DNA of 64,000 bases from Halarcobacter sp. (GTDB lineage: Bacteria > Campylobacterota > Campylobacteria > Campylobacterales > Arcobacteraceae), in contig JAQYVX010000006.1 of assembly GCA_030145305.1 (NCBI GenBank), positions 124,001-188,000 on the forward strand, read 5' to 3'. Positions 1 through 64,000 of the stretch are shown here, one piece after another; the stretch's first letter is position 1; each line of letters starts with the position of its first letter. The notes beneath the pieces are model-generated. The model saw only the letters and a program-made list of their open reading frames with translations. It was not told where the DNA came from and did not search any database. The position numbers and the translations under genes were made by a program.

Positions 1-456
1 AGAAATGTAGGTAATTTTGTTCCTCCTTTTAAACATGATGAAGACTTTCATAGTAGTGCAGCTGCGATTGAGTTTGCAATTGCAGTTTTAGAAGTGAAAC
101 ATATTATTATTTGTGGACATTCTCATTGTGGGGCTTGTAAAAGTTTATATGATGAAATTCCTGATAATGAATCCTTTGTTCATATTAAAACTTGGCTAAA
201 ACTTGGAAAAGAAGCTAAAGAAACAACTTTAAAAAATAAAAATTTCACAAATAAAGAAGAAATGTATAGAGCAACGGAGAGAAATTCAATAAGACATCAA
301 CTTGATAATCTATTAACTTATCCTGATGTTAAAAGACTCTTAGAAGAAAATAAATTAGAAATACATGGTTGGTATTATAATATTGCTACAGGTGAAATTG
401 AGTATTATAAACAAGAAGATGATACATTTAGACCTTTATGTGAGATGAAAATATGA
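1..456 (+). CDS. Beta-class carbonic anhydrase, C-terminal part (cut by window start)
   Basis: The first base of the window is already in frame, so the 5' end and first zinc ligands are missing. The visible protein begins RNVGN and carries the CGHSHCGAC motif, which in beta-carbonic anhydrases supplies the His and second Cys zinc ligands; the end (GWYYNIATGEIEYY) is also typical of the family. The enzyme interconverts CO2 and bicarbonate, normally in the cytoplasm. Its stop overlaps the next start in an ATGA arrangement, which suggests translational coupling. There is a GTG at 94, but the frame is open and clearly homologous upstream of it, so that is not the start. Confidence 0.93.
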   Translation, partial: RNVGNFVPPFKHDEDFHSSAAAIEFAIAVLEVKHIIICGHSHCGACKSLYDEIPDNESFVHIKTWLKLGKEAKETTLKNKNFTNKEEMYRATERNSIRHQLDNLLTYPDVKRLLEENKLEIHGWYYNIATGEIEYYKQEDDTFRPLCEMKI

Positions 457-773
457 GTGAGATAGAAGTAAGGAAGCTTCCTAAAAAAAGTATTTTTATA
501 ATCCTTATTATGGCTTTAATTTGTAGTGCAGGATTTATTTTTATTGTACAAACGAAAAATATGAAAATGGAAGAAGTACTGGCTACTTTGGGGCATAAAA
601 ATATAGAAAATATAAAAGTAATAAATAAAATGAATGTAGAAGATAAGAAAACTAGAGCTAAAAGCACAGTTTATAAGGTTAATTTTTATGATATAAATCA
701 ACAAAAAGAATGTATGGGTTTCATTATTAGAGCAAACCGTGGGAAATATTCTAAAGACTTAGATTGTAAATAA
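453..773 (+). CDS. Small single-pass membrane protein of unknown function
   Basis: 106 residues. A hydrophobic segment at about residues 14-32 follows a basic N-terminus, so the rest is probably a periplasmic tail anchored by one helix. The tail is rich in Lys, with paired cysteines only near the end (KECMG and DLDCK). I recognise no family. It overlaps the carbonic anhydrase stop by 4 nt and so is probably co-transcribed and coupled with it, but nothing else in the sequence links it to bicarbonate chemistry. Confidence 0.7.
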   Translation: MSEIEVRKLPKKSIFIILIMALICSAGFIFIVQTKNMKMEEVLATLGHKNIENIKVINKMNVEDKKTRAKSTVYKVNFYDINQQKECMGFIIRANRGKYSKDLDCK

Positions 774-813
774 AAATGCAAATAAAATCAATATTAATTT
801 AAAAGAGAAATAG

Positions 814-1875
814 ATGAGTATAATAGAAAAATTAGATAATAACGAACGACTATCGTATGAAGATGCAATAAAACTTTATGATTTGGATCTTTTTACCTTA
901 GCCTCTTATGCAAATAAAATAAGAGAAGAGAAACATGGTAAAAAGACTTACTTTAATATAAATAGACATATAAATCCAACAAACGTTTGTAAAGATGTTT
1001 GTCAATTTTGTGCATATAGTGCAAGTAGAAAAAATCCTAAGCCATATACTTTAAAACATGAAGAAATTATGAACATGGTTGAAGAGTCTTCAAAAAATGA
1101 TATTAAAGAAGTACATATTGTATCTGCACATAATCCAGAAACTGGATTAGAATGGTATTTAGATATTTTTAGAAAAATAAAAGATAAATATCCAAATATT
1201 CATGTAAAAGCATTAACAGCAGCAGAAATTCATTTTTTATCTGAAGAATATAATTTAACATATGAAGAAATTATTTCTAAAATGATTGAAAGTGGTGTTG
1301 ATTCAATGCCTGGTGGTGGAGCAGAAATTTTTGATGAAGGTGTTAGAAAAAGAATTTGTGGGGGGAAAGTAACTTCACAACAGTGGCTTGATATTCACAA
1401 AATCTGGCATGAAAGAGGTCATCAAAGTAATGCAACTATGCTTTTTGGTCATGTAGAAAAAAGAGAACATAGAATTGACCATATGATAAGACTAAGAGAC
1501 TTACAAGATATAACAGGTGGCTTTAATGCCTTTATTCCTCTTGTATATCAAAAAGAGAATAATTTTTTAAAAGTAGAAAGTTTTTTAACAGGACAAGAGA
1601 TTTTAAAAACAATGTCAATTGCTAGAATCATTTTAGATAATATTCCTCATATAAAAGCTTATTGGGTTACATCAACAATAAAATTAGCTCTATTAGCTCA
1701 AGAGTTTGGAGCAAATGATTTAGATGGTACAATTGAAAAAGAATCAATTCAAAGTGCAGCAGGAGCAGCTAGTGCAAATGGTATGCCTTTAAATGACTTT
1801 GTAGAGTTGATTAAAAATTCTAAATTTACTCCTGTTGAAAGAGATTCTGTTTATAATGAAATCAAAGTCTGGTAA
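814..1875 (+). CDS. mqnE: Aminodeoxyfutalosine synthase, radical SAM
   Basis: 353 residues. The radical SAM cluster motif CxxxCxxC is seen as CKDVCQFC near residue 69, and the family motif PGGGAEIF near residue 166 identifies the CofH/MqnE branch. MqnE joins 3-[(1-carboxyvinyl)oxy]benzoate to SAM to give aminodeoxyfutalosine in the futalosine route to menaquinone, the only route known in Campylobacterota. MqnC is the main alternative, but the PGGGAEI and SNATMLFGH motifs favour MqnE. A purine-rich AAAGAGAAA lies just upstream of the ATG. Other mqn genes are not in the window, as is common in this phylum. Confidence 0.92.
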   Translation: MSIIEKLDNNERLSYEDAIKLYDLDLFTLASYANKIREEKHGKKTYFNINRHINPTNVCKDVCQFCAYSASRKNPKPYTLKHEEIMNMVEESSKNDIKEVHIVSAHNPETGLEWYLDIFRKIKDKYPNIHVKALTAAEIHFLSEEYNLTYEEIISKMIESGVDSMPGGGAEIFDEGVRKRICGGKVTSQQWLDIHKIWHERGHQSNATMLFGHVEKREHRIDHMIRLRDLQDITGGFNAFIPLVYQKENNFLKVESFLTGQEILKTMSIARIILDNIPHIKAYWVTSTIKLALLAQEFGANDLDGTIEKESIQSAAGAASANGMPLNDFVELIKNSKFTPVERDSVYNEIKVW

Positions 1876-1895
1876 TTTTAAAAAAAGGCCTTATC

Positions 1896-2765
1896 ATGAA
1901 AAGTAATTTTTATCTTATACTTGTTTTATTTCTAACTCAATGTTCATTGTATGCACAAGATTTAAGAATAAGTATTAATCAATTATCAAAAAATCTCACA
2001 GCTTATAAAATTATTGATGTGAGAAATTCTGAAGATTTTTCGATTAGTCATATAAAAAACTCTTTAAATTTTCCCGTTTCACAAAGCTATGAAAATAAAA
2101 GAATTGATGGCAAAATTATAAAACCTAATAAAATGCAATTACATTTAAGAAAGTTAGGATTAGATGTTGATGATCAAATAGCTATATATGATGATGGCTC
2201 TTTTTTTGATGCGGCTAGAGTATTTTGGACTTTTGAAGTTTATGGATTTAAGAATGTTAAACTAATTAATGGTGGCTTTGATGCATTAGAAAATCAAAAA
2301 CTACCTATTTCTTCAGAAATATTAAAAGTTAAGTAAAGTAAGTATATTCCATCAATTAATAACCAAAGGTTATCTACAAAATTCACTACACAAATTGCCA
2401 CTAGAAATCCAAATCAAATTATTATTGATGCAAGAGATTATGATTCTTATATAGGTAAAAAATCTTTAGCAAAAAGATATGGACATATTCCAAAAGCAAT
2501 CCATATACCAGCAGTTCATAATTTAGAAACAAAAGAAGAATTATCAAAACTAAAAGAAGTTAATGCATTAAAAGACTTATACAAAGATGTTAATAAAAAT
2601 AAGAAAGTTGTTATATACTGTGCTATAGGTAGGGTTGCATCTACAAATTATTTTGCACTTAGAGAACTTGGCTATGATGTTTCTAACTACGATGCTTCTT
2701 GGAAAGAATGGGGAAATGATTTTGATTTACCTATTATAAATGAAGTAACAACTAAAGCTGAGTAA
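1896..2765 (+). pseudogene. Tandem rhodanese (thiosulfate sulfurtransferase) split by an in-frame TAA
   Basis: An N-terminal signal peptide (residues 1-20, ending LYA) and a first rhodanese domain run to a TAA at 2334-2336. The same frame then stays open to a TAA at 2763-2765 and encodes a complete second rhodanese domain with the catalytic loop CAIGRVAS near 2621-2644. In two-domain rhodaneses only the second domain carries the catalytic Cys, and the first domain here has YDDGSFFDAAR instead, so the 146-residue product that can be made should be inactive. There is no in-frame ATG, GTG or TTG soon after the stop to restart translation. It is a nonsense mutation, not a frameshift. A sequencing error is possible. 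The old stop overlaps the next start (TAATG). Confidence 0.85.
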
Positions 2766-4750
2766 TGTGGAATCAGTTTAAAATAAAAACTCAACTTTTG
2801 GCTTTTATGACTATAATTGTAATAGTTATTGAAGCAGCAACATTATTCTTTATTCTAAATATTCAGAAAAAAGAGCATCAAAATAATGCAATTTCCCAAA
2901 CAAAAGCAATCACTAAATCTTTAAACAATGACTTATTGAAATATGTATTAAATCCTAATGCTGATATGCTAGCTGATATTACTTATAGATTATCTGCATT
3001 TGAAAAAATCAAAGGTGTTATCTTATATGGAGAAAATAAAAATGCAATTTTTAAATATGGTAATATTGAAAATCTTGAAGAAAAACAATTAGCTTTATTC
3101 AAAAAAAAGATAATTTTTACAAATGAACATCTATTTATAAAAGAAGATATTTCTGCGGATGGATATACTTTAGCTTATCAATTAATTGACGTAGATTTAT
3201 CTTCCTTCAAACAAAGAGAAGAACAAATTACTTATACTTTACTTGCAATATTTCCCTTTGCAATACTTTTTGGATTTATAATTAGTCTATTCTTAAGTAA
3301 AAGCTATACAAAACCATTTATAGAATTGTTAAATATAATGAAAAAAAGTGATCCTACAAATAATAAAGTTTCTACACTTAAAACTAATGCAAATAATGAG
3401 ATTAAAGAGCTATTTGATGGTTTTAATCTACAAATGGAACAAATATACAATTCATCTAAAAAATTACAATTTCAAGCAAGTCATGATCAATTGACAGGCA
3501 TTTATAATCGATTCTATATTGAGGAAGAATTAAAAAATGCTCTAAAAAATGAAACTATAAAGGAATATAATTTATTATATATAGATTTAGATCAATTTAA
3601 ATTTATCAATGATTCAGCAGGTTATCAAGCGGGTGATGAACTTTTAAAAATGATTACAAATGAATATTCTAGGTTTTTACCAAAAGATTCAATTTTTGCA
3701 AGAGTTGATGGAGATGGTTTTATGGTTTTATTAAAAAAGACCTCTCAAAAAGAAGGAATAAACTATCTTAAAAAAAGTTTAGAAAAATTAAGTGACTTCA
3801 GATTTATTTGGCAAGGAGAGACATACTCAGCTTCAGCTTCCATTGCTTTAATATATTTTAAACCTTTTGAATATACTTTAAAAGAACTATTAAAAGCTTC
3901 TAGCACAACTTTACATACAGCAAAAGAAAAAGGAAGGAATAAATCTCATATTTATGACTCAAGTGATTCAATAACTAAAAGATTTAATACTGAACTTGAA
4001 ACTGCTACTCTTATTAAAGAGGCACTTTCAAATGGCCCAGCAAGATTTGAACTTTTTGCTCAAGACATAGTTCCTTTACAAGAAGAAAGTTCAAAAGTAA
4101 GTTATGAAATTCTAATAAGAATGTGGGACAAGGATAAAAACCTTATATCCCCTATGGATTTTTTACCAGCAGCTGAGAGATACCAATTGATGGCAGAAAT
4201 TGATATCTTTGTTTTTTTAACGTATTTAGAAACTGTCATAAAAAATAAAAAACATATAGATAAATTACATTCCGTACATATTAATATAGCAGGCTCTACA
4301 TTAAATAATCCAGATTTCCAAATAAAAGTGAAAAAGGCCATAAAAGAATACAATTTCCCCTGGGAAAAATTAGAATTAGAGATTACAGAAAGCTCAGCAA
4401 TTGGAAATTTCAACAAAGCTAATAAGTTTATAGGATGGCTTAAAACAGAAAATATTGGACTTGCATTAGATGATTTTGGAACAGGAATGGCTTCGTTTGA
4501 ATATCTCAAAAGCTTGCCATTTGATGTAGTAAAAATTGATGGAAGTTTTGTGAAAGATATGCATACGGATCCAATAGATAAAGCCGTAATTAAATACATA
4601 CAAGAGATTGCTCAATTGAAAGGTCAAGAAACTGTAGCTGAGTATATTGAGACAAAAGAGGATGTAGAAGAATTAAAAGCAATTGGAATAACATATGGGC
4701 AAGGTTACTTCTTAGGAAAACCTAGACCACTTAATTCTTGGCTTGATTAA
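2765..4750 (+). CDS. Membrane GGDEF/EAL protein with degenerate GGDEF
   Basis: 661 residues. A transmembrane helix at about 10-30, a periplasmic segment to about 155 and a second helix at about 158-178 precede a HAMP-like linker, a GGDEF-type domain (about 235-395) and an EAL domain (about 410-655). At the GGDEF site the sequence is DGDGF (residues 315-319), so diguanylate cyclase activity is unlikely. The EAL motif reads EIL at 448-450, but the metal-binding DDFG (569-572), the ELEITES glutamate and the final QGYFLGKP are present, so c-di-GMP hydrolysis or binding remains possible. It starts inside the stop of the rhodanese frame, so the upstream nonsense mutation may lower its expression. 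Confidence 0.9.
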   Translation: MWNQFKIKTQLLAFMTIIVIVIEAATLFFILNIQKKEHQNNAISQTKAITKSLNNDLLKYVLNPNADMLADITYRLSAFEKIKGVILYGENKNAIFKYGNIENLEEKQLALFKKKIIFTNEHLFIKEDISADGYTLAYQLIDVDLSSFKQREEQITYTLLAIFPFAILFGFIISLFLSKSYTKPFIELLNIMKKSDPTNNKVSTLKTNANNEIKELFDGFNLQMEQIYNSSKKLQFQASHDQLTGIYNRFYIEEELKNALKNETIKEYNLLYIDLDQFKFINDSAGYQAGDELLKMITNEYSRFLPKDSIFARVDGDGFMVLLKKTSQKEGINYLKKSLEKLSDFRFIWQGETYSASASIALIYFKPFEYTLKELLKASSTTLHTAKEKGRNKSHIYDSSDSITKRFNTELETATLIKEALSNGPARFELFAQDIVPLQEESSKVSYEILIRMWDKDKNLISPMDFLPAAERYQLMAEIDIFVFLTYLETVIKNKKHIDKLHSVHINIAGSTLNNPDFQIKVKKAIKEYNFPWEKLELEITESSAIGNFNKANKFIGWLKTENIGLALDDFGTGMASFEYLKSLPFDVVKIDGSFVKDMHTDPIDKAVIKYIQEIAQLKGQETVAEYIETKEDVEELKAIGITYGQGYFLGKPRPLNSWLD

Positions 4751-4756
4751 ATAAAA

Positions 4757-6322
4757 CTATTTAGGTTGGTGAAACTGTAAAGTAAACTCAACTTCTATTC
4801 CAGCTTCCGTTTTTATAAAACTAATTGGATAATAAATATTTATAGAATAAAGTTCATTATTTAAAGTATTAATAATTTCAAAAAACTCTAAAGGTTTTTG
4901 AATAACTACATTTACTAAATAATTAAAAGTTACAATTTCAGAGTTAAAATTTGATTTAAAAGTCACAATTGCATCTTTAGGAAAGAGCATTTTTATTTGT
5001 TCTGTAACTGTTATTATTGGAATAAATTCATTTAATTCATAAGCATCACTATAATTTTTTAACTTAACAATATTTTTATTTTTTAAAGCTTCTGCTTTTA
5101 CTTCTCCGTCTAAAATAACACCTTTTTTATCTTCTTTAAAAATTATAGTTGTGGCTTCATATGTTTTTAAAAGTTCTGGTTGAATAACTTTTATATAAGT
5201 ATCTTTATTTAAGAAAAAGGCATTCATTTTCAAACTATTTTTTTCAAAAACCAATTCTTTTAATAAAATGTCATAAGGTATAATTTCTAAAGAGTTTAAA
5301 ACTCTTTGTTCAACTAAGGAATTTTTTTCGATGTGATTTGGAAGTTCAATAACTTTTTTTATCACTTCTTTTTTTACTTCTACTTTATTTTCTTTCTTAT
5401 TTAAAATCTGTTCAAAAGGTAAAAATACATAACCTAGAGCAAGAGCAGCAACAATTATAAATAAAGAAAAGATTAATGTTTTAAAAGTATTTTTAGGTTT
5501 TATTCTAGGCTTTATAAAGTTTTTAAGAGAATGAGTATCTTTTGATAATTCAAATAACTCTTCATCAATAGAAATTGGATGATAAGTTACATCAATCATA
5601 AATTCATCACTCATTGCCTTAATCTGCTCCGCAGAAAGAAGTTTTAAATTATATAAAATTGAAACTTTTTCAATAAAAATATTTTTTTTAGTAGAATAAA
5701 ACTCTTCGATTGTATTTTTAATCGCTTCATATAATTCTAAAGCATAAATCTCATCATAAAGTTTTTGTCCTAAAACTTCATTCTCATAAAATTTACTTTC
5801 ATTAATTTCTTCAAAAGCAGTTAATCCTATTCTTTTATTAAATACAATTTCACCTTTGTCATTTAAAATCAGGCAAAAAGCTTGATTATTAAATAATAAA
5901 ATCACAAGATTATTATTACAAGGATTTTGTTCAGTATGTAAATTTAAAATATGATAAGCTGAAAATATATAATCAATTCCACACTTATCAAAATAGTTTT
6001 TTGTTTCAAAAAGAGTATTTTTTAAAATTGCAATATCATAGTCATTGTTTAAACTTGTTATTGCATAATCTTTAAATTTTTTATTTTTATTTATAATTTT
6101 TGTATCATCTTGAATAAGTAAAGAAGAGATATATGTATTGTCAATTTGTGAGGCATGAGCATTTAATTTTGTTGCAATATCACGGCCTAGAATATCATCT
6201 TTTGCTATAAAAGTAGAACTATTTGTTTCAACAATATCGTTGTTATTGAGCTTTTTATAATTTATCTTTAGCTGAGTTTTGTACTTAATAGCATTTATAT
6301 ATAAAGACTCTTTTGAAAACAT
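4757..6322 (-). CDS. Membrane protein, possible PilM/PilN-like fusion
   Basis: 521 residues. Residues 1-270 are soluble and look like a poorly conserved actin-like fold (it has RDIATKLNAHASQIDNTYIS and a FNKRIGLTAFEEI stretch). One transmembrane helix lies at about 284-303 (FSLFIIVAALALGYVFL), followed by a Lys-rich linker and a C-terminal domain of about 200 residues. That order, cytoplasmic actin-like part, one helix, then a periplasmic ferredoxin-like part, is the layout of GspL or of a PilM-PilN fusion in type II secretion and type IV pilus systems. This is inference from layout only; no pilus or secretion gene is adjacent. It is last in a minus-strand run after the acyltransferase. Confidence 0.6.
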   Translation of the reverse strand: MFSKESLYINAIKYKTQLKINYKKLNNNDIVETNSSTFIAKDDILGRDIATKLNAHASQIDNTYISSLLIQDDTKIINKNKKFKDYAITSLNNDYDIAILKNTLFETKNYFDKCGIDYIFSAYHILNLHTEQNPCNNNLVILLFNNQAFCLILNDKGEIVFNKRIGLTAFEEINESKFYENEVLGQKLYDEIYALELYEAIKNTIEEFYSTKKNIFIEKVSILYNLKLLSAEQIKAMSDEFMIDVTYHPISIDEELFELSKDTHSLKNFIKPRIKPKNTFKTLIFSLFIIVAALALGYVFLPFEQILNKKENKVEVKKEVIKKVIELPNHIEKNSLVEQRVLNSLEIIPYDILLKELVFEKNSLKMNAFFLNKDTYIKVIQPELLKTYEATTIIFKEDKKGVILDGEVKAEALKNKNIVKLKNYSDAYELNEFIPIITVTEQIKMLFPKDAIVTFKSNFNSEIVTFNYLVNVVIQKPLEFFEIINTLNNELYSINIYYPISFIKTEAGIEVEFTLQFHQPK

Positions 6323-6336
6323 ATTATTTTAAACCC

Positions 6337-6951
6337 TTATTTCATAGCATTGATAAGCATTTTTTCTTTTATTAACTCTCTTGCTTCTTCTACTTCTAAA
6401 GAACTTATATCAAGTGGTTCTTGAATAAAAAACTCTAAAGTCCCAAAAGGTTTTGGAATAATAAATTTATCCCAAGAGTTAAATTGCCAATATTTACTTG
6501 GCTTACAATTAAATATTAATATTTTAGCATTTGTCTTCTTTGAAATCGCTACAACTCCAGGGGCAACTGAATGTCTAGGACCTCGTGGTCCATCAGGAGT
6601 TATTGCAATATCATCACCTCTTTTAATTTCTTTAATAGCAGAAATCAAAACTTTTGCAGCTCCTCTTGAGCTTGAACCTCTAACTGAATGAATTCCCAAA
6701 TACTCTACAGTTCTTGTAATTACCTCTCCATCTTTATGCTCAGATATCATAGCACTTACTTTTCCTGTAGGTTTTAGTTTTTGATAATTAAAAGGTTGCA
6801 TCAAAAGTTCACCATGCCAAAAAGTCACAAGATAAGCCTCATCTTTATTTATTTTTGGATGGTGAAATACTTTTTTATTTGTAAGATAAATAACTCTTAC
6901 AAGAACTTGCATTATAAAAGGGAAAACTTTTGTTTTTAAAAAAAGTTTCAT
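6337..6951 (-). CDS. DUF374 lysophospholipid acyltransferase-like protein
   Basis: 204 residues. The motifs FWHGELL, ISEHKDGE and TPDGPRGP with GSSSRGAA are those of the DUF374 branch of the lysophospholipid acyltransferase superfamily; FWHG stands where the classic family has HxxxxD-type catalytic residues. It is membrane-associated at the N-terminus (FIMQVLVRVIYL). Members are thought to acylate lipid A or glycerolipid precursors, but the substrate is unknown. Its ATG abuts the miaB stop directly, a coupling also seen in other Campylobacterota, although the two jobs are unrelated. Confidence 0.85.
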   Translation of the reverse strand: MKLFLKTKVFPFIMQVLVRVIYLTNKKVFHHPKINKDEAYLVTFWHGELLMQPFNYQKLKPTGKVSAMISEHKDGEVITRTVEYLGIHSVRGSSSRGAAKVLISAIKEIKRGDDIAITPDGPRGPRHSVAPGVVAISKKTNAKILIFNCKPSKYWQFNSWDKFIIPKPFGTLEFFIQEPLDISSLEVEEARELIKEKMLINAMK

Positions 6952-8268
6952 TTAATTTACCACTTCACCTTTAAAAGCCGTTCTACTTGCACTTGTGATT
7001 TTAACATCAACAATACGACCAAGAAGCTCATCACTTCCTTTTACAAAAACTTGACAATAGTTATCTGTAAATCCAGAAACTTCACCATTTGGTTTTAAAG
7101 TTTCAAATAAAACACTTACTATTTTTCCAATATTTGGATTCATTAATTCACTTTGATGAAGTTTATGAAGCTCTATAACTTCTATAAGTCTAGCACTTCC
7201 TATCTCATCAGAAATCTCTTTATCTTTCAATTCCAAAGCTTGAGTATTTGGTCTTGGAGAATATTTAAAATTAAAAATTTGATCAAATTTAACTTGATTT
7301 ATTACATCTAGTGTATCTTCAAAGTCTTCTTGTGTCTCGCCTGGAAATGCCACAATAATATCAGTTGTAATTCTAACTTCTGGAACTAAATCTCTAATCT
7401 TCTTAGCTCTATTTAAAAACCACTCTTTTGTATATCCTCTTTTCATGGCTTTTAAAACTTTTGTTGAGCCACTTTGTAAAGGCATGTGAATACATTTAGA
7501 GATTTTTGGATTTCTTGCAAACTCTTCAATAAATTCATCATCCATATGCAATGGATGGGGAGAAGTAAATCGAATTCTTTCAATACCCTCTATTTTAGAA
7601 ACCTCTTGTAATAGTTTTGTAAAATTTGTTTTTGCTCTTTTATCAGAAAATCTTCTTCCATATGAATTTACATTTTGTCCTAGAAGTGTTACTTCTTTTG
7701 CTCCATTTTTTGCATCTTTTTCAATCTGCATTACAATCATTTCAGGTGGGATTGAAATTTCATCACCTCTAGTTGCTGGAACAATACAATACGTACACTC
7801 TTTATCACAACCAATAGAGATATTTACTGAAGTTTTATAAAGGTTCATCCCTGATGCTGCAAATTGGTATGTTGAATCATCATAATCTATATCAATTTCA
7901 ACTGCACCTTTTGTATCAATAATATCTTTTATCTTTGAAATATTTCTAGCACCTAAAACAAAATCAACGTAAGGTGCTCTTTTCATAATATCAGAGCCTA
8001 AATGAGAAGCGGTACAACCACAAACTCCAATTTTAGCACTTTTCTTTTTCTTTTTATTAAATTGTCCAATTTCTGAAAACAATTTTGAAACAGGCTTTTC
8101 TCTTACTGAACAAGTGTTAATGATAATTAAATCTGCCTCTTCCATATCATTTGTAACTGAATAATTTTTATGTTCTTTTAATTCAGAAATTATATGTTGG
8201 CTGTCAGTGTCGTTCATCTGGCAGCCAAGTGTTTCAATAAATAGTTTTTTTTCTTCTTGTTTAATCAT
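6952..8268 (-). CDS. miaB: tRNA-2-methylthio-N6-dimethylallyladenosine synthase
   Basis: 438 residues. It has the methylthiotransferase N-terminal domain with [13 protein letters not shown] and NTCSVRE, the radical SAM motif CDKECTYC near residue 154, and a C-terminal TRAM domain. MiaB adds the methylthio group at position 37 of tRNAs reading UNN codons, using two [4Fe-4S] clusters. The NTCSVRE and RGDEIS motifs separate it from RimO, whose gene is also in this window (44924-46273). It is transcribed after the HP0268-family gene and directly abuts the acyltransferase gene. Confidence 0.96.
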
Positions 8269-8294
8269 ATTTTTTTATACTTTTTCTGCACCTT

Positions 8295-8537
8295 TTAAAG
8301 GGCATGAACCTCATACATATATTCGTCATCTGCTAAACCATACTTTACTTCTCTAAAGTAAACGTTGTAACCTTCATCTTCTAATGCATCAACTAAAGAC
8401 ATCATATCTTTGTGAGAATTATCTCTATCAAAATAAAATATTTTTTCACCATCTTTTTCTAACTCTTCTTTTACCTTATCAAGTTGAACTTTTTTTGGTT
8501 TTTCACTAAGTTCGTTTCTTGCATATAATAATTCCAT
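8295..8537 (-). CDS. HP0268-family small nuclease
   Basis: 80 residues, the same length as HP0268 of Helicobacter pylori, with the shared core IFYFDRDNSHKDMMSLVDAL and an acidic tail ending YEVHAL. HP0268 has been characterised as a small metal-dependent nuclease with nicking and ribonuclease activity. The family is restricted to Campylobacterota, so this gene is a good lineage marker. It is the first gene of the minus-strand run leading to miaB and is divergent from nusA across a long perfect inverted repeat (8571-8626). Confidence 0.85.
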   Translation of the reverse strand: MELLYARNELSEKPKKVQLDKVKEELEKDGEKIFYFDRDNSHKDMMSLVDALEDEGYNVYFREVKYGLADDEYMYEVHAL

Positions 8538-8570
8538 ATCATTAAGCCTTTATCTTTTTTAATTAGCTAA

Positions 8571-8626
8571 ATAGTATATCTTAAAATTGCTTTTATTTGT
8601 ATAAAAGCAATTTTAAGATATACTAT
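8571..8626. promoter_or_regulatory. Perfect 26-bp inverted repeat with mirrored -10 boxes (divergent promoter)
   Basis: Bases 8571-8596 and 8601-8626 are perfect reverse complements around a 4-base centre (TTGT, 8597-8600). Each arm contains TATACT in the orientation of the gene it faces: 8619-8624 on the plus strand for nusA and 8573-8578 on the minus strand for the HP0268-family gene. The repeat can therefore act as two back-to-back promoters made from the same DNA. If a transcript crosses it, the RNA would form a very stable hairpin. There is no T-run after either arm, so an intrinsic terminator is less likely. Confidence 0.6.
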
Positions 8627-8689
8627 CAACCTACTCTACATTGGAAATCAAAAACATTACATTTCAATGTCAACAAAGAAGGTTATTTA

Positions 8690-9859
8690 ATGGATAAGAT
8701 TATAGATATTTTAGATTCTATTGCCTATGAAAAAGGTTTAAAAATAGAAGATGTTGAAAATGCATTAAAAGAAGCATTAGTAAAAACAGCTGAGAAAATG
8801 GTTGATTCGACGTTAAGATTCGATGCAGAAATTGATAGAACAAATAAAAGATTAAAATTATTTCAAAAAATTGAAGTAATTAATAATGATGATGAAAGAT
8901 TACTTGAAGATGGTATGGATCAATGGGATAATGTAATTAGTAAAGAGAATTATATTTCATTTGACGAAGCTAAAGAGATTGATGAAGACTTAGAAATTGG
9001 AGACTTTGTTAATTATGATTTAGAATTTGAAAATATGGGAAGAAATGCAGCTACTATTTTACATAATAACTTCGAATATAGAATTCAAAGATTTTTAGAA
9101 GAAACATTACTTAGTAAATACAAAAATAAAATTGGAAAAACTATTAGTGGAAGTGTTACACGAATTGATAGACAAGAAAATACTTTTGTTGAAATTGGTG
9201 AAGTTAAAGGTATGCTTCCAAGAAAAAGTAGAATTAAAGGTGAATCTTTTAAAATAGGTGATACCGTTAGTGCGGTAGTTAGAAGTGTAAATATTGATAA
9301 AGTAAATGGATTAGTTGTTGAAATTTCAAGAACAAGCCCTAAATTCTTAGAATCCCTTTTAACTTTAGAAGTTCCTGAATTAAAAGATGGCATTATTATT
9401 ATTGAAGCAAGTGCTAGAATCCCAGGTTCAAGAGCAAAAATTGCACTTTCAACTACTGACGCACAAGTTGACCCAATTGGTTCAATTGTTGGAGTAAAAG
9501 GTGTTAGAATTATGTCTGTTTCTAGACAATTAAGTGGTGAGAATATTGACTGTGTTGAATATTCAGATATTCCAGAAAAATTCATTTCAAGAGCTTTATC
9601 TCCTGCAATTATCTCAAATGTTAAAATTGAAAGATATGCTGAGTATGGAGTAAAAGGAAGAGCAATTGTTACTATTCCTGGAGATCAAAAATCAAAAGCG
9701 ATTGGAAAAGCTGGTTTAAATATCAGACTTGCTTCAATGTTAACTAAATATGATATTGAGTTAAAAGAGATTGGTGGAGGATTAGTTGGAAATACAGGCG
9801 ATCCTAAAGAGCAAGAGAAAATGACTGATACAGCAAGTTTAGAGGCACTATTTAAATAA
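8690..9859 (+). CDS. nusA: Transcription termination/antitermination factor NusA
   Basis: 389 residues from the ATG at 8690, which follows AAGAAGG at 8676-8682 with normal spacing. An upstream in-frame TTG at 8597 would add 31 unrelated residues and lies inside the inverted repeat, so it is rejected. Order: N-terminal RNA polymerase-binding domain (about 1-125), S1 domain (about 135-200, with KISGSVTRID-like sequence), then KH1 and KH2 (about 210-350, including GRAIVTIPGDQKSKAIGKAG). NusA modulates pausing and termination. The E. coli-type acidic C-terminal repeats are absent, as usual outside Gammaproteobacteria. The stop overlaps the cysS start by one base. Confidence 0.95.
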   Translation: MDKIIDILDSIAYEKGLKIEDVENALKEALVKTAEKMVDSTLRFDAEIDRTNKRLKLFQKIEVINNDDERLLEDGMDQWDNVISKENYISFDEAKEIDEDLEIGDFVNYDLEFENMGRNAATILHNNFEYRIQRFLEETLLSKYKNKIGKTISGSVTRIDRQENTFVEIGEVKGMLPRKSRIKGESFKIGDTVSAVVRSVNIDKVNGLVVEISRTSPKFLESLLTLEVPELKDGIIIIEASARIPGSRAKIALSTTDAQVDPIGSIVGVKGVRIMSVSRQLSGENIDCVEYSDIPEKFISRALSPAIISNVKIERYAEYGVKGRAIVTIPGDQKSKAIGKAGLNIRLASMLTKYDIELKEIGGGLVGNTGDPKEQEKMTDTASLEALFK

Positions 9860-11262
9860 TGGAAAAGATATCTATTTTTGATTCAGTAAAAAAAGAGAAA
9901 GTAGTATTTAAGCCAATTAAAAACAATGATGTAAAAATCTACGTTTGTGGACCTACAGTGTATGACGATTCACACTTAGGCCACGCTCGTTCTGCAATAG
10001 CTTTTGACCTTTTACATAGAGTTTTAAAAGCAAATAACTACAATGTAATTATGACAAAAAACTTCACAGATATTGACGATAAAATCATAAAAAAAATGCA
10101 TGAGACAAATAGAAGCTTAGAAGATATTACAAGTGAATATATAAATGCATATAAAAATGATATGAATGTTTTAAATATTTTACCAAATACAATTGAGCCA
10201 AAAGCCACACAAAATATTGATATTATGATTGAGATGATAAATGATTTAATGTCAAAAGATATAGCTTATAAAACTTCAAATGGCGTTTATTTTGATGTTT
10301 CAAAAGATCATGAATATGGTTCATTATCAAAACGTGCAAGTGATGAAAACTCAATTGCAAGAGTTGAAACAAATACTGAAAAAAGAAATTCAAGTGATTT
10401 TGCACTTTGGAAATTTGAAAAAGCTGATGATGTAGCATATGATTCACCTTTTGGAAAAGGACGGCCTGGTTGGCATATTGAATGTTCTGCTATGATTAAT
10501 AAACATCTAGCTTACAAAGATGAATCCTACCAAATTGATATTCATGGAGGGGGAGCTGATTTACTTTTTCCTCATCATGAAAATGAGGCTGCACAAACTA
10601 GATGCTCTGGAAATGTAAATCTTGCAAAATATTGGATGCATAATGGTTTTGTAAATATTGATGGTGAAAAAATGAGTAAATCACTTGGTAACTCATTTTT
10701 CTTAAAAGATATTTTAAAATCATATTCAGGTGAAGTTATAAGATTTTATTTATTAACTGCTCAATATAGAACAGATTTCAACTTCAATGAAGAGGACTTA
10801 TTATCTTCTAAAAAAAGATTAGACAAACTTTATAGAGTTAAAAAAAGAGTTTATGGCTTAGGTAAATCTTTTGTTAATGAAGAGTTTAAAACTAATTTAT
10901 TAAAAGCTTTAAATGATGATTTAAATTCTGCAAAAGCAATTTCAATTATTGATGAGTATATAAATAAAGCAAATGAAACTCTAGATAAAGAAGCAAAAAA
11001 TAAAAACTTCAAAAAAGAATTAGTAGCAAGCTTTGAATTTATAAATGAAATTTTTGGAATTGGAAATACTGATGCATATAAATATTTTCAGTTTGGAATA
11101 TCTCAAGAAGATATTTTAAATATAGAATCTTTAATTGAAAAAAGAAATGAAGCTAAAAAGAATAAAGATTTTGAAACTGCTGATAAAATCAGAGATGATA
11201 TTTCTTCTTTAAATGTATCAATTATGGATACAGCAAATGGCGTTGTTTGGGAAAAACTATAA
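9859..11262 (+). CDS. cysS: Cysteine--tRNA ligase
   Basis: 467 residues, normal for the family. Class I signature motifs are present: HLGH (the HIGH box, about residue 40) after the first zinc Cys in YVCGPTVYD, and KMSKS (about 271-275). The other zinc ligands are in HIECSAM and the HHENE stretch. It charges tRNA-Cys in the cytoplasm. It overlaps nusA by one base (TAATG), so the two form an operon ended by the hairpin at 11281-11320. Confidence 0.97.
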   Translation: MEKISIFDSVKKEKVVFKPIKNNDVKIYVCGPTVYDDSHLGHARSAIAFDLLHRVLKANNYNVIMTKNFTDIDDKIIKKMHETNRSLEDITSEYINAYKNDMNVLNILPNTIEPKATQNIDIMIEMINDLMSKDIAYKTSNGVYFDVSKDHEYGSLSKRASDENSIARVETNTEKRNSSDFALWKFEKADDVAYDSPFGKGRPGWHIECSAMINKHLAYKDESYQIDIHGGGADLLFPHHENEAAQTRCSGNVNLAKYWMHNGFVNIDGEKMSKSLGNSFFLKDILKSYSGEVIRFYLLTAQYRTDFNFNEEDLLSSKKRLDKLYRVKKRVYGLGKSFVNEEFKTNLLKALNDDLNSAKAISIIDEYINKANETLDKEAKNKNFKKELVASFEFINEIFGIGNTDAYKYFQFGISQEDILNIESLIEKRNEAKKNKDFETADKIRDDISSLNVSIMDTANGVVWEKL

Positions 11263-11280
11263 AATCAAATTAACAAAGTA

Positions 11281-11320
11281 AATCAAGCTAAAATTAGTTT
11301 ATAACTAAAATAGCTTGATT
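11281..11320 (+). terminator. Hairpin after cysS
   Basis: AATCAAGCTA (11281-11290) pairs with TAGCTTGATT (11311-11320), and the inner TTAGTT/AACTAA extends the stem with a small bulge. It begins 18 bases after the cysS stop and is followed by AGTTTATTGG, so the U-tract is weak. It probably ends the nusA-cysS transcript just before the channel gene. Confidence 0.65.
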
Positions 11321-11330
11321 AGTTTATTGG

Positions 11331-12140
11331 ATGAAAATGCAAAAAATAAAAAACCTAGTCGAATCAAAAAAATTTCAAAACTTTATTATTATCCTAATTA
11401 TTCTAAACGGTATCACAATGGGTTTAGAAACTTCAAAACCTATAACTCAAGCATATGGAAGTTTAATTAATATCTTTGATAAACTTGTTATTACTATTTT
11501 TACTATTGAAATTACACTTAGAATTTATGCAAATAGATTCTCTTTTTTTAAAGACCCTTGGTCTTTATTTGATTTATTTGTAGTAGTTATTTCTCTTATT
11601 CCATCAAATGGAAGTTTTCAAGTTTTAAGAATATTAAGAGTTTTAAGACTATTTAGACTAATAACAATAGTCCCACAAATGAGGAAAATTGTTGCCGCAC
11701 TTATTAGTGTAATTCCAGGTATGTTATCAATTGTTGGATTAATGAGTTTAATTTTTTATGTCTTTGCAATAATGGCAACAAGTCTTTATTCAAATAGTTT
11801 TCCCCAATGGTTTGGAACACTAGGAGAATCATTTTATTCTTTATTTCAAATTATGACTTTGGAATCTTGGTCAATGGGAATAGTAAGACCTATAATGGAA
11901 GTACACCCTTATGCTTGGGCATTTTTTGTACCTTTTATTTTTGTTGCAACTTTCATAATGATAAATCTTGTTGTTGCAATTATTGTTGATGCTATGGCAA
12001 TTTTAAAAGAAGAAGAGAAAAAAGATGATAAGATAGAAGAAGTTCAAGTATCAAAAAGTGAACTAAAAACAGAGATTATATCTTTGAAAAAAGATATTCA
12101 AGAATTAAAACAAATTGTTTTAAAATTAAATTTGAAATAA
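11331..12140 (+). CDS. Voltage-gated sodium channel, NavAb type
   Basis: 269 residues; NavAb of Arcobacter butzleri has 267. It has six helices: voltage sensor S1-S4 (about 15-120) with the S4 series [11 protein letters not shown], then S5, pore helix and S6 (about 130-225), and a C-terminal coiled coil (about 225-269). The selectivity filter is TLESWSM (T176 to M182), which gives sodium selectivity in tetrameric bacterial channels. Long stretches such as [22 protein letters not shown] and VPQMRKI match NavAb. It stands alone after a terminator and ends at a strong bidirectional terminator. No clear ribosome site precedes the ATG; a second ATG is two codons later. Confidence 0.95.
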
Positions 12141-12157
12141 TATAAATAGTATACTCA

Positions 12158-12196
12158 TAAAAAAAGGGGAAGTAGTAAAACTACTTCCCCTTTTTT
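12158..12196. terminator. Bidirectional intrinsic terminator
   Basis: GGGGAAGTAG (12166-12175) and CTACTTCCCC (12181-12190) form a perfect 10-bp stem around TAAAA, flanked by a run of A on the left and a run of T on the right. It can therefore end transcripts from both sides: the sodium channel gene on the plus strand and rpsR on the minus strand. Confidence 0.92.
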
Positions 12197-12213
12197 ATCA
12201 CAAGATAATAAAA

Positions 12214-12471
12214 TTATCTCATAAATGCAGCGTCAGTCACATTTTGTGTATTTACAATGTATGGAACTAATGCCATGTGTCTAGCTCTCTTAATAGCTTT
12301 TTCAACCATTTCTTGAGAGTTTTTAGAGTTACCAGTAAGTCTTCGAGGCATGATTTTACCTCTTTCACTCATTGATAATTTTAATAAATCTGCACTTTTA
12401 TAATCAATGAAAGTAACTTTCATTTCAGTATATTTACAAAATTTCTTTCCGTATTTTCGTCTTTCAGCCAT
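12214..12471 (-). CDS. rpsR: 30S ribosomal protein S18
   Basis: 85 residues with the family core [23 protein letters not shown] and the basic [10 protein letters not shown] segment followed by [15 protein letters not shown]18 binds next to S6 on the small-subunit platform. It is the last gene of the rpsF-ssb-rpsR run, the order found across Campylobacterota, and its transcript ends at the strong terminator at 12158-12196. Confidence 0.97.
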
Positions 12472-12489
12472 TTTTCTTATCCTTGTATT

Positions 12490-13050
12490 CTAGAACGGTA
12501 TCTCATCGTTATCGATATCAATTTCAGGTATTTTATGCTCAGGAGCACTTTGTTGTGCTTGATTATTCATACCACCATAATTATTTTGTTGACTATTTTT
12601 TTGCGCAGGAGGATTATATTGATTTTGTTGTTGTTGTGGTTGTTGCACTTGTTGTTGTGGTTGATTATATCCAGCAGGATTGTATCCTGTTTGTGCATTA
12701 TCAGTCCCCATGTTTTGTGCATCTGCTTTTGAATCTAACATTTTCATAGTATCAACTCTAAGAGCATGTTTACTTCTGTTAGTTCCATCTTGAGCAGTCC
12801 ATTGTTCAAAAACTAATCTTCCTTCTAATAAAACTTTAGAGCCTTTTCTTAAGTATTGATTAGCAACTTCAGCACTTCTTCCAAACATATTGAAATCTAA
12901 AAAACAAACTTCATCTTTTTGTTCTCCAGTTTGAGTTTTATACTTATGACTTGTTGCAATAGCAGATTTTGCTAAAGCTGAGCCATTTGGCATATATCTA
13001 AGTTCAATATCTCTTGTTAAGTTTCCTACCATTACTACTTTATTATACAT
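12490..13050 (-). CDS. ssb: Single-stranded DNA-binding protein
   Basis: 186 residues. The OB-fold occupies about 1-110 (MYNKVVMVGNLTRD, FGRSAEVANQYLRKGSKV). A Gln/Asn-rich disordered linker follows at about 118-172, and the protein ends with the acidic tip NDEIPF, the conserved docking site for partner proteins. The repetitive CAA codons of the linker generate long meaningless open frames on the opposite strand. It lies between rpsF and rpsR in the same operon. Confidence 0.97.
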   Translation of the reverse strand: MYNKVVMVGNLTRDIELRYMPNGSALAKSAIATSHKYKTQTGEQKDEVCFLDFNMFGRSAEVANQYLRKGSKVLLEGRLVFEQWTAQDGTNRSKHALRVDTMKMLDSKADAQNMGTDNAQTGYNPAGYNQPQQQVQQPQQQQNQYNPPAQKNSQQNNYGGMNNQAQQSAPEHKIPEIDIDNDEIPF

Positions 13051-13071
13051 AAGTTATTCCTCTCAGTTTAA

Positions 13072-13425
13072 TTATTTAGCTTTTTTAGCCGCTTCGTCGC
13101 TCATTTTAGTCCATGCAGCGATTTCTTTTTTATTTTCATATTTAATGAAAATAAATCTTAAAATATTTTCATTGATTCTATAATTTCTTTCGATTTCCGC
13201 AATTCCTGCAGGTACACCTTTGAAGTATGCTACGAAATAGTAACCTCTTTTGTTCTTTTCAATCTCATACGCTAGGTTTCTTGAACCCATATCATCGCAT
13301 GATACGATTTCTCCACCAGTTTTCTCGATTGTAGCTTTAACTAAATCGATTTGAGCTACAGTTTCTTCTTCAGTAAGTGTAGGCTTAATAATAAACATTG
13401 TTTCATAATGTTTTAATTTTGACAT
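13072..13425 (-). CDS. rpsF: 30S ribosomal protein S6
   Basis: 117 residues from the ATG at 13425, which gives the usual start [13 protein letters not shown] and is preceded by TAAGGAGAA at 13431-13439. A longer frame starting 16 codons upstream is rejected because the extra residues are not S6-like and the strong ribosome site decides the shorter start. S6 pairs with S18 in the small-subunit platform. It heads the rpsF-ssb-rpsR operon. Confidence 0.96.
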
Positions 13426-13496
13426 ATATATTCTCCTTATAGTTTTAGCCGGTATCTTTACAAATATCAGCAAGGTTTTTTGTAAAGTCTGTGATT

Positions 13497-14477
13497 TTAT
13501 CTAATTAAAACTGAGATTTTTCTGAGGCAGGCTTGTAAGTACAGATTTTGATTCGATATTTTAGAGGATTTGAGCTCTAATTCTATATTTAAAAGATAAT
13601 CAAGTATCTCTAAAAAGCGCTCTGCTTTTATTCCAATAGCTAATCTTGTTTTCTTTTCCCATACATTTTTAGGAGGAATAAAACCTAAAATTTCTTTTGC
13701 ATTAGCGCTACCATGAATTCTAGCATATGAACTAATCATAAATAATTGTTGTACAAAAGAGCTTATTTGATTTAAAAGATAAATTTCATTCATTCCCTCT
13801 TCAAGTAAAAGTTGTAAATCATCTGAAATATCTTGTGCTGACATTAGATTATGTAAAAAATCTTCAAAATTAACTGCACCAATCCCAAAACAATGTTTAT
13901 TTACAATATCAGGAGTAATTCTCTCTTCTAAAATACTAAGTTTTCTTAAATCATTTACACATAAAGACAAATCTTGTCTATGCATAAAATAGATATGATT
14001 TAATGCAGACATATCGCAATTTACATTTAATTCTTTTGCTTGAGCTTCTAAAATTCTAATTGCTTCATTTTGAAAAGGGGAAAACATTCTAACACTAACA
14101 GCATTTAATTTACTTGTAAAATATCCTCCCATAGTTTTAAAATCGTTATCTCCCATACAAGAGAAAACAACTTTTGAATCTGGATTTTTATTACAAGCTT
14201 CAATTAATTCAACAACTTCTTTTTTATTAAGTTTTTTATCAAGTTTTATTACCAAAATATTATTTGAAGTGAAAAGTGAAGATTGTAGTAACTTATCTTT
14301 GGCATATTTAAAATTAAAGTCATCAAAATACAATTTTTCTATTTCATCAGGACTTCCTAATTGCTTTGATATAATTGAAGTATAATAATCAATTAAAAAG
14401 TTTGATTGCCCATAAAACATATAGGCATTAAAAGTTTTATTTTGTCGTAGTGCGTTATCGAATTCGTTTTTATACAT
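13497..14477 (-). CDS. holA: DNA polymerase III subunit delta
   Basis: 326 residues, with the family pattern [15 protein letters not shown] near the N-terminus (a degenerate P-loop region) and [13 protein letters not shown] in the middle. Delta opens the beta clamp within the clamp loader. In Helicobacter and Campylobacter the gene lies between rnr and rpsF; here rpsF follows as expected, but rnr is about 1.9 kb away with two other genes between. Confidence 0.88.
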
Positions 14478-14522
14478 ATGGAATAATAACCAATTTAAGC
14501 TTTTCTTTTACAGATATTAAAA

Positions 14523-15743
14523 TCAAAAATACTTTTTAAGCCTATTAAATAGTCCATGCCAAGTTTTATCTTCTAAAGTTTTTATTACCTCATCAATTTT
14601 ATATTCACAATTTTCTATTATTTCATCATAAACAATATCAATATTTTTAGTAATATCAGATTCAAACTCTTCAATATCTTCTTCAAAAGGAGAATCAATA
14701 TTTTTTAGGCGAGGCATTTTAATATATCTTATAGCTTTTAATTGTTTTAAGTCTTCACCTAAAAAGTCATCAAGTCCAGGCAAATCAGTACAAATCACTT
14801 TTGCTCCTGAAGCTAAGGCTTCAATTACAACTAAAGGTAAACCTTCAAAAAAAGATGGAAGAATAAAAATATCACAAGTTCTTAAGAATTTTGCTAATTC
14901 ATCTTGTGCTATTGCACCTAAATAATTAACTTCTGTTTTTCTACTTGTTAAACTATTTATTATAGTTTTACTCTCTTTTACATTTCCATGACCTATTAAA
15001 TTTAATTGGATATTCTCATAATTTTTAGTTTTGTCAAGGGCATTTAAAAGATTAGGAACACCTTTATAATCACATATTTTCCCTATATAAGCTATTTTTA
15101 CTTTTGTATTATTTCTTTTTTCTTTTGCAGGAAAAAACATTTTAGGGTTATATCCACTTCCACTTGTAATAACTTGTTCTTTTTTCACATTATGTAATTC
15201 TAAAATCTCTTTTTCTTGAGCTTTATTTAATGCAAAAAGATAATCACAATTTACTACAGTTTTTTTTACAATGGGAGTTAATAAAGCAGAACGTTCAAGC
15301 TGTCTTAAATCAGTTCCATGGCACAAAGCAAGAACTTTTAGATTTGGATATAAATCTTTTATAAAACCACATAAAAGCCAAATATGATTACAAATTACAA
15401 CATCAGGTTTAAATTCATCAACTGCTTTTTTTATAACTTTTTTAAAAGCCTTTTCATATGCTTCATACATTTTTTCATCTAAAGAGCTATATTTTGTACT
15501 AGGATATGGCATTACATCACTCATTCCAACTACTGGAAAATCAAGTTGCTTTGTCTCAAATAAAACAGGATAAAAGTTCTTTAAATCAAAATTATCAATT
15601 CCTGGGTCTTGATCAGAAAAAGGAACACCAGCTAGTACAGCTTGTTCATAGTTTTTTTCATAGCCTGCTTTAAATAGTTGTTGTAAAAAAACACCACTTC
15701 CAGTTTTTCCAGGTCTTTGTGCTAAAGCGTGTAAAATTTTCAT
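14523..15743 (-). CDS. GT-B glycosyltransferase, GT4-like
   Basis: 406 residues. The N-terminal half starts MKILHALAQRPGKTGSGVFL, a typical nucleotide-sugar enzyme beginning with a glycine-rich acceptor loop. The C-terminal half has KIAYIGKICDYKGVP and the E-x7-E motif in FFEGLPLVVIEALASG, the donor-binding signature of GT4 enzymes. The last 60 residues are acidic and helical. The sugar and acceptor are unknown. It stands between holA and rnr, which are neighbours in relatives, so it is probably a later insertion; it has no glycan-synthesis neighbours. Confidence 0.85.
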   Translation of the reverse strand: MKILHALAQRPGKTGSGVFLQQLFKAGYEKNYEQAVLAGVPFSDQDPGIDNFDLKNFYPVLFETKQLDFPVVGMSDVMPYPSTKYSSLDEKMYEAYEKAFKKVIKKAVDEFKPDVVICNHIWLLCGFIKDLYPNLKVLALCHGTDLRQLERSALLTPIVKKTVVNCDYLFALNKAQEKEILELHNVKKEQVITSGSGYNPKMFFPAKEKRNNTKVKIAYIGKICDYKGVPNLLNALDKTKNYENIQLNLIGHGNVKESKTIINSLTSRKTEVNYLGAIAQDELAKFLRTCDIFILPSFFEGLPLVVIEALASGAKVICTDLPGLDDFLGEDLKQLKAIRYIKMPRLKNIDSPFEEDIEEFESDITKNIDIVYDEIIENCEYKIDEVIKTLEDKTWHGLFNRLKKYF

Positions 15744-15889
15744 CGCTACCTCTATTGATATTTTATATGAAATGGTATCGAACTTATACTTTTTTTCTAA
15801 AAAAATATTTATGAAATCATATTTTGTATTAATATTTTAGACTATTGTTTTATTCTTTTTGTTACAATAAGAAAAACAAAAGGTTCCAA

Positions 15890-16288
15890 ATGGAAATAGA
15901 AATTTCTACACCTGCTTTATTATTTCCTGCAATTTCATTATTACTTCTTGCATATACAAACCGTTTTTTAACAACGGGACAATTAATTAGATCTTTAAGT
16001 TCTCAAGCAAGAGAACAAGGTGGGAAAGAACTTAATGGGCAAATAGACAATCTAAAAAAAAGACTTGAATTAACTAAATGGATGCAATTTTTTGGGGTAG
16101 TTTCAATGTTATTATGTACTATTTCTATGTTTTCACTTTTCCTAGAATTTCAAGAAATAGGAAAAAAGATATTTGGACTAAGTCTTCTTACTATGTGTAT
16201 ATCACTTTGTACTTCATTATGGGAAGTGTATATTTCTTCTAATGCTCTAAATTTAGAATTAAAAGATTTATCTAATAAATGTAAATAA
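15890..16288 (+). CDS. DUF2721 family membrane protein
   Basis: 132 residues from the ATG at 15890, with AAAAGG at 15879-15883 upstream; a longer start at 15845 adds unrelated residues. It has a hydrophobic N-terminus (about 8-28, PALLFPAISLLLLAYTNRF), a basic amphipathic middle (QLIRSLSSQAREQ) and two close helices at about 65-115, the DUF2721 pattern. Function is unknown. It is convergent with rnr and shares a terminator with it. Confidence 0.82.
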   Translation: MEIEISTPALLFPAISLLLLAYTNRFLTTGQLIRSLSSQAREQGGKELNGQIDNLKKRLELTKWMQFFGVVSMLLCTISMFSLFLEFQEIGKKIFGLSLLTMCISLCTSLWEVYISSNALNLELKDLSNKCK

Positions 16289-16298
16289 AAAATTAAAT

Positions 16299-16335
16299 TG
16301 TTGTTCCTAACTTAAAGCTTAGGAACAACATTTTT
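16299..16335. terminator. Bidirectional terminator between DUF2721 gene and rnr
   Basis: TGTTGTTCCTAA (16299-16310) pairs perfectly with TTAGGAACAACA (16319-16330) around an 8-base loop. TTTTT follows on the plus strand and a run of A precedes it, so it can end both convergent transcripts. Confidence 0.9.
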
Positions 16336-16338
16336 CAT

Positions 16339-18195
16339 TTAGTCATATTTTACAGAACCTACAATCTGCTTTCTAATCACATCAACAGATTTTATAATTA
16401 CTCTAATCTTAGAGAATAACACTTGTCCTTTATAATTATCTAAAGTAATTTTAGCCCCTGGAATTTGTCCATAAGTAACACAAACACCTCTTTGATTATC
16501 TGTAATATTTGCTTTTACTTCAAGTCCTATATTTTTTAAAGCCCATCTTGCATATTTTCTATCTTCATAATCCCAAACTAATTGGTCTACTTTTCTTTCT
16601 TGTATTGAAATATGATCACAAATTTCGTCTATATTTTTTGGAGTTTCTTTTGTTTTTAACATTCTATGTAAAACTAAATCAGAATACCTTCTAATTGGGC
16701 TGGTAAAATGAGAATATGATTTAAATCCTAATCCAAAGTGCCCTAAGTTTCTTGAACTATATTTAGCTTGCGTCTGTGCATGAATAATTAAATCATCTAT
16801 CTCATCTGCTAAACCTGAGTGTTTTGCTATTGACTGAATATGAGTAATAGTATCATGGACATCATGTTGTAACTTAACTTTTATTCCTAAAGCATTTACA
16901 TCATCAACTAATTTCGAAATTGCCTTAAAAGGTGGCTCTTCATGAATTCTAAAAATACCAACAGCATTTACTTTTTTACTAGCTTCTATATTAGCAAAAA
17001 GCATACACTCTTCTACTAGTTTATGGGAAGGACTAGAAGTTTCAACATCTATACTTTGAATCTCTTTTTTTGCATCAAGCTTTAATCTATATTCACTTGA
17101 TCTAAAATCGTAACCTTGATTAAGTCTTTTTTTTCTAAAGTTTTTTGTTACTTCATATAAAGGCAATATATAATCAAAGATCTCTTTTTCATTTTCTGTA
17201 TAAGTATCAAATTTTTCTTCTAATACTCTATCTATTCTTCCATAAGAGAATTTCTTATGTGAATTTATTAGTGCTTCAAAGACTTGGGATTTCTTCACTT
17301 CAAGTTTTTCCACATCTAAATAAATCTTAAAAACATAAGAATATCTATCAACTCCCTCTTTTAAAGAACACAACTCTTCACTAAGAGCATTTGGAAGCAT
17401 TGGTAGAACTTTTCCTGGTAAATATACAGATGTTCCTTTCTTAAAAGCTTCAATATCCAAAGGGCTTCCTTCTTCTACAAAATAAGAAACATCAGCAATT
17501 GCCACGTAAATAATTGAATTAAGTTTGTCAAAATAAATAGCATCATCATGATCTTTTGCACTACTTGGATCTATTGTACAAAATGGTAAATCTCGCAAAT
17601 CTACTCTTTGCTTTGTATCATCCATTTTTGCATCAACTTCAATCTTATTATTAAGTCTAAAATCCTCTTTATATAAAATCAAAGAAATCTTTTCATCTAT
17701 TTTTGCATCTTCTATATTTCCAAGAATTTCTGAAATTTCGAAACTTTTATTATCAACTAATAAAATATCCCCATCATTTCCTTCAATTTTCTTTTTATTT
17801 TGTAAAAGAATACTCTCTTTAACAGTAAAATAATTTTTGTCTTTTATATATACTAAGATATCATTTTTTGTTCCAGATAAAACTCTTAAAACTTTTGCTT
17901 TTATTTTACTTCTAGGATTAAAAACTCTTTTGGCAATAACTAAGTCACCATCAAAGGCACCACTTAAGTGCTCAAAATCTAAAGATATATCTTTGTGTTC
18001 ATTAAGTAAATCATGTAAAGTTGCCCTATTTTTATTTACTTTAATGGTACCTACTTTATATTTTGAATTTAAAGAGTATTCATTATTTTGAAAAATAACA
18101 ATATCCTCTTTTTCGAATTCTTTTAGTTTTTGTATTTCGTTTTTAGTAAAATCTTTTTCCTGATGCTGTAATTTAACAAATAAATTTTTTAGCAA
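16339..18195 (-). CDS. rnr: Ribonuclease R
   Basis: 618 residues, close to the short RNase R of Campylobacterota. The RNB catalytic domain is marked by CTIDPSSAKDHDDAI near residue 207, which holds the metal-binding aspartates, and by LGHFGLGFKSYSHFTSPIRRYSDL further on. A short S1-like segment ends the protein. It degrades structured RNA 3' to 5'. The start is TTG at 18195, preceded by GAGGAAG at good spacing. It heads the block that in relatives continues directly to holA. Confidence 0.93.
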   Translation of the reverse strand: MLKNLFVKLQHQEKDFTKNEIQKLKEFEKEDIVIFQNNEYSLNSKYKVGTIKVNKNRATLHDLLNEHKDISLDFEHLSGAFDGDLVIAKRVFNPRSKIKAKVLRVLSGTKNDILVYIKDKNYFTVKESILLQNKKKIEGNDGDILLVDNKSFEISEILGNIEDAKIDEKISLILYKEDFRLNNKIEVDAKMDDTKQRVDLRDLPFCTIDPSSAKDHDDAIYFDKLNSIIYVAIADVSYFVEEGSPLDIEAFKKGTSVYLPGKVLPMLPNALSEELCSLKEGVDRYSYVFKIYLDVEKLEVKKSQVFEALINSHKKFSYGRIDRVLEEKFDTYTENEKEIFDYILPLYEVTKNFRKKRLNQGYDFRSSEYRLKLDAKKEIQSIDVETSSPSHKLVEECMLFANIEASKKVNAVGIFRIHEEPPFKAISKLVDDVNALGIKVKLQHDVHDTITHIQSIAKHSGLADEIDDLIIHAQTQAKYSSRNLGHFGLGFKSYSHFTSPIRRYSDLVLHRMLKTKETPKNIDEICDHISIQERKVDQLVWDYEDRKYARWALKNIGLEVKANITDNQRGVCVTYGQIPGAKITLDNYKGQVLFSKIRVIIKSVDVIRKQIVGSVKYD

Positions 18196-18252
18196 TATAA
18201 CTTCCTCGTATAAATTTACATATATATTATCTAAAAATTAGTTTTATTTCGA

Positions 18253-18280
18253 TATAATCCAAACAAAATTTACTAGAGGA
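18253..18280 (+). promoter_or_regulatory. ilvC promoter -10 and ribosome site
   Basis: TATAAT at 18253-18258 follows a T-rich stretch (GTTTTATTTCGA), the usual form of a sigma-70 promoter in this phylum, which lacks a clear -35. AGAGGA at 18275-18280 is the ribosome site for the ATG at 18288. Confidence 0.7.
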
Positions 18281-18287
18281 TCAATAA

Positions 18288-19310
<1,023 letters not shown>

Positions 19311-19317
19311 TTATTTT

Positions 19318-19355
19318 TTAAAGTAAGGTAAGATTTAAATATCTCCTTACTTTAA
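19318..19355 (+). terminator. Hairpin after ilvC
   Basis: TTAAAGTAAGG (19318-19328) pairs perfectly with CCTTACTTTAA (19345-19355), and the inner AGAT/ATCT can extend it. It ends 12 bases before the next ATG and is not followed by a T-run, so it may attenuate rather than stop transcription. Confidence 0.6.
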
Positions 19356-19367
19356 GACTACTTTCCT

Positions 19368-20495
19368 ATGACAAAAAGAAAAACTAAAAAGAAATCTACT
19401 AGAAAAAAAAGTATTCATAAAAAACAATCAATAAACTATAAATTGATAAATTCAATTTTAGCAATAATTATTGTTTTAATTCTTGCAATTATATTTATAC
19501 TTTATACAACTGATAGCAAAAAATTAAAAGAGTCAAAAGAGTTATCTCAAAAAGTTGAGAAAACTATAAAAAAAGAACTTTTAAAAGTTGAAGAGATAAG
19601 TAAAGAAGAACTCGACAAATACTTTGAAAAAGTAGAGACTAAAAAAGACCAATTTGAAGAATATACTAAAGATTTATATGAAGAATATATTGATAAAGAT
19701 CATAAAATTGAACAAGATGATAAAAATATATTAATAAAAAAAGATGAAAATTTAAAACAAAAAATAGATGAAGAAAAAAAACAAGAGAATATAAAAATTC
19801 CAATAAAAAAAGTTATTGTAAAAGACCAACCCCTAGCAATATTAACAAACAAACCAAAACTTGCTATTGTAATTGATGATGTAACAACAAAATCACAACT
19901 AAATAAAATTAAAAAAATAGGATATAGAGTAACTCCTTCTTTTATGCCTCCAACTCCTGGGCATCCAAACTCTGCAAATATAAGTAAAGATTTGGATTTT
20001 TATATGATACATTTTCCTCTTGAGGCTTCTACTTTTAGAGCTGAAGAAAAAAATACCTTACATATTACAGATTCATATGAAAGAATTGAAAAAAGAGTGT
20101 CAGAAATTAGACAATGGTACCCAAATGCAAAATATACAAATAATCATACAGGAAGTAAATTTACTTCAAATACTCAAGCTATGGATAGACTATTTAAGGC
20201 CTTAGTAAAATATGACTTTGTTTTTATGGATAGTAGAACTAGTGGGAAAACTGTAGGAAAACAAATGGCAAAGAAATATAATATGCCATATATTGTAAGA
20301 AATGTATTTTTAGATAATGAACAAGATTTTGCATATATTCAAAATCAATTAAAAAAGGCAATAAGAATTGCTAAAAAAAATGGTCAAGCAATAGCAATTT
20401 GTCATCCCCATTCAATTACATTAAAAGTATTAAGAGAGTCAAAACATCTTTTAAAAGATTTAGAATTAGTTTATGTAAATCAACTTTCTTATTAA
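19368..20495 (+). CDS. Divergent polysaccharide deacetylase (YibQ-like)
   Basis: 375 residues. A basic N-terminus and one transmembrane helix (about 27-47) are followed by a Lys/Glu-rich coiled-coil linker (about 48-150) and a catalytic-type domain (about 160-375). The domain has KLAIVIDDV, PTPGHPNS, TNNHTGSKFT and AICHPHSITL, which keep the Asp and His pattern of the divergent polysaccharide deacetylase family. It should act in the periplasm on an unknown glycan. In Campylobacter jejuni a similar gene lies between ilvC and dprA, as it does here apart from the inserted tor-like genes. Confidence 0.85.
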   Translation: MTKRKTKKKSTRKKSIHKKQSINYKLINSILAIIIVLILAIIFILYTTDSKKLKESKELSQKVEKTIKKELLKVEEISKEELDKYFEKVETKKDQFEEYTKDLYEEYIDKDHKIEQDDKNILIKKDENLKQKIDEEKKQENIKIPIKKVIVKDQPLAILTNKPKLAIVIDDVTTKSQLNKIKKIGYRVTPSFMPPTPGHPNSANISKDLDFYMIHFPLEASTFRAEEKNTLHITDSYERIEKRVSEIRQWYPNAKYTNNHTGSKFTSNTQAMDRLFKALVKYDFVFMDSRTSGKTVGKQMAKKYNMPYIVRNVFLDNEQDFAYIQNQLKKAIRIAKKNGQAIAICHPHSITLKVLRESKHLLKDLELVYVNQLSY

Positions 20496-20500
20496 AAAAA

Positions 20501-21154
20501 TTAATCTATTGCATGTAGTATATAGCCACAACTTGTAGTTTCAATAGTATTTTTTGGTAATTTACTTCTTAATCTTTTAATCATTTGGCGAATACTCATT
20601 AAAGAACTAATCTCACCTTCCCAAACATATTGTTCAATAGCCTCTAAAGAAAGGGGACTGTTTGCATATTTTAAAGAAAAAATCAAAAAAAGTGTCTCTT
20701 TATGCGTTAATTTTACTAGCTTATTTTTTTTATTAAATAGTGTTTCTAAATTTATATCAAAATAAAAACCTTCTTTTAAATTAAAAATATTATTTTTCTT
20801 ACATAATTGGTCAATTTTTGTCTCTAATTCATAAATATAAAATGGTTTTTTTAAAAAATCGTTACAGCCTTTTTCATATGCCTTTTTAACTGTTTCTAAT
20901 TCTATATTTGAAGTTATAATTATAATAGGAACATCTTTTTGACATTCTCTTATAGTCTTTAAAATAGTCAAACCGTCAATATTAGGTACATTTATATCCA
21001 ATACAAAACAATCATAACCATTTATAATATTGTTATATGCCTCTTCTCCATCACAAAAGGTATCTACTTTATAATTTTTTTCTTCTAACATTTCAACAAT
21101 GATTTCTGATAAATTTTCATTATCTTCAAGTAGTAATATTTTCATCGTCTTCAT
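20501..21154 (-). CDS. OmpR-family response regulator
   Basis: 217 residues. The receiver domain (about 4-118) has the acidic pair in LLLEDNENL, the phospho-acceptor Asp in CFVLDINVPNIDG, the Thr/Ser in IIIITSN and the Lys in FLKKPF. A winged-helix DNA-binding domain follows (about 130-217). The start overlaps the histidine kinase stop by 29 bases, or by 20 if the Met three codons later is used, so they are coupled. With the kinase it may control the adjacent molybdoenzyme operon. Confidence 0.92.
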   Translation of the reverse strand: MKTMKILLLEDNENLSEIIVEMLEEKNYKVDTFCDGEEAYNNIINGYDCFVLDINVPNIDGLTILKTIRECQKDVPIIIITSNIELETVKKAYEKGCNDFLKKPFYIYELETKIDQLCKKNNIFNLKEGFYFDINLETLFNKKNKLVKLTHKETLFLIFSLKYANSPLSLEAIEQYVWEGEISSLMSIRQMIKRLRSKLPKNTIETTSCGYILHAID

Positions 21155-23297
21155 TTTCTAATTTAGGTAAAGTAATAAGAAATTTTGCTCCTATTTCTTG
21201 AACATAGGCATTTAATTTTCCATGCATTTTTTTTTCAATAATTAATTTTGCCATATACAAACCAATACCATCACCATCCTTTTTTGTTGTAAAATATGGT
21301 TCAAATACTTTTTCAATAATTTTATCACTTAAACCAATTCCATCATCGACAATTTTTATTTTAACACTTTCTTCAATTTGAGTTAAGATAATAGTTATAT
21401 TTCCACCATCAATATTCTTCTTTCTAGCAGATAAAATGGAATCTTTTGAGTTATTAATTAAGTTTAATATTACTTGTTTAAACTCATTTGGATAACCCCA
21501 AATGAATATCTTTTTTTCTAAGATATTCACATATTCAATATTAATATTTGAGTATTTCAATGAAGTTTCAAGTATATTTAGAATTTCTTTTATTCCATTA
21601 CTTATATCAAATTTTATTGGTTTAGTGGAAGGTTTAATAAAAGCTCTAAAACTATCCATTGTTGCACCCATAAAAATAACTTGTTCCATAATAACTTCAA
21701 AATATTTATTTATCTCTTTTGTAGTTAATTTATTATTTTTATTATAGTAATACATTTTATGGGCAACTGCTGATAGAGTAACTAAAGGTGTTTTCCATTG
21801 ATGAACTAAGGCAGATAACATTTCACCAACTTCAGTAAGTTTGGATTGTTGAATAATAAATTGCTTATTTATTTCAGCTTGTTTTTTATCAGTTATATCT
21901 GTAATAATAGTTACAATTTCTGTTTCATTATTTTCATCTTTTATAAATCTATTCTTGACCATATAAACTCTTTGATCATACTCAAAGTCGAAATAATCTA
22001 AAGTAAATAACTTATCTTTAAAATTAAATTCATGAAAATAATTTAAAATATCTTTGATATTTTCACCTAATATTTCTGATTGTATTTTATTAACAAAGAG
22101 TTCAAAAGAATTATTACAACCTTTTATAATCCCCTTACTATCAATCCAAAATACTAAACTTTCAATATTACTTAACTGAGCTTCTGAAAGTTTTTGTTGA
22201 ATAAGCAATTTTTTTTCTAATTTCATTTTTTTCACTACGCCTATTACAAGTAAAATAAGGAAGAGTATAACAATAGGAAAAACAATAAAAGCAATATCAA
22301 TTAACTCCCTATTACTTTCAAAAAAACCTCTTGGAGAATTTATTAATATTGCATCATTTGGGATTTTCAAATTATCTAAATGATACTTTTTTAAAATTTT
22401 ATAATCAAACTGCCATTTTACTTCCGAAGGTTTTGCTTTTGCTTTTATATTTTTATTTAATAATAGTCTTTCAAGCCATAAAGCTGCATCATACCCTTGT
22501 TCATAACCACTTGATAATAAACCTCCTACGACACCTCTACCAAAATGAGAATCAGTTAGTGCAAAAACAGGATGAGGAGATTCTTTAATTAAATTATTTA
22601 CTTTATGATATGGAATATACTCTCCTTTATCATTAATAAATAATGAACCAAAAAGTATTACACTATTTTTAGGTAATTTTTTTACATCTTTTTTTATTTG
22701 TTCTACATTACCATGAAAAATAAATTTAACTTCAATATTTTTAGCTATTTTTTTTATGGATGTTTTTATTTTATTATTAATTAATTTTGAGGATAAAGTT
22801 AAATCATTTATAATATATAAGGTTTTCAAATTAGGGAAAGAATCTATTATAAAATTTATATTTGTAGTTACTTGTTTATTTTCAAATACTACGGGGATAT
22901 TGTTTTTAATGGCTTTTTCAACATCTATACCAGGGGCATCTTTATCTAAACCAGTAAAAATTATTTGAGTGTTTTTAAAGAGTTTTTCTTTATATTTCAA
23001 AACAAAATCAATTGCATAATTATCTGCAACAATAAGAACATCATAGTGTCTTGATTTTAATTTGTGTACAAAAAGTTCATAGACTATATTTTGATACTCT
23101 AAAGAATTATTCTTTTTACTATCCATATACTCTGTAGTTAATTCATATTTATCTTGTTTTGATAATACATCCTCCACACCTTTTGATATATCATCACTCC
23201 ATTTTAAACCTTTATTATATGACTGTAATAATAGTATTTGTTTAGGAGATGCATATAGACTTATAATAGTAAGTAGTAAAATCAATAGTATTTTCAT
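21126..23297 (-). CDS. Sensor histidine kinase with fused periplasmic binding-protein domain
   Basis: 723 residues. A signal/anchor (1-16) leads to a periplasmic ABC-substrate-binding-like domain (about 18-305; QILLLQSYNKGLKWSDDI), then a transmembrane helix (about 328-350), a PAS domain (about 375-480), a dimerisation domain with the acceptor His in ALVHQWKTPL, and an HATPase domain (IKIVDDGIGL, GDGIGLYMAK). Kinases with this input domain are common in Arcobacter; the ligand is unknown. In E. coli TMAO sensing, the periplasmic protein TorT works with kinase TorS and OmpR-type TorR; here binding domain and kinase are one protein next to a TorA-like gene. Confidence 0.88.
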   Translation of the reverse strand: MKILLILLLTIISLYASPKQILLLQSYNKGLKWSDDISKGVEDVLSKQDKYELTTEYMDSKKNNSLEYQNIVYELFVHKLKSRHYDVLIVADNYAIDFVLKYKEKLFKNTQIIFTGLDKDAPGIDVEKAIKNNIPVVFENKQVTTNINFIIDSFPNLKTLYIINDLTLSSKLINNKIKTSIKKIAKNIEVKFIFHGNVEQIKKDVKKLPKNSVILFGSLFINDKGEYIPYHKVNNLIKESPHPVFALTDSHFGRGVVGGLLSSGYEQGYDAALWLERLLLNKNIKAKAKPSEVKWQFDYKILKKYHLDNLKIPNDAILINSPRGFFESNRELIDIAFIVFPIVILFLILLVIGVVKKMKLEKKLLIQQKLSEAQLSNIESLVFWIDSKGIIKGCNNSFELFVNKIQSEILGENIKDILNYFHEFNFKDKLFTLDYFDFEYDQRVYMVKNRFIKDENNETEIVTIITDITDKKQAEINKQFIIQQSKLTEVGEMLSALVHQWKTPLVTLSAVAHKMYYYNKNNKLTTKEINKYFEVIMEQVIFMGATMDSFRAFIKPSTKPIKFDISNGIKEILNILETSLKYSNINIEYVNILEKKIFIWGYPNEFKQVILNLINNSKDSILSARKKNIDGGNITIILTQIEESVKIKIVDDGIGLSDKIIEKVFEPYFTTKKDGDGIGLYMAKLIIEKKMHGKLNAYVQEIGAKFLITLPKLENEDDENITT

Positions 23298-23338
23298 TAT
23301 CTATCCTAATCTATCCTACTTACTATTATATCAGAATT

Positions 23339-23914
23339 TTAGTGTTTGTAAATATTACTCTTTTGAAGATAATTTACAATAAAATCCTCGTCTTTTTGAG
23401 TTAATCCAGCTTGTTCAGCCATCGAATCAATTATTGAAGGAAATTCTCCTGCAAAATGACTTTCAGCTTTTGGAGCTTCATGACAACCACTACATCTTAA
23501 GCTTACAAACTCTTTTTCTTTTTTCCATAAGCTTGAAAAATCACTAGTTAGTTTTTTAGTTTGAATCCAACCTTTAATACTATTTTCAATCCAAACCTCT
23601 TCATATTTGTCTTCTTTAGTTTGAAGAATTTTTCTTAACTTTATTCCTTTTCCTTCAAGCTTAGCTAAGTGGACGGTAACTCCTTCTTTGAAAAAAAGTT
23701 TATCATTTGGTTCTTCTTCATATGACCAACCTTTTAATTCTACAAGGGAATAAGTGCCTTTTGTTTTAAGAACATTCACCTTTGTCCCCTTGCTAATTGT
23801 AGCAAGGGCTGTACTAGTTTTAATTTCAAAGATTTTACTTTCTTCTATTACATAGGAATCTGCAAATAAATTAAATGCAAATCCTAAGCATAACAAATAT
23901 ACTAACTTTTTCAT
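23339..23914 (-). CDS. SH3-like monohaem cytochrome c, partner of the molybdoenzyme
   Basis: 191 residues from the ATG at 23914, preceded by AGAGGA inside the end of the reductase gene. A start seven codons upstream is rejected because it would place residues before a normal signal peptide (KKLVYLLCLGFAFNLFA). Two bacterial SH3-like segments occupy about 25-125, and the C-terminus carries a single haem-binding CSGCH (about 145-149). This resembles Cj0265c, the monohaem cytochrome beside the TMAO/DMSO reductase Cj0264c. It probably passes electrons to the reductase in the periplasm. Confidence 0.85.
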   Translation of the reverse strand: MKKLVYLLCLGFAFNLFADSYVIEESKIFEIKTSTALATISKGTKVNVLKTKGTYSLVELKGWSYEEEPNDKLFFKEGVTVHLAKLEGKGIKLRKILQTKEDKYEEVWIENSIKGWIQTKKLTSDFSSLWKKEKEFVSLRCSGCHEAPKAESHFAGEFPSIIDSMAEQAGLTQKDEDFIVNYLQKSNIYKH

Positions 23915-23915
23915 A

Positions 23916-26360
23916 TTATCCTCTTTGTGGAGCACTAAAAACTTTTATAGGAGGTAATTCTCCCTCAAATTTCTCAAAGTCAACTAAAGCAGTGTGTGCA
24001 ATATTTCCTTGAGCTAAGCTAGAAGTCCCTTTATCAATTGTTAGAACATTAACATGCCCATGAACACAAGAGGTATCACCATTTGCAAAGTCTGCTGGAT
24101 CATACCAAGAACCTTCAGAAATAGAAACTACATTTTTTCTAATAGTATCAGTCACAACTGCTCCTGCTAAGATTGAACCTCTGTCGTTAAATACTCGAAC
24201 TACATCTCCATCATTAATTCCTTTTGCTTTTGCATCAGCTGGATTAATTAACATTGGTTCTCTTCCTTGTACTTCATAAACATTTCTTAGCCATGTATTA
24301 TTAAGTTGCGAATGTAATCTATATTTTGGATGTGGAGAAACAATATGAAATGGATATTTCTCTGCTTTTTTACTTCCTAGATATTCAATTGGTTCATACC
24401 AAGTTGGATGTGGTTTACAATCAGAATAATTATAAGCTTCTATAGTTTTTGAATAAATTTCTATTTTACCAGAAGGTGTTCCTAATCTATTTGCTCTTTT
24501 ATCATCAATAAAACTTTTATATGAAACAAAGTTTTTTGCTTTTTCTGTAATTTCAAAATCAACATGTCCTTTTTCCCAGAATTCTTCAAATGATGGCATT
24601 GCAATATTTTTACTTTTTGCTTGTTTCATACTTCCTTTGTAAAATTCTTGAATCCAATCCATTTCATTTTTACCTTCAGTATAATATTTATCTAATCCTA
24701 ATTTACTTAGTATTCCAGTACAAATATCATAATCATTTTTTGACTCAGCTAATGGTTCAACTGCTTTTTTCATCGCAATTATAGACTCATGAGAGCCGTG
24801 TCCATAGAAAGTAATATCATTTCTTTCTAATGATGTTGTTGTTGGTAAAACAATATCTGCCATTCTTGCACTAGCTGTCCAGTATGGATCTGCAAATACA
24901 ATTGTTTCAGGTTTTTCCCATGCTTTAATTAATTTATTTACATCTTGATGATGATGGAATGGATTTCCTCCCGCCCAATAAATCATTTTAATATCTGGAT
25001 ATGTTAAATCTTTTCCATTATATTTAAAGGCTTTCCCTGGATTTAATAACATATCTGAAATTTTAGAAACAGGTATATATTTTGATTTTCTAGTTACCCA
25101 TGGAATATCTTTTGTTTCTTTAAAACTATTTGGTAAAGCTCCTAATCCTGGTGCACTAGCAGCACTTGCTCCTAGATTTGAGTAGTGTCCTGAATAAGTA
25201 TATCCACCCCCTGCTTGACCAATTTGACCAATCATTGCAGCCAAAGTAGTAATCATCCAATGAGATTGTTCTCCTGAATCCATACGTTGAATTGCCCAAC
25301 CACCCATTAAAGTTGTTTTTCCTTTTGAAAATAATTTAGCTAAGGCAATAATTTCTTTTTCAGAAATACCTGTGATTTTTTCTGCCCATGAAGGTGTTTT
25401 ATCTATTCCATCTTCTTTTCCTATTAAATATGCAAAAAATTCTTTTCGTCCAAAAGTATATTTTTTCATAAATTTTTCATCATGTAAATTATTTTTATAC
25501 ATATAATTTGCAATACCTAATAATAAAGCTACATCAGTTCCTGGTTTCAATGATATTTGTTTAGCATTTAGTTTTTGTGCAGTTTCAGTATAAATAGGAT
25601 TTATATTTATAATATTTATTTCTCTTTTTTTAGCTTCTTTTTTAAGTTCATCCATATAAGAATAAAATGAATGCTCAGCACTTGTCCATGCAATTTTATT
25701 AGTAATATAAGGGTCAGCCCCAATTATCACTAGATTATCAACATTTTTAACAACAGTATGCCAAGCAGAAGGTTTATAATAAGCACTTGCACTTCCAGTA
25801 ACATAAGGCATAATAACTCTAATTGCTCCAGTAGAATAAGTATTTACATCATCTACAAATCCACCAGTTAATTTTAACATTCTATGCGAAACATTACGAA
25901 TCATATGCATATTTCCACATTCCCACCATCCATAACAACCGCCATATACGCTATCTGGACCGTGATCTTTATGAACTCTTTTAAATTCTTTAGCAACTAA
26001 TTCATAGGCCTTTTCCCATGATACTCTGATAAATTTTTCTTTTCCTCTTTTAGATGTATCACTTTTATGTCCATCTTTTAAGAAACCTTCTCTTACATAA
26101 GGATATTTTACTCTAGTAGGAGAGTAGACTCTATCTGGAATTGCATTAATCATCTCACCGGGATTTCTGTCTTTTTCAAAAGGAGCAACTCTTACTAATT
26201 TGCCATCTTTTACTATTGAATAAAAAGCACCATAATGAGTGGCAGTTAAAATTTTCTTACTACTATTAATAATAGTTGCATTTAAAGCAGGATTAATTGC
26301 AGCCAAAGTTACAGCAGCCCCTGCACCTTTTAAAAATTCTCTTCTTTTTAAATCTTTCAT
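23916..26360 (-). CDS. torA: Periplasmic TMAO/DMSO-type molybdopterin reductase
   Basis: 814 residues. A twin-arginine signal (RREFLKG at 6-12) shows export after cofactor loading. The molybdenum ligand is probably Ser176 in NTYSTGA, the serine seen in the DMSO reductase/TorA/BisC branch, and no N-terminal iron-sulfur Cys cluster is present, as in TorA. Length and neighbours (monohaem cytochrome downstream) match the Cj0264c/Cj0265c type. The substrate could be TMAO, DMSO or another S- or N-oxide, so the symbol is tentative. It is first in a minus-strand run with the cytochrome, followed by the two-component system. Confidence 0.85.
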   Translation of the reverse strand: MKDLKRREFLKGAGAAVTLAAINPALNATIINSSKKILTATHYGAFYSIVKDGKLVRVAPFEKDRNPGEMINAIPDRVYSPTRVKYPYVREGFLKDGHKSDTSKRGKEKFIRVSWEKAYELVAKEFKRVHKDHGPDSVYGGCYGWWECGNMHMIRNVSHRMLKLTGGFVDDVNTYSTGAIRVIMPYVTGSASAYYKPSAWHTVVKNVDNLVIIGADPYITNKIAWTSAEHSFYSYMDELKKEAKKREINIININPIYTETAQKLNAKQISLKPGTDVALLLGIANYMYKNNLHDEKFMKKYTFGRKEFFAYLIGKEDGIDKTPSWAEKITGISEKEIIALAKLFSKGKTTLMGGWAIQRMDSGEQSHWMITTLAAMIGQIGQAGGGYTYSGHYSNLGASAASAPGLGALPNSFKETKDIPWVTRKSKYIPVSKISDMLLNPGKAFKYNGKDLTYPDIKMIYWAGGNPFHHHQDVNKLIKAWEKPETIVFADPYWTASARMADIVLPTTTSLERNDITFYGHGSHESIIAMKKAVEPLAESKNDYDICTGILSKLGLDKYYTEGKNEMDWIQEFYKGSMKQAKSKNIAMPSFEEFWEKGHVDFEITEKAKNFVSYKSFIDDKRANRLGTPSGKIEIYSKTIEAYNYSDCKPHPTWYEPIEYLGSKKAEKYPFHIVSPHPKYRLHSQLNNTWLRNVYEVQGREPMLINPADAKAKGINDGDVVRVFNDRGSILAGAVVTDTIRKNVVSISEGSWYDPADFANGDTSCVHGHVNVLTIDKGTSSLAQGNIAHTALVDFEKFEGELPPIKVFSAPQRG

Positions 26361-26406
26361 CTTTCATCCTTTTAGATTTTTATTTAAAGAATTCTAACAA
26401 TATCTA

Positions 26407-26428
26407 TTGTCAAATAGTTGTCAAAAAT
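26407..26428 (-). promoter_or_regulatory. Direct repeat upstream of torA-like gene (candidate response-regulator site)
   Basis: On the plus strand TTGTCAA occurs at 26407-26413 and again at 26418-26424, exactly 11 bases apart, 47 bp upstream of the reductase start. OmpR-family regulators typically bind direct repeats spaced about one helical turn, and an OmpR-type regulator lies in the same gene group. The repeat is AT-rich and short, so chance cannot be excluded. Confidence 0.4.
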
Positions 26429-26527
26429 ATATCTAAGTAGAACTAGAAAATTTAAAGAATAAGAGCACAAACTAAAATAACTAGTTTCATTACTAATTAA
26501 GCAACAACTCTATATAATTTTTTAAAT

Positions 26528-26533
26528 TATAAT
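26528..26533 (+). promoter_or_regulatory. dprA -10 box, very short leader
   Basis: TATAAT stands 11 bases before the dprA ATG at 26545. If used, transcription would start about 5 bases before the ATG, leaving an almost leaderless mRNA. Confidence 0.5.
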
Positions 26534-26544
26534 AAAGAGTTAAA

Positions 26545-27312
26545 ATGTCCCTTAATATAGACTTTCACATAAAAGAATTAGAAGCTATGAAAAAGTATCC
26601 TAAAGAGCTTTTTTATAAAGGAAATACTAAACTTTTAGAAAAAAGAAAAGTTTCCATAATTGGAACAAGACGCCCCTCTTCTTATAGTAAAAAATTTACT
26701 CACCAACTTTCAACTGAACTTGCTAAAAGAGATATAGTTATTATAAGTGGCGCTGCCATTGGAGTTGATGCTATTGCACATTCAAGTGCAGGGGCTAAAA
26801 ATACCATTGCTGTTGTTGCTAATGGCTTAGATATAAAATATCCCGCAATAAATACAAAATTATTAAATTCAATTGAAAAAGAGGGTTTGGTTTTAAGTGC
26901 ATATAAAAATGGTGAAAAAGCTCGTAATTATACCTTTGTTCATAGAAATGAAATTGTAGTTTCTCTTGGTGAAATTTTAATTGTAACACAAGCGGATGAA
27001 AAAAGTGGTAGTTTAACTTCTGTAAAATATGCTTTGGATATGGGTAAAGAAGTTTATACTCTCCCTCATAGATTAGATGAAAGCCTAGGCACTCAAAAAC
27101 TTGTAGCACAAGGACTAATCAAACCTATTTATGATTTAGAAAAGTTTTTACACTCTTTTGGGGAAGTAAAAATTAAAAATGATGAATTAAGTACATATCT
27201 AAATACTTTCCCTTTATATGAAGAAGCCTTATTAAAATATAAAGAGAAAATATTTGAATTAGAACTTGAAGGACAAATTAAAATTGAAAATGGTTATATA
27301 AAACCACTTTGA
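26545..27312 (+). CDS. dprA: DNA-processing protein DprA
   Basis: 255 residues. The Rossmann-like core has GTRRPSSYS, ISGAAIGVDAIAH and QADEKSGSLTSVKYAL, which are hallmark DprA segments. The protein is short: it lacks the N-terminal SAM domain of larger DprA proteins and has only a small C-terminal winged-helix-like end. DprA loads RecA on incoming single strands in natural transformation. It is divergent from the reductase gene, and its stop directly abuts the convergent nhaA stop with no terminator between. Confidence 0.93.
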   Translation: MSLNIDFHIKELEAMKKYPKELFYKGNTKLLEKRKVSIIGTRRPSSYSKKFTHQLSTELAKRDIVIISGAAIGVDAIAHSSAGAKNTIAVVANGLDIKYPAINTKLLNSIEKEGLVLSAYKNGEKARNYTFVHRNEIVVSLGEILIVTQADEKSGSLTSVKYALDMGKEVYTLPHRLDESLGTQKLVAQGLIKPIYDLEKFLHSFGEVKIKNDELSTYLNTFPLYEEALLKYKEKIFELELEGQIKIENGYIKPL

Positions 27313-28500
27313 TTAAAGATTAGAAATTCTTTTACTTTTTACAAATCTAAGTATTAAATATCCTACAATTCCTGATAAAAATGAAGCAATTAGAATACCT
27401 AACTTATCTGTATAGAAGAAAGTATCTGAGTTATTAAAAGCTAGTGCATCTATAAGCAAACTCATTGTAAAACCAATTCCAGTTAAGACTGAGACTCCAT
27501 AAATTTGAGCCCAACTTACTGCCTTTGGCATATTTGCTAGTTTGTATTTAATTGCAAGATATGTAAATAAAAAGACTCCTAATTGTTTACCAAAGAACAG
27601 TCCAAAAATAATACCCAAAGAAACGCCATTGGAAATTTTCTCAATAGATAAATCACTTAAATCAACACCTGCATTTACAAAAGCAAATAACGGCAAAATA
27701 TAAAATGCCACCCAAAAATGTATGTGATGTTCTAATGTTTTTGCAGGAGAGACAAGCTTTCTTTTTTCATTTACAGCATTTAAAGGAATTGCAAAAGCAA
27801 CTATAATTCCACTAAGTGTGGCATGAACTCCTGATTTTAAAACGAAAATCCATAATAAAGTACCAACAATCCAATAATATCCTATCTTGGTTACTTGAAA
27901 TCTATTTAAAGCTAACAAGATTAAAATACAAACTCCAGCAATGGAAATTGCATGAAAAGATAAATCTGAGGTATAAAAAAATGCAATAATTAAAATAGCC
28001 CCTAAATCATCAAAAATAGCTAAGGCCATTAAAAATATTTTTAATGAAGCAGGAATTCTTCTTCCAAGTAAAGATAAAATACCTAAAGCAAAGGCTATAT
28101 CAGTGGCTGTTGGTATTGCCCAACCACGAAGGGCAAAATCGTCACCATAATTAAAAGCAATATAAACAATAGCAGGGACTATCATTCCTCCAAGTGCTGC
28201 AATAGCAGGAAGTGCAACTTTTTTAGGAGTTGAGAGATGTCCTGCAATTAATTCTCTTTTTATTTCAAGTCCAATAAGAAGAAAAAATATAGCCATAAGT
28301 CCATCATTTATCCATAAAATGAGTGGTTTACTTATATCAAGTATTTCTCCTACTTTAAATTCAATTTGGGTATTTAGAAAAGTTGTGTAAAATTCTGAAA
28401 ATGTAGAATTTCTTAATATTAAAGCGATGATTGTTACAAGTATTAAAATTAAGCCTGAACTTGATTCATTTTTAAAATATTTTTTTACTAGTATTTTCAT
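27313..28500 (-). CDS. nhaA: Na+/H+ antiporter NhaA
   Basis: 395 residues and about 12 helices. The paired aspartates of the transport site lie in ATDIAFALGIL and in AIFDDLGAILIIAFF, and the ELKRELIAGHL-type loop is present. NhaA exports sodium in exchange for protons. The sodium channel elsewhere in this window suggests sodium gradients matter to the cell, though the two genes are not linked. Downstream it meets dprA tail to tail. Confidence 0.96.
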   Translation of the reverse strand: MKILVKKYFKNESSSGLILILVTIIALILRNSTFSEFYTTFLNTQIEFKVGEILDISKPLILWINDGLMAIFFLLIGLEIKRELIAGHLSTPKKVALPAIAALGGMIVPAIVYIAFNYGDDFALRGWAIPTATDIAFALGILSLLGRRIPASLKIFLMALAIFDDLGAILIIAFFYTSDLSFHAISIAGVCILILLALNRFQVTKIGYYWIVGTLLWIFVLKSGVHATLSGIIVAFAIPLNAVNEKRKLVSPAKTLEHHIHFWVAFYILPLFAFVNAGVDLSDLSIEKISNGVSLGIIFGLFFGKQLGVFLFTYLAIKYKLANMPKAVSWAQIYGVSVLTGIGFTMSLLIDALAFNNSDTFFYTDKLGILIASFLSGIVGYLILRFVKSKRISNL

Positions 28501-28579
28501 AAACTACATCCTAAAAAGTAACTGTGTATTATTTTAATACAAACAACTTTATGCAATATTAAATATAAAAAATTAAAGC

Positions 28580-28615
28580 CCATCTTTCTTATTAAATAAT
28601 TTATAAAAAAGATGG
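28580..28615 (-). terminator. Probable terminator after the chemoreceptor gene
   Basis: CCATCTTT (28580-28587) and AAAGATGG (28608-28615) can pair around a 20-base AT-rich loop, about 25 bases after the chemoreceptor stop; a T-rich stretch follows on the minus strand. The long loop makes this moderate evidence. Confidence 0.5.
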
Positions 28616-28640
28616 AAAACTTTATATTATGACTTATAGA

Positions 28641-30644
28641 TTAGAAACTTTCCCATTCACCATTATTCTCATCTTGAGCGGTAATAATCTTTTTAGTTTC
28701 AGTTTTTGTGGACATTTTAGAAGTTTCTATTTTCGAAACTTTTTTTTCATTTGATTGATATTTATTTTCTGTATCCAAAGAAGTAATATTTGAACTTTTC
28801 CCATGTTCTCTAGCTTTTGCACTCTCTTTTCCTAAAAACTCTTTTGCTTGAGCATCTTTAACTATTTCTTTTGCAATAGCATCTGTTTCAATTGCAATAT
28901 CATGAGTATGCGTAGCAATTTGTGCATTTTTTTGTGTTTGTTGGTCAAGTTGTGTTACAGCATCATTAATTTGTGAGATTCCTTGTTCTTGCTCTTTACT
29001 TGCACTAGCAATTTCAGAAATTTTTTCAGTAGATTTAGAAATATTTACTAATAATTCATCATATCCTTTTATCATCTCATTACTAATTTCTTTTCCATGT
29101 GAAGCTTTAGAAGTTGCATTCTCAACAATACTCTTTATCTCTTTAGCAGCCTCAGCACTTCTTGCTGCTAAATTTCTTACTTCTTGTGCTACTACTGCGA
29201 AACCTTTTCCAGCTTCACCAGCTGTTGCTGCTTCTACAGCTGCATTTAAAGAAAGGATATTTGTTTGGAAAGCAATTTGATCAATTACTATAATTGCTTC
29301 ACTAATAGAATTGACTTGTTCTTTAATCTCTTCCATTGCACCTGAAGTATTTTGCGCCTGTGTTTGACCTTTCTTTGCTGAATCAGTTAATATAACTGCA
29401 TAATCACTCATAGATTGTACATTATTTGCATTATTAATAATTGTACTAGTAATCTCTTCTAATGCAGCAGCCGTTTCCTCAAGTGAAGCAGCAGCTTCTG
29501 TTGAACTAGTATTTAATGTATTTACATTTATAATTAATTGATCAGAAGCTTCATCTAAAGTTAATCCAATAACATATGATTGTTTTAACAAAGTTGAAAT
29601 TTCATCAGTTAAAAAGTTTACACTTTTTATAAGCATTTCTATATCACCAGAGACTTTACTCTCATCAACTTTATTTGTAAATTTATAGTTACTAAACTCA
29701 GTTAAAACTTTGTTTACAGAAACAACATGATTTTTGATACCACTTAACATACTATTTAAAGCACTACATAATTGTATCAATTGAGGGTTACTAGCTTGCG
29801 TTTTAACTTCTAAATCAAGATAACCCTCCTTCGCTTTTTCAACTATTGAAAGTACCTCTTTTACAGCTTCATTGTCTTTTATTATTCCATTCTTTGTTCT
29901 ACTTATATTCTGATTTAGCTCTGCTGCCATTTGTGCAAACTCATCGTTACCTTTTATTTCTAATAAAGAAGTATCTTCTGTTTCACGATTAATATAAGTA
30001 AAAAAAGAGGATAATCCCTCTTTAAATTTTTCAAGACTTGACAATATTATATTTGTTACAATTGTAGAGAAAATTATAAATAATAATATTGATACAATTG
30101 CTAGAGATATTAAACTATATTGTAAAGATAAGGTAGCTTCATCTCTTAAAGATAAGGCATTTACATTTATCTTATGTAAACTTTTTTCTAAAGATTTTCC
30201 TGATTTAACCATATTTGCAATAATAAGTTTTAGAGCATCAGATTCTTTTATAATTCCATTATTAAACTCTTCTATTCTTTTTTTAGAAAATTGATTAAAA
30301 TATCTAATATAATTTTTAGACTCTTCTAAAATATCATCACTGAGTTTGATATTTTCTTCAAGAGAAAGTTTCTCTTTTAAAGCTGAAACATTTTTATCTA
30401 ATAAACTAAAACTATCAACAACTTTTTGCGCATTTTTTTCAGTAGGTCCTCTTAAAAACTGATAAACACCAATTCTTCCTTTTAAAACCTGCTGTATAAA
30501 AACTTCTGTTTTCATTGCCGCATTTACTCGAGTGTTAACTAAGCCACTATAATATGTATAAACTAACGCTGAAATAATAACAATAAGCAAAAATATAATA
30601 GAGAAGGACATAAGTTTTGCCCTAGTATTTAAGTTTTTGAACAT
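28641..30644 (-). CDS. Methyl-accepting chemotaxis protein with a C-terminal WESF tail
   Basis: 667 residues. Helix at about 13-32, periplasmic helical sensor (about 33-178), second helix (about 180-202), HAMP region, and a long cytoplasmic coiled coil whose hairpin tip has [17 protein letters not shown] and [12 protein letters not shown], as in all MCPs. The protein ends EWESF after a flexible Lys/Thr-rich linker. This resembles the NWETF pentapeptide that tethers CheR and CheB in other bacteria. The ligand is unknown. It is preceded by murC with a gap of about 120 bases, so it probably has its own promoter. Confidence 0.94.
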
Positions 30645-30765
30645 TTAAATCCTTTATAAAAAATATATTAATAGAATAACAAACTTTTCTTGTTATCTTC
30701 AAATATATAAATAAATAATTTAATCTTTTATAAATATGAACAAATTTGTAACATAATTATTTCAC

Positions 30766-32079
30766 CTATTTATTATGTTCTCTTAATTGATAAGTTATAT
30801 CCCCTGCCCCAACACCTAAAATAATTCCATCAGTAAACTCATGAAAAACTTTTCCATCTTTAATAAGTTCTATCTTATCCTGAGTCGATTTTAGACTATC
30901 TGCAAAAATTGGATTATATTGTGCAAACTCTTTTTCAAAATCTATTTCTATTTTTTGTTCCCCAAGAATTGTCCAAATTGGAAGAATTATAAGTTCATCA
31001 CATCTTTTAAAACATTTTTTAAAACCTTCGAGATTATCAGATGTTCTTGAATATTTATGAGGTTGCCAAATTACTACTCTTCTATTCATATTAGTAAGAT
31101 TGTCATAGAGTTCAACTGATTTCATAGTTGCTTCTATTTCAGTTGGATGATGTGCATAATCATCAATCACAACCATTTTTTTATTTCTTTGAATTACGTC
31201 AAATCTTTTTTTGATTCCTTTGTAATTCTGAAGATTTTTTCTAATTTCTTCAATGCTAAGTTCATTTAAAGCAGCAATTATTGCCAAAGAAGCATCTATT
31301 GCAATATGGTATCCAAAGCCCCAAACTTCAAAAGAACCATACTCTTTTAAATCAAATTTTGTAAAAGGTTCACCCTCTTTTAAAAGGTAAGATAAGTTTT
31401 TAATATCCAAACTTGGGTAAAGATACGTTCCATTTTTTATTTTAAGTTTTTTTATATGCTCATCTTCACCATTTAAAACAGTCTTTGAAGCAAGTTCTAT
31501 AAATCTTTCATAAGCCCCATAAAACTTTTCATAATCATAATGATAATATTCCATATGTTCAGGTTCTGCATTTGTAACAATTGAACAATAAGGATTTGAC
31601 AATAAAAAGCTTGCATCAGATTCATCTGCTTCAAAAGCAACTAGATTATTTACATACCTAAAGTTAGAACCAAAATCTTTTGAAATAGCTCCTATTAATG
31701 CTGAACTTTGTAAGATTGAAGCTAAGATTGCAGTTGTTGTTGATTTTCCATGAGCACCAGCAACACAGTAATTTTTCTTATCTCCCAAAATAATTGGTAA
31801 GGCCTCTTTTCTCGAAAGAGTTCTAATTTGTTGTAATCTAGCTTCAATTAATTCAGGGTTTTCATCTGTAACTGCTGCTGAATAAATAACTATATCCAAA
31901 TCTTTAGATATATTATTAGCACTTTGAGGGCAAACAACTTTTATACCTTCTTGTATCAACTCTTTTGTAATTGGTGAACTTTTTATATCAGAACCTGAGA
32001 TCTCATGTCCATCATTTTTTAAAAATCTAGCTAAGGCTGAAAGTCCAATTCCACCTATTCCTATAAAATGTACTTTCAT
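30766..32079 (-). CDS. murC: UDP-N-acetylmuramate--L-alanine ligase
   Basis: 437 residues. It starts with the UDP-binding HFIGIGGIGLSALA, has the ATP loop GAHGKSTTTAILA (about 108-120) and the VIDDYAHHPTEIEA segment typical of MurC. It adds the first amino acid of the peptidoglycan stem peptide. Its ATG overlaps the stop of the preceding gene by one base (TAATG), so the two are translationally coupled. Confidence 0.96.
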   Translation of the reverse strand: MKVHFIGIGGIGLSALARFLKNDGHEISGSDIKSSPITKELIQEGIKVVCPQSANNISKDLDIVIYSAAVTDENPELIEARLQQIRTLSRKEALPIILGDKKNYCVAGAHGKSTTTAILASILQSSALIGAISKDFGSNFRYVNNLVAFEADESDASFLLSNPYCSIVTNAEPEHMEYYHYDYEKFYGAYERFIELASKTVLNGEDEHIKKLKIKNGTYLYPSLDIKNLSYLLKEGEPFTKFDLKEYGSFEVWGFGYHIAIDASLAIIAALNELSIEEIRKNLQNYKGIKKRFDVIQRNKKMVVIDDYAHHPTEIEATMKSVELYDNLTNMNRRVVIWQPHKYSRTSDNLEGFKKCFKRCDELIILPIWTILGEQKIEIDFEKEFAQYNPIFADSLKSTQDKIELIKDGKVFHEFTDGIILGVGAGDITYQLREHNK

Positions 32080-32660
32080 TAACTTTCCAATAAATGTTTT
32101 AATTTTTCATACTCTTTTTCTAAAGTATCTTTGTTTTTTTCTAAATATTCTTTTTTATCATAATTAAAATTAGTAATAAAGTATCCATATTTTTCATCAT
32201 CAGTTGACGCGTTTAAATCAACTTCACTCTCATAAAAACTGTCAAGGTCAATCTCTTTTGATAAAGCTATAATATGAACTTGCAAGGCATTGCAAAGGAT
32301 TTCATCTTCTACAATATTTGATAGTACAAAAATTAATTCTTTTGCACCTTTATAGTTTTCATAACTCCATTTTTCAACAGCATGCTCATAAAAAGCTCTA
32401 ACATAAAAAAGGTCATTTCCTTCAAGTTTTAACTTTCTATTTTCATTTACAATTTTTTCTACATTTTCAAAAGATATTTGTAAAATATGTTGATAAACTG
32501 CATTGATTTTTTCTTCATCTAAATCCAAAACTAAAAATGAATCTAAAACTTCATAAAGTGCAGAAATATTTTTTGTAGCAATAGCATCAACTCTTGTTTC
32601 TTCTAAATATTTTAAAAACTCTGGGTTTGTTCTAGCTTCTTGTAATTGCTCTTTATCCAT
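32079..32660 (-). CDS. Conserved hypothetical helical protein
   Basis: 193 residues, acidic, with no signal peptide or membrane helix. It looks all-helical, with repeated Glu/Lys-rich amphipathic stretches (SFENVEKIVNENRKLKLEG, ENYKGAKELIFVLSNIVED) that might form tetratricopeptide-like pairs. I cannot assign a family. It overlaps the dapC-like gene by 8 bases and murC by one, so it belongs to a tightly coupled operon of cell-wall precursor genes; a link to peptidoglycan is only suggested by that position. Confidence 0.75.
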   Translation of the reverse strand: MDKEQLQEARTNPEFLKYLEETRVDAIATKNISALYEVLDSFLVLDLDEEKINAVYQHILQISFENVEKIVNENRKLKLEGNDLFYVRAFYEHAVEKWSYENYKGAKELIFVLSNIVEDEILCNALQVHIIALSKEIDLDSFYESEVDLNASTDDEKYGYFITNFNYDKKEYLEKNKDTLEKEYEKLKHLLES

Positions 32661-33783
32661 CTATAAAATCCTTTAATCTTCTTAGTGCTTCTTCAGTTTT
32701 TTTCTCATTTTCAACTAAGGCAATTCTTACATAGCCTTTTCCAATTCCATTTCGTCCTAAGAAACTTCCAGGTAATACTTTTATATTTTTTTGTCTATAT
32801 AATTCTCTTGTAAACTCTAGTTCATCTTCAACTTCTAACCAAATATAAAAACTAGCTTGAGGAGCTTTAATTCCTAAAATTTCAAATGCAAGTTCAAAAT
32901 TTCTTTTATATATTTTTCTAAAAACTTCCACATGAGATTCATCATTCCATGCGGCTGTTGTTGCTTTTTGTAAAGGCACAGGAGAGGCACAACCTACGTA
33001 AGTTCTATATTGCATATAAGAGTTTAAAATATCTTTATCACCTGCTACAAAACCACTTCTTAAGCCTGGAGCTGAAGATCTTTTTGAAATTGAGTTCATT
33101 ACTAAAACATTTTTAAATTCACTGTTTCCAACCTCAATTGAAGCTTCAAGAAGAGAGGCTGGCTTGTCATTTTCATTAAAATAAATCTCAGAATAACACT
33201 CATCATTTATTAAGATAAAATCAAATTCTAAAGCTTTTTTAACCCAAATTCCAAGTTCTTCTTTTGTCATTTGAGCTGAAGTTGGATTATTTGGATAATT
33301 TAAAATTACTAAATCACATCTTTTTAATTCTGCTTCATCTAATTCTGCTTTAAAATTGTTCTCTTTTGTTAAATTTATATGAATTACTTCTGCTCTACTA
33401 GCAATTGCAGCACCTTCGTAAATCTGATAAAAAGGGTTTGTAAAAGCAATCACTGGATTTTTTTTATCAAAAAGTGCATATTGAGGAAAGTTAAATAAAG
33501 CTTCTCTTGTTCCAAAAGTTGAAACTATCTCATTCATTTGAAGTTTTACATTAAATCTTTTTTGTACAAAATTTATCATAGCTTCTTTAAGTTCAGGTAA
33601 GCCTACACTTGCTGGATATTTTTGTAAAAGATGAGTGTTCTCTTGCAAAATTTTTTGTATAAAAGCAGGTGTTTCAAATTTTGGTTCACCTATTGTTAAA
33701 GCCGATAACTCATAGTTTTCATTTGGCGTGATATTCGCTAATAATTCATTTAATCTCTCAAATGGATATTTTTCAAAATTCAT
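32653..33783 (-). CDS. dapC: PLP aminotransferase, probable succinyldiaminopimelate transaminase
   Basis: 376 residues, fold-type I aminotransferase. The PLP lysine is in NSISKRSSAPGLRSGF (about 230-245), with YPNNPTSAQ and NDECYSEIYF upstream as in the class I/II family. Campylobacterota use this type for the diaminopimelate/lysine pathway, supplying peptidoglycan meso-DAP, which fits the operon with murC. Substrate assignment rests on that resemblance and the context; another aspartate-family transaminase role is possible. Confidence 0.82.
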   Translation of the reverse strand: MNFEKYPFERLNELLANITPNENYELSALTIGEPKFETPAFIQKILQENTHLLQKYPASVGLPELKEAMINFVQKRFNVKLQMNEIVSTFGTREALFNFPQYALFDKKNPVIAFTNPFYQIYEGAAIASRAEVIHINLTKENNFKAELDEAELKRCDLVILNYPNNPTSAQMTKEELGIWVKKALEFDFILINDECYSEIYFNENDKPASLLEASIEVGNSEFKNVLVMNSISKRSSAPGLRSGFVAGDKDILNSYMQYRTYVGCASPVPLQKATTAAWNDESHVEVFRKIYKRNFELAFEILGIKAPQASFYIWLEVEDELEFTRELYRQKNIKVLPGSFLGRNGIGKGYVRIALVENEKKTEEALRRLKDFIDG

Positions 33784-33791
33784 TTTTTTCC

Positions 33792-35219
33792 TTATTCTTC
33801 AATAATTGGTATTAATAATTGACTATATTTTTTCATATCAAAAGAGATTAAATCAGGATTTGTATATAAGAATTTCCAAGAAAATCTTTGTTTAAACATC
33901 TCTTCTTTTAAAGGTAATACTTGTAGAGTATTTGTCTGCTTTTTAAGCTCTCTTATTGGATTTTTTTCATTTGTTATAATTTCAATTTTTTGATTGAATA
34001 TTTTTGCAAGGTTTTCAAAATGATCTAATAAATTTGATTTATCTTCATGCTCTCCAATTGGATTCATATCAAAAATTCTTGTTTTTGTTTTTAGTTGATT
34101 TGAAATATCAAATACCACAGGTGAGATTTGTTCATAAGAATTCACATCATTAATTAAAACTACAGTTTTCTTAATTACTCCTACTAACTCATCTCCAAGT
34201 TTAAAAATAGGTACTCTTAAATCTAAAATTTCTTTTATATTTTTTTTATTTCTAAACATCTCATTTGTTAAAATTACCATACCAATATCATAAGCTTTTA
34301 TATCATTTTTAAGAAGTTTTATCATCCCTAAATTGTGATAATCCATTTTAAATTCTATGCCATCAGTTCTTTCAAAACTATTTTTTATTAAATTTATAAT
34401 TCCCACTGTTGTAGGTCTTGTAATTCTAATAATAAGCCTTTGGTTTTTTAATCTTTTATTTATGTATTTTACTTCTTGAATAACATCTATAATTCTTTTT
34501 TTATCTTGTAAAAATAAATCTAAGTATAAATATATATTATGTCCAAAAGGCATAGGAAATTGCCCTTGAGATTTTCCAATTGCATTATACACTTGCATTA
34601 AAACAGCAGGTTTTCCTATAACTAAAATCATATCATTTGGTTTTAAGATTAATGAAGGTTTTATATCTACAAGTTCTTCGTTCCTATATAATCCAAAGAT
34701 TTTCCATTCATTTTGCTCAATTGAACCTATATATCGATAAGCATAAGAACTCCCAAATGGAATTTTAATTTCCATAATTTCACCTTGTTTCAAGCCTATA
34801 TTTTGTGCCATTACAGGGATATTTGGAAGTCTTTCAACCATTCCATTTGCTAGAACTTCGATACCTTTATAGATATTAATATAAGAGTCTTCAATATTTA
34901 TTCCCCAATAATCTAATATCGAGATAGGGAGATTCTTTTTTCTTTGTTTTATATTTTTTATTACACTTAACATTTCATCTTTTGAATTAAGCACAACTAA
35001 GGCTTGGGCATGGACATCTTTATCTAAAACCATACCTAATTTTGACTCAGAAGTTGGATCAAATTTATAAAATGTGATATTTGAAGTTTTTTGCTCAGGC
35101 AATAGACTATCATTCATATAAACAACGTCATAACTATTGTCTATAGTATTTGTTTCTACAATTCTTTGCATAAGTTTTTTCGCTACTATACCATCTAATA
35201 TTACTAATATTTTTTTCAT
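33792..35219 (-). CDS. COG3400 RCK/TrkA-type cytoplasmic protein
   Basis: 475 residues. The N-terminus (MKKILVILDGIVAKKLMQ) is a nucleotide-binding-like fold, and residues about 150-215 form a TrkA-C-like domain (NDMILVIGKPAVLMQVYNAIG). No membrane helix is seen, so it would be a regulatory subunit of a potassium system rather than the pore. This matches the COG3400 proteins of Campylobacterota. No potassium transporter is adjacent. It lies 8 bases upstream of the dapC-like gene in the same operon. Confidence 0.78.
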   Translation of the reverse strand: MKKILVILDGIVAKKLMQRIVETNTIDNSYDVVYMNDSLLPEQKTSNITFYKFDPTSESKLGMVLDKDVHAQALVVLNSKDEMLSVIKNIKQRKKNLPISILDYWGINIEDSYINIYKGIEVLANGMVERLPNIPVMAQNIGLKQGEIMEIKIPFGSSYAYRYIGSIEQNEWKIFGLYRNEELVDIKPSLILKPNDMILVIGKPAVLMQVYNAIGKSQGQFPMPFGHNIYLYLDLFLQDKKRIIDVIQEVKYINKRLKNQRLIIRITRPTTVGIINLIKNSFERTDGIEFKMDYHNLGMIKLLKNDIKAYDIGMVILTNEMFRNKKNIKEILDLRVPIFKLGDELVGVIKKTVVLINDVNSYEQISPVVFDISNQLKTKTRIFDMNPIGEHEDKSNLLDHFENLAKIFNQKIEIITNEKNPIRELKKQTNTLQVLPLKEEMFKQRFSWKFLYTNPDLISFDMKKYSQLLIPIIEE

Positions 35220-35366
35220 GCGGTATTATATCTAAAAGTGCTAAATATTATATTTCTAAGAATCTTCATTTTATAAATTCTTTTAAGTTTTTATTTTGTG
35301 ATTTATTACTTCTTTTAATAGCCAAATTCTTACAATTTATAAATATTTTTGAAATAAAAAATTAGA

Positions 35367-36521
<1,155 letters not shown>

Positions 36522-36556
36522 TAAATATTTTGTCTAATATAGCAAAAAATATTTTT

Positions 36557-37159
36557 ATGAAAATTTTTCTTTTTCTTTTTTCATTAAGCTTTTTAAATGC
36601 CCAAGAGTGTAGCCCATATTTTAATCCAAAAAAATTTTATGAAACACCTCAAGCACTTAGTGAACTTTTAGATGAGACTTTTCCAAATGGTATTTTCTCA
36701 AATACAATTCTTTTAGATGAGACTTTTAAAGATTCACTTATACTAGAAAATGAAGTTCTAAAAAAAGACTCTTTTGTACAAGAAGGTGATTATATTTATC
36801 CTAATAAAAATGGCCTTTGGAAATATAAAAAAATAAAGACCAAACTTGAAAATAGAATTGATGAAGTAAATATTTCAAAAAGTGAAATTTATAGATTTGC
36901 AGATATTGATATTGCTAATACTATAAATGATGATTATGATAATTTTTGGAATGATTATATAGAGAATGCTTACGAAATGCAATTAACGCCAGAACAAACT
37001 CTTTTTAGATATAATAATGCCTATTTTACAATGTCAGTATTTATTTATGGGGTTAAAGGTGATTCTACACCACTTCAAGGAACAGTTATAAATCTTTGGT
37101 TAAAAGATTATACAAAAGAGGTAAATACTTATATAGAGTGCATAAAAGGAAAAAAATGA
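36557..37159 (+). CDS. Exported protein of unknown function
   Basis: 200 residues from the ATG at 36557, which begins a clear signal peptide (KIFLFLFSLSFLNA, cut before QECSP). A TTG start nine codons upstream is less likely. The mature part is acidic and shows no domain I recognise; WNDYIENAYEMQLTPEQTLFRYN is its most distinctive segment. It has only two cysteines in the mature part, one at each end (QECSP and YIECIKGKK), which could form a disulfide. The stop overlaps the gatC start (ATGA). Confidence 0.75.
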   Translation: MKIFLFLFSLSFLNAQECSPYFNPKKFYETPQALSELLDETFPNGIFSNTILLDETFKDSLILENEVLKKDSFVQEGDYIYPNKNGLWKYKKIKTKLENRIDEVNISKSEIYRFADIDIANTINDDYDNFWNDYIENAYEMQLTPEQTLFRYNNAYFTMSVFIYGVKGDSTPLQGTVINLWLKDYTKEVNTYIECIKGKK

Positions 37160-37446
37160 CAGTTGATGATAAGTTAATAGAAAAATTAGCAAAACTATCT
37201 TCTTTAGAAATTGAAGATTCAAGAAAAGAAAATCTAAAATCTGAACTTGCAGATATTATTAATTTTGTAGAAAATTTAAATGAAATTGATGTATCAAATA
37301 TTGAAGCAACATTTAGTACAGTTGAAGGTGGAACACCTTTAAGAGAAGACGTTGCAAAACAAGATTTAGAATTCTCAAAACATGTTTTAAAACATGCACC
37401 AAAAAGTGAAGATGGGTATTTTGTTGTACCTAAAATTATAGAATAG
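37156..37446 (+). CDS. gatC: Asp-tRNA(Asn)/Glu-tRNA(Gln) amidotransferase subunit C
   Basis: 96 residues from the ATG at 37156, preceded by AAAGGA at 37145-37150; a longer start at 37096 lies inside the previous gene and is rejected. The family pattern is clear: IEKLAKLSSLEIED, ELADIINFVENLNEIDVSNIE and the end VPKIIE. GatC stabilises the GatA-GatB complex that amidates mischarged tRNAs; gatA and gatB are not in the window. Confidence 0.94.
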   Translation: MTVDDKLIEKLAKLSSLEIEDSRKENLKSELADIINFVENLNEIDVSNIEATFSTVEGGTPLREDVAKQDLEFSKHVLKHAPKSEDGYFVVPKIIE

Positions 37447-37454
37447 GAAAGATT

Positions 37455-37793
37455 ATGAAGGTTTACGGAATAAAAACCTGAGACTCTGTTAGAAAAGCCT
37501 TAAGGTTTTTTAAGGATAACAACATAGAAGCAGATTTCTTTGATTTAAAAAAAGAAATTCCAGCTTCAACTTCTATCAAGTCTTGGATTGAAAAAACAGG
37601 AATAGATACAGTATTTAACTCTCGTGGAACAAAATACAGAAGTCTAAAATTAAAAGAATTAAATTTAGATGAAAATGCTAAGTTTGAATGGCTATGTCGT
37701 GAGCCAATGTTACTTAAACGACCTATAGTAGAATATGAAAGCGGCGTTCTAGTTGGTTTCAAAGAAGAAATTTATAAAGAGACTTTTTTATAA
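37455..37793 (+). CDS. ArsC/YffB-family thioredoxin-fold protein with TGA at the catalytic Cys (candidate selenoprotein)
   Basis: 112 residues if the TGA at 37479-37481 is read as selenocysteine. The protein would start MKVYGIKT-U-DSVRKALRFF; the ArsC/YffB family has GIKxCDxxKKA there, so the TGA replaces exactly the catalytic Cys. Downstream the same frame keeps NSRGTKYRSL, EPMLLKRPI and LVGFK, all family landmarks, and ends at TAA 37791-37793. The ATG at 37455 has AGGAAA at 37445-37450 and lies 8 bases after gatC. A SECIS-like hairpin follows the TGA. Under the standard code only an 8-residue peptide would be made. A simple nonsense pseudogene is the main alternative; the otherwise intact frame argues against it. 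Confidence 0.85.
37487..37521 (+). promoter_or_regulatory. Candidate bacterial SECIS element
   Basis: An upper stem CCTTAA (37498-37503) with TTAAGG (37510-37515) closes the loop GGTTTT, and a lower stem TGTTA (37487-37491) with TAACA (37517-37521) is separated by an asymmetric internal loop. The loop starts with two G, 22 bases after the TGA. A G at the first loop positions and a loop about 16-37 bases from the UGA are features of bacterial SECIS models as I recall them; SelB would bind here. Confidence 0.65.
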
Positions 37794-37802
37794 GTCTCTT
37801 TA
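37775..37802. terminator. Terminator after the ArsC-like gene
   Basis: TAAAGAGACTT (37775-37785) pairs perfectly with AAGTCTCTTTA (37792-37802) around TTTTAT, overlapping the ArsC-like stop codon, and TATTTTCT follows. It may also serve the convergent DAHP synthase gene that ends at 37817. Confidence 0.8.
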
Positions 37803-37816
37803 TATTTTCTAAATTT

Positions 37817-39169
37817 TTAAGCTCTTGCTTCTTTAAGTGTTTCTGCAATCATAAACGCCAATTCTAAAGACTGATCAGCATTTAATCTTGGATCACATTG
37901 TGTATGATATCTACTTGCTAGACCTTCATGTGTAATAGCAGCACTCGTACTTCCTGTACACTCTGTTACATTTTGTCCTGTCATTTCTAAGTGGATTCCA
38001 CCTGCAACACTTCCTTGGGCTTTGTGTATTTGGAAAAATTGTTTTACTTCACTTAAAATATTTGCGAAATCTCTTGTTTTATAACCATTTGGAGTTTTCT
38101 CTATATTTCCATGCATTGGATCACATGACCAAACAACTTTTTTACCTTCACTCTCCACTTTTTTTAGAAGACTTGGAAAAATATCTGCTACTTTTTCATG
38201 TCCCATTCTAACTATTAAATTAAGTCTTCCTGCTTCATTTTCTGGATTAAGAGCATCAATTAAATTAAGTAATTCATCTTCTTTCATAGAAGGGCCAACT
38301 TTACAACCAATTGGATTATTAATCCCTCTAAAATATTCTATATGAGCGCCATCTAAATCTCTTGTTCTATCACCAATCCATAACATATGAGCACTACAAT
38401 CGTACCATTTACCTGTTAAAGAATCTTGTCTTGTTAAAGCTTCTTCATAATTTAATAATAAAGCTTCATGTGAAGTATATAATGTAGTCTCTCTTAATTG
38501 GTTTGTGTTATTACTAGTAATTCCACATGCTTCCATAAATTTCATTGTTTCAGAAATTTTATTAGCCAATTGGTCATATTTTTCACCTAAAGTATTATCT
38601 TTAACAAAATCTAAATTCCAAGCGTGAACCTTATGTAAATCAGCCATTCCACCTCTTGCAAAAGCTCTAAGTAAATTTAGTGTTGCTGCACTTTGATTAT
38701 ATGCTTTTAAAAGTCTTTTTGCTTTTGGGATTCTTTCTTTTTCATTAAAACTAATATCGTTGATAATATCACCTCTATAAGAAGGTAAAGAAATTCCATT
38801 AATTTCTTCAAAATCAGAAGACCTAGGTTTTGCAAATTGTCCTGCAATTCGCCCTACTTTTACAACAGGACAACCACCAGAGAAAGTTAAAACAATTGCC
38901 ATTTGCATCATTACTTTAAATAAATCTTTAATATTATTTGCATTAAAGGCATTAAAGGATTCAGCACAATCTCCACCTTGTAGTAAAAACGCTTTTCCAT
39001 CTACTACATTGGCTAATTTTGATTTTAACTTTTGTGCTTCTCCTGCAAAAATCAATGGAGGATATGAAGAAAGTTCATTCTCAACTCTTTTAAGTTTTTC
39101 TAAATCTTGGTATGTGGGTTGCTGTTTTATTGGGAAATCTCGCCAGCTACTTGGATTCCAATTATTCAT
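37817..39169 (-). CDS. Class II 3-deoxy-7-phosphoheptulonate (DAHP) synthase
   Basis: 450 residues, plant-type class II enzyme. Landmarks are [38 protein letters not shown], the [14 protein letters not shown] stretch, KVGPSM and WSCDPMHGN. It condenses phosphoenolpyruvate and erythrose 4-phosphate, the first step to aromatic amino acids. Gene names vary between species so no symbol is given. Convergent with the ArsC-like gene; transaldolase, which can supply erythrose 4-phosphate, is the next gene upstream on the same strand but behind a terminator. Confidence 0.95.
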
Positions 39170-39234
39170 AATATGCCCTTATATTTTTTAATAGTGCAAG
39201 ATTTTATCGAAAGTTCACTTAAGTAGTTTAAAAA

Positions 39235-39260
39235 TAAGCTAAAAAGAAATTTTTAGCTTA
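39235..39260 (-). terminator. Terminator after transaldolase
   Basis: TAAGCTAAAAA (39235-39245) and TTTTTAGCTTA (39250-39260) form a perfect 11-bp stem. It lies 17 bases past the tal stop and is followed by TTTTT on the minus strand. Confidence 0.85.
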
Positions 39261-39277
39261 CTTTTCATAAATTTTAT

Positions 39278-40273
39278 TTAGTCTTTTTGAAGTTTTGAAA
39301 GAAGGTCTTTAAATGATTCTTTAAATGATTCTAAACCATCTATTAATAAAGTATCATAAACTTTATTTAAATCTATTTTATGAGAATTTAAACTTTCAAA
39401 ATATTTATCACAATCATGCTCACTTAAAATATTACTTTGGTCTTTTTTACCATCTTCTATCCAATCTTCAATTGTAGCTAGAGGAGCTGTATTTATTGAG
39501 TTTGGAAAAATTAAGTTGTCTACGTAATATGTTCCTGCTAAATCATTTCCTTTTACACCTGTACTTGCAAAAAGCGTTCTGATGTTTTTATTAGCAATTT
39601 TTTCAACTTCATGATAACATTTAGTTGCATTTATAATTCCTAATTTTCCAGTTTTTAAGCCTTTTGATAAAAGCTCTCTATCACACATCCTATCAAATCT
39701 TGAAACAAAAACTGAAACTACCGCTTTAATATCTTTATTTGAAATTTTAATTCCTTCATCTAAAGCTTTTGCACATTTAATAGCTTGTAAAGGAGAAAAT
39801 ACTAAAGTTGCATTTACATTAATCCCTTGAGATGTTAGCTCTTTCATAGCTTCATATCCAGCTTCAGTTGCAGGAACTTTTATCATTACATTATCAGCAC
39901 CAATTTGAGAATATAATCTCATACCTTCTTCAATAGTACCTTTTGCATCATCACATAAAGATGGGTCAACTTCAATTGAGATAAAACCATCATCTAAATT
40001 TTCAAGATGTAAATCATCTAATAACTCTGCTGCTCTTTTAATATCAGTAAGAGCTAATTCTTCATAAATAGTTTTTGCTTCATTTGCTTGTAACATTTGT
40101 AATTGTTGTCCATAAGCAGCTGAATTTGAAATAGATGATTCAAATATTGCAGGATTTGAAGTTGCTCCATGAATAATTCCATCTTTTATAATATCTTGAA
40201 ATTTATTTTCTAAAAATTCTCTTTCTATAAAATCACACCAAAGTGAAAAATTAATATCCTCTTTTAAACTCAT
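39278..40273 (-). CDS. tal: Transaldolase
   Basis: 331 residues. The Schiff-base lysine is in NVMIKVPATEAGYEA (about 130-145), with GATSNPAIFESS near the start and VSVFVSRFDRMCD further on, as in the larger bacterial transaldolases. It moves a dihydroxyacetone unit between sugar phosphates and yields erythrose 4-phosphate. The 163-base leader between serB and tal is unusual: it holds a conserved element shared with a glnK leader and a hairpin directly before the AAGGAG ribosome site. Confidence 0.94.
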   Translation of the reverse strand: MSLKEDINFSLWCDFIEREFLENKFQDIIKDGIIHGATSNPAIFESSISNSAAYGQQLQMLQANEAKTIYEELALTDIKRAAELLDDLHLENLDDGFISIEVDPSLCDDAKGTIEEGMRLYSQIGADNVMIKVPATEAGYEAMKELTSQGINVNATLVFSPLQAIKCAKALDEGIKISNKDIKAVVSVFVSRFDRMCDRELLSKGLKTGKLGIINATKCYHEVEKIANKNIRTLFASTGVKGNDLAGTYYVDNLIFPNSINTAPLATIEDWIEDGKKDQSNILSEHDCDKYFESLNSHKIDLNKVYDTLLIDGLESFKESFKDLLSKLQKD

Positions 40274-40289
40274 TCTATTCTCTCCTTAA

Positions 40290-40312
40290 AAAGTCCCTAT
40301 AAAAAGGACCTG
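40290..40312 (-). promoter_or_regulatory. Hairpin directly before the tal ribosome site
   Basis: AAGTCC (40291-40296) can pair with GGACCT (40306-40311) with one bulged base, ahead of a T-run and AAGGAG on the minus strand. The same GTCC/GGAC hairpin plus T-run plus AAGGAG order is found before the second glnK and before panC. It could act as an attenuator. Confidence 0.45.
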
Positions 40313-40392
40313 TACATTTTTTTTGATTTCTTTTTTCTTTTTACTTTCTTGTCTTTAGCCTACGCTATAAAGAACAAGTTTTATAAAAACTG

Positions 40393-40430
40393 TTAAAGAA
40401 CCAAATCCTAAAGTGAAGCAGGAATGCTTC
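40393..40430 (-). ncRNA. Conserved leader element, copy 1 (tal)
   Basis: On the plus strand the core is TAAAGAA, one variable base, then CAAATCCTAAAGT (40394-40414), next to a hairpin GAAGCA-GGAA-TGCTTC (40415-40430). The same core and an equivalent hairpin occur in the leader of the glnK at 59686-60024. In the sense of tal the order is hairpin, core, possible second hairpin, terminator-like hairpin, ribosome site. Type and ligand are unknown; a cis-acting RNA is inferred. Confidence 0.5.
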
Positions 40431-40436
40431 TTTTTT

Positions 40437-41057
40437 TTATAAATGATCTAATATTTTTGTTAAATCTTTTGTATCTACAATTATATTAGCCTCTTTTTTT
40501 AAAATTTCTCTTGCACAAAAGGCAACTCTTTTTTCGGCATAAGCGAACATTGAAACATCATTCGCTCCATCTCCTGCTACTAAAGTGTTTTCTTTTGAAA
40601 CACCAAGCATAGATTGAACTCTTTGAATCATGTCTCCTTTTGAGAAGCCAAACATCATATCACCACCAACAAGACCTGTTAGAATTCCATTTTTTTCATG
40701 CAAGATATTAGAAAAATCTGCATCTAGTCCAAGTTTTTCTTTTGCTGGACTTGTTCCAATTCTAAAGCCACCTGAAAAACAAACAACTTTGTATCCTTGG
40801 TTTTTAAGCTCAGCTACAGTTTCATAAGCACCTGGCATTAAAGGTAGATCTTTACAGATTTCTACAGCTTTTTTGTACTCTAAACCTTTTAATAAAGATA
40901 CTCTTTTAATCAATGATTCAAAAAAATCAAGTTCCCCAGCCATTGCTTTTTCTGTAATTCCTGCAACTTCTTCTTCTAAACCTAAAGCAGCAGCTAAAAA
41001 ATCAATAGTCTCACCATCCATTAATGTTGAATCAAAATCAAAAACAGCTAATTTCAT
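40437..41057 (-). CDS. serB: Phosphoserine phosphatase
   Basis: 206 residues from the ATG at 41057, which gives MKLAVFDFDSTLMDGETID; the frame is open for 44 more codons upstream but these cross the divergent promoter and do not resemble SerB. HAD motifs: nucleophile in FDFDSTL, Ser in CFSGGF, Lys in FSKGDMIQ, and the Asp pair in VAGDGANDVSMF. It completes serine synthesis. It is divergent from ruvX. Confidence 0.94.
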   Translation of the reverse strand: MKLAVFDFDSTLMDGETIDFLAAALGLEEEVAGITEKAMAGELDFFESLIKRVSLLKGLEYKKAVEICKDLPLMPGAYETVAELKNQGYKVVCFSGGFRIGTSPAKEKLGLDADFSNILHEKNGILTGLVGGDMMFGFSKGDMIQRVQSMLGVSKENTLVAGDGANDVSMFAYAEKRVAFCAREILKKEANIIVDTKDLTKILDHL

Positions 41058-41089
41058 AATATGTTTTCCTAGATTTATTTTTTTAAGGA

Positions 41090-41120
41090 TATAATAGTAG
41101 CGAAAACTTACTAAAGGAAC
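41090..41120 (+). promoter_or_regulatory. ruvX promoter -10 and ribosome site
   Basis: TATAAT at 41090-41095 lies 29 bases before the TTG start at 41125, and AAAGGA at 41113-41118 supports that TTG as the start. Confidence 0.65.
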
Positions 41121-41124
41121 CTCT

Positions 41125-41505
41125 TTGAAACTTGCATGTATAGATATTGGACTTAAGAGAATAGGCGTAGCTATAAGCCTTAGAGACAAAATTATAAGTC
41201 CTCAAAATGCTATATTACGAAAGAATAGAAATCAAGCTGCACATGATGTAAACTCATTTTTAGAAGAATGGGAGATAGAAAAACTAATTGTTGGATATCC
41301 AAGCGCAAGTCTTGATATGCAAAAAAGAATAACTCATTTTGTAAAACTTTTAGAACTTAACATTCCATATGAACTTCAAGAAGAAAACATGAGTTCAATT
41401 GAAGCCCAAGAACTTATGAAAGGTGAAATAAAATACAAAAGAGATGGAAGACTTGATTCAATTGCAGCAAAGATAATTCTGGAAAGGTATTTAGATAGAA
41501 AATAA
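41125..41505 (+). CDS. ruvX: Putative Holliday junction resolvase / pre-16S rRNA nuclease YqgF
   Basis: 126 residues with a TTG start. RNase H-fold motifs: the first Asp in LACIDIGLKRIGVA, VGYPSA with the family's GxP loop, the Glu in YELQEENMSS and the last Asp in GRLDSIAAKIILERYL. The family matures 16S rRNA ends and may resolve Holliday junctions. In Campylobacter jejuni and H. pylori this gene follows dprA; here it is about 14 kb away, next to serB. Confidence 0.9.
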   Translation: MKLACIDIGLKRIGVAISLRDKIISPQNAILRKNRNQAAHDVNSFLEEWEIEKLIVGYPSASLDMQKRITHFVKLLELNIPYELQEENMSSIEAQELMKGEIKYKRDGRLDSIAAKIILERYLDRK

Positions 41506-41523
41506 ATTTTGCTTATTTAAATC

Positions 41524-42627
41524 TTAGTCTTGGTATTTTAATCTGATTTTATTTATTTCATCAAAGTTTTCAAAAAACAAATCCACAAGTTTTGGGTCAA
41601 AATGTTTTCCTCTTTGATCTTTGAAAAATTCTAATATTCTTTCTAATTCCCAAGCTTTTTTATAAACTCTGTCACTAGCAAGTGCATCAAAAACATCTGC
41701 AAGGGCGGTTATTCGACCAAAAATATGTATGTTTTCACCAGCAATTTTCTTAGGATAGCCACTTCCATCCCATTTTTCATGATGTTGATGAGCAACTATT
41801 GAAGCAGCTTTTAGTATTGGTTTATCAGAATTTTTAAGCATATTAAAGCCAAGAGTTGAGTGAGTTTTCATTACTTTAAATTCATCATCACTTAATTTTC
41901 CTGGTTTATTTAGAATTTCATCTTTTATTCCAACTTTTCCAATATCATGCATAGGAGAAGCTAGTTTTAAAAGTTCTGCCTCTTCTTTTGGAAGTCCATA
42001 TTTAAGTGCTAATATTTCAGAATAAATAGCAACTCTTTTTACATGATTCCCTGTTTCTTTACTTCTTGTTTCACCAATTGCACCCATTGTATAAACAACT
42101 TCTTTTTGGATATTAATAATATCTTCATTAGCTTGTACTACTTTTGTAATATCAGTTCCATATACTAAAATTGCATCTAAGTTTTTTACACCTTTTAACA
42201 TAAAAGTATAATATTTTTCTTTTGTAAAATGATGTTCAACTTGATAAGTTTCACTATTTTTTATTAACTTATTTAATAACTCTTTGTCATTTAAAAACTT
42301 GAAAGTATCAATATTTGAAAATATATTTTTCCCAGGTTCGTTTTTAAAAATAATATTAGCTTTTGAATCAATTATTACAATAGGTTCTGGATTAAATTTT
42401 GGTAAGGCTTCTATATATCTATTCTTTTGTCTTAAATCATTATTTATTCCAAACGTTGAATAAAAGAAACAATTTTTAATCATATTTTGATAAGCTAATG
42501 CAATTGTAAAAAAAATAAAAAACCAATAAGGTGTACTAAAAGCTAATATTGCGAAGATTATACTCATTATCCATCTTATATTAATCTCTAATTCGGACAT
42601 ATTTGAACATTTAATTTCTAAATTCAT
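41524..42627 (-). CDS. Membrane PAS/HD-GYP protein
   Basis: 367 residues. Two close hydrophobic helices at about 14-50, a PAS-like segment (about 70-165), then an HD-GYP domain (about 175-360) with HDIGK, HHEKWDGSGYP and DVFDALASDR, so metal ligands and the GYP motif are intact. It should hydrolyse c-di-GMP at the membrane. It is convergent with ruvX and directly downstream of acpS; with the GGDEF/EAL protein it is the second c-di-GMP protein in the window. Confidence 0.92.
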   Translation of the reverse strand: MNLEIKCSNMSELEINIRWIMSIIFAILAFSTPYWFFIFFTIALAYQNMIKNCFFYSTFGINNDLRQKNRYIEALPKFNPEPIVIIDSKANIIFKNEPGKNIFSNIDTFKFLNDKELLNKLIKNSETYQVEHHFTKEKYYTFMLKGVKNLDAILVYGTDITKVVQANEDIINIQKEVVYTMGAIGETRSKETGNHVKRVAIYSEILALKYGLPKEEAELLKLASPMHDIGKVGIKDEILNKPGKLSDDEFKVMKTHSTLGFNMLKNSDKPILKAASIVAHQHHEKWDGSGYPKKIAGENIHIFGRITALADVFDALASDRVYKKAWELERILEFFKDQRGKHFDPKLVDLFFENFDEINKIRLKYQD

Positions 42628-42636
42628 TTTTAAACC

Positions 42637-42984
42637 TTATTTTTCTAAAGCTACAACAGCTATTGCAAAACCATTATCATGGGCTATGGATAAACTTGCA
42701 TCTTTTATAGAAAATTTTTCTATAACTTTTGAAGAAAAAGTAATCAAAGGTGCATTTTTGGCAGTTTTTGAAATAATAATATCATGAAAAGAGCAATCCC
42801 CACCAATTCCTGTTCCTAAAGCTTTACTTGCAGCCTCTTTAGCAGCCCAAAAGCCAGCTGCTGTCTCAGGACGTTTTATTAATGCAATTTCATCTTCATT
42901 TAAAAAGCGTTCGTAAGCTTTTCTTCCAAATTTTTCATACAATTTTTTTATTCTATTTATTGAAGTTATATCAATCCCTATCAT
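42637..42984 (-). CDS. acpS: Holo-[acyl-carrier-protein] synthase
   Basis: 115 residues. MIGIDITSINRIKK holds the metal-binding Asp, and the FWAAKEAASKALGTG motif with its Glu and Lys is the family signature. It transfers phosphopantetheine from CoA to acyl carrier protein. It is 9 bases upstream of the HD-GYP gene and divergent from the permease gene. Confidence 0.95.
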   Translation of the reverse strand: MIGIDITSINRIKKLYEKFGRKAYERFLNEDEIALIKRPETAAGFWAAKEAASKALGTGIGGDCSFHDIIISKTAKNAPLITFSSKVIEKFSIKDASLSIAHDNGFAIAVVALEK

Positions 42985-43003
42985 TTTTAAAACCTATTTA
43001 GTG

Positions 43004-43009
43004 TATAAT
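43004..43009 (+). promoter_or_regulatory. -10 box giving a nearly leaderless permease mRNA
   Basis: TATAAT ends 7 bases before the ATG at 43017, so transcription would begin at or within a base of the start codon. No ribosome site precedes the ATG. Confidence 0.5.
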
Positions 43010-43016
43010 CCCAAGC

Positions 43017-43976
43017 ATGAGACTGTTTTTTAATAAATTATTATACCTTATTACTATGCTTTTTATTATAAGCTTAATATCATTTATAGCAATAAATGCT
43101 GCGCCAAACTCCTTTTTTGCAAGTGGAGAATTAAATCCAAATATTACTGAAGAGTCAATTGCTCAATTAAAAGCTATTTATGGCTTAGATAAACCCTTAT
43201 ATATACAATTTTTTTCTTGGTTGCTAGCAATTGTTCAACTTGACTTTGGAATATCCTTTGCAAGTGGAGAAATGGTAAAAACTGAAATTTTAGATAGAAT
43301 TCCAATTACTTTAACAATAAATATTATTTCTATGTTTTTAATATTTGTTATTTCTTTATATTTAGGAATTAAATCAGCATTAAATAAAAACTCTTTTTTT
43401 GATAGATTTACAGGACAATTATCCCTTCTTAGCTTTTCTATGCCTTCATTTTATTTAGCACTTTTATCAGTTCTTGTATTTTCAATATACTTTAAAATTC
43501 TACCAATTGCTGGATTACATTCTATTCCAAATGATGGAAGTTTAACTTACTATTTAGACTTTGCTTGGCATTTAATTTTACCAATTACTATTATTGTATT
43601 TGGAGGAATTGGAAGTTTGACTTTATACATTAGATCACTTACGATTGAAATATTAAAATCAGATTATATATTTTTTGCTAAATCTCGTGGGCTTGATAAT
43701 AAAAAAATTCTAAGATATTACTTACTACCAAATCTTTATCCTCCTGTTATTACTCTACTTGGCTTATCTTTGCCTGGAATTATCGGAGGTTCAGTAATTC
43801 TTGAATCTATTTTCTCAATTGATGGAATGGGACTTTTGTTTTATCAAAGTGCTTTAAGCCATGATTATCCAGTTATTATGGGAATCCTCATAATTGGTGC
43901 ATTTTTGACACTAATTGGAAATATGTTTGCTGATTTAATTTTGTTGAAACTAAATCCTAATTATAATGCCAAATAA
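43017..43976 (+). CDS. Orphan ABC transporter permease, DppB/OppB type
   Basis: 319 residues with an N-terminal helix, a periplasmic segment (about 28-95) and five more helices. The cytoplasmic EAA-like loop KSRGLDNKKILRYYLLPN is that of peptide/nickel permeases of the DppB branch, and FASGEMVKTEILDRIPITL is typical too. No second permease, ATPase or binding protein is adjacent, so partners must be elsewhere or the gene is a remnant. The possible -10 box suggests a leaderless message. Confidence 0.85.
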   Translation: MRLFFNKLLYLITMLFIISLISFIAINAAPNSFFASGELNPNITEESIAQLKAIYGLDKPLYIQFFSWLLAIVQLDFGISFASGEMVKTEILDRIPITLTINIISMFLIFVISLYLGIKSALNKNSFFDRFTGQLSLLSFSMPSFYLALLSVLVFSIYFKILPIAGLHSIPNDGSLTYYLDFAWHLILPITIIVFGGIGSLTLYIRSLTIEILKSDYIFFAKSRGLDNKKILRYYLLPNLYPPVITLLGLSLPGIIGGSVILESIFSIDGMGLLFYQSALSHDYPVIMGILIIGAFLTLIGNMFADLILLKLNPNYNAK

Positions 43977-43993
43977 AAAATAAATACAAAAGG

Positions 43994-44021
43994 AAAAGTC
44001 CTCTAAAGAAAAGGACCTTTT
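43994..44021 (+). terminator. Hairpin between permease and panC
   Basis: AAAAGTCCT (43994-44002) pairs with AGGAC-C-TTTT (44012-44021) with one bulged C and is followed by AAGGAG, the panC ribosome site. It may end the permease transcript or attenuate panC. Confidence 0.55.
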
Positions 44022-44032
44022 AAGGAGAATGT

Positions 44033-44851
44033 TTGAAAATATTAAAAACGATTGATGAATTAAGAGATGCAAGAAAAAGTATTTCTTCAAATGTAGGTTT
44101 TGTTCCTACAATGGGCGCGCTTCATCAAGGACATATTTCGCTTATAAAAAGAGCAAGACTTGAAAATGAGATTGTAATTGTGTCAATCTTTGTAAATCCA
44201 ACTCAATTTTTGCCAGGTGAAGATTTGGCTGCTTATCCTAGAAAAGATGAGGCAGATAAAAAAATCTGTGAGATGTGTAAGGTCGATTATCTTTTTATGC
44301 CAGAGATTTCTACAATGTATAAAGAAGAAGAGACTTTAGTAAAAGCTTCAAATAGAAGTTATATTTTAGAAGGTAAAGCAAGACCTGGTCACTTTGATGG
44401 AGTTTTACAAGTTGTGCTTAAACTTTTTGGATTAACCCAGCCTACAAATGCATATTTTGGGAAAAAAGACGCACAACAACTTTTATTAATATCTCAAATG
44501 GTTAAGGATTTCTTTTTACCTATAAATATAGTTGAATGTGAAATAATAAGAGAATCAGATGGCTTAGCTTTAAGTTCACGAAATGTATATTTAGATGAGA
44601 AACAAAGAAAAGATGCTCTTTTACTTTCAAAATCACTTTATCTTGCAGCTTCATTACTTACAAAAGAAGAAAAAGATGTAAAAGTAATAAAAAATAAAAT
44701 ATACGAAGTACTTCAAGGTCTAGATGTAGAGTATGTAGCGATAGTTGATAGAAGTTTTAATGAATTAGAAGAGATTGAAATAGGAAATAGCATAATACTG
44801 CTAGTTGTTAAGTTTGGACAAACAAGACTTTTAGACAATATCTGGTTATAA
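44033..44851 (+). CDS. panC: Pantothenate synthetase
   Basis: 272 residues from a TTG start with TAAGGAG at 44021-44027. The nucleotidyl motif PTMGALHQGHISLI, NPTQF, FGKKDAQQL and SSRNVYL are all family signatures. It joins pantoate and beta-alanine with ATP use, on the way to coenzyme A. No panB or panD is adjacent. Confidence 0.96.
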   Translation: MKILKTIDELRDARKSISSNVGFVPTMGALHQGHISLIKRARLENEIVIVSIFVNPTQFLPGEDLAAYPRKDEADKKICEMCKVDYLFMPEISTMYKEEETLVKASNRSYILEGKARPGHFDGVLQVVLKLFGLTQPTNAYFGKKDAQQLLLISQMVKDFFLPINIVECEIIRESDGLALSSRNVYLDEKQRKDALLLSKSLYLAASLLTKEEKDVKVIKNKIYEVLQGLDVEYVAIVDRSFNELEEIEIGNSIILLVVKFGQTRLLDNIWL

Positions 44852-44923
44852 AATTTTACAATTTTTTCATAATATGCTAAAATCCACAAAATAAATAGAA
44901 AACAAATAGAAAGTAAATATTAC

Positions 44924-46273
44924 ATGAAATTTAGCGAAAACAAACCCACAAAATCTTTACACTTAGTAAGTCTTGGTTGTACAAAGAATCTTGTTGATTC
45001 AGAAATCATGTTAGGAAAACTAAGGGATTATCAAATAGTTGATACTCCTGAAACTGCCGATGTGATTATTGTAAATACCTGTGGATTTATTGATAGTGCA
45101 AAAGAAGAGAGTATAAATACAATTTTAAATCTTCACGATGAAAGAAAAAAAGAATCGGTACTTGTTGTAGCTGGTTGTTTAACTCAAAGATATCAAGAAG
45201 AATTACAAAAAGAACTACCTGAAATTGATATTTTTACAGGAGTTGGAGACTATGACAAAATTGATATTTTAGTAAATGAAAAAAGATCAGCTTTTACAGA
45301 TGAAGTATTTTTATTAAATGAAAATGATCACAGGGTTATCACAGGTTCTTCGTACCATGCATATGTAAAGCTAAGTGAAGGCTGTAATCAAGTTTGTTCT
45401 TTTTGTGCTATTCCAGCTTTTAAAGGAAAACTTCACTCTAGGACTTTAGAATCACTTGTTAAAGAGGTAAAAAACTTAGTTGCAAATGGATATTCTGATT
45501 TTTCTTTTGTTTCACAAGATTCTTCTTCTTTTTTAAGAGATTTAAATATTAAAGATGGTTTAGAGCAATTAATTGAAGAAGTTGGAAAAATCGAAGGAAT
45601 TAAAACAGCAAGAATTTTATATCTTTATCCTTCAACTACTGAGTTAAGTTTGATAGAAAAAATCAAAAACTCGCCTATATTTGAAAATTATTTTGATATG
45701 CCTTTACAACATATATCTCCTACTTTATTAAAAATTATGAAAAGAGGGAAAGGTGTAGAAAAGTTAAAAGAACTTATGAAGGCAATGAGAGATGTTCCTA
45801 ATTCATTTGTAAGGTCTACTTTTATTGTAGGGCATCCAGGAGAATCTCAAGAAGATTTTGAAGAATTATGTAAATATCTTGAAGAATACAAATTTGATAG
45901 AGCAAATGTGTTTTCATATTCTGATGAAGAAGGAACAACAGCCTTTGATAGAATGGATAAAATTCCCCAAGAAATCATCGATGATAGAGCAGATATTTTA
46001 GGAGAGATAATTTCTAGAACTACTCAAGAATCACTTGAAAATGAAGTTGGAAAAACTTTTGAAGTTTATATTGATGGAGAAAGTGATGAGCATGAATATT
46101 TATTAAGTGCAAGAAAAACTTCTTGGGCTCCTGATATTGATGGAGAAATATATATTAATGACAATGAAATTTTTGATGAAAATTCACAAGAAAAATTAAA
46201 ATTTGGACAAGTCTATACTGTACGAGTAACTGAACTTGTAGGAGATAAATTACTAGCAACTGTAATTAAATAG
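44924..46273 (+). CDS. rimO: Ribosomal protein S12 methylthiotransferase
   Basis: 449 residues. The N-terminal cluster region has VSLGCTKNLVDSEIM, the RimO hallmark, with NTCGFID and AGCLTQRY; the radical SAM motif is CNQVCSFC near residue 153, followed by FKGKLHSR. A TRAM domain ends the protein. It methylthiolates an Asp of ribosomal protein S12. It is followed without a gap by tilS. Confidence 0.97.
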   Translation: MKFSENKPTKSLHLVSLGCTKNLVDSEIMLGKLRDYQIVDTPETADVIIVNTCGFIDSAKEESINTILNLHDERKKESVLVVAGCLTQRYQEELQKELPEIDIFTGVGDYDKIDILVNEKRSAFTDEVFLLNENDHRVITGSSYHAYVKLSEGCNQVCSFCAIPAFKGKLHSRTLESLVKEVKNLVANGYSDFSFVSQDSSSFLRDLNIKDGLEQLIEEVGKIEGIKTARILYLYPSTTELSLIEKIKNSPIFENYFDMPLQHISPTLLKIMKRGKGVEKLKELMKAMRDVPNSFVRSTFIVGHPGESQEDFEELCKYLEEYKFDRANVFSYSDEEGTTAFDRMDKIPQEIIDDRADILGEIISRTTQESLENEVGKTFEVYIDGESDEHEYLLSARKTSWAPDIDGEIYINDNEIFDENSQEKLKFGQVYTVRVTELVGDKLLATVIK

Positions 46274-47260
46274 ATGACTCCACAAATTAATAAAATCAAT
46301 ACCACGAAAAATCTTTTGGCTTTTTCTGCTGGTGTTGATTCTTCTGCTCTTTTTTTTATTCTTTTAGAAAATAATATTCCTTTTGACCTTGCAATTGTAA
46401 ACTATAATTTAAGAAAACAATCAAAAGAAGAACTACTTTATGCAAAAGAACTTGCTTTAAAATATAAAAAAGAAATCTATATAAAAGAATTAAAAATAGA
46501 AAATGAATCTAATTTTGAAAAAAAAGCTAGAGATATAAGATACACTTTTTTTGAAGAAATTATTGAAAAAAATTCTTATGAAACTTTAATCACAGCACAT
46601 CAATTAAATGATAAATTTGAATGGTTCTTAATGCAGTTAAGTAAAGGTGCTGGAATTGTAGAGTTATTAAGTTTTGAAGAGAATATCAAAAAAGAAAAAT
46701 TTACAATTTGTAAGCCTCTTATTAATACTTCAAGAGCTGATTTAGAACAATATCTAGAAAAAAATCATATAAAATTTTTCATTGACCAGAGTAATTTTGA
46801 TGAAAAATATAAGAGGAACTATTTTAGAAAAAAATTTTCTAATGATTTCATAAAAAATTATGAACAAGGACTTAAAAAAAGTTTTGAATATTTACAAAAA
46901 GATCTAGACTCTTTAGATATAAATCAAAAAACTATACTAAAAAATAAAGAACTAGAAATATTTAAAAGTAATGAAGATTCTAATATAAATATAAGAATCA
47001 TAGATAAAAGTTTAAAACAAAGAGGTTTTTTATTAAGTAAACTTCAAAGAGATGAAATTCTTAAACAAAAGCAATGTGTGATTTCACATAAAATTGCTAT
47101 TAATTTAACAAATAAATATATTTTTATATCACCTTATATAAAAGAGACTATGCCAAAAAAATTTAAAGAAAAATGTCGTATTAATAGATTACCAAAAAAT
47201 ATAAGAGCTTATATTTTTAAAGAAAATATTTTAGAAGAAGTTCTATTTATAACTAACTAA
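46274..47260 (+). CDS. tilS: tRNA(Ile)-lysidine synthase
   Basis: 328 residues. The PP-loop reads LLAFSAGVDSSALFFIL (about 13-29), with SAGVDS in place of the more usual SGGxDS, and TAHQLNDKFEWFLMQL is the second family motif. It attaches lysine to C34 of the tRNA that reads AUA. The ATG is the base after the rimO stop. The C-terminal tRNA-binding region is short. It is convergent with the flagellar run, overlapping by 4 bases. Confidence 0.93.
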   Translation: MTPQINKINTTKNLLAFSAGVDSSALFFILLENNIPFDLAIVNYNLRKQSKEELLYAKELALKYKKEIYIKELKIENESNFEKKARDIRYTFFEEIIEKNSYETLITAHQLNDKFEWFLMQLSKGAGIVELLSFEENIKKEKFTICKPLINTSRADLEQYLEKNHIKFFIDQSNFDEKYKRNYFRKKFSNDFIKNYEQGLKKSFEYLQKDLDSLDINQKTILKNKELEIFKSNEDSNINIRIIDKSLKQRGFLLSKLQRDEILKQKQCVISHKIAINLTNKYIFISPYIKETMPKKFKEKCRINRLPKNIRAYIFKENILEEVLFITN

Positions 47261-47526
47261 TTATTTAAAAACCTTTGAAGTTTTTTATTTTCAACCATAT
47301 CTTTTCTAGTTTGTTCTTTATGTTCTTTTAAAAAGTTTATGTTTTTGTAAAATAGTTCAAAAAGTACTTTTAAATCTTCTTGTTCTAAATCAAAATTAGT
47401 TATTTCTTCATTTAGTAGATATTTATTATGCCATAAAACTAAGGCATTAGCTTTTTCATAAGCGTCTAAAGAATCAATATAAATTAATTCCTCTAAAGCT
47501 TTTAAAGACCTGTTTCTTCTTTCCAT
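47257..47526 (-). CDS. FliT-like small flagellar protein
   Basis: 89 residues, helical, no membrane segment. It overlaps fliS by 25 bases and is the last gene of the fliD-fliS run, the place that fliT holds in other bacteria. The sequence (ALEELIYIDSLDAYEKANALV and a basic tail) does not identify it, so a role as a FliD chaperone is inferred from position only. Confidence 0.65.
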   Translation of the reverse strand: MERRNRSLKALEELIYIDSLDAYEKANALVLWHNKYLLNEEITNFDLEQEDLKVLFELFYKNINFLKEHKEQTRKDMVENKKLQRFLNN

Positions 47527-47858
47527 GCGTCAATTAGTCCTTGAACAACTTTCATTACTTGATTAATAGAATTAACATTATCATCAATTCCTGCACCAAA
47601 AAGTGTTTCTATTTGATATAAATATAATCCATCAAGATAATAAGATACATCCCCACCCTCAAAATTAAGAACATTTCTCAATTCATCAAAAATAGCAACA
47701 GACTTATTTATATTGGTAAATTTAGCTTCAATATCTCCAGACTCCATAGAACTTTTTACAAATGAAAGATATTTTAACAAACCTTCATAAAGTTTTAATA
47801 CTAATAAATACGGATCATCTGACACCGCATTTTGCTGCTGATAAGCTTCAATTCCCAT
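47502..47858 (-). CDS. fliS: Flagellin export chaperone FliS
   Basis: 118 residues. Starts GIEAYQQQNA and has PYLLVLKLYEGLLKYL, the family core in which helices wrap the flagellin C-terminus. It holds flagellin unpolymerised in the cytoplasm. The upstream GGAG at good spacing supports the ATG. It follows fliD after about 80 bases. Confidence 0.93.
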   Translation of the reverse strand: MGIEAYQQQNAVSDDPYLLVLKLYEGLLKYLSFVKSSMESGDIEAKFTNINKSVAIFDELRNVLNFEGGDVSYYLDGLYLYQIETLFGAGIDDNVNSINQVMKVVQGLIDAWKEETGL

Positions 47859-47939
47859 ATATTTACTCCATACTTATATTAAGGAACTAGTATATTATAT
47901 CTTAACTTAAAAAAAGTTATTTAATATGCTAATTATAAT

Positions 47940-49541
47940 TTACTTTCCCGCTATTGATTGGCCTATCATTAATTTAAGCCCTGAGAATTGAGCCTCAAAT
48001 CGATTTATAATTGTATTATATGAAGCAAATTGTTGAGCTAACATAGAATATTTATTATCTAAAGTTTCAATCGCTTTATCTTTTTCTTTTTCTAAAGCTT
48101 CTTTTCTACTAGTTATATTGTTTTCATAACTAGTTAATATTCCACTAAAACTATTTATATCATCAACATACTCTTTTATCTGAGTGCCTAAGCCTTTATC
48201 TTCAGCAACACCTAAAAATAACATTTTCATATCTTCTGGGTTACTTTTTGCAAACTCATTAAATTTAGTTGAATCTAAACTTATTGTTCCTGATTTATTA
48301 ATTTCAAAACCTGCATTAAAAATATTTAAATCATCATTAGGGCCATAAGAAGCAAAAATTTTTTCTTTTATTCCAGTCATCATAGCTCTTAAAGTAGCTT
48401 TATCTTCTACTTTACTTTCTGCTGAAAAAATTTCATTATCAACTAAGTCTGATAATTCATTATATTTATTTATAAAATCTTTCATAACTATTTCTAAATT
48501 ACTATCATCTTTTTGTACATTTATACTTGCATTTCCAAGCTCAGTTGCTGTGATTTTCAAACCACCCTCTACTACTATTGAATTGGAAGAAACACTATAA
48601 GCAACACCATCAACGGTAGCCTCCATATTTTTTGCAGCTAAGGTCTTTCCACCTTGTTCGCCCACTAAACCTAGATTAAAATCATCATTATTTATAACAA
48701 TATCTGAACCATCAACTCGGGATACTTGTAACCTATTATTTTCATACTTTGCATTAAAGTTTCCGCTTGCATTTATTTTATCAGCTAAGTCTTGATAACT
48801 TTCACTTGCAGTCAATGCGAAAGTTTCTCCATCTAATTCTAAATTTCCAGCACCAGGAAGGTCTGTTGAAACATAACTATTTGAAGAACTATATACTTTA
48901 TTATCAAAACCTAAATCTAAACTTCCATTTTGGGTTATAGTTAAGGCATTGTCAAGTCCAGGTTCTTTACTTTTAATTACAAGACGAAATTCATTAGTAT
49001 TTACTGTTTCTATGCTCGATACAAAATTAGTATTATTATTTATCTCTTGAGCTAATTCTTCATAAGTTTTTCCATTCGTTTCAAATGTAAAATCTTCACC
49101 ATTATGATTTATAACTAAAGTATCTGATGCTCCATTTGAACCTAATATCATGGCATCTTTATCAAAAAATCTTCCACTTTGAAAAACATCTCGTTGAGCT
49201 AGTGAAGTCACAGAAACACTTGTAGTTCCCAAGTTTAATTTTCCAACATCAGTCGCATCAAATATTACAGCAGAACCATTCGCCGTAGCTGTTTTTTGCT
49301 CAAATACAGTTACTCCACTATTTACAAATAAATCAAGGGGTTTAACCGAATTTAAAAGTTCTTCAACTTTTGCTTTTATTTCTTGAATCTTTTCAGATTC
49401 TCCACCTTCTCCTTTAATATTTTCAATAGAAGTTTCAATAGGGGCAACTGTAGAAGCTCTTTCTGCTGTTTTTAATTTCTCGATTAACTCATTGTTTAAA
49501 GATCCTGCCCCTGTTCCTAAACCTAGTACTCCATTAGTCAT
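47940..49541 (-). CDS. fliD: Flagellar hook-associated protein 2 (filament cap)
   Basis: 533 residues. The N-terminal FliD domain starts TNGVLGLGTGAGSLNNELIEKLKTAE, and the C-terminal domain ends with a heptad-rich coiled coil (ITSRKEALEKEKDKAIETLDNKY at about 480-505) and the family tail SGLKLMIGQSIAG. It caps the filament and helps flagellin assemble. It lies 12 bases after flgK and before fliS. Confidence 0.95.
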   Translation of the reverse strand: MTNGVLGLGTGAGSLNNELIEKLKTAERASTVAPIETSIENIKGEGGESEKIQEIKAKVEELLNSVKPLDLFVNSGVTVFEQKTATANGSAVIFDATDVGKLNLGTTSVSVTSLAQRDVFQSGRFFDKDAMILGSNGASDTLVINHNGEDFTFETNGKTYEELAQEINNNTNFVSSIETVNTNEFRLVIKSKEPGLDNALTITQNGSLDLGFDNKVYSSSNSYVSTDLPGAGNLELDGETFALTASESYQDLADKINASGNFNAKYENNRLQVSRVDGSDIVINNDDFNLGLVGEQGGKTLAAKNMEATVDGVAYSVSSNSIVVEGGLKITATELGNASINVQKDDSNLEIVMKDFINKYNELSDLVDNEIFSAESKVEDKATLRAMMTGIKEKIFASYGPNDDLNIFNAGFEINKSGTISLDSTKFNEFAKSNPEDMKMLFLGVAEDKGLGTQIKEYVDDINSFSGILTSYENNITSRKEALEKEKDKAIETLDNKYSMLAQQFASYNTIINRFEAQFSGLKLMIGQSIAGK

Positions 49542-49553
49542 AATAAACTCCTA

Positions 49554-51722
49554 TTATCTAATATTTAAAATTGTTTGAAGCATTGCATCTACAACTGTAA
49601 TAATTTTTGCATTAGCTGTATATGCTGCTTGAAATTTAATTAAATTTATCATCTCTTCATCACTATCAACTTTAGTCAATTGGTCAAAGTTTGATTGAAG
49701 TGATTGCTCAACTGCTTCTTGAGCTTCTAATAAAAAGTCATTGTTTTCTTTATCTGAAGATATATTTACTCTTATTTCTTGGTAAAATTCTGAAAAAGAA
49801 GAAAGAGCATTATTTGAAGAATCTTGTTCAAATCCATCAAATTCAACATCTTTTTTCCATTGAAGTGTAGCCATATAATCTAAGTCACTTTGAACTAAAT
49901 CATTTACAGCATTCTCATGAAATTTTAAAGATTTTACATCTCCACCACTAAACAAGTTTAGCTCTTTTATATTTTGATTTCCATCATATGCATCGGAAGA
50001 AACATGTCCATAAAGATACTCTTCTTCTCCTGTTTTTACATATTTTGTATATATATCACTTAATGCTCTAGCAAAATCATCAAGTTTTTCTTTATAATCA
50101 ATTAACTTATTGTTTACAGAATTTGAGCTTAAATTTTCAGTTTGTGCTTTTAAAATACCTGAGCCAATATTTACTTCATTGCCATAGATAGATAAAGAAA
50201 CTTTATTCTCTGATTCTTGACTTTGATTTTCATTTTTAAATACTGTATCTCTATCTATTTCTGTACTTGTCATTCCTAGTGGAGGTGAAAGTGAATCTGT
50301 AATAGTTAAAGGAGTAACAGAATCTGCATGACTTATTGTTACTCTTCCATCAACAATTGATGCTTGAAAATTTGTTTGTAAATTTATTTCATCTACTAAA
50401 TCTTGGTAGGTTGTTGTTCCACCAGTTACGGCAACTGTATGTGATGTTGTACCATCACTTACTGTAAAATCACCAGTGCCAGTTATCGTATCTGTGCCAA
50501 GGATATTCGTATCATTTTGATAACTTGGATTAGTTCCCCTTGAAATAGAAATTCTTCCTTCAAATGTACCATCAGTACCTTCAACCTTTGATTCAAGAAC
50601 TAAAAACTTATCTTGATTTTTTGAAGTAATTTTATTTCCATCTGAATCTAAAGCATAGTCACCATTATAAGCCTTTACTAAAGAAGAAGTACCAGTATTA
50701 TGATTAATTTTATGAGCAAGTGCTCTAATTAAATTATCAGCAGTAACCACATCATCTTCACTAGATAAGTTTGTTGAATCAAATTCTGCAGGATTATTAT
50801 TTGGACCTAAAATTTTTTGCCCAATAGTAACAGACACTTCATGTTCATTATCTAACTTATATGTAACCACATCCCCAGGAAGAAAAGTTCTAGGAGTTAT
50901 AACGCCATTAGAATCTTTAGTATTTTTAATTCCATCATATATATTGTTGTCAAAATCATTATCAACAAAAGAGAATCTATCAATCTGAGTTGTCTTTTCA
51001 TCTAATAATTCTACTTCTCTAAGATTTGTACCAAATCTAATAGCTACTGTTCCACCTATTTTTAACTCATATTCATTGTTACTTTTATCAACTTCGATAT
51101 TAACGTAATTTGAAAGTTCTTTTTCTAACTCATCTCTTTTATCTAATAAGTCATTAGAAGCAATTTTGTATTGTCCTAATTTTTCATTTACTGAGCCAAT
51201 TTCTTTTATTAAACTATTTACTTTTTTTACATTTTCTTCTAAATTGGTTCTTATTAATTCTTCTTGTTTTTCAACACCTGAATATAAATTTTGTAAACTA
51301 TCAACTAAGACTTTACCTTGTGTTTTATATGTAGTTTTATAAATTTCAGAATTGGGATTTGATCTTAAATTTTCAACAGATTGAAAATATCTATTTAAAT
51401 CACTTGAAAACCCACTTGTATCAGTCTCTTTAAATATAAATTCAACATTACCAACTAAAGAAGATATTTCTTCGTAATAATTAGATTTACTATTTTCAGT
51501 CATCAAATTATCATACATATATTGGGAAGTTATTCTATATGTTTCATCAGCACGAACTCCACGTCCTGTCATTCGCCCATCAATCATACCTAATTCATTT
51601 AACTGAACTACCCTTTTTTTATATCCTGGAGTGTTTTCATTAGCTATGTTATTAGAAACGTTTTCCACTGCTGCTTTTGCAGCACTTAAACCACTTTGTG
51701 CTACGTTTAATGACCCTAGCAT
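49554..51722 (-). CDS. flgK: Flagellar hook-associated protein 1
   Basis: 722 residues. The rod-type N-terminus LNVAQSGLSAAKAAVENVSNNIANENTPGY (residues about 5-34) and the C-terminus ending FQAAYTANAKIITVVDAMLQTILN are the conserved interlocking helices of hook-junction proteins. The long middle part is variable and may be an inserted domain exposed on the junction. It lies 56 bases after flgH and 12 before fliD. Confidence 0.94.
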   Translation of the reverse strand: MLGSLNVAQSGLSAAKAAVENVSNNIANENTPGYKKRVVQLNELGMIDGRMTGRGVRADETYRITSQYMYDNLMTENSKSNYYEEISSLVGNVEFIFKETDTSGFSSDLNRYFQSVENLRSNPNSEIYKTTYKTQGKVLVDSLQNLYSGVEKQEELIRTNLEENVKKVNSLIKEIGSVNEKLGQYKIASNDLLDKRDELEKELSNYVNIEVDKSNNEYELKIGGTVAIRFGTNLREVELLDEKTTQIDRFSFVDNDFDNNIYDGIKNTKDSNGVITPRTFLPGDVVTYKLDNEHEVSVTIGQKILGPNNNPAEFDSTNLSSEDDVVTADNLIRALAHKINHNTGTSSLVKAYNGDYALDSDGNKITSKNQDKFLVLESKVEGTDGTFEGRISISRGTNPSYQNDTNILGTDTITGTGDFTVSDGTTSHTVAVTGGTTTYQDLVDEINLQTNFQASIVDGRVTISHADSVTPLTITDSLSPPLGMTSTEIDRDTVFKNENQSQESENKVSLSIYGNEVNIGSGILKAQTENLSSNSVNNKLIDYKEKLDDFARALSDIYTKYVKTGEEEYLYGHVSSDAYDGNQNIKELNLFSGGDVKSLKFHENAVNDLVQSDLDYMATLQWKKDVEFDGFEQDSSNNALSSFSEFYQEIRVNISSDKENNDFLLEAQEAVEQSLQSNFDQLTKVDSDEEMINLIKFQAAYTANAKIITVVDAMLQTILNIR

Positions 51723-51778
51723 ATAAACTCCTTTTAGATAATATTTCTAATTATCGCATTACATTTCTTAAAATTAGA

Positions 51779-52486
51779 TTAAAAAGGCCAAAACTTCTGT
51801 ATTATTTTTAATCCCCATGGTACACGCATAACATCTTGTTCTTCACCATCTTTAGTATACATAATCTTTAAATTTGCAATTTGAGAAGATGAAATTGAGT
51901 TATCAGAAGTTATATCATAAGGTCTAATCACCCCAGTTAATTGTAAAGATTGCTTTTGTCCATCAATTAAAATTTCTTTAAAACCTTTTATATAATAGTT
52001 TCCATTTTGATAGGTTTCTTCAATTATAGCTGATACTGTAGTTGAAAAGTTTTCATTTAGATTTGTTTTTACTTCTCCATTATTTGCAGTATTACTAGTT
52101 GTACCAAAATCTACTCCAACAAGAGGATTAGCTTTGTCTGCAATTGTTTTTGTAACTCCACTTAAAACATTACTACCTGTCCCTGAAAATAATCCACCAC
52201 CAAGTGAATTTTTCCTATCTGCACTAACTTCTCTTTTATTATTAGTATTTGAAGATAATCTTTCACTCACTTGAACTTGGATTAAATCCCCAACTTGTAA
52301 ATCTTTCTTATCTGCAAATAAAGAAGGCCCTTTTAAAGAGTATAAAGAACCTTTATTTTTTTTTATTATTGGTTTAGCTTTAGGAACTTGTTGAGGAGGT
52401 TTTACAAACTCTATTTTTGGTTCTTTCATACAAGCTGTAAAGAAAAGAGGAAAGAGAACAAGTAAGAAATATTTTCTATTCTTCAT
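51779..52486 (-). CDS. flgH: Flagellar L-ring lipoprotein
   Basis: 235 residues from the ATG at 52486, which gives a lipoprotein signal ending FFTAC (Cys19); a TTG five codons upstream is also possible. The family core GSLYSLKGPSLFADKKDLQVGDLI and VSERLSSNTNNKREV are present, with VIRPYDITSDNSISSSQIANLKIMY near the end. It forms the outer-membrane ring. The start lies inside the preceding gene by about 10 bases. P-ring gene flgI is on the opposite strand at 55696. Confidence 0.93.
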   Translation of the reverse strand: MKNRKYFLLVLFPLFFTACMKEPKIEFVKPPQQVPKAKPIIKKNKGSLYSLKGPSLFADKKDLQVGDLIQVQVSERLSSNTNNKREVSADRKNSLGGGLFSGTGSNVLSGVTKTIADKANPLVGVDFGTTSNTANNGEVKTNLNENFSTTVSAIIEETYQNGNYYIKGFKEILIDGQKQSLQLTGVIRPYDITSDNSISSSQIANLKIMYTKDGEEQDVMRVPWGLKIIQKFWPF

Positions 52487-52904
52487 TATATTTACTTTCA
52501 ATTATATATTTTAAATCTATTGCAATTTTTATATCTTTTATATCTTTTTTGATTAAAGCTGTACTTCCGTATCTTACTCTTAATGCTTCTAAGTTCGTAT
52601 CTGGATCAACTATAATCAAAGCTCTATTAGAAACTATTTTAAGATCTATTACTTTTCTTTGTCCGATTAAATCAACTGCGGTTTCAATTTCTCGATAAAC
52701 AATTCTTTCTAGTTTTTTGCTTTTCTCATTTTTTTCATCTTTTTTACTTAGTTGTACTTCTTTTGCATTATCAAGATTTTGCTGTTTTGAAAACTCTTCC
52801 CCCATATAAAAATAATAGGCAACAAGCATTCCAATCAAAGAAGCAAAGGCTATTACTTTTATAAGTAGCCTTTTTCTATTATTTGTTTTTACTGCAACTA
52901 TCAT
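52476..52904 (-). CDS. Single-pass membrane protein in the flagellar run
   Basis: 142 residues. A basic N-terminus and a helix at about 13-32 (LIKVIAFASLIGMLVAYYFYM) are followed by a Lys/Glu-rich linker and a small periplasmic domain (about 80-142). I do not recognise a family. It follows fliL after one base and overlaps flgH, so it is probably a motility-associated component of this group, perhaps at the basal body. Confidence 0.7.
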   Translation of the reverse strand: MIVAVKTNNRKRLLIKVIAFASLIGMLVAYYFYMGEEFSKQQNLDNAKEVQLSKKDEKNEKSKKLERIVYREIETAVDLIGQRKVIDLKIVSNRALIIVDPDTNLEALRVRYGSTALIKKDIKDIKIAIDLKYIIESKYNEE

Positions 52905-52905
52905 T

Positions 52906-53439
52906 TTATTTAATTACAAAAGTTGTAAATAAAATTTTATTAACAACATTTTGTTTAATATCTTCATTTCTTGCAGTTACTTCATTTAAAATACTATTTA
53001 TATCTTCAATTAATTCTTCTTTTAACAATGCTTTTCCACCAACAGTCAACAATTCTTCAGAACTTCTTGAACTAATTTGAGCAATTACAACATCAACAAT
53101 TTCAGGCTTATACTTTTCAACAATCTCTTCGATAGTAGGTTCATTACTTTTTATTGCAAAAGATAATTTCATTAATTTTTCTCTACCTTTTGCATTTGTT
53201 ATATTTAGAACTAAGTCACTAATACTTGCTTTAAATGTATCTTGCATATCTCCTGAGTCAACTTTTTTTACTTCTTCTTGGCCTTGCTGATTTTGACCAT
53301 TTAAAACTCCACTTGAATATAGAAGATAACCTCCAAAACCAACTGCAATTAATAATATAACAACTAATGCAATTAGCACTATCATTAATCCTTTTCCTCC
53401 GCCGCTCTTTGGTGGGACTACTACTTCTTCTTCAGCCAT
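52906..53439 (-). CDS. fliL: Flagellar basal body-associated protein FliL
   Basis: 177 residues. A short cytoplasmic end, one transmembrane helix (about 18-42, GLMIVLIALVVILLIAVGF) and a periplasmic domain with FKASISDLVLNITNAKGRE and the end VVNKILFTTFVIK are typical of FliL, which rings and supports the stator units. It comes after the MotE-like gene in the same run. Confidence 0.92.
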   Translation of the reverse strand: MAEEEVVVPPKSGGGKGLMIVLIALVVILLIAVGFGGYLLYSSGVLNGQNQQGQEEVKKVDSGDMQDTFKASISDLVLNITNAKGREKLMKLSFAIKSNEPTIEEIVEKYKPEIVDVVIAQISSRSSEELLTVGGKALLKEELIEDINSILNEVTARNEDIKQNVVNKILFTTFVIK

Positions 53440-53457
53440 ATTTAACCTTCATTCTCA

Positions 53458-53949
53458 TTATTTGTTTTTATAATTTTCTAGCATAAGTGTAAGCATAGAT
53501 GCATTTTCAGTACTTAAATATTTCATCAATGCTGTTACTTTATTCTCTTTTATTTTTAAGATTATAGCAAAAACATCTTCAACTTTTCCCTCAGTAATCA
53601 TCTGATTAAAAATTCCCGCTGCAATCTTTGGTTTCATCTTATTATAAATTTTTGCTGTTTTACTTCCAACTTCACCTTTAATATCTTTTAAAATTTCTAA
53701 ATTTTGATTTTTTAAAGATTCAATCTCTTTTCTCTCTTTTTCAATTTTTCCTAATATTACATCTAACTCTTTTTTTCTTTTTTGATATTCTTCTTCTTTT
53801 TTATTATAAAAAATATTTAATTCTTTTTTTAATTCTTTTACTTCTATTTTTTGCTTTATAAGAGCGGCACTACTTACTCTTTCTTCTGCTAACAATGAAG
53901 TAAATATAAAGATACTTATTGTCGTAATTTTAAATAAACCTTTAAGCAA
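53458..53949 (-). CDS. MotE/FlgX-like periplasmic stator chaperone
   Basis: 163 residues. A signal peptide (to about 21) leads to a coiled coil (about 30-100, KKEEEYQKRKKELDVILG) and an MgtE-N-like end with AKIYNKMKPKIAAGIFNQM and ALMKYLSTENASML. This is the MotE layout, and FlgX of Campylobacter jejuni, a chaperone of the motor stator, has the same order. It lies between fliJ-like and fliL genes, which suits a role in motility. Confidence 0.82.
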   Translation of the reverse strand: MLKGLFKITTISIFIFTSLLAEERVSSAALIKQKIEVKELKKELNIFYNKKEEEYQKRKKELDVILGKIEKERKEIESLKNQNLEILKDIKGEVGSKTAKIYNKMKPKIAAGIFNQMITEGKVEDVFAIILKIKENKVTALMKYLSTENASMLTLMLENYKNK

Positions 53950-53960
53950 AAAATCTCCTT

Positions 53961-54377
53961 TTAACCTTGATTATACTTACTTTGCATATATTCATTTGAA
54001 GCTTCTTCTTCTAATAAAAGGACTCTTCTTAACTCTTCTTGTTTTTGTTCGTCTAGCATATATTTATATTGTTCTGTTTCTTTTTGCAATTCAATAATCT
54101 CTTTTACAATTACTTCTAATTGTGAATGCAATGATATTTTTTCATTTTCTAATTTACCAATATGTGCTTTCATAGTATTTCTATGTATTGCTAAAACAGC
54201 AAAATCAGAAATTGCACCATACTTTTGAACACTTGTTGTAGTTATTTTATTTTGCGTAAACATAATTTCATCATCAAGATGATTTATCTTAATCATGATT
54301 TGACCCTTTTGCATCATCTTTTGGTCTGTTTGAGTTTTTTTTAAGTTATATAATTTTTCAATCATTTTATCGTCCAA
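53961..54377 (-). CDS. FliJ-like coiled-coil protein
   Basis: 138 residues, almost all coiled coil, without signal or membrane segment. Length, helical heptads (KLENEKISLHSQLEVIVKE) and position after fliQ, which it overlaps by 11 bases, suggest FliJ, the soluble stalk of the flagellar export ATPase. FliJ sequences are poorly conserved, so this rests on layout and context. Confidence 0.65.
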   Translation of the reverse strand: MDDKMIEKLYNLKKTQTDQKMMQKGQIMIKINHLDDEIMFTQNKITTTSVQKYGAISDFAVLAIHRNTMKAHIGKLENEKISLHSQLEVIVKEIIELQKETEQYKYMLDEQKQEELRRVLLLEEEASNEYMQSKYNQG

Positions 54378-54627
54378 AAACTAAAATTATATCCCACAAG
54401 TCTTTTGTATAAGATTCAATATTATCTCCTATCCAAGGAAGAGAAATAAGAATAAAAATAGATACAAAAATCACTTTTGGAACAAAAGATAAAGATGCAT
54501 CAGAAACTTGTGTAACAGCTTGAAAAATTGATATTACTAAACCTATAACCATACTTACAATTAAAGATGGTAAACCTAAGATTAGAATGATTTTCACTGT
54601 ATTTTCGGCAATTGCTATTAAATCCAT
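54367..54627 (-). CDS. fliQ: Flagellar export protein FliQ
   Basis: 86 residues with two transmembrane helices (about 14-40 and 52-76) and the family segment LPSLIVSMVIGLVISIFQAVT. FliQ is part of the export gate of the flagellar type III apparatus. It begins one base after the acidic-protein gene and overlaps the FliJ-like gene. fliP and fliR are not in the window. Confidence 0.93.
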   Translation of the reverse strand: MDLIAIAENTVKIILILGLPSLIVSMVIGLVISIFQAVTQVSDASLSFVPKVIFVSIFILISLPWIGDNIESYTKDLWDIILVFGR

Positions 54628-54628
54628 A

Positions 54629-55603
54629 CTAATCTTTTACTTTTATTGTTATCTCCAATGTTTTATTATTAAGTAAGCTCGAAATTAACTGTGCAATATC
54701 ATTAACATTTGAGCTATTAACTTTAACATTTTCTTCATTTGTTGGTTTAGTTGAAGTATCTAAAGACTCTTTTAATGTAGAGGAAGCTGAAGTATCAATA
54801 TTATTCATTCCATCTAAAGCCGCTAATATCTCATCTTCATTCAAAGTATCAAATTGTGAAAACTCATCCACCATATTTTTATCTCCTTGCATTGTATCTT
54901 CAATATCTATATCCGATTCAATAGTTTTTTCTTCTACTGTCTCATTATTTGTTTTTATGTTATCCAAATCTTTATCAAAACTCAAATCTTTTAATAAAGA
55001 AGCATCATCTTTATCAATATCTTCAATCAAAGAAACCGCATCTTCTAATACAGAATCTTTTTTAATATCATCTGATATTTCAGACATGTAGTCATTTTCT
55101 TCATAATCATCATCTTCTTCTTCTGGATGATTGTTTGATAATAGTTGACTTAGTTCTTCATCTAATTGAATATATTCTTTATTATCATCATCTTCCTCTT
55201 CATAGGCATTTTCAACCATTTCGACAATTGACTCTTGGATTTCACTTGACTCTTTTTCATTAATAACAGATTCTAATCTTCTTTTTATATGAATAGCTAA
55301 TTCTTCAATTGAATCAACAGAAATGTCTCCAATTCCATTATCAAGTAAATACTCTTGCTCAATTGAATCTTTTGCTTGCAAAAATTTAATTTTTTGATTT
55401 ATAGAATTTTTCTTTATTATTTTTGCATCATCAATCAAATATATATTATTTGGATTATCTTCAATAGCCTCTTTTAGTTCTACTACAGAGTCTAAATCCT
55501 TGATTTCACCATGTTCATCAAGTCTAAATTTTATATTTGAATGATTTAGTACAGCGTGAATATCTTTCTTGAAACTTTCACTTCCGTAAATATATATAAC
55601 CAA
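54629..55603 (-). CDS. Very acidic protein, first gene of the flagellar run
   Basis: 324 residues from a TTG with AAGG upstream. Residues 1-115 could be a folded domain (MVIYIYGSESFKKDIHAVL, IYLIDDAKII) and about 116-300 are extremely rich in Asp and Glu, probably disordered. There is no signal or membrane segment. No family was recognised. It sits at the head of the flagellar minus-strand run, divergent from flgI, so a motility role is likely but its nature is unknown. Confidence 0.65.
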   Translation of the reverse strand: MVIYIYGSESFKKDIHAVLNHSNIKFRLDEHGEIKDLDSVVELKEAIEDNPNNIYLIDDAKIIKKNSINQKIKFLQAKDSIEQEYLLDNGIGDISVDSIEELAIHIKRRLESVINEKESSEIQESIVEMVENAYEEEDDDNKEYIQLDEELSQLLSNNHPEEEDDDYEENDYMSEISDDIKKDSVLEDAVSLIEDIDKDDASLLKDLSFDKDLDNIKTNNETVEEKTIESDIDIEDTMQGDKNMVDEFSQFDTLNEDEILAALDGMNNIDTSASSTLKESLDTSTKPTNEENVKVNSSNVNDIAQLISSLLNNKTLEITIKVKD

Positions 55604-55695
55604 AAGAGTACCTTAAAATTATTTTTTATAATTATTATACCTTTTATTTATAAAATTTTGGATAAAATAAATTCAATTATGCATAAGGTGTACCA

Positions 55696-56748
55696 TTGAG
55701 ATTTTTATTACTTCTACTTTTCACGTTTTATTCAGTTTACGCTGTAAACATAAAAGACATTTCAAATATAGTAGGAATTAGAGACAATCAGCTTATTGGT
55801 TATGGCTTAGTTGTAGGACTTGCAGGAACTGGGGATAAATCCCAATTTACAATGCAAAGTTTGCAAAACTTACTTAGAAATTCTTATATTAAAATCCCAG
55901 CTTCGTCGATTAAATCAAAAAATATTGCGGCTGTTATGGTAACAGCTGAACTTCCACCTTTTTCAAGACAAGGTGACAAAATTAAAATAAAGATTTCAGC
56001 AATTGGAGATTCTAAGTCAATTGATCATGGAGAGCTTTTACTTACCCAATTAAAAGCTGTAGATGGACAAGTTTATGCCTTAGCTCAAGGAACAATAATT
56101 GCAGATGAGAATAACCAAACTACTGGATTTATTTATGAAGGGGCTACAATTGAAAACGAACTTGACTACTCACTTAAAAATGAGGATTCAATAAAATTAA
56201 GTCTCTTTAAAAGTGATGCAAAACAAGCTTATGAAGTAGAGAAAAAAATCAATGAACTTTTTGGTATGAATTTAGCAATTGCAATTGATACAAGAACAGT
56301 AGAAGTTAGAAAACCAAAAAATATATCTATTATAAAATTTATTTCTGATATTCAAGCTATTAATCTTAATTCTACTTTCAAGAAAAAAATCATAATAGAT
56401 ATGAATAGAGAAACAGTAATTGCAGGAGCAGATATTCCAATAGGGCCTGTAACTGTTGCAAGAAAAAACTTTACTATTAGAATCAAAAAAACAACCTTAA
56501 ATGATGTACAATGGGAAGATAAAAAAATTAATCAAGGTAAAGATATAGGTGATGAAGTAAGACTTAATAATAAGCCTGTGGCTATTAATATTGATAATAC
56601 ACTTATGAATACTAAAGCAACACCAACTGTATCTGATTTAGTAAGAGCAATGAAAGTTATGAAACTACCTATGACTGATATTATTGAAACTATTAAAATG
56701 ATTAAAGACTTAGGTGCTTTAGATGTTGAACTGGAAATAAGAGGATAA
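55696..56748 (+). CDS. flgI: Flagellar P-ring protein
   Basis: 350 residues from a TTG with AAGG at 55685-55688. A Sec signal (MRFLLLLLFTFYSVYA) is followed by VNIKDISNIVGIRDNQLIGY and GLVVGLAGTGDKS, the FlgI signature, and the C-terminus has MKLPMTDIIETIKMIKDLGAL. It forms the periplasmic ring around the rod. It is directly followed by fliM (one base between). Confidence 0.96.
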   Translation: MRFLLLLLFTFYSVYAVNIKDISNIVGIRDNQLIGYGLVVGLAGTGDKSQFTMQSLQNLLRNSYIKIPASSIKSKNIAAVMVTAELPPFSRQGDKIKIKISAIGDSKSIDHGELLLTQLKAVDGQVYALAQGTIIADENNQTTGFIYEGATIENELDYSLKNEDSIKLSLFKSDAKQAYEVEKKINELFGMNLAIAIDTRTVEVRKPKNISIIKFISDIQAINLNSTFKKKIIIDMNRETVIAGADIPIGPVTVARKNFTIRIKKTTLNDVQWEDKKINQGKDIGDEVRLNNKPVAINIDNTLMNTKATPTVSDLVRAMKVMKLPMTDIIETIKMIKDLGALDVELEIRG

Positions 56749-56749
56749 T

Positions 56750-57850
56750 ATGGCAGAATTTTTAAGTCAAGATGAAATTGATGCACTATTAGATATTGCT
56801 GAAGCTGGTGAAGAAATTGATGTAGCAGCAGATGATCAAATCATATCAAAAGAAAAAAATTATTCAATATATGATTTCAAAAAACCTAATAGAATTTCTA
56901 ATGAACAATTTAAGGCTTTTTCTAGTTTGCATGACAAGATGTTAAGAGACCTGATTACAGATCTTTCAGCAATGCTTAGAAAAATTGTTGATATAAAATT
57001 ATACTCTATTGAACAAATGACATATGGGGAGTTTATTCTTTCAATTCCTCAACTAACTTCATTAAATACTCTATCAATAAAACCTTTAGATGGAAGAATT
57101 GTTATTGAATGTAACCCTGCAATCTCACATAAAATTATTGCCGAACTTCTAGGAAGTGGTGCTGTTGCCGCTAGTGACAACTTAGATAGAGAATTAACGG
57201 AAATTGAAGTCTCTATTTTTGACCATTTTTATCAAATGTTTGTAAAACATCTTTATAGATCTTGGGATGAAATCACAACATTAAACTTTAAAATTGAATC
57301 AAGAGATACAAATGCAAATGCAATTCAAGTTATTTCAGATCATGAGATTGTGCTTTTAGTTGTATTAGAAATTACAATTGATGAAGAATCAGGATTTTTA
57401 TCAATTTGTTACCCCATTTCATATATAGAAACTCTTCTAAATAAAATTGTTGAAAAAATGTTTAGTGAAGGAAAAAATAAAAAAGCTAGTAGAAAGCAAG
57501 ATATTACAACACTTATTTCTGGTGCTAAAATGAATATTGAAGCTATCATGGCAGAAACTGAACTAAAGGTTTCCGATTTACTTAAATTAAAAGAAAATGA
57601 TATTATTGTTTTTAATAAAAATGCAACATCGGCATCATCAAAAATTTATGTAAATAATACTGAAAAGTTTTTTGGAGTTTCTGGAATTTCAAATAATAGA
57701 AAAGCTATACAAATGCAAGCTAATTTAGATCATGAAAAACAAGAAACCTTAGAAGCGCTTAGAAGAATGAGAGAAGAAAGAATTATAAAAGCTAAAGAAT
57801 CAAATGAAAATATTAGAAGGCTTTTACAAGAAAGAGGTAAAAAAATTTAA
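56750..57850 (+). CDS. fliM: Flagellar motor switch protein FliM
   Basis: 366 residues. The N-terminus AEFLSQDEIDALLDIA is the conserved CheY-P-binding peptide; a middle domain with MTYGEFILSIPQLTSLNTLS and a C-terminal SpoA-like domain follow. FliM couples CheY-P binding to rotor switching. It follows flgI by one base. A Lys/Arg-rich end (EERIIKAKESNENI) is longer than in many FliM proteins. Confidence 0.95.
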   Translation: MAEFLSQDEIDALLDIAEAGEEIDVAADDQIISKEKNYSIYDFKKPNRISNEQFKAFSSLHDKMLRDLITDLSAMLRKIVDIKLYSIEQMTYGEFILSIPQLTSLNTLSIKPLDGRIVIECNPAISHKIIAELLGSGAVAASDNLDRELTEIEVSIFDHFYQMFVKHLYRSWDEITTLNFKIESRDTNANAIQVISDHEIVLLVVLEITIDEESGFLSICYPISYIETLLNKIVEKMFSEGKNKKASRKQDITTLISGAKMNIEAIMAETELKVSDLLKLKENDIIVFNKNATSASSKIYVNNTEKFFGVSGISNNRKAIQMQANLDHEKQETLEALRRMREERIIKAKESNENIRRLLQERGKKI

Positions 57851-57919
57851 CTCCCTCTTCTTCCTTATACTTTAGACCTCAACACTCCAAGGTATTATTT
57901 CTATAATTAAAGATGTATA

Positions 57920-58279
<360 letters not shown>

Positions 58280-58362
58280 TTATTATTTTAACAAAATTTT
58301 TCTATCTTAACATTAAATTAATTAAAAAAAATTTTAGCCTATGATTTTTTGACAAGAGAAAT

Positions 58363-59550
58363 CTAAAATGCTCGCTTAAATTCTGGATAACCTTCTAATC
58401 CACATTCTTCAACATCAAGACCTTGCATTTCTTCATCTCTATCTGCTCTTAATGGAATTATTTTATTAATAATCCTCAAGACAATATAAGAAATAACAAA
58501 AGCAAATATAGCAACAAGAACTATCCCTTTTAATTGTCCCATTAATGTTATATCATCTCCATTTGAGGCAAAAATCCCAACTGCTAATGTTCCCCAAATA
58601 CCATTTAATAAATGCACAGATAAGGCCCCAACAGGATCATCAATTCTTAATTTATCAAAAAACGAAACCCCAAATACTACTATTGTTCCACCAACTGCAC
58701 CAATTAAAATTGGAGTATAAATATCATATAAATCAGGCCCGGCGGTTACTGCAACTAATCCACCTAATGCGCCATTTAATACCATTGTAATATCGAGTTT
58801 TTTGTATCTAAAATACATAAATGCTCCAACAATAATAGCACCTGATAATCCAGCTGTATTTGTATTCATAATTGTTAAAGCAACAGCATCAGCGGATTCT
58901 TTTGAAGCAATTGACCCAACTGAACCACCATTAAATCCAAACCACCCAATCCATAAAAGAAAAGCACCTAGTGTTACTAAAGGAATATTTGAAGCGGGAA
59001 TTACTCTAACCCCACCCTCTTTTGTATATCTTCCATTTCTTGCACCTATTATTAAAATTGCGGCTAAAAGTGCCCAGCCACCAGTACTATGAATTACTGT
59101 AGATCCAGCTAAGTCGTACATATAAATATCTAAAAATGTTCCAGCAAGCATATCTGCACCCCAAGACCAATTTACAACAGTAGGATAAATAAAACCACCC
59201 ATAATAACTGTAAATAAAGCTAATGGCATTACTTTTGCTCTTTCAGATACTCCACCTGACATAATATTAATTACTTTTCCAACAAATGCCATTTGAAATA
59301 GGAAAGCTGCCCACTTAGACATTGAATCACTTCCAAAATCACCAAAAGCAATTGAATAACCAATTAAAAGAAATGATATTGAAGCTACTGCATATATCAT
59401 TGTATTAATCATTAAAACTGCTGAAACATTTTTAGTTCTTACAAGTCCCGCTTCTAACATAGCAAAGCCTGGTACCATAAAGATAATTAATGTCATTGCA
59501 AAGATTGTAAAAAATGTATCAATTACGTAGCTAACTGACTGTAAATCCAT
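58363..59550 (-). CDS. amtB: Ammonium transporter, downstream copy
   Basis: 395 residues and 11 helices, without a cleaved signal. AGLVRTKN, the first twin His in STVIHSTGGWALLA and the second in GALSVHLLNGIWG are present, as in functional AmtB pores. It imports ammonium when nitrogen is scarce and is blocked by GlnK. A 17-bp dyad (59617-59633) and a TATAAT on the minus strand (59580-59585) lie upstream, so the pair has its own promoter. Confidence 0.95.
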   Translation of the reverse strand: MDLQSVSYVIDTFFTIFAMTLIIFMVPGFAMLEAGLVRTKNVSAVLMINTMIYAVASISFLLIGYSIAFGDFGSDSMSKWAAFLFQMAFVGKVINIMSGGVSERAKVMPLALFTVIMGGFIYPTVVNWSWGADMLAGTFLDIYMYDLAGSTVIHSTGGWALLAAILIIGARNGRYTKEGGVRVIPASNIPLVTLGAFLLWIGWFGFNGGSVGSIASKESADAVALTIMNTNTAGLSGAIIVGAFMYFRYKKLDITMVLNGALGGLVAVTAGPDLYDIYTPILIGAVGGTIVVFGVSFFDKLRIDDPVGALSVHLLNGIWGTLAVGIFASNGDDITLMGQLKGIVLVAIFAFVISYIVLRIINKIIPLRADRDEEMQGLDVEECGLEGYPEFKRAF

Positions 59551-59579
59551 ATTTAAACCCTCGTTTTTATTTTACGAGT

Positions 59580-59633
59580 ATTATATATTTTTTTTTAGTG
59601 TAAAATAGTAGACATCTGTATATTTTTTATACA
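59580..59633 (-). promoter_or_regulatory. amtB promoter with 17-bp dyad, copy 1
   Basis: TGTATATTTTTTATACA at 59617-59633 is an exact 6-5-6 inverted repeat. The minus-strand TATAAT is at 59580-59585, 31 bases from it, placing the dyad centre near -52. The identical 17-mer occurs at two other promoters of the nitrogen cluster. Confidence 0.75.
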
Positions 59634-59685
59634 AATTATTGAGTTTTATAATAGAGGAGAAAGCTCTTCCTCTATTATTGTGCGC

Positions 59686-60033
<348 letters not shown>

Positions 60034-60035
60034 TT

Positions 60036-60070
60036 AAAAAATGTCCCGTTTTTTTAGGGGACCATTTTTT
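60036..60070 (-). terminator. Terminator-like hairpin before the glnK ribosome site
   Basis: AAAAAATGTCCC (60036-60047) pairs with GGGAC-C-ATTTTTT (60058-60070) with one bulged base. On the minus strand a U-run follows the stem, then AAGGAG, so it could stop transcription between amtB and glnK. Confidence 0.65.
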
Positions 60071-60106
60071 TAATAACTTCTTTTAACGATGGAATAAAAT
60101 TCCATC

Positions 60107-60144
60107 TAAAGAAGCAAATCCTAAAGTAAGCAACAAGTTGCTTA
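60107..60144 (-). ncRNA. Conserved leader element, copy 2 (glnK)
   Basis: On the plus strand, TAAAGAA, a variable base and CAAATCCTAAAGT (60107-60127) adjoin the hairpin TAAGCAA-CAAG-TTGCTTA (60127-60144). A second perfect hairpin GATGGAA/TTCCATC lies at 60088-60106. The core differs from the tal copy at one position, while both hairpins keep their pairing with different bases, which suggests a folded RNA. Confidence 0.5.
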
Positions 60145-60165
60145 TTCCTCTATCTATTTTTAATT

Positions 60166-61380
60166 CTATGCTTTTTTGAATTCTGGATAACATTCTAACC
60201 CAGTTTCATGAATATCAAGACCTGTTATTTCAGTCTCTTCATCAACTCTTATTCCTATTACCATATCAAGGATTTTCCAAATAATAAATGAACTAATAAA
60301 TACAAAAGCCCCAATTACAACAATACCTTTAAGTTGAGCTAAAATAGTAACTTCAGGATTGAAAATACCAACAGCTATTGTTCCCCAAATACCTGCTACT
60401 AAGTGAACAGATAATGCCCCAACAGGATCATCAATTTTTAACTTATCCCATAATGGAACTGCAAATACAACTAAAGCCCCACCAACTAAACCTTCAATAA
60501 ATGCAACATTCATTCCTAAATCAGGTCCTGCTGTACAAGAAACAAGTCCTGCTAAAGCACCATTTAAAACCATTGTTAAATCAACTTTTTTGTAAAGAAA
60601 TTGAGTTAATAAAGCAGCTATTATAGCACCCGCTGCTGCTGCCATATTTGTAGAAGCTACAACAGAAGCAATCCCATCAATATCAGCTTTTGAACCTAGT
60701 GCTAATTGGCTCCCTCCATTAAATCCAAACCATCCCATCCATAAAATAAATGTACCTAAAGTTGCAAGTGTTAAGTTAGAACCAGGAATTGGTCTTACTT
60801 TCCCATCTTTACCATATTTACCTTTTCTTGCTCCTAATATAAGTACACCAGCTAAGGCAGCCCATCCACCTACTGAGTGAACAATTGTAGAACCAGCAAA
60901 ATCAGAAAAACCAGCAATAACACCATCAAGTTCCGTTCCACCCCATGTCCAGTGACCTTGAATTGGGTAAATAACACCACTTAATACAACTACAAAAATC
61001 AAGAATGGCCATAACTTCATTCTTTCAGCAATTGTTCCAGAAATTACTGATGCGGCTGTTGCTACGAACATAACTTGGAAAAAGAAATCAGCAGCCACGG
61101 GATAAGCTGCATCTGCTGCATTTGTCATATCAATTGTTGAGAAACTTCCCATAAAAGATGAACCCTCTCCATACATTAAGTTATAACCTACAAAATAATA
61201 CATAATACAAGAGATTGCAAATAAAGCCATATTTTTAGTTAATACTGTTGCATTATTTTTAGATCTTGTAAGACCAGCCTCTAACATTGCAAAACCTGCT
61301 GCCATCCACATTACTAAAACACCAGAAAATACAAATAAGAACCCATCTAATATGTATTTTAAGTCATTAAAATTTTCCAT
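60166..61380 (-). CDS. amtB: Ammonium transporter, upstream copy
   Basis: 404 residues and 11 helices. AGLTRSKN, twin His in STIVHSVGGWAALAG and GALSVHLVAGIWGT are intact. It and the other amtB-glnK pair form a tandem duplication, but the two transporters are clearly diverged (different N-termini and loops). AAAGGAAGA precedes the ATG. A minus-strand TAAAAT (61410-61415) and a 17-bp dyad (61447-61463) lie upstream. Confidence 0.95.
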   Translation of the reverse strand: MENFNDLKYILDGFLFVFSGVLVMWMAAGFAMLEAGLTRSKNNATVLTKNMALFAISCIMYYFVGYNLMYGEGSSFMGSFSTIDMTNAADAAYPVAADFFFQVMFVATAASVISGTIAERMKLWPFLIFVVVLSGVIYPIQGHWTWGGTELDGVIAGFSDFAGSTIVHSVGGWAALAGVLILGARKGKYGKDGKVRPIPGSNLTLATLGTFILWMGWFGFNGGSQLALGSKADIDGIASVVASTNMAAAAGAIIAALLTQFLYKKVDLTMVLNGALAGLVSCTAGPDLGMNVAFIEGLVGGALVVFAVPLWDKLKIDDPVGALSVHLVAGIWGTIAVGIFNPEVTILAQLKGIVVIGAFVFISSFIIWKILDMVIGIRVDEETEITGLDIHETGLECYPEFKKA

Positions 61381-61409
61381 ATTCTTCCTTTTAGAATTGA
61401 TATGTCGAA

Positions 61410-61463
61410 ATTTTATCAGATAAAAAAATCAAATACTCAAAGTTTATGTATATTTTTTATACA
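61410..61463 (-). promoter_or_regulatory. amtB promoter with 17-bp dyad, copy 2
   Basis: TGTATATTTTTTATACA at 61447-61463 and a minus-strand TAAAAT at 61410-61415 are 31 bases apart, exactly as at the other amtB promoter. Confidence 0.75.
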
Positions 61464-61591
61464 TAAAATAAGCTATAAATACTTCATCGTATTTAAAAAG
61501 CCCATATAATAGCCTATATAGAAAGTTTTATCAAAAAAAATTAAATCAAAAAATAATAAATTATTATTAATTATCTAATATCTTGGGTTTT

Positions 61592-61635
61592 TGTATATTT
61601 TTTATACATACAATTCATACACAGTGTGTTATAAT
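61592..61635 (+). promoter_or_regulatory. Sensor/regulator/glnD operon promoter with 17-bp dyad, copy 3
   Basis: TGTATATTTTTTATACA at 61592-61608 is 21 bases before TATAAT (61630-61635), so its centre is near -42. A small perfect repeat ACACA-G-TGTGT (61619-61629) lies between them. The gap differs from the amtB promoters by 10 bases, one helical turn. The rest of 61381-61655 shows no gene. Confidence 0.75.
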
Positions 61636-61655
61636 AAAAATTAGTAGGAGTATTG

Positions 61656-62513
61656 ATGAAAGAATTTTTAGAGATTTATGAACAAAACCAAGATAAAATA
61701 GAGTTTTTTTTACAAGAAAGCCTAAAAAATATAGGTGATTTATCAATTTATGAAAAACATAAATTTAAAGAAATATTTAATATTTTTCCATCATTAGAAT
61801 TAGTATATTTAGTAGATAAAAAAGATAAAAATCAAATTACACCAAATTATTATAAAAATAAAATTGATACTAAAGGTAAAGAAAACAATAGATCGTATCT
61901 AATTTCAAGATTACAATTCAAAGATAATAATATTGCTTTTTCAAGCCCTTATATAAGTAGTGCAACTAGAACTTCTTGCATAACTGTGACAATAAAAGAG
62001 GGAGATAAGATTGTATTTTTAGATTTTCAAATTGAAATTTTACTTGAAAGACTTAACCTTATTGAATTAAATAAACCCTTTCATGCAGCAACTAAACTAT
62101 TTTATATATTAGCCGGATTTTCAATGATTGCTTTATCTACTTTTATAATATTTTACTCTTTATATGATTTTATTCATTTTATGATTTTCAAAAATAAAAT
62201 TGAATTAGAAATAATATTTAAACCAATTATTGCCTTAACTTTAGGTATTGCAATATTTGACCTTGCTAAAACAGTTTTAGAGCAAGAAGTATATTTTAAA
62301 TCTTATTCAAAAAACTCCAAAGTTGAAACAAAAATGATTACAAAATTCTTAATTACTATTATTATTGCTTTATCAATTGAAGCCCTAATTGTAGTCTTTA
62401 AAATTGCAATAAATGATTATGATAAAATGATTAATGCCTTATATTTAATATCAGGTATTTCATTACTACTAATTTCACTTTCTGTATTTATTTATCTTAC
62501 AAAAAAGAAATAA
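61656..62513 (+). CDS. PDC-like sensor with four membrane helices
   Basis: 285 residues from the ATG at 61656, with TAGGAG upstream; a TTG directly before it is ignored. Residues 1-140 resemble a PDC/Cache-type sensor (IFPSLELVYLVDKKDKNQIT, FSSPYISSATRTSCITVT), but no helix comes before it. Four helices follow at about 147-168, 187-206, 226-248 and 257-281. There is no kinase or other output domain. It is the first gene of an operon with the AAA/Fis protein and glnD, so a role in nitrogen sensing is inferred. Confidence 0.7.
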   Translation: MKEFLEIYEQNQDKIEFFLQESLKNIGDLSIYEKHKFKEIFNIFPSLELVYLVDKKDKNQITPNYYKNKIDTKGKENNRSYLISRLQFKDNNIAFSSPYISSATRTSCITVTIKEGDKIVFLDFQIEILLERLNLIELNKPFHAATKLFYILAGFSMIALSTFIIFYSLYDFIHFMIFKNKIELEIIFKPIIALTLGIAIFDLAKTVLEQEVYFKSYSKNSKVETKMITKFLITIIIALSIEALIVVFKIAINDYDKMINALYLISGISLLLISLSVFIYLTKKK

Positions 62514-62546
62514 ATACATTTACAGTATAATAATGAGAGGAAAAAA

Positions 62547-63305
62547 ATGGATAATTATATAGCAATAGCAAAGAACTCAAAAGAAATTTTAAATTCTGCA
62601 CACTTATTACAAAGTGTTGTAGTAAATGCATTAATTACAGGGGAATCAGGTGTTGGGAAAAAGTCTCTAGCAGGATATATTGCACCAAAAGCAACAATTT
62701 TCAAAGCAAAAAGATTGCAAGAAGATATAAGTGACAATGTAATAAATCTCCAAAATTGTTCAATTATTATTGATAAAATTGAAAATATAACTAATATTGA
62801 TTTACTAATTAATTGGTTAAATGAGAATAATATTAGACTTATAGCTACAAGTTTAAAAAATGAATTAAATTCAAAACTTATTGATTTATTTTCCATAACT
62901 ATTGAAATTCCTTCTTTAAAACATAGGGAAGAAGATGTAAAGGCTTTAGCTATAAAATTCTCTAAAGAAGCTAGTGAGATTTTAAATTTAGAGCAGATTA
63001 TTCCATCTAAATTAATGTTAAATATCTCAAATAATACTCACAGTCTTAGAAAATCAATATATTTTTCATATCTTTTTGAAACTATAGGAGAAGATGAAAT
63101 ATTAATGTTTATGGAGAATTACATATTTTCAAATATGGTGGGAGAGAATTCTTACAAAGATTTCCTACACTTATTTGAAGTACCAATTTTAAAAGCTGCT
63201 TCAAAAAAATATAAATCCCAAGTTCAAATGTCCAAACATTTAGGACTAAATAGAATTACTCTTAGAAAAAAACTAGATTATAATAAGGAGTTTTTGGATG
63301 TCTGA
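62547..63305 (+). CDS. Short NtrC-like AAA protein with Fis-type HTH, no sigma-54 contact motif
   Basis: 252 residues. It begins like the central domain of NtrC-type activators (NSKEILNSAHLL), with Walker A GESGVGKKS (about 33-41). The FGxxxGAFTGA stretch that contacts sigma-54 is missing; Walker A is followed quickly by a Walker B-like SIIIDKIE, with Lys where the catalytic Glu normally is. Sensor-like IRLIATS and IPSLKHREEDV remain. The end VQMSKHLGLNRITLRKKL is a Fis-type HTH. There is no receiver domain. It probably acts with ordinary RNA polymerase, as the GAFTGA-less NtrC of Rhodobacter capsulatus does. It overlaps glnD by 8 bases. Confidence 0.82.
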   Translation: MDNYIAIAKNSKEILNSAHLLQSVVVNALITGESGVGKKSLAGYIAPKATIFKAKRLQEDISDNVINLQNCSIIIDKIENITNIDLLINWLNENNIRLIATSLKNELNSKLIDLFSITIEIPSLKHREEDVKALAIKFSKEASEILNLEQIIPSKLMLNISNNTHSLRKSIYFSYLFETIGEDEILMFMENYIFSNMVGENSYKDFLHLFEVPILKAASKKYKSQVQMSKHLGLNRITLRKKLDYNKEFLDV

Positions 63306-64000
63306 ACTTAATATGCAAATAGAAGATTTAATTTCAAATAAGGCAAGTGACTTTGAAATATCAAAAGTATTTAAAAACCATTTTAAAGATTATGTAAATG
63401 AAATTGATACTGTTTTAGAAATAAATAGTGGAAAAGATTTTTTTGTTAAGCATACAAAACACACAGATAGATTTTTGATTCTTATGTATAAATATATTCT
63501 AAGAAAACACTTTAAGAACTATTTACCTATGGGAAGTTCAATACCTATTACCCTTATTGCATTAGGCTCTTATGGGAGAGAACAATTATGTATTTACTCT
63601 GATGTAGATTTAATGATACTTTATGAAGATATTCCAGGTTATAGCCTAAAGCCAATAATTGAAGACTTTATTACTTTAGCTTGGGATTGTGGATTAACCT
63701 TAGGTTCAAGAGTACACGAATTACAAGAGATTGCCCAAGGGGTGAAAGAAGATATTACAATTAAAACCTCCATTTTAGAATCAAGATTAATTTATGGTTC
63801 AAAATACTTATGGTTTGGTTATGAAAATGTACTTAGTAAAATTAGAAAAACAGAACAAAAAGAGTTTGTTTTAGAAAAATTAGAGGAACATAAACAAAGA
63901 CTTATTAAATACCCACTTAAAATGGAGCCAAATATTAAAGATGGTTATGGAGGAATGAGAGAATCAAATATGATTTTCTGGATGGCCACAGTTGTACTTG
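63298..64000 (+). CDS. glnD: PII uridylyltransferase / uridylyl-removing enzyme, N-terminal part (cut by window end)
   Basis: About 234 residues are visible. The nucleotidyltransferase motif is GSYGREQLCIYSDVDLMIL (G-S and D-x-D), and PNIKDGYGGMRE matches the PNIKEGxGGLRD motif of GlnD. GlnD adds UMP to P-II when glutamine is low and removes it when glutamine is high, so it would act on the two P-II proteins encoded just upstream on the other strand. The ATG at 63298 lies inside the end of the AAA/Fis gene; HD and ACT domains should follow beyond the window. Confidence 0.93.
   Translation, partial: MSELNMQIEDLISNKASDFEISKVFKNHFKDYVNEIDTVLEINSGKDFFVKHTKHTDRFLILMYKYILRKHFKNYLPMGSSIPITLIALGSYGREQLCIYSDVDLMILYEDIPGYSLKPIIEDFITLAWDCGLTLGSRVHELQEIAQGVKEDITIKTSILESRLIYGSKYLWFGYENVLSKIRKTEQKEFVLEKLEEHKQRLIKYPLKMEPNIKDGYGGMRESNMIFWMATVVL

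Follow-up and report, generated by a model that had tools for sequence, protein, structure and literature searches.

Selenocysteine (Sec) has already been described in several members of the ArsC family. Surveys of marine metagenomes (Sargasso Sea, GOS) describe two such groups, ArsC 1 with a UxxS motif (pfam03960) and ArsC 2 with a UxxC motif (cd03032) (PMC1088965, PMC2398784). ArsC-like and distant ArsC selenoproteins are described for Desulfotalea and Desulfuromonas (PMC1794560), and ArsC_rel_Se_1 (NF041106), an ArsC family (seleno)protein, is given with UxxC in reviews (PMC9312934, PMC13188914). For the Campylobacterota, the families treated by Cravedi et al. (2015) include Fdh, SelD, SelW, thioredoxin, a C. 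curvus peroxidase and DUF466 (PMC4607533), three selenoprotein families are credited to the Epsilonproteobacteria in a passage that leaves them unnamed (PMC1794560), and in the A. butzleri genome paper selenocysteine is mentioned once, for a formate dehydrogenase. One YffB protein is described as binding glutathione near its Cys motif and as missing two of the three ArsC arginines; a role as a glutathione-dependent thiol reductase is suggested for it there, its reaction being unproven (PMC3169414).

In the main text of PMC4607533, an ArsC/YffB member was not found, the word 'arsenate' occurring 0 times and 'Arcobacter' once, and the main text of the deep-Sep paper (PMC12013277) contains none of the terms looked for. 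In a search covering openly available main texts, no report was found of a YffB-type Sec form, nor of an ArsC-family one in Campylobacterota. ArsC-family selenoproteins as such are known; as far as that search reaches, the new part is the YffB-type form and its occurrence in this phylum. With the gene described here, the known selenoproteins would gain a YffB-type enzyme, and the Campylobacterota set its first ArsC-family member within the reach of that search.

The gene is located in a 64,000-nt stretch of Halarcobacter sp. DNA, the whole of which is called the window below; its features are collected in Table 1. Translation with TGA read as U agrees with the original prediction of a single frame from ATG to TAA interrupted at codon 9 only, and returns the predicted flanking residues YGIKT-U-DSVRKA. 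Judged from the comparative sequence data presented below, the product of the gene is very probably a YffB-type reductase of the ArsC family in selenoprotein form. The selenoprotein interpretation first offered for it is supported by the alternation of TGA and Cys codons among orthologues, by the Sec machinery of the host genome and by a hairpin that tracks the TGA state.

Table 1. Positions of the features discussed, on the numbering of the window
Feature	Position	Strand	Description	Basis
Upstream neighbour, presumed gatC	37156..37446	+		Name presumed from sequence; homologue upstream in family
YffB/ArsC-related CDS	37455..37793	+	112 residues with UGA = Sec, stop TAA	Translation
Putative Sec codon, TGA in frame at codon 9	37479..37481	+		The family's redox Cys position in orthologues
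SECIS-like hairpin (predicted)	37498..37515	+	Arms CCTTAA 37498-37503 / TTAAGG 37510-37515, loop GGTTTT 37504-37509	
Codon 17, AGG (Arg)	37503..37505	+	Its G opens the putative SECIS loop	Codon counts in family

The neighbouring genes are, from their sequences, what we take to be gatC, tgt and a DAHP synthase gene. A gatC homologue lies directly upstream of the YffB-type gene in all 93 family genes considered (18/18 with TGA and 75/75 with Cys), and all 93 are therefore treated as one orthologous locus; gatC and the YffB-type gene would presumably be co-transcribed. The host genome also has a Cys paralogue (L191 1019-1372, contig C38), with the motif GIKTCASVKKA and 46% identity, which passes TIGR01617. 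This paralogue sits away from the gatC locus, and nine of the 16 genomes that make up the genus group gave a second match.

The window protein scored 70.3 bits with Pfam ArsC (cut-off 24) and passed TIGR01617 arsC_related at 91.6 bits against a cut-off of 75.05. It remained below the cut-offs of the ArsC selenoprotein model NF041106 (27.3 against 85 bits) and of the YffB equivalog NF008107 (70.6 against 121), and because of the latter score it is labelled YffB-type and not a YffB equivalog. An AlphaFold2 model computed with the UGA as Cys had a pLDDT of 95.8, and its closest structure was YffB 1rw1 (Z 19.0, rmsd 1.3, 111 residues), with Spx and ArsC structures ranked after it; 1rw1 was likewise first in a sequence-only search. 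The predicted model has a YffB-type fold, that is, a thioredoxin-like domain plus a helical part as in 1rw1. The ArsC/YffB-like family named in the original prediction was thus right in kind, on the strength of TIGR01617 and the nearness of the model to 1rw1, at a score under the YffB equivalog cut-off. The Spx regulator was considered and rejected, as the motif is UxSV in 18/18 TGA genes, with no CXXC, and NF002459 scored 28 against 123. A classical arsenate reductase serving detoxification, in place of a YffB-type thiol reductase, would be in keeping with Pfam ArsC membership and with the matches to E. coli ArsC structures (Z about 13.6). We consider it unlikely, since TIGR00014 gave only 41.3 bits against a cut-off of 106.05, the best structure is a YffB, and the locus lies behind gatC; inspection by eye of the ORFs at 30-45 kb revealed no recognisable ars gene.

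Among known systems, the same whole-length fold is found in YffB PA3664 of P. aeruginosa (1rw1; 33% identity in the structural alignment) and in B. melitensis YffB (2kok; Z 12.6, 30% identity in the structural alignment). Both YffBs and the window protein have a KRP motif and a single redox residue after beta 1, which is Cys in the YffBs and the proposed Sec here. As described, ArsC 1 and ArsC 2 belong to the same superfamily and share with this locus Sec as the redox residue, proposed in the present case, and a conserved G in the loop of the predicted SECIS, but are set apart by UxxS and UxxC from the UxSV of all 18 TGA genes; likewise, the second Cys of the UxxC motif given for ArsC_rel_Se_1 is missing in the window protein. 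The Desulfotalea and Desulfuromonas forms resemble the present case in being rare Sec members of a mainly Cys family, and are set apart by description as deltaproteobacterial. The set of Cravedi et al. comes from the same phylum and is described with the same short apical-hairpin SECIS and an invariant loop G (PMC4607533).

For codon 9, homologues came from three sources: the host family, with matches in 93 of 104 genomes; relatives, with matches in 49 of 60; and named contigs, of whose 115 loci 80 were retained. Across the 176 homologous rows, in which certain genes are present twice, from two collections, codon 9 was TGT in 116, TGC in 37, TGA in 23 and nothing else, so that the TGA stands at the redox Cys as had been predicted. 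In the 93 family orthologues (one genome per species), codon 9 was TGA in 18 and TGT or TGC in 75, the 18 distinct TGA genes being spread over 8 of the 20 genus groups searched. In the named collection, five of the 80 loci had TGA, all of them genes already in the family count, and 75 had Cys; named records with the TGA form were Arcobacter sp. UBA7394 (L069) and Arcobacter sp. 31_11_sub10_T18 (L063). Phylum-wide, 204 of 397 genomes had a homologue at E 1e-15, and among the matches listed none outside the family had the TGA form.

Past the TGA, dN/dS was about 0.09-0.29 when TGA genes were compared with one another (eight pairs) and 0.07-0.21 when Cys genes were (six pairs), which indicates that this part of the frame is under purifying selection. 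TGA is one base from TGT and TGC, and one Cys relative (G001) does have a premature stop, both of which are in line with a pseudogene or sequencing error, that is, with a nonsense mutation at codon 9 that killed a YffB gene. That explanation is extremely improbable in the face of a same-codon TGA kept across these genus groups in genes that each have one stop in the match, at codon 9, with low dN/dS in all eight pairs and a conserved, covarying hairpin. Sequencing error is very unlikely in itself because the TGA occurs in 18 distinct genes from different species' genomes. Decay, which the original prediction had named as a sign against a selenoprotein, was not seen in the close relatives, where codon 9 is TGA or Cys and the frame is without decay. 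As a separate observation, the Cys orthologue of G001 (L016, L070) loses its last nine residues to an in-frame TAA at codon 104; this genome has selA and selB, and we take the TAA as a truncation and not as recoding.

The Sec machinery for which the original prediction proposed a search was found complete in the host genome. The selA (571.5 bits) and selB (312.1 bits) genes adjoin each other, a tRNA-Sec gene (48.7 bits, anticodon tca) lies beside them, and selD (350.1 bits) has its own in-frame TGA (L199 about 1531-1533). Two fdhA genes, each close to the start of its contig (C3 and C50), are also TGA-interrupted (L202, L203), bringing the further TGA-interrupted Sec genes of the host to three. 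Since selD and both fdhA genes are interrupted in this way, Sec appears to be in use in the host.

Plain read-through, with UGA decoded as another amino acid such as Trp or Cys by near-cognate suppression, would preserve the frame too. It is nevertheless very unlikely, as Cys is the only other residue in the 153 rows without TGA, the host has the whole Sec trait together with other TGA-interrupted known Sec genes, and TGA terminates 5 of the 43 open stretches of at least 600 nt in the window by a mechanical count.

Of the 104 genomes of the family, 70 gave a selB match and likewise 70 a selA match (69 above the cut-off). Both genes were found in 16 of the 18 genomes with the TGA form, and no selA or selB match was obtained in the other two, the incomplete MAGs G032 (74% complete) and G120 (86%). 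Considering only genomes with the gene, the TGA form occurred in 16 of 68 selB-positive versus 2 of 25 selB-negative ones (one-sided p 0.078), an association that is not strong when taken by itself. In one relative, selB has an in-frame TAA (G091:C5:288048-289823) although selA is intact; the YffB-type gene of this genome (L056) is a Cys form.

The hairpin itself and its GGTTTT loop are as originally predicted, but the 22 nt given as its distance from the TGA is the distance to the loop, the arm beginning at 16 nt. It lies shortly past the UGA and a G opens its apical loop, as in bacterial SECIS elements. With a fixed-register definition of six standard pairs and a 6-nt loop with a leading G, this canonical form was present in 17 of 18 TGA genes versus 5 of 75 family Cys orthologues (Fisher p 2.6e-13, related rows not being independent). 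In the 18th TGA gene, L013, residues are changed and the same stem is shifted by 1 nt, with a 5-nt loop. Over 13 distinct rows, two of the six pairs showed two-sided changes, C-G to U-A and A-U to G-C, and the pair changes were synonymous in the listed codons GCC/GCT, TTA/TTG, TTT/TTC and AAG/AAA. The share of paired cells (96.2%) and the covariation score (0.214) were equalled by 0 of 500 shuffles, and both were lower in all six slid-arm versions (highest covariation score 0.154). Five covariation measures were taken, and for two of them the real alignment is unremarkable: its count of pairs with two-sided changes was equalled by 87 of the 500 shuffles, and its count of further pair types by all 500.

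A single copy of the hairpin is weak evidence. The single-sequence fold was not significant (z -0.79; 46 of 200 shuffles equally good), and, with the protein and local codon use given, 9-28% of synonymous recodings form the hairpin in fixed register, the figure under a looser scan being 2-27%; since single hairpins are not rare among such recodings, we relied on the comparison across the family. The fixed-register rate also speaks for a hairpin that is a by-product of the conserved segment A-L-R/S-F-F-K and no SECIS, as do four more Cys genes (L052, L150, L169, L173) that pass the looser scan. We judge a by-product improbable, however, because the canonical form occurs in 0 of 68 Cys orthologues outside genus group g6, two pairs have compensatory synonymous changes, L013 as the sole TGA gene with changed residues keeps the hairpin in its shifted register, and codon 17 is AGN in all but one of the TGA genes (see below).

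Rfam SECIS_1 had no match in the host genome, and likewise none in 14 control genomes, so that it is uninformative here. An RNA model built from the YffB-type TGA genes had no convincing second match in the window, the best remaining one having 17.8 bits (E 0.22), and no match to selD or fdhA. The same model scored the Cys orthologues and paralogues tried at 30-80 bits, since most of it is shared coding sequence. In host fdhA, the most comparable of several possible hairpins has the loop GGUGU 18 nt past the TGA, compared with 22 nt here, and the candidate hairpins of host selD start closer to the TGA, at 11-13 nt.

The preferred reading of the hairpin as a SECIS is also consistent with codon 17, which overlaps its loop. 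This codon was AGN in 17 of 18 TGA genes (AGG or AGT, Arg or Ser) versus 6 of 75 Cys genes; the sole TGA exception, L013, has AAG, and its shifted stem supplies the loop G. Among the Cys genes, AGG was found in five of the seven in g6, and AAA or AAG (Lys) in 64 of the 68 others. This suggests that the RNA signal, through its loop G, shaped the protein at codon 17.

The five Cys genes that form the canonical hairpin all belong to g6 (5/7 there, 0/68 elsewhere), which also has three TGA genes. Among the 78 rows outside the 93, the four with the canonical hairpin (L060, L061, L064, L065) are again g6 genes. Poseidonibacter ostreae SJOD-M-5 and P. lekithochrous A1R12 are included in this group. 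Since a single genus group contains all five and has TGA members as well, the hairpins of these five Cys genes look like SECIS remnants, and remnant SECIS structures are known in Cys homologues of other families (PMC1794560). The simplest reading of these sequences is that Sec was recently replaced by Cys in g6, probably via both TGT and TGC.

A gene tree on 111 columns only, with 96 rows of which 93 are family genes and three belong to other families, was poorly resolved; the fewest Sec/Cys changes numbered four, with 15 open forks, leaving direction and number unsettled. The TGA genes of g11 and g6 (L045 of G075; L047 of G120; L048 of G117) cluster with those of g1, g3 and g18 and not with their own genus. 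Such scattering of the rows of one genus group could reflect recombination, transfer or poor resolution. On balance, we lean towards a single syntenic Arcobacteraceae locus that switches between Sec and Cys, at which Poseidonibacter-group Cys forms keep the SECIS and the loop G rewrote codon 17. If so, it is a natural experiment that bears on the benefit of Sec over Cys in a monothiol YffB enzyme, and also on RNA constraint acting on a protein.

For the Sec form, the following course is proposed. SelA would charge tRNA-Sec(UCA), drawing on selenophosphate supplied by SelD, and SelB would bind the hairpin, whose loop starts GGU, and bring tRNA-Sec to the UGA of codon 9. Sec9 would stand at the start of helix 1 of the thioredoxin-like fold, in the place of the catalytic Cys that related species' orthologues use at the same locus. 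The protein would then be a reductase of the monothiol type that depends on glutathione: its selenolate would attack the substrate, and glutathione would resolve the resulting adduct, the UxSV motif providing no partner residue three positions downstream. A one-selenolate, glutathione-resolved mechanism is favoured because there is no CXXC, the motif being UxSV throughout, and because 10 of the 18 TGA proteins have no Cys anywhere; that glutathione is the partner we hold to be somewhat more likely than not.

Because related species differ between Sec and Cys at one site of a syntenic gene, some having the machinery and others lacking it, both the contribution of Sec to catalysis and the disappearance of SECIS signals are directly testable. 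An orthologue is present in 93 of 104 family genomes, with 18 interrupted by TGA, and these TGA-interrupted members are likely missed or split by standard gene callers. The window illustrates this, as had been anticipated: the mechanical list of ORFs of 60 aa or more is without this gene and reports in its place a 99-aa antisense ORF at 37463-37762 (-). This antisense frame spans the hidden gene and might get annotated instead.
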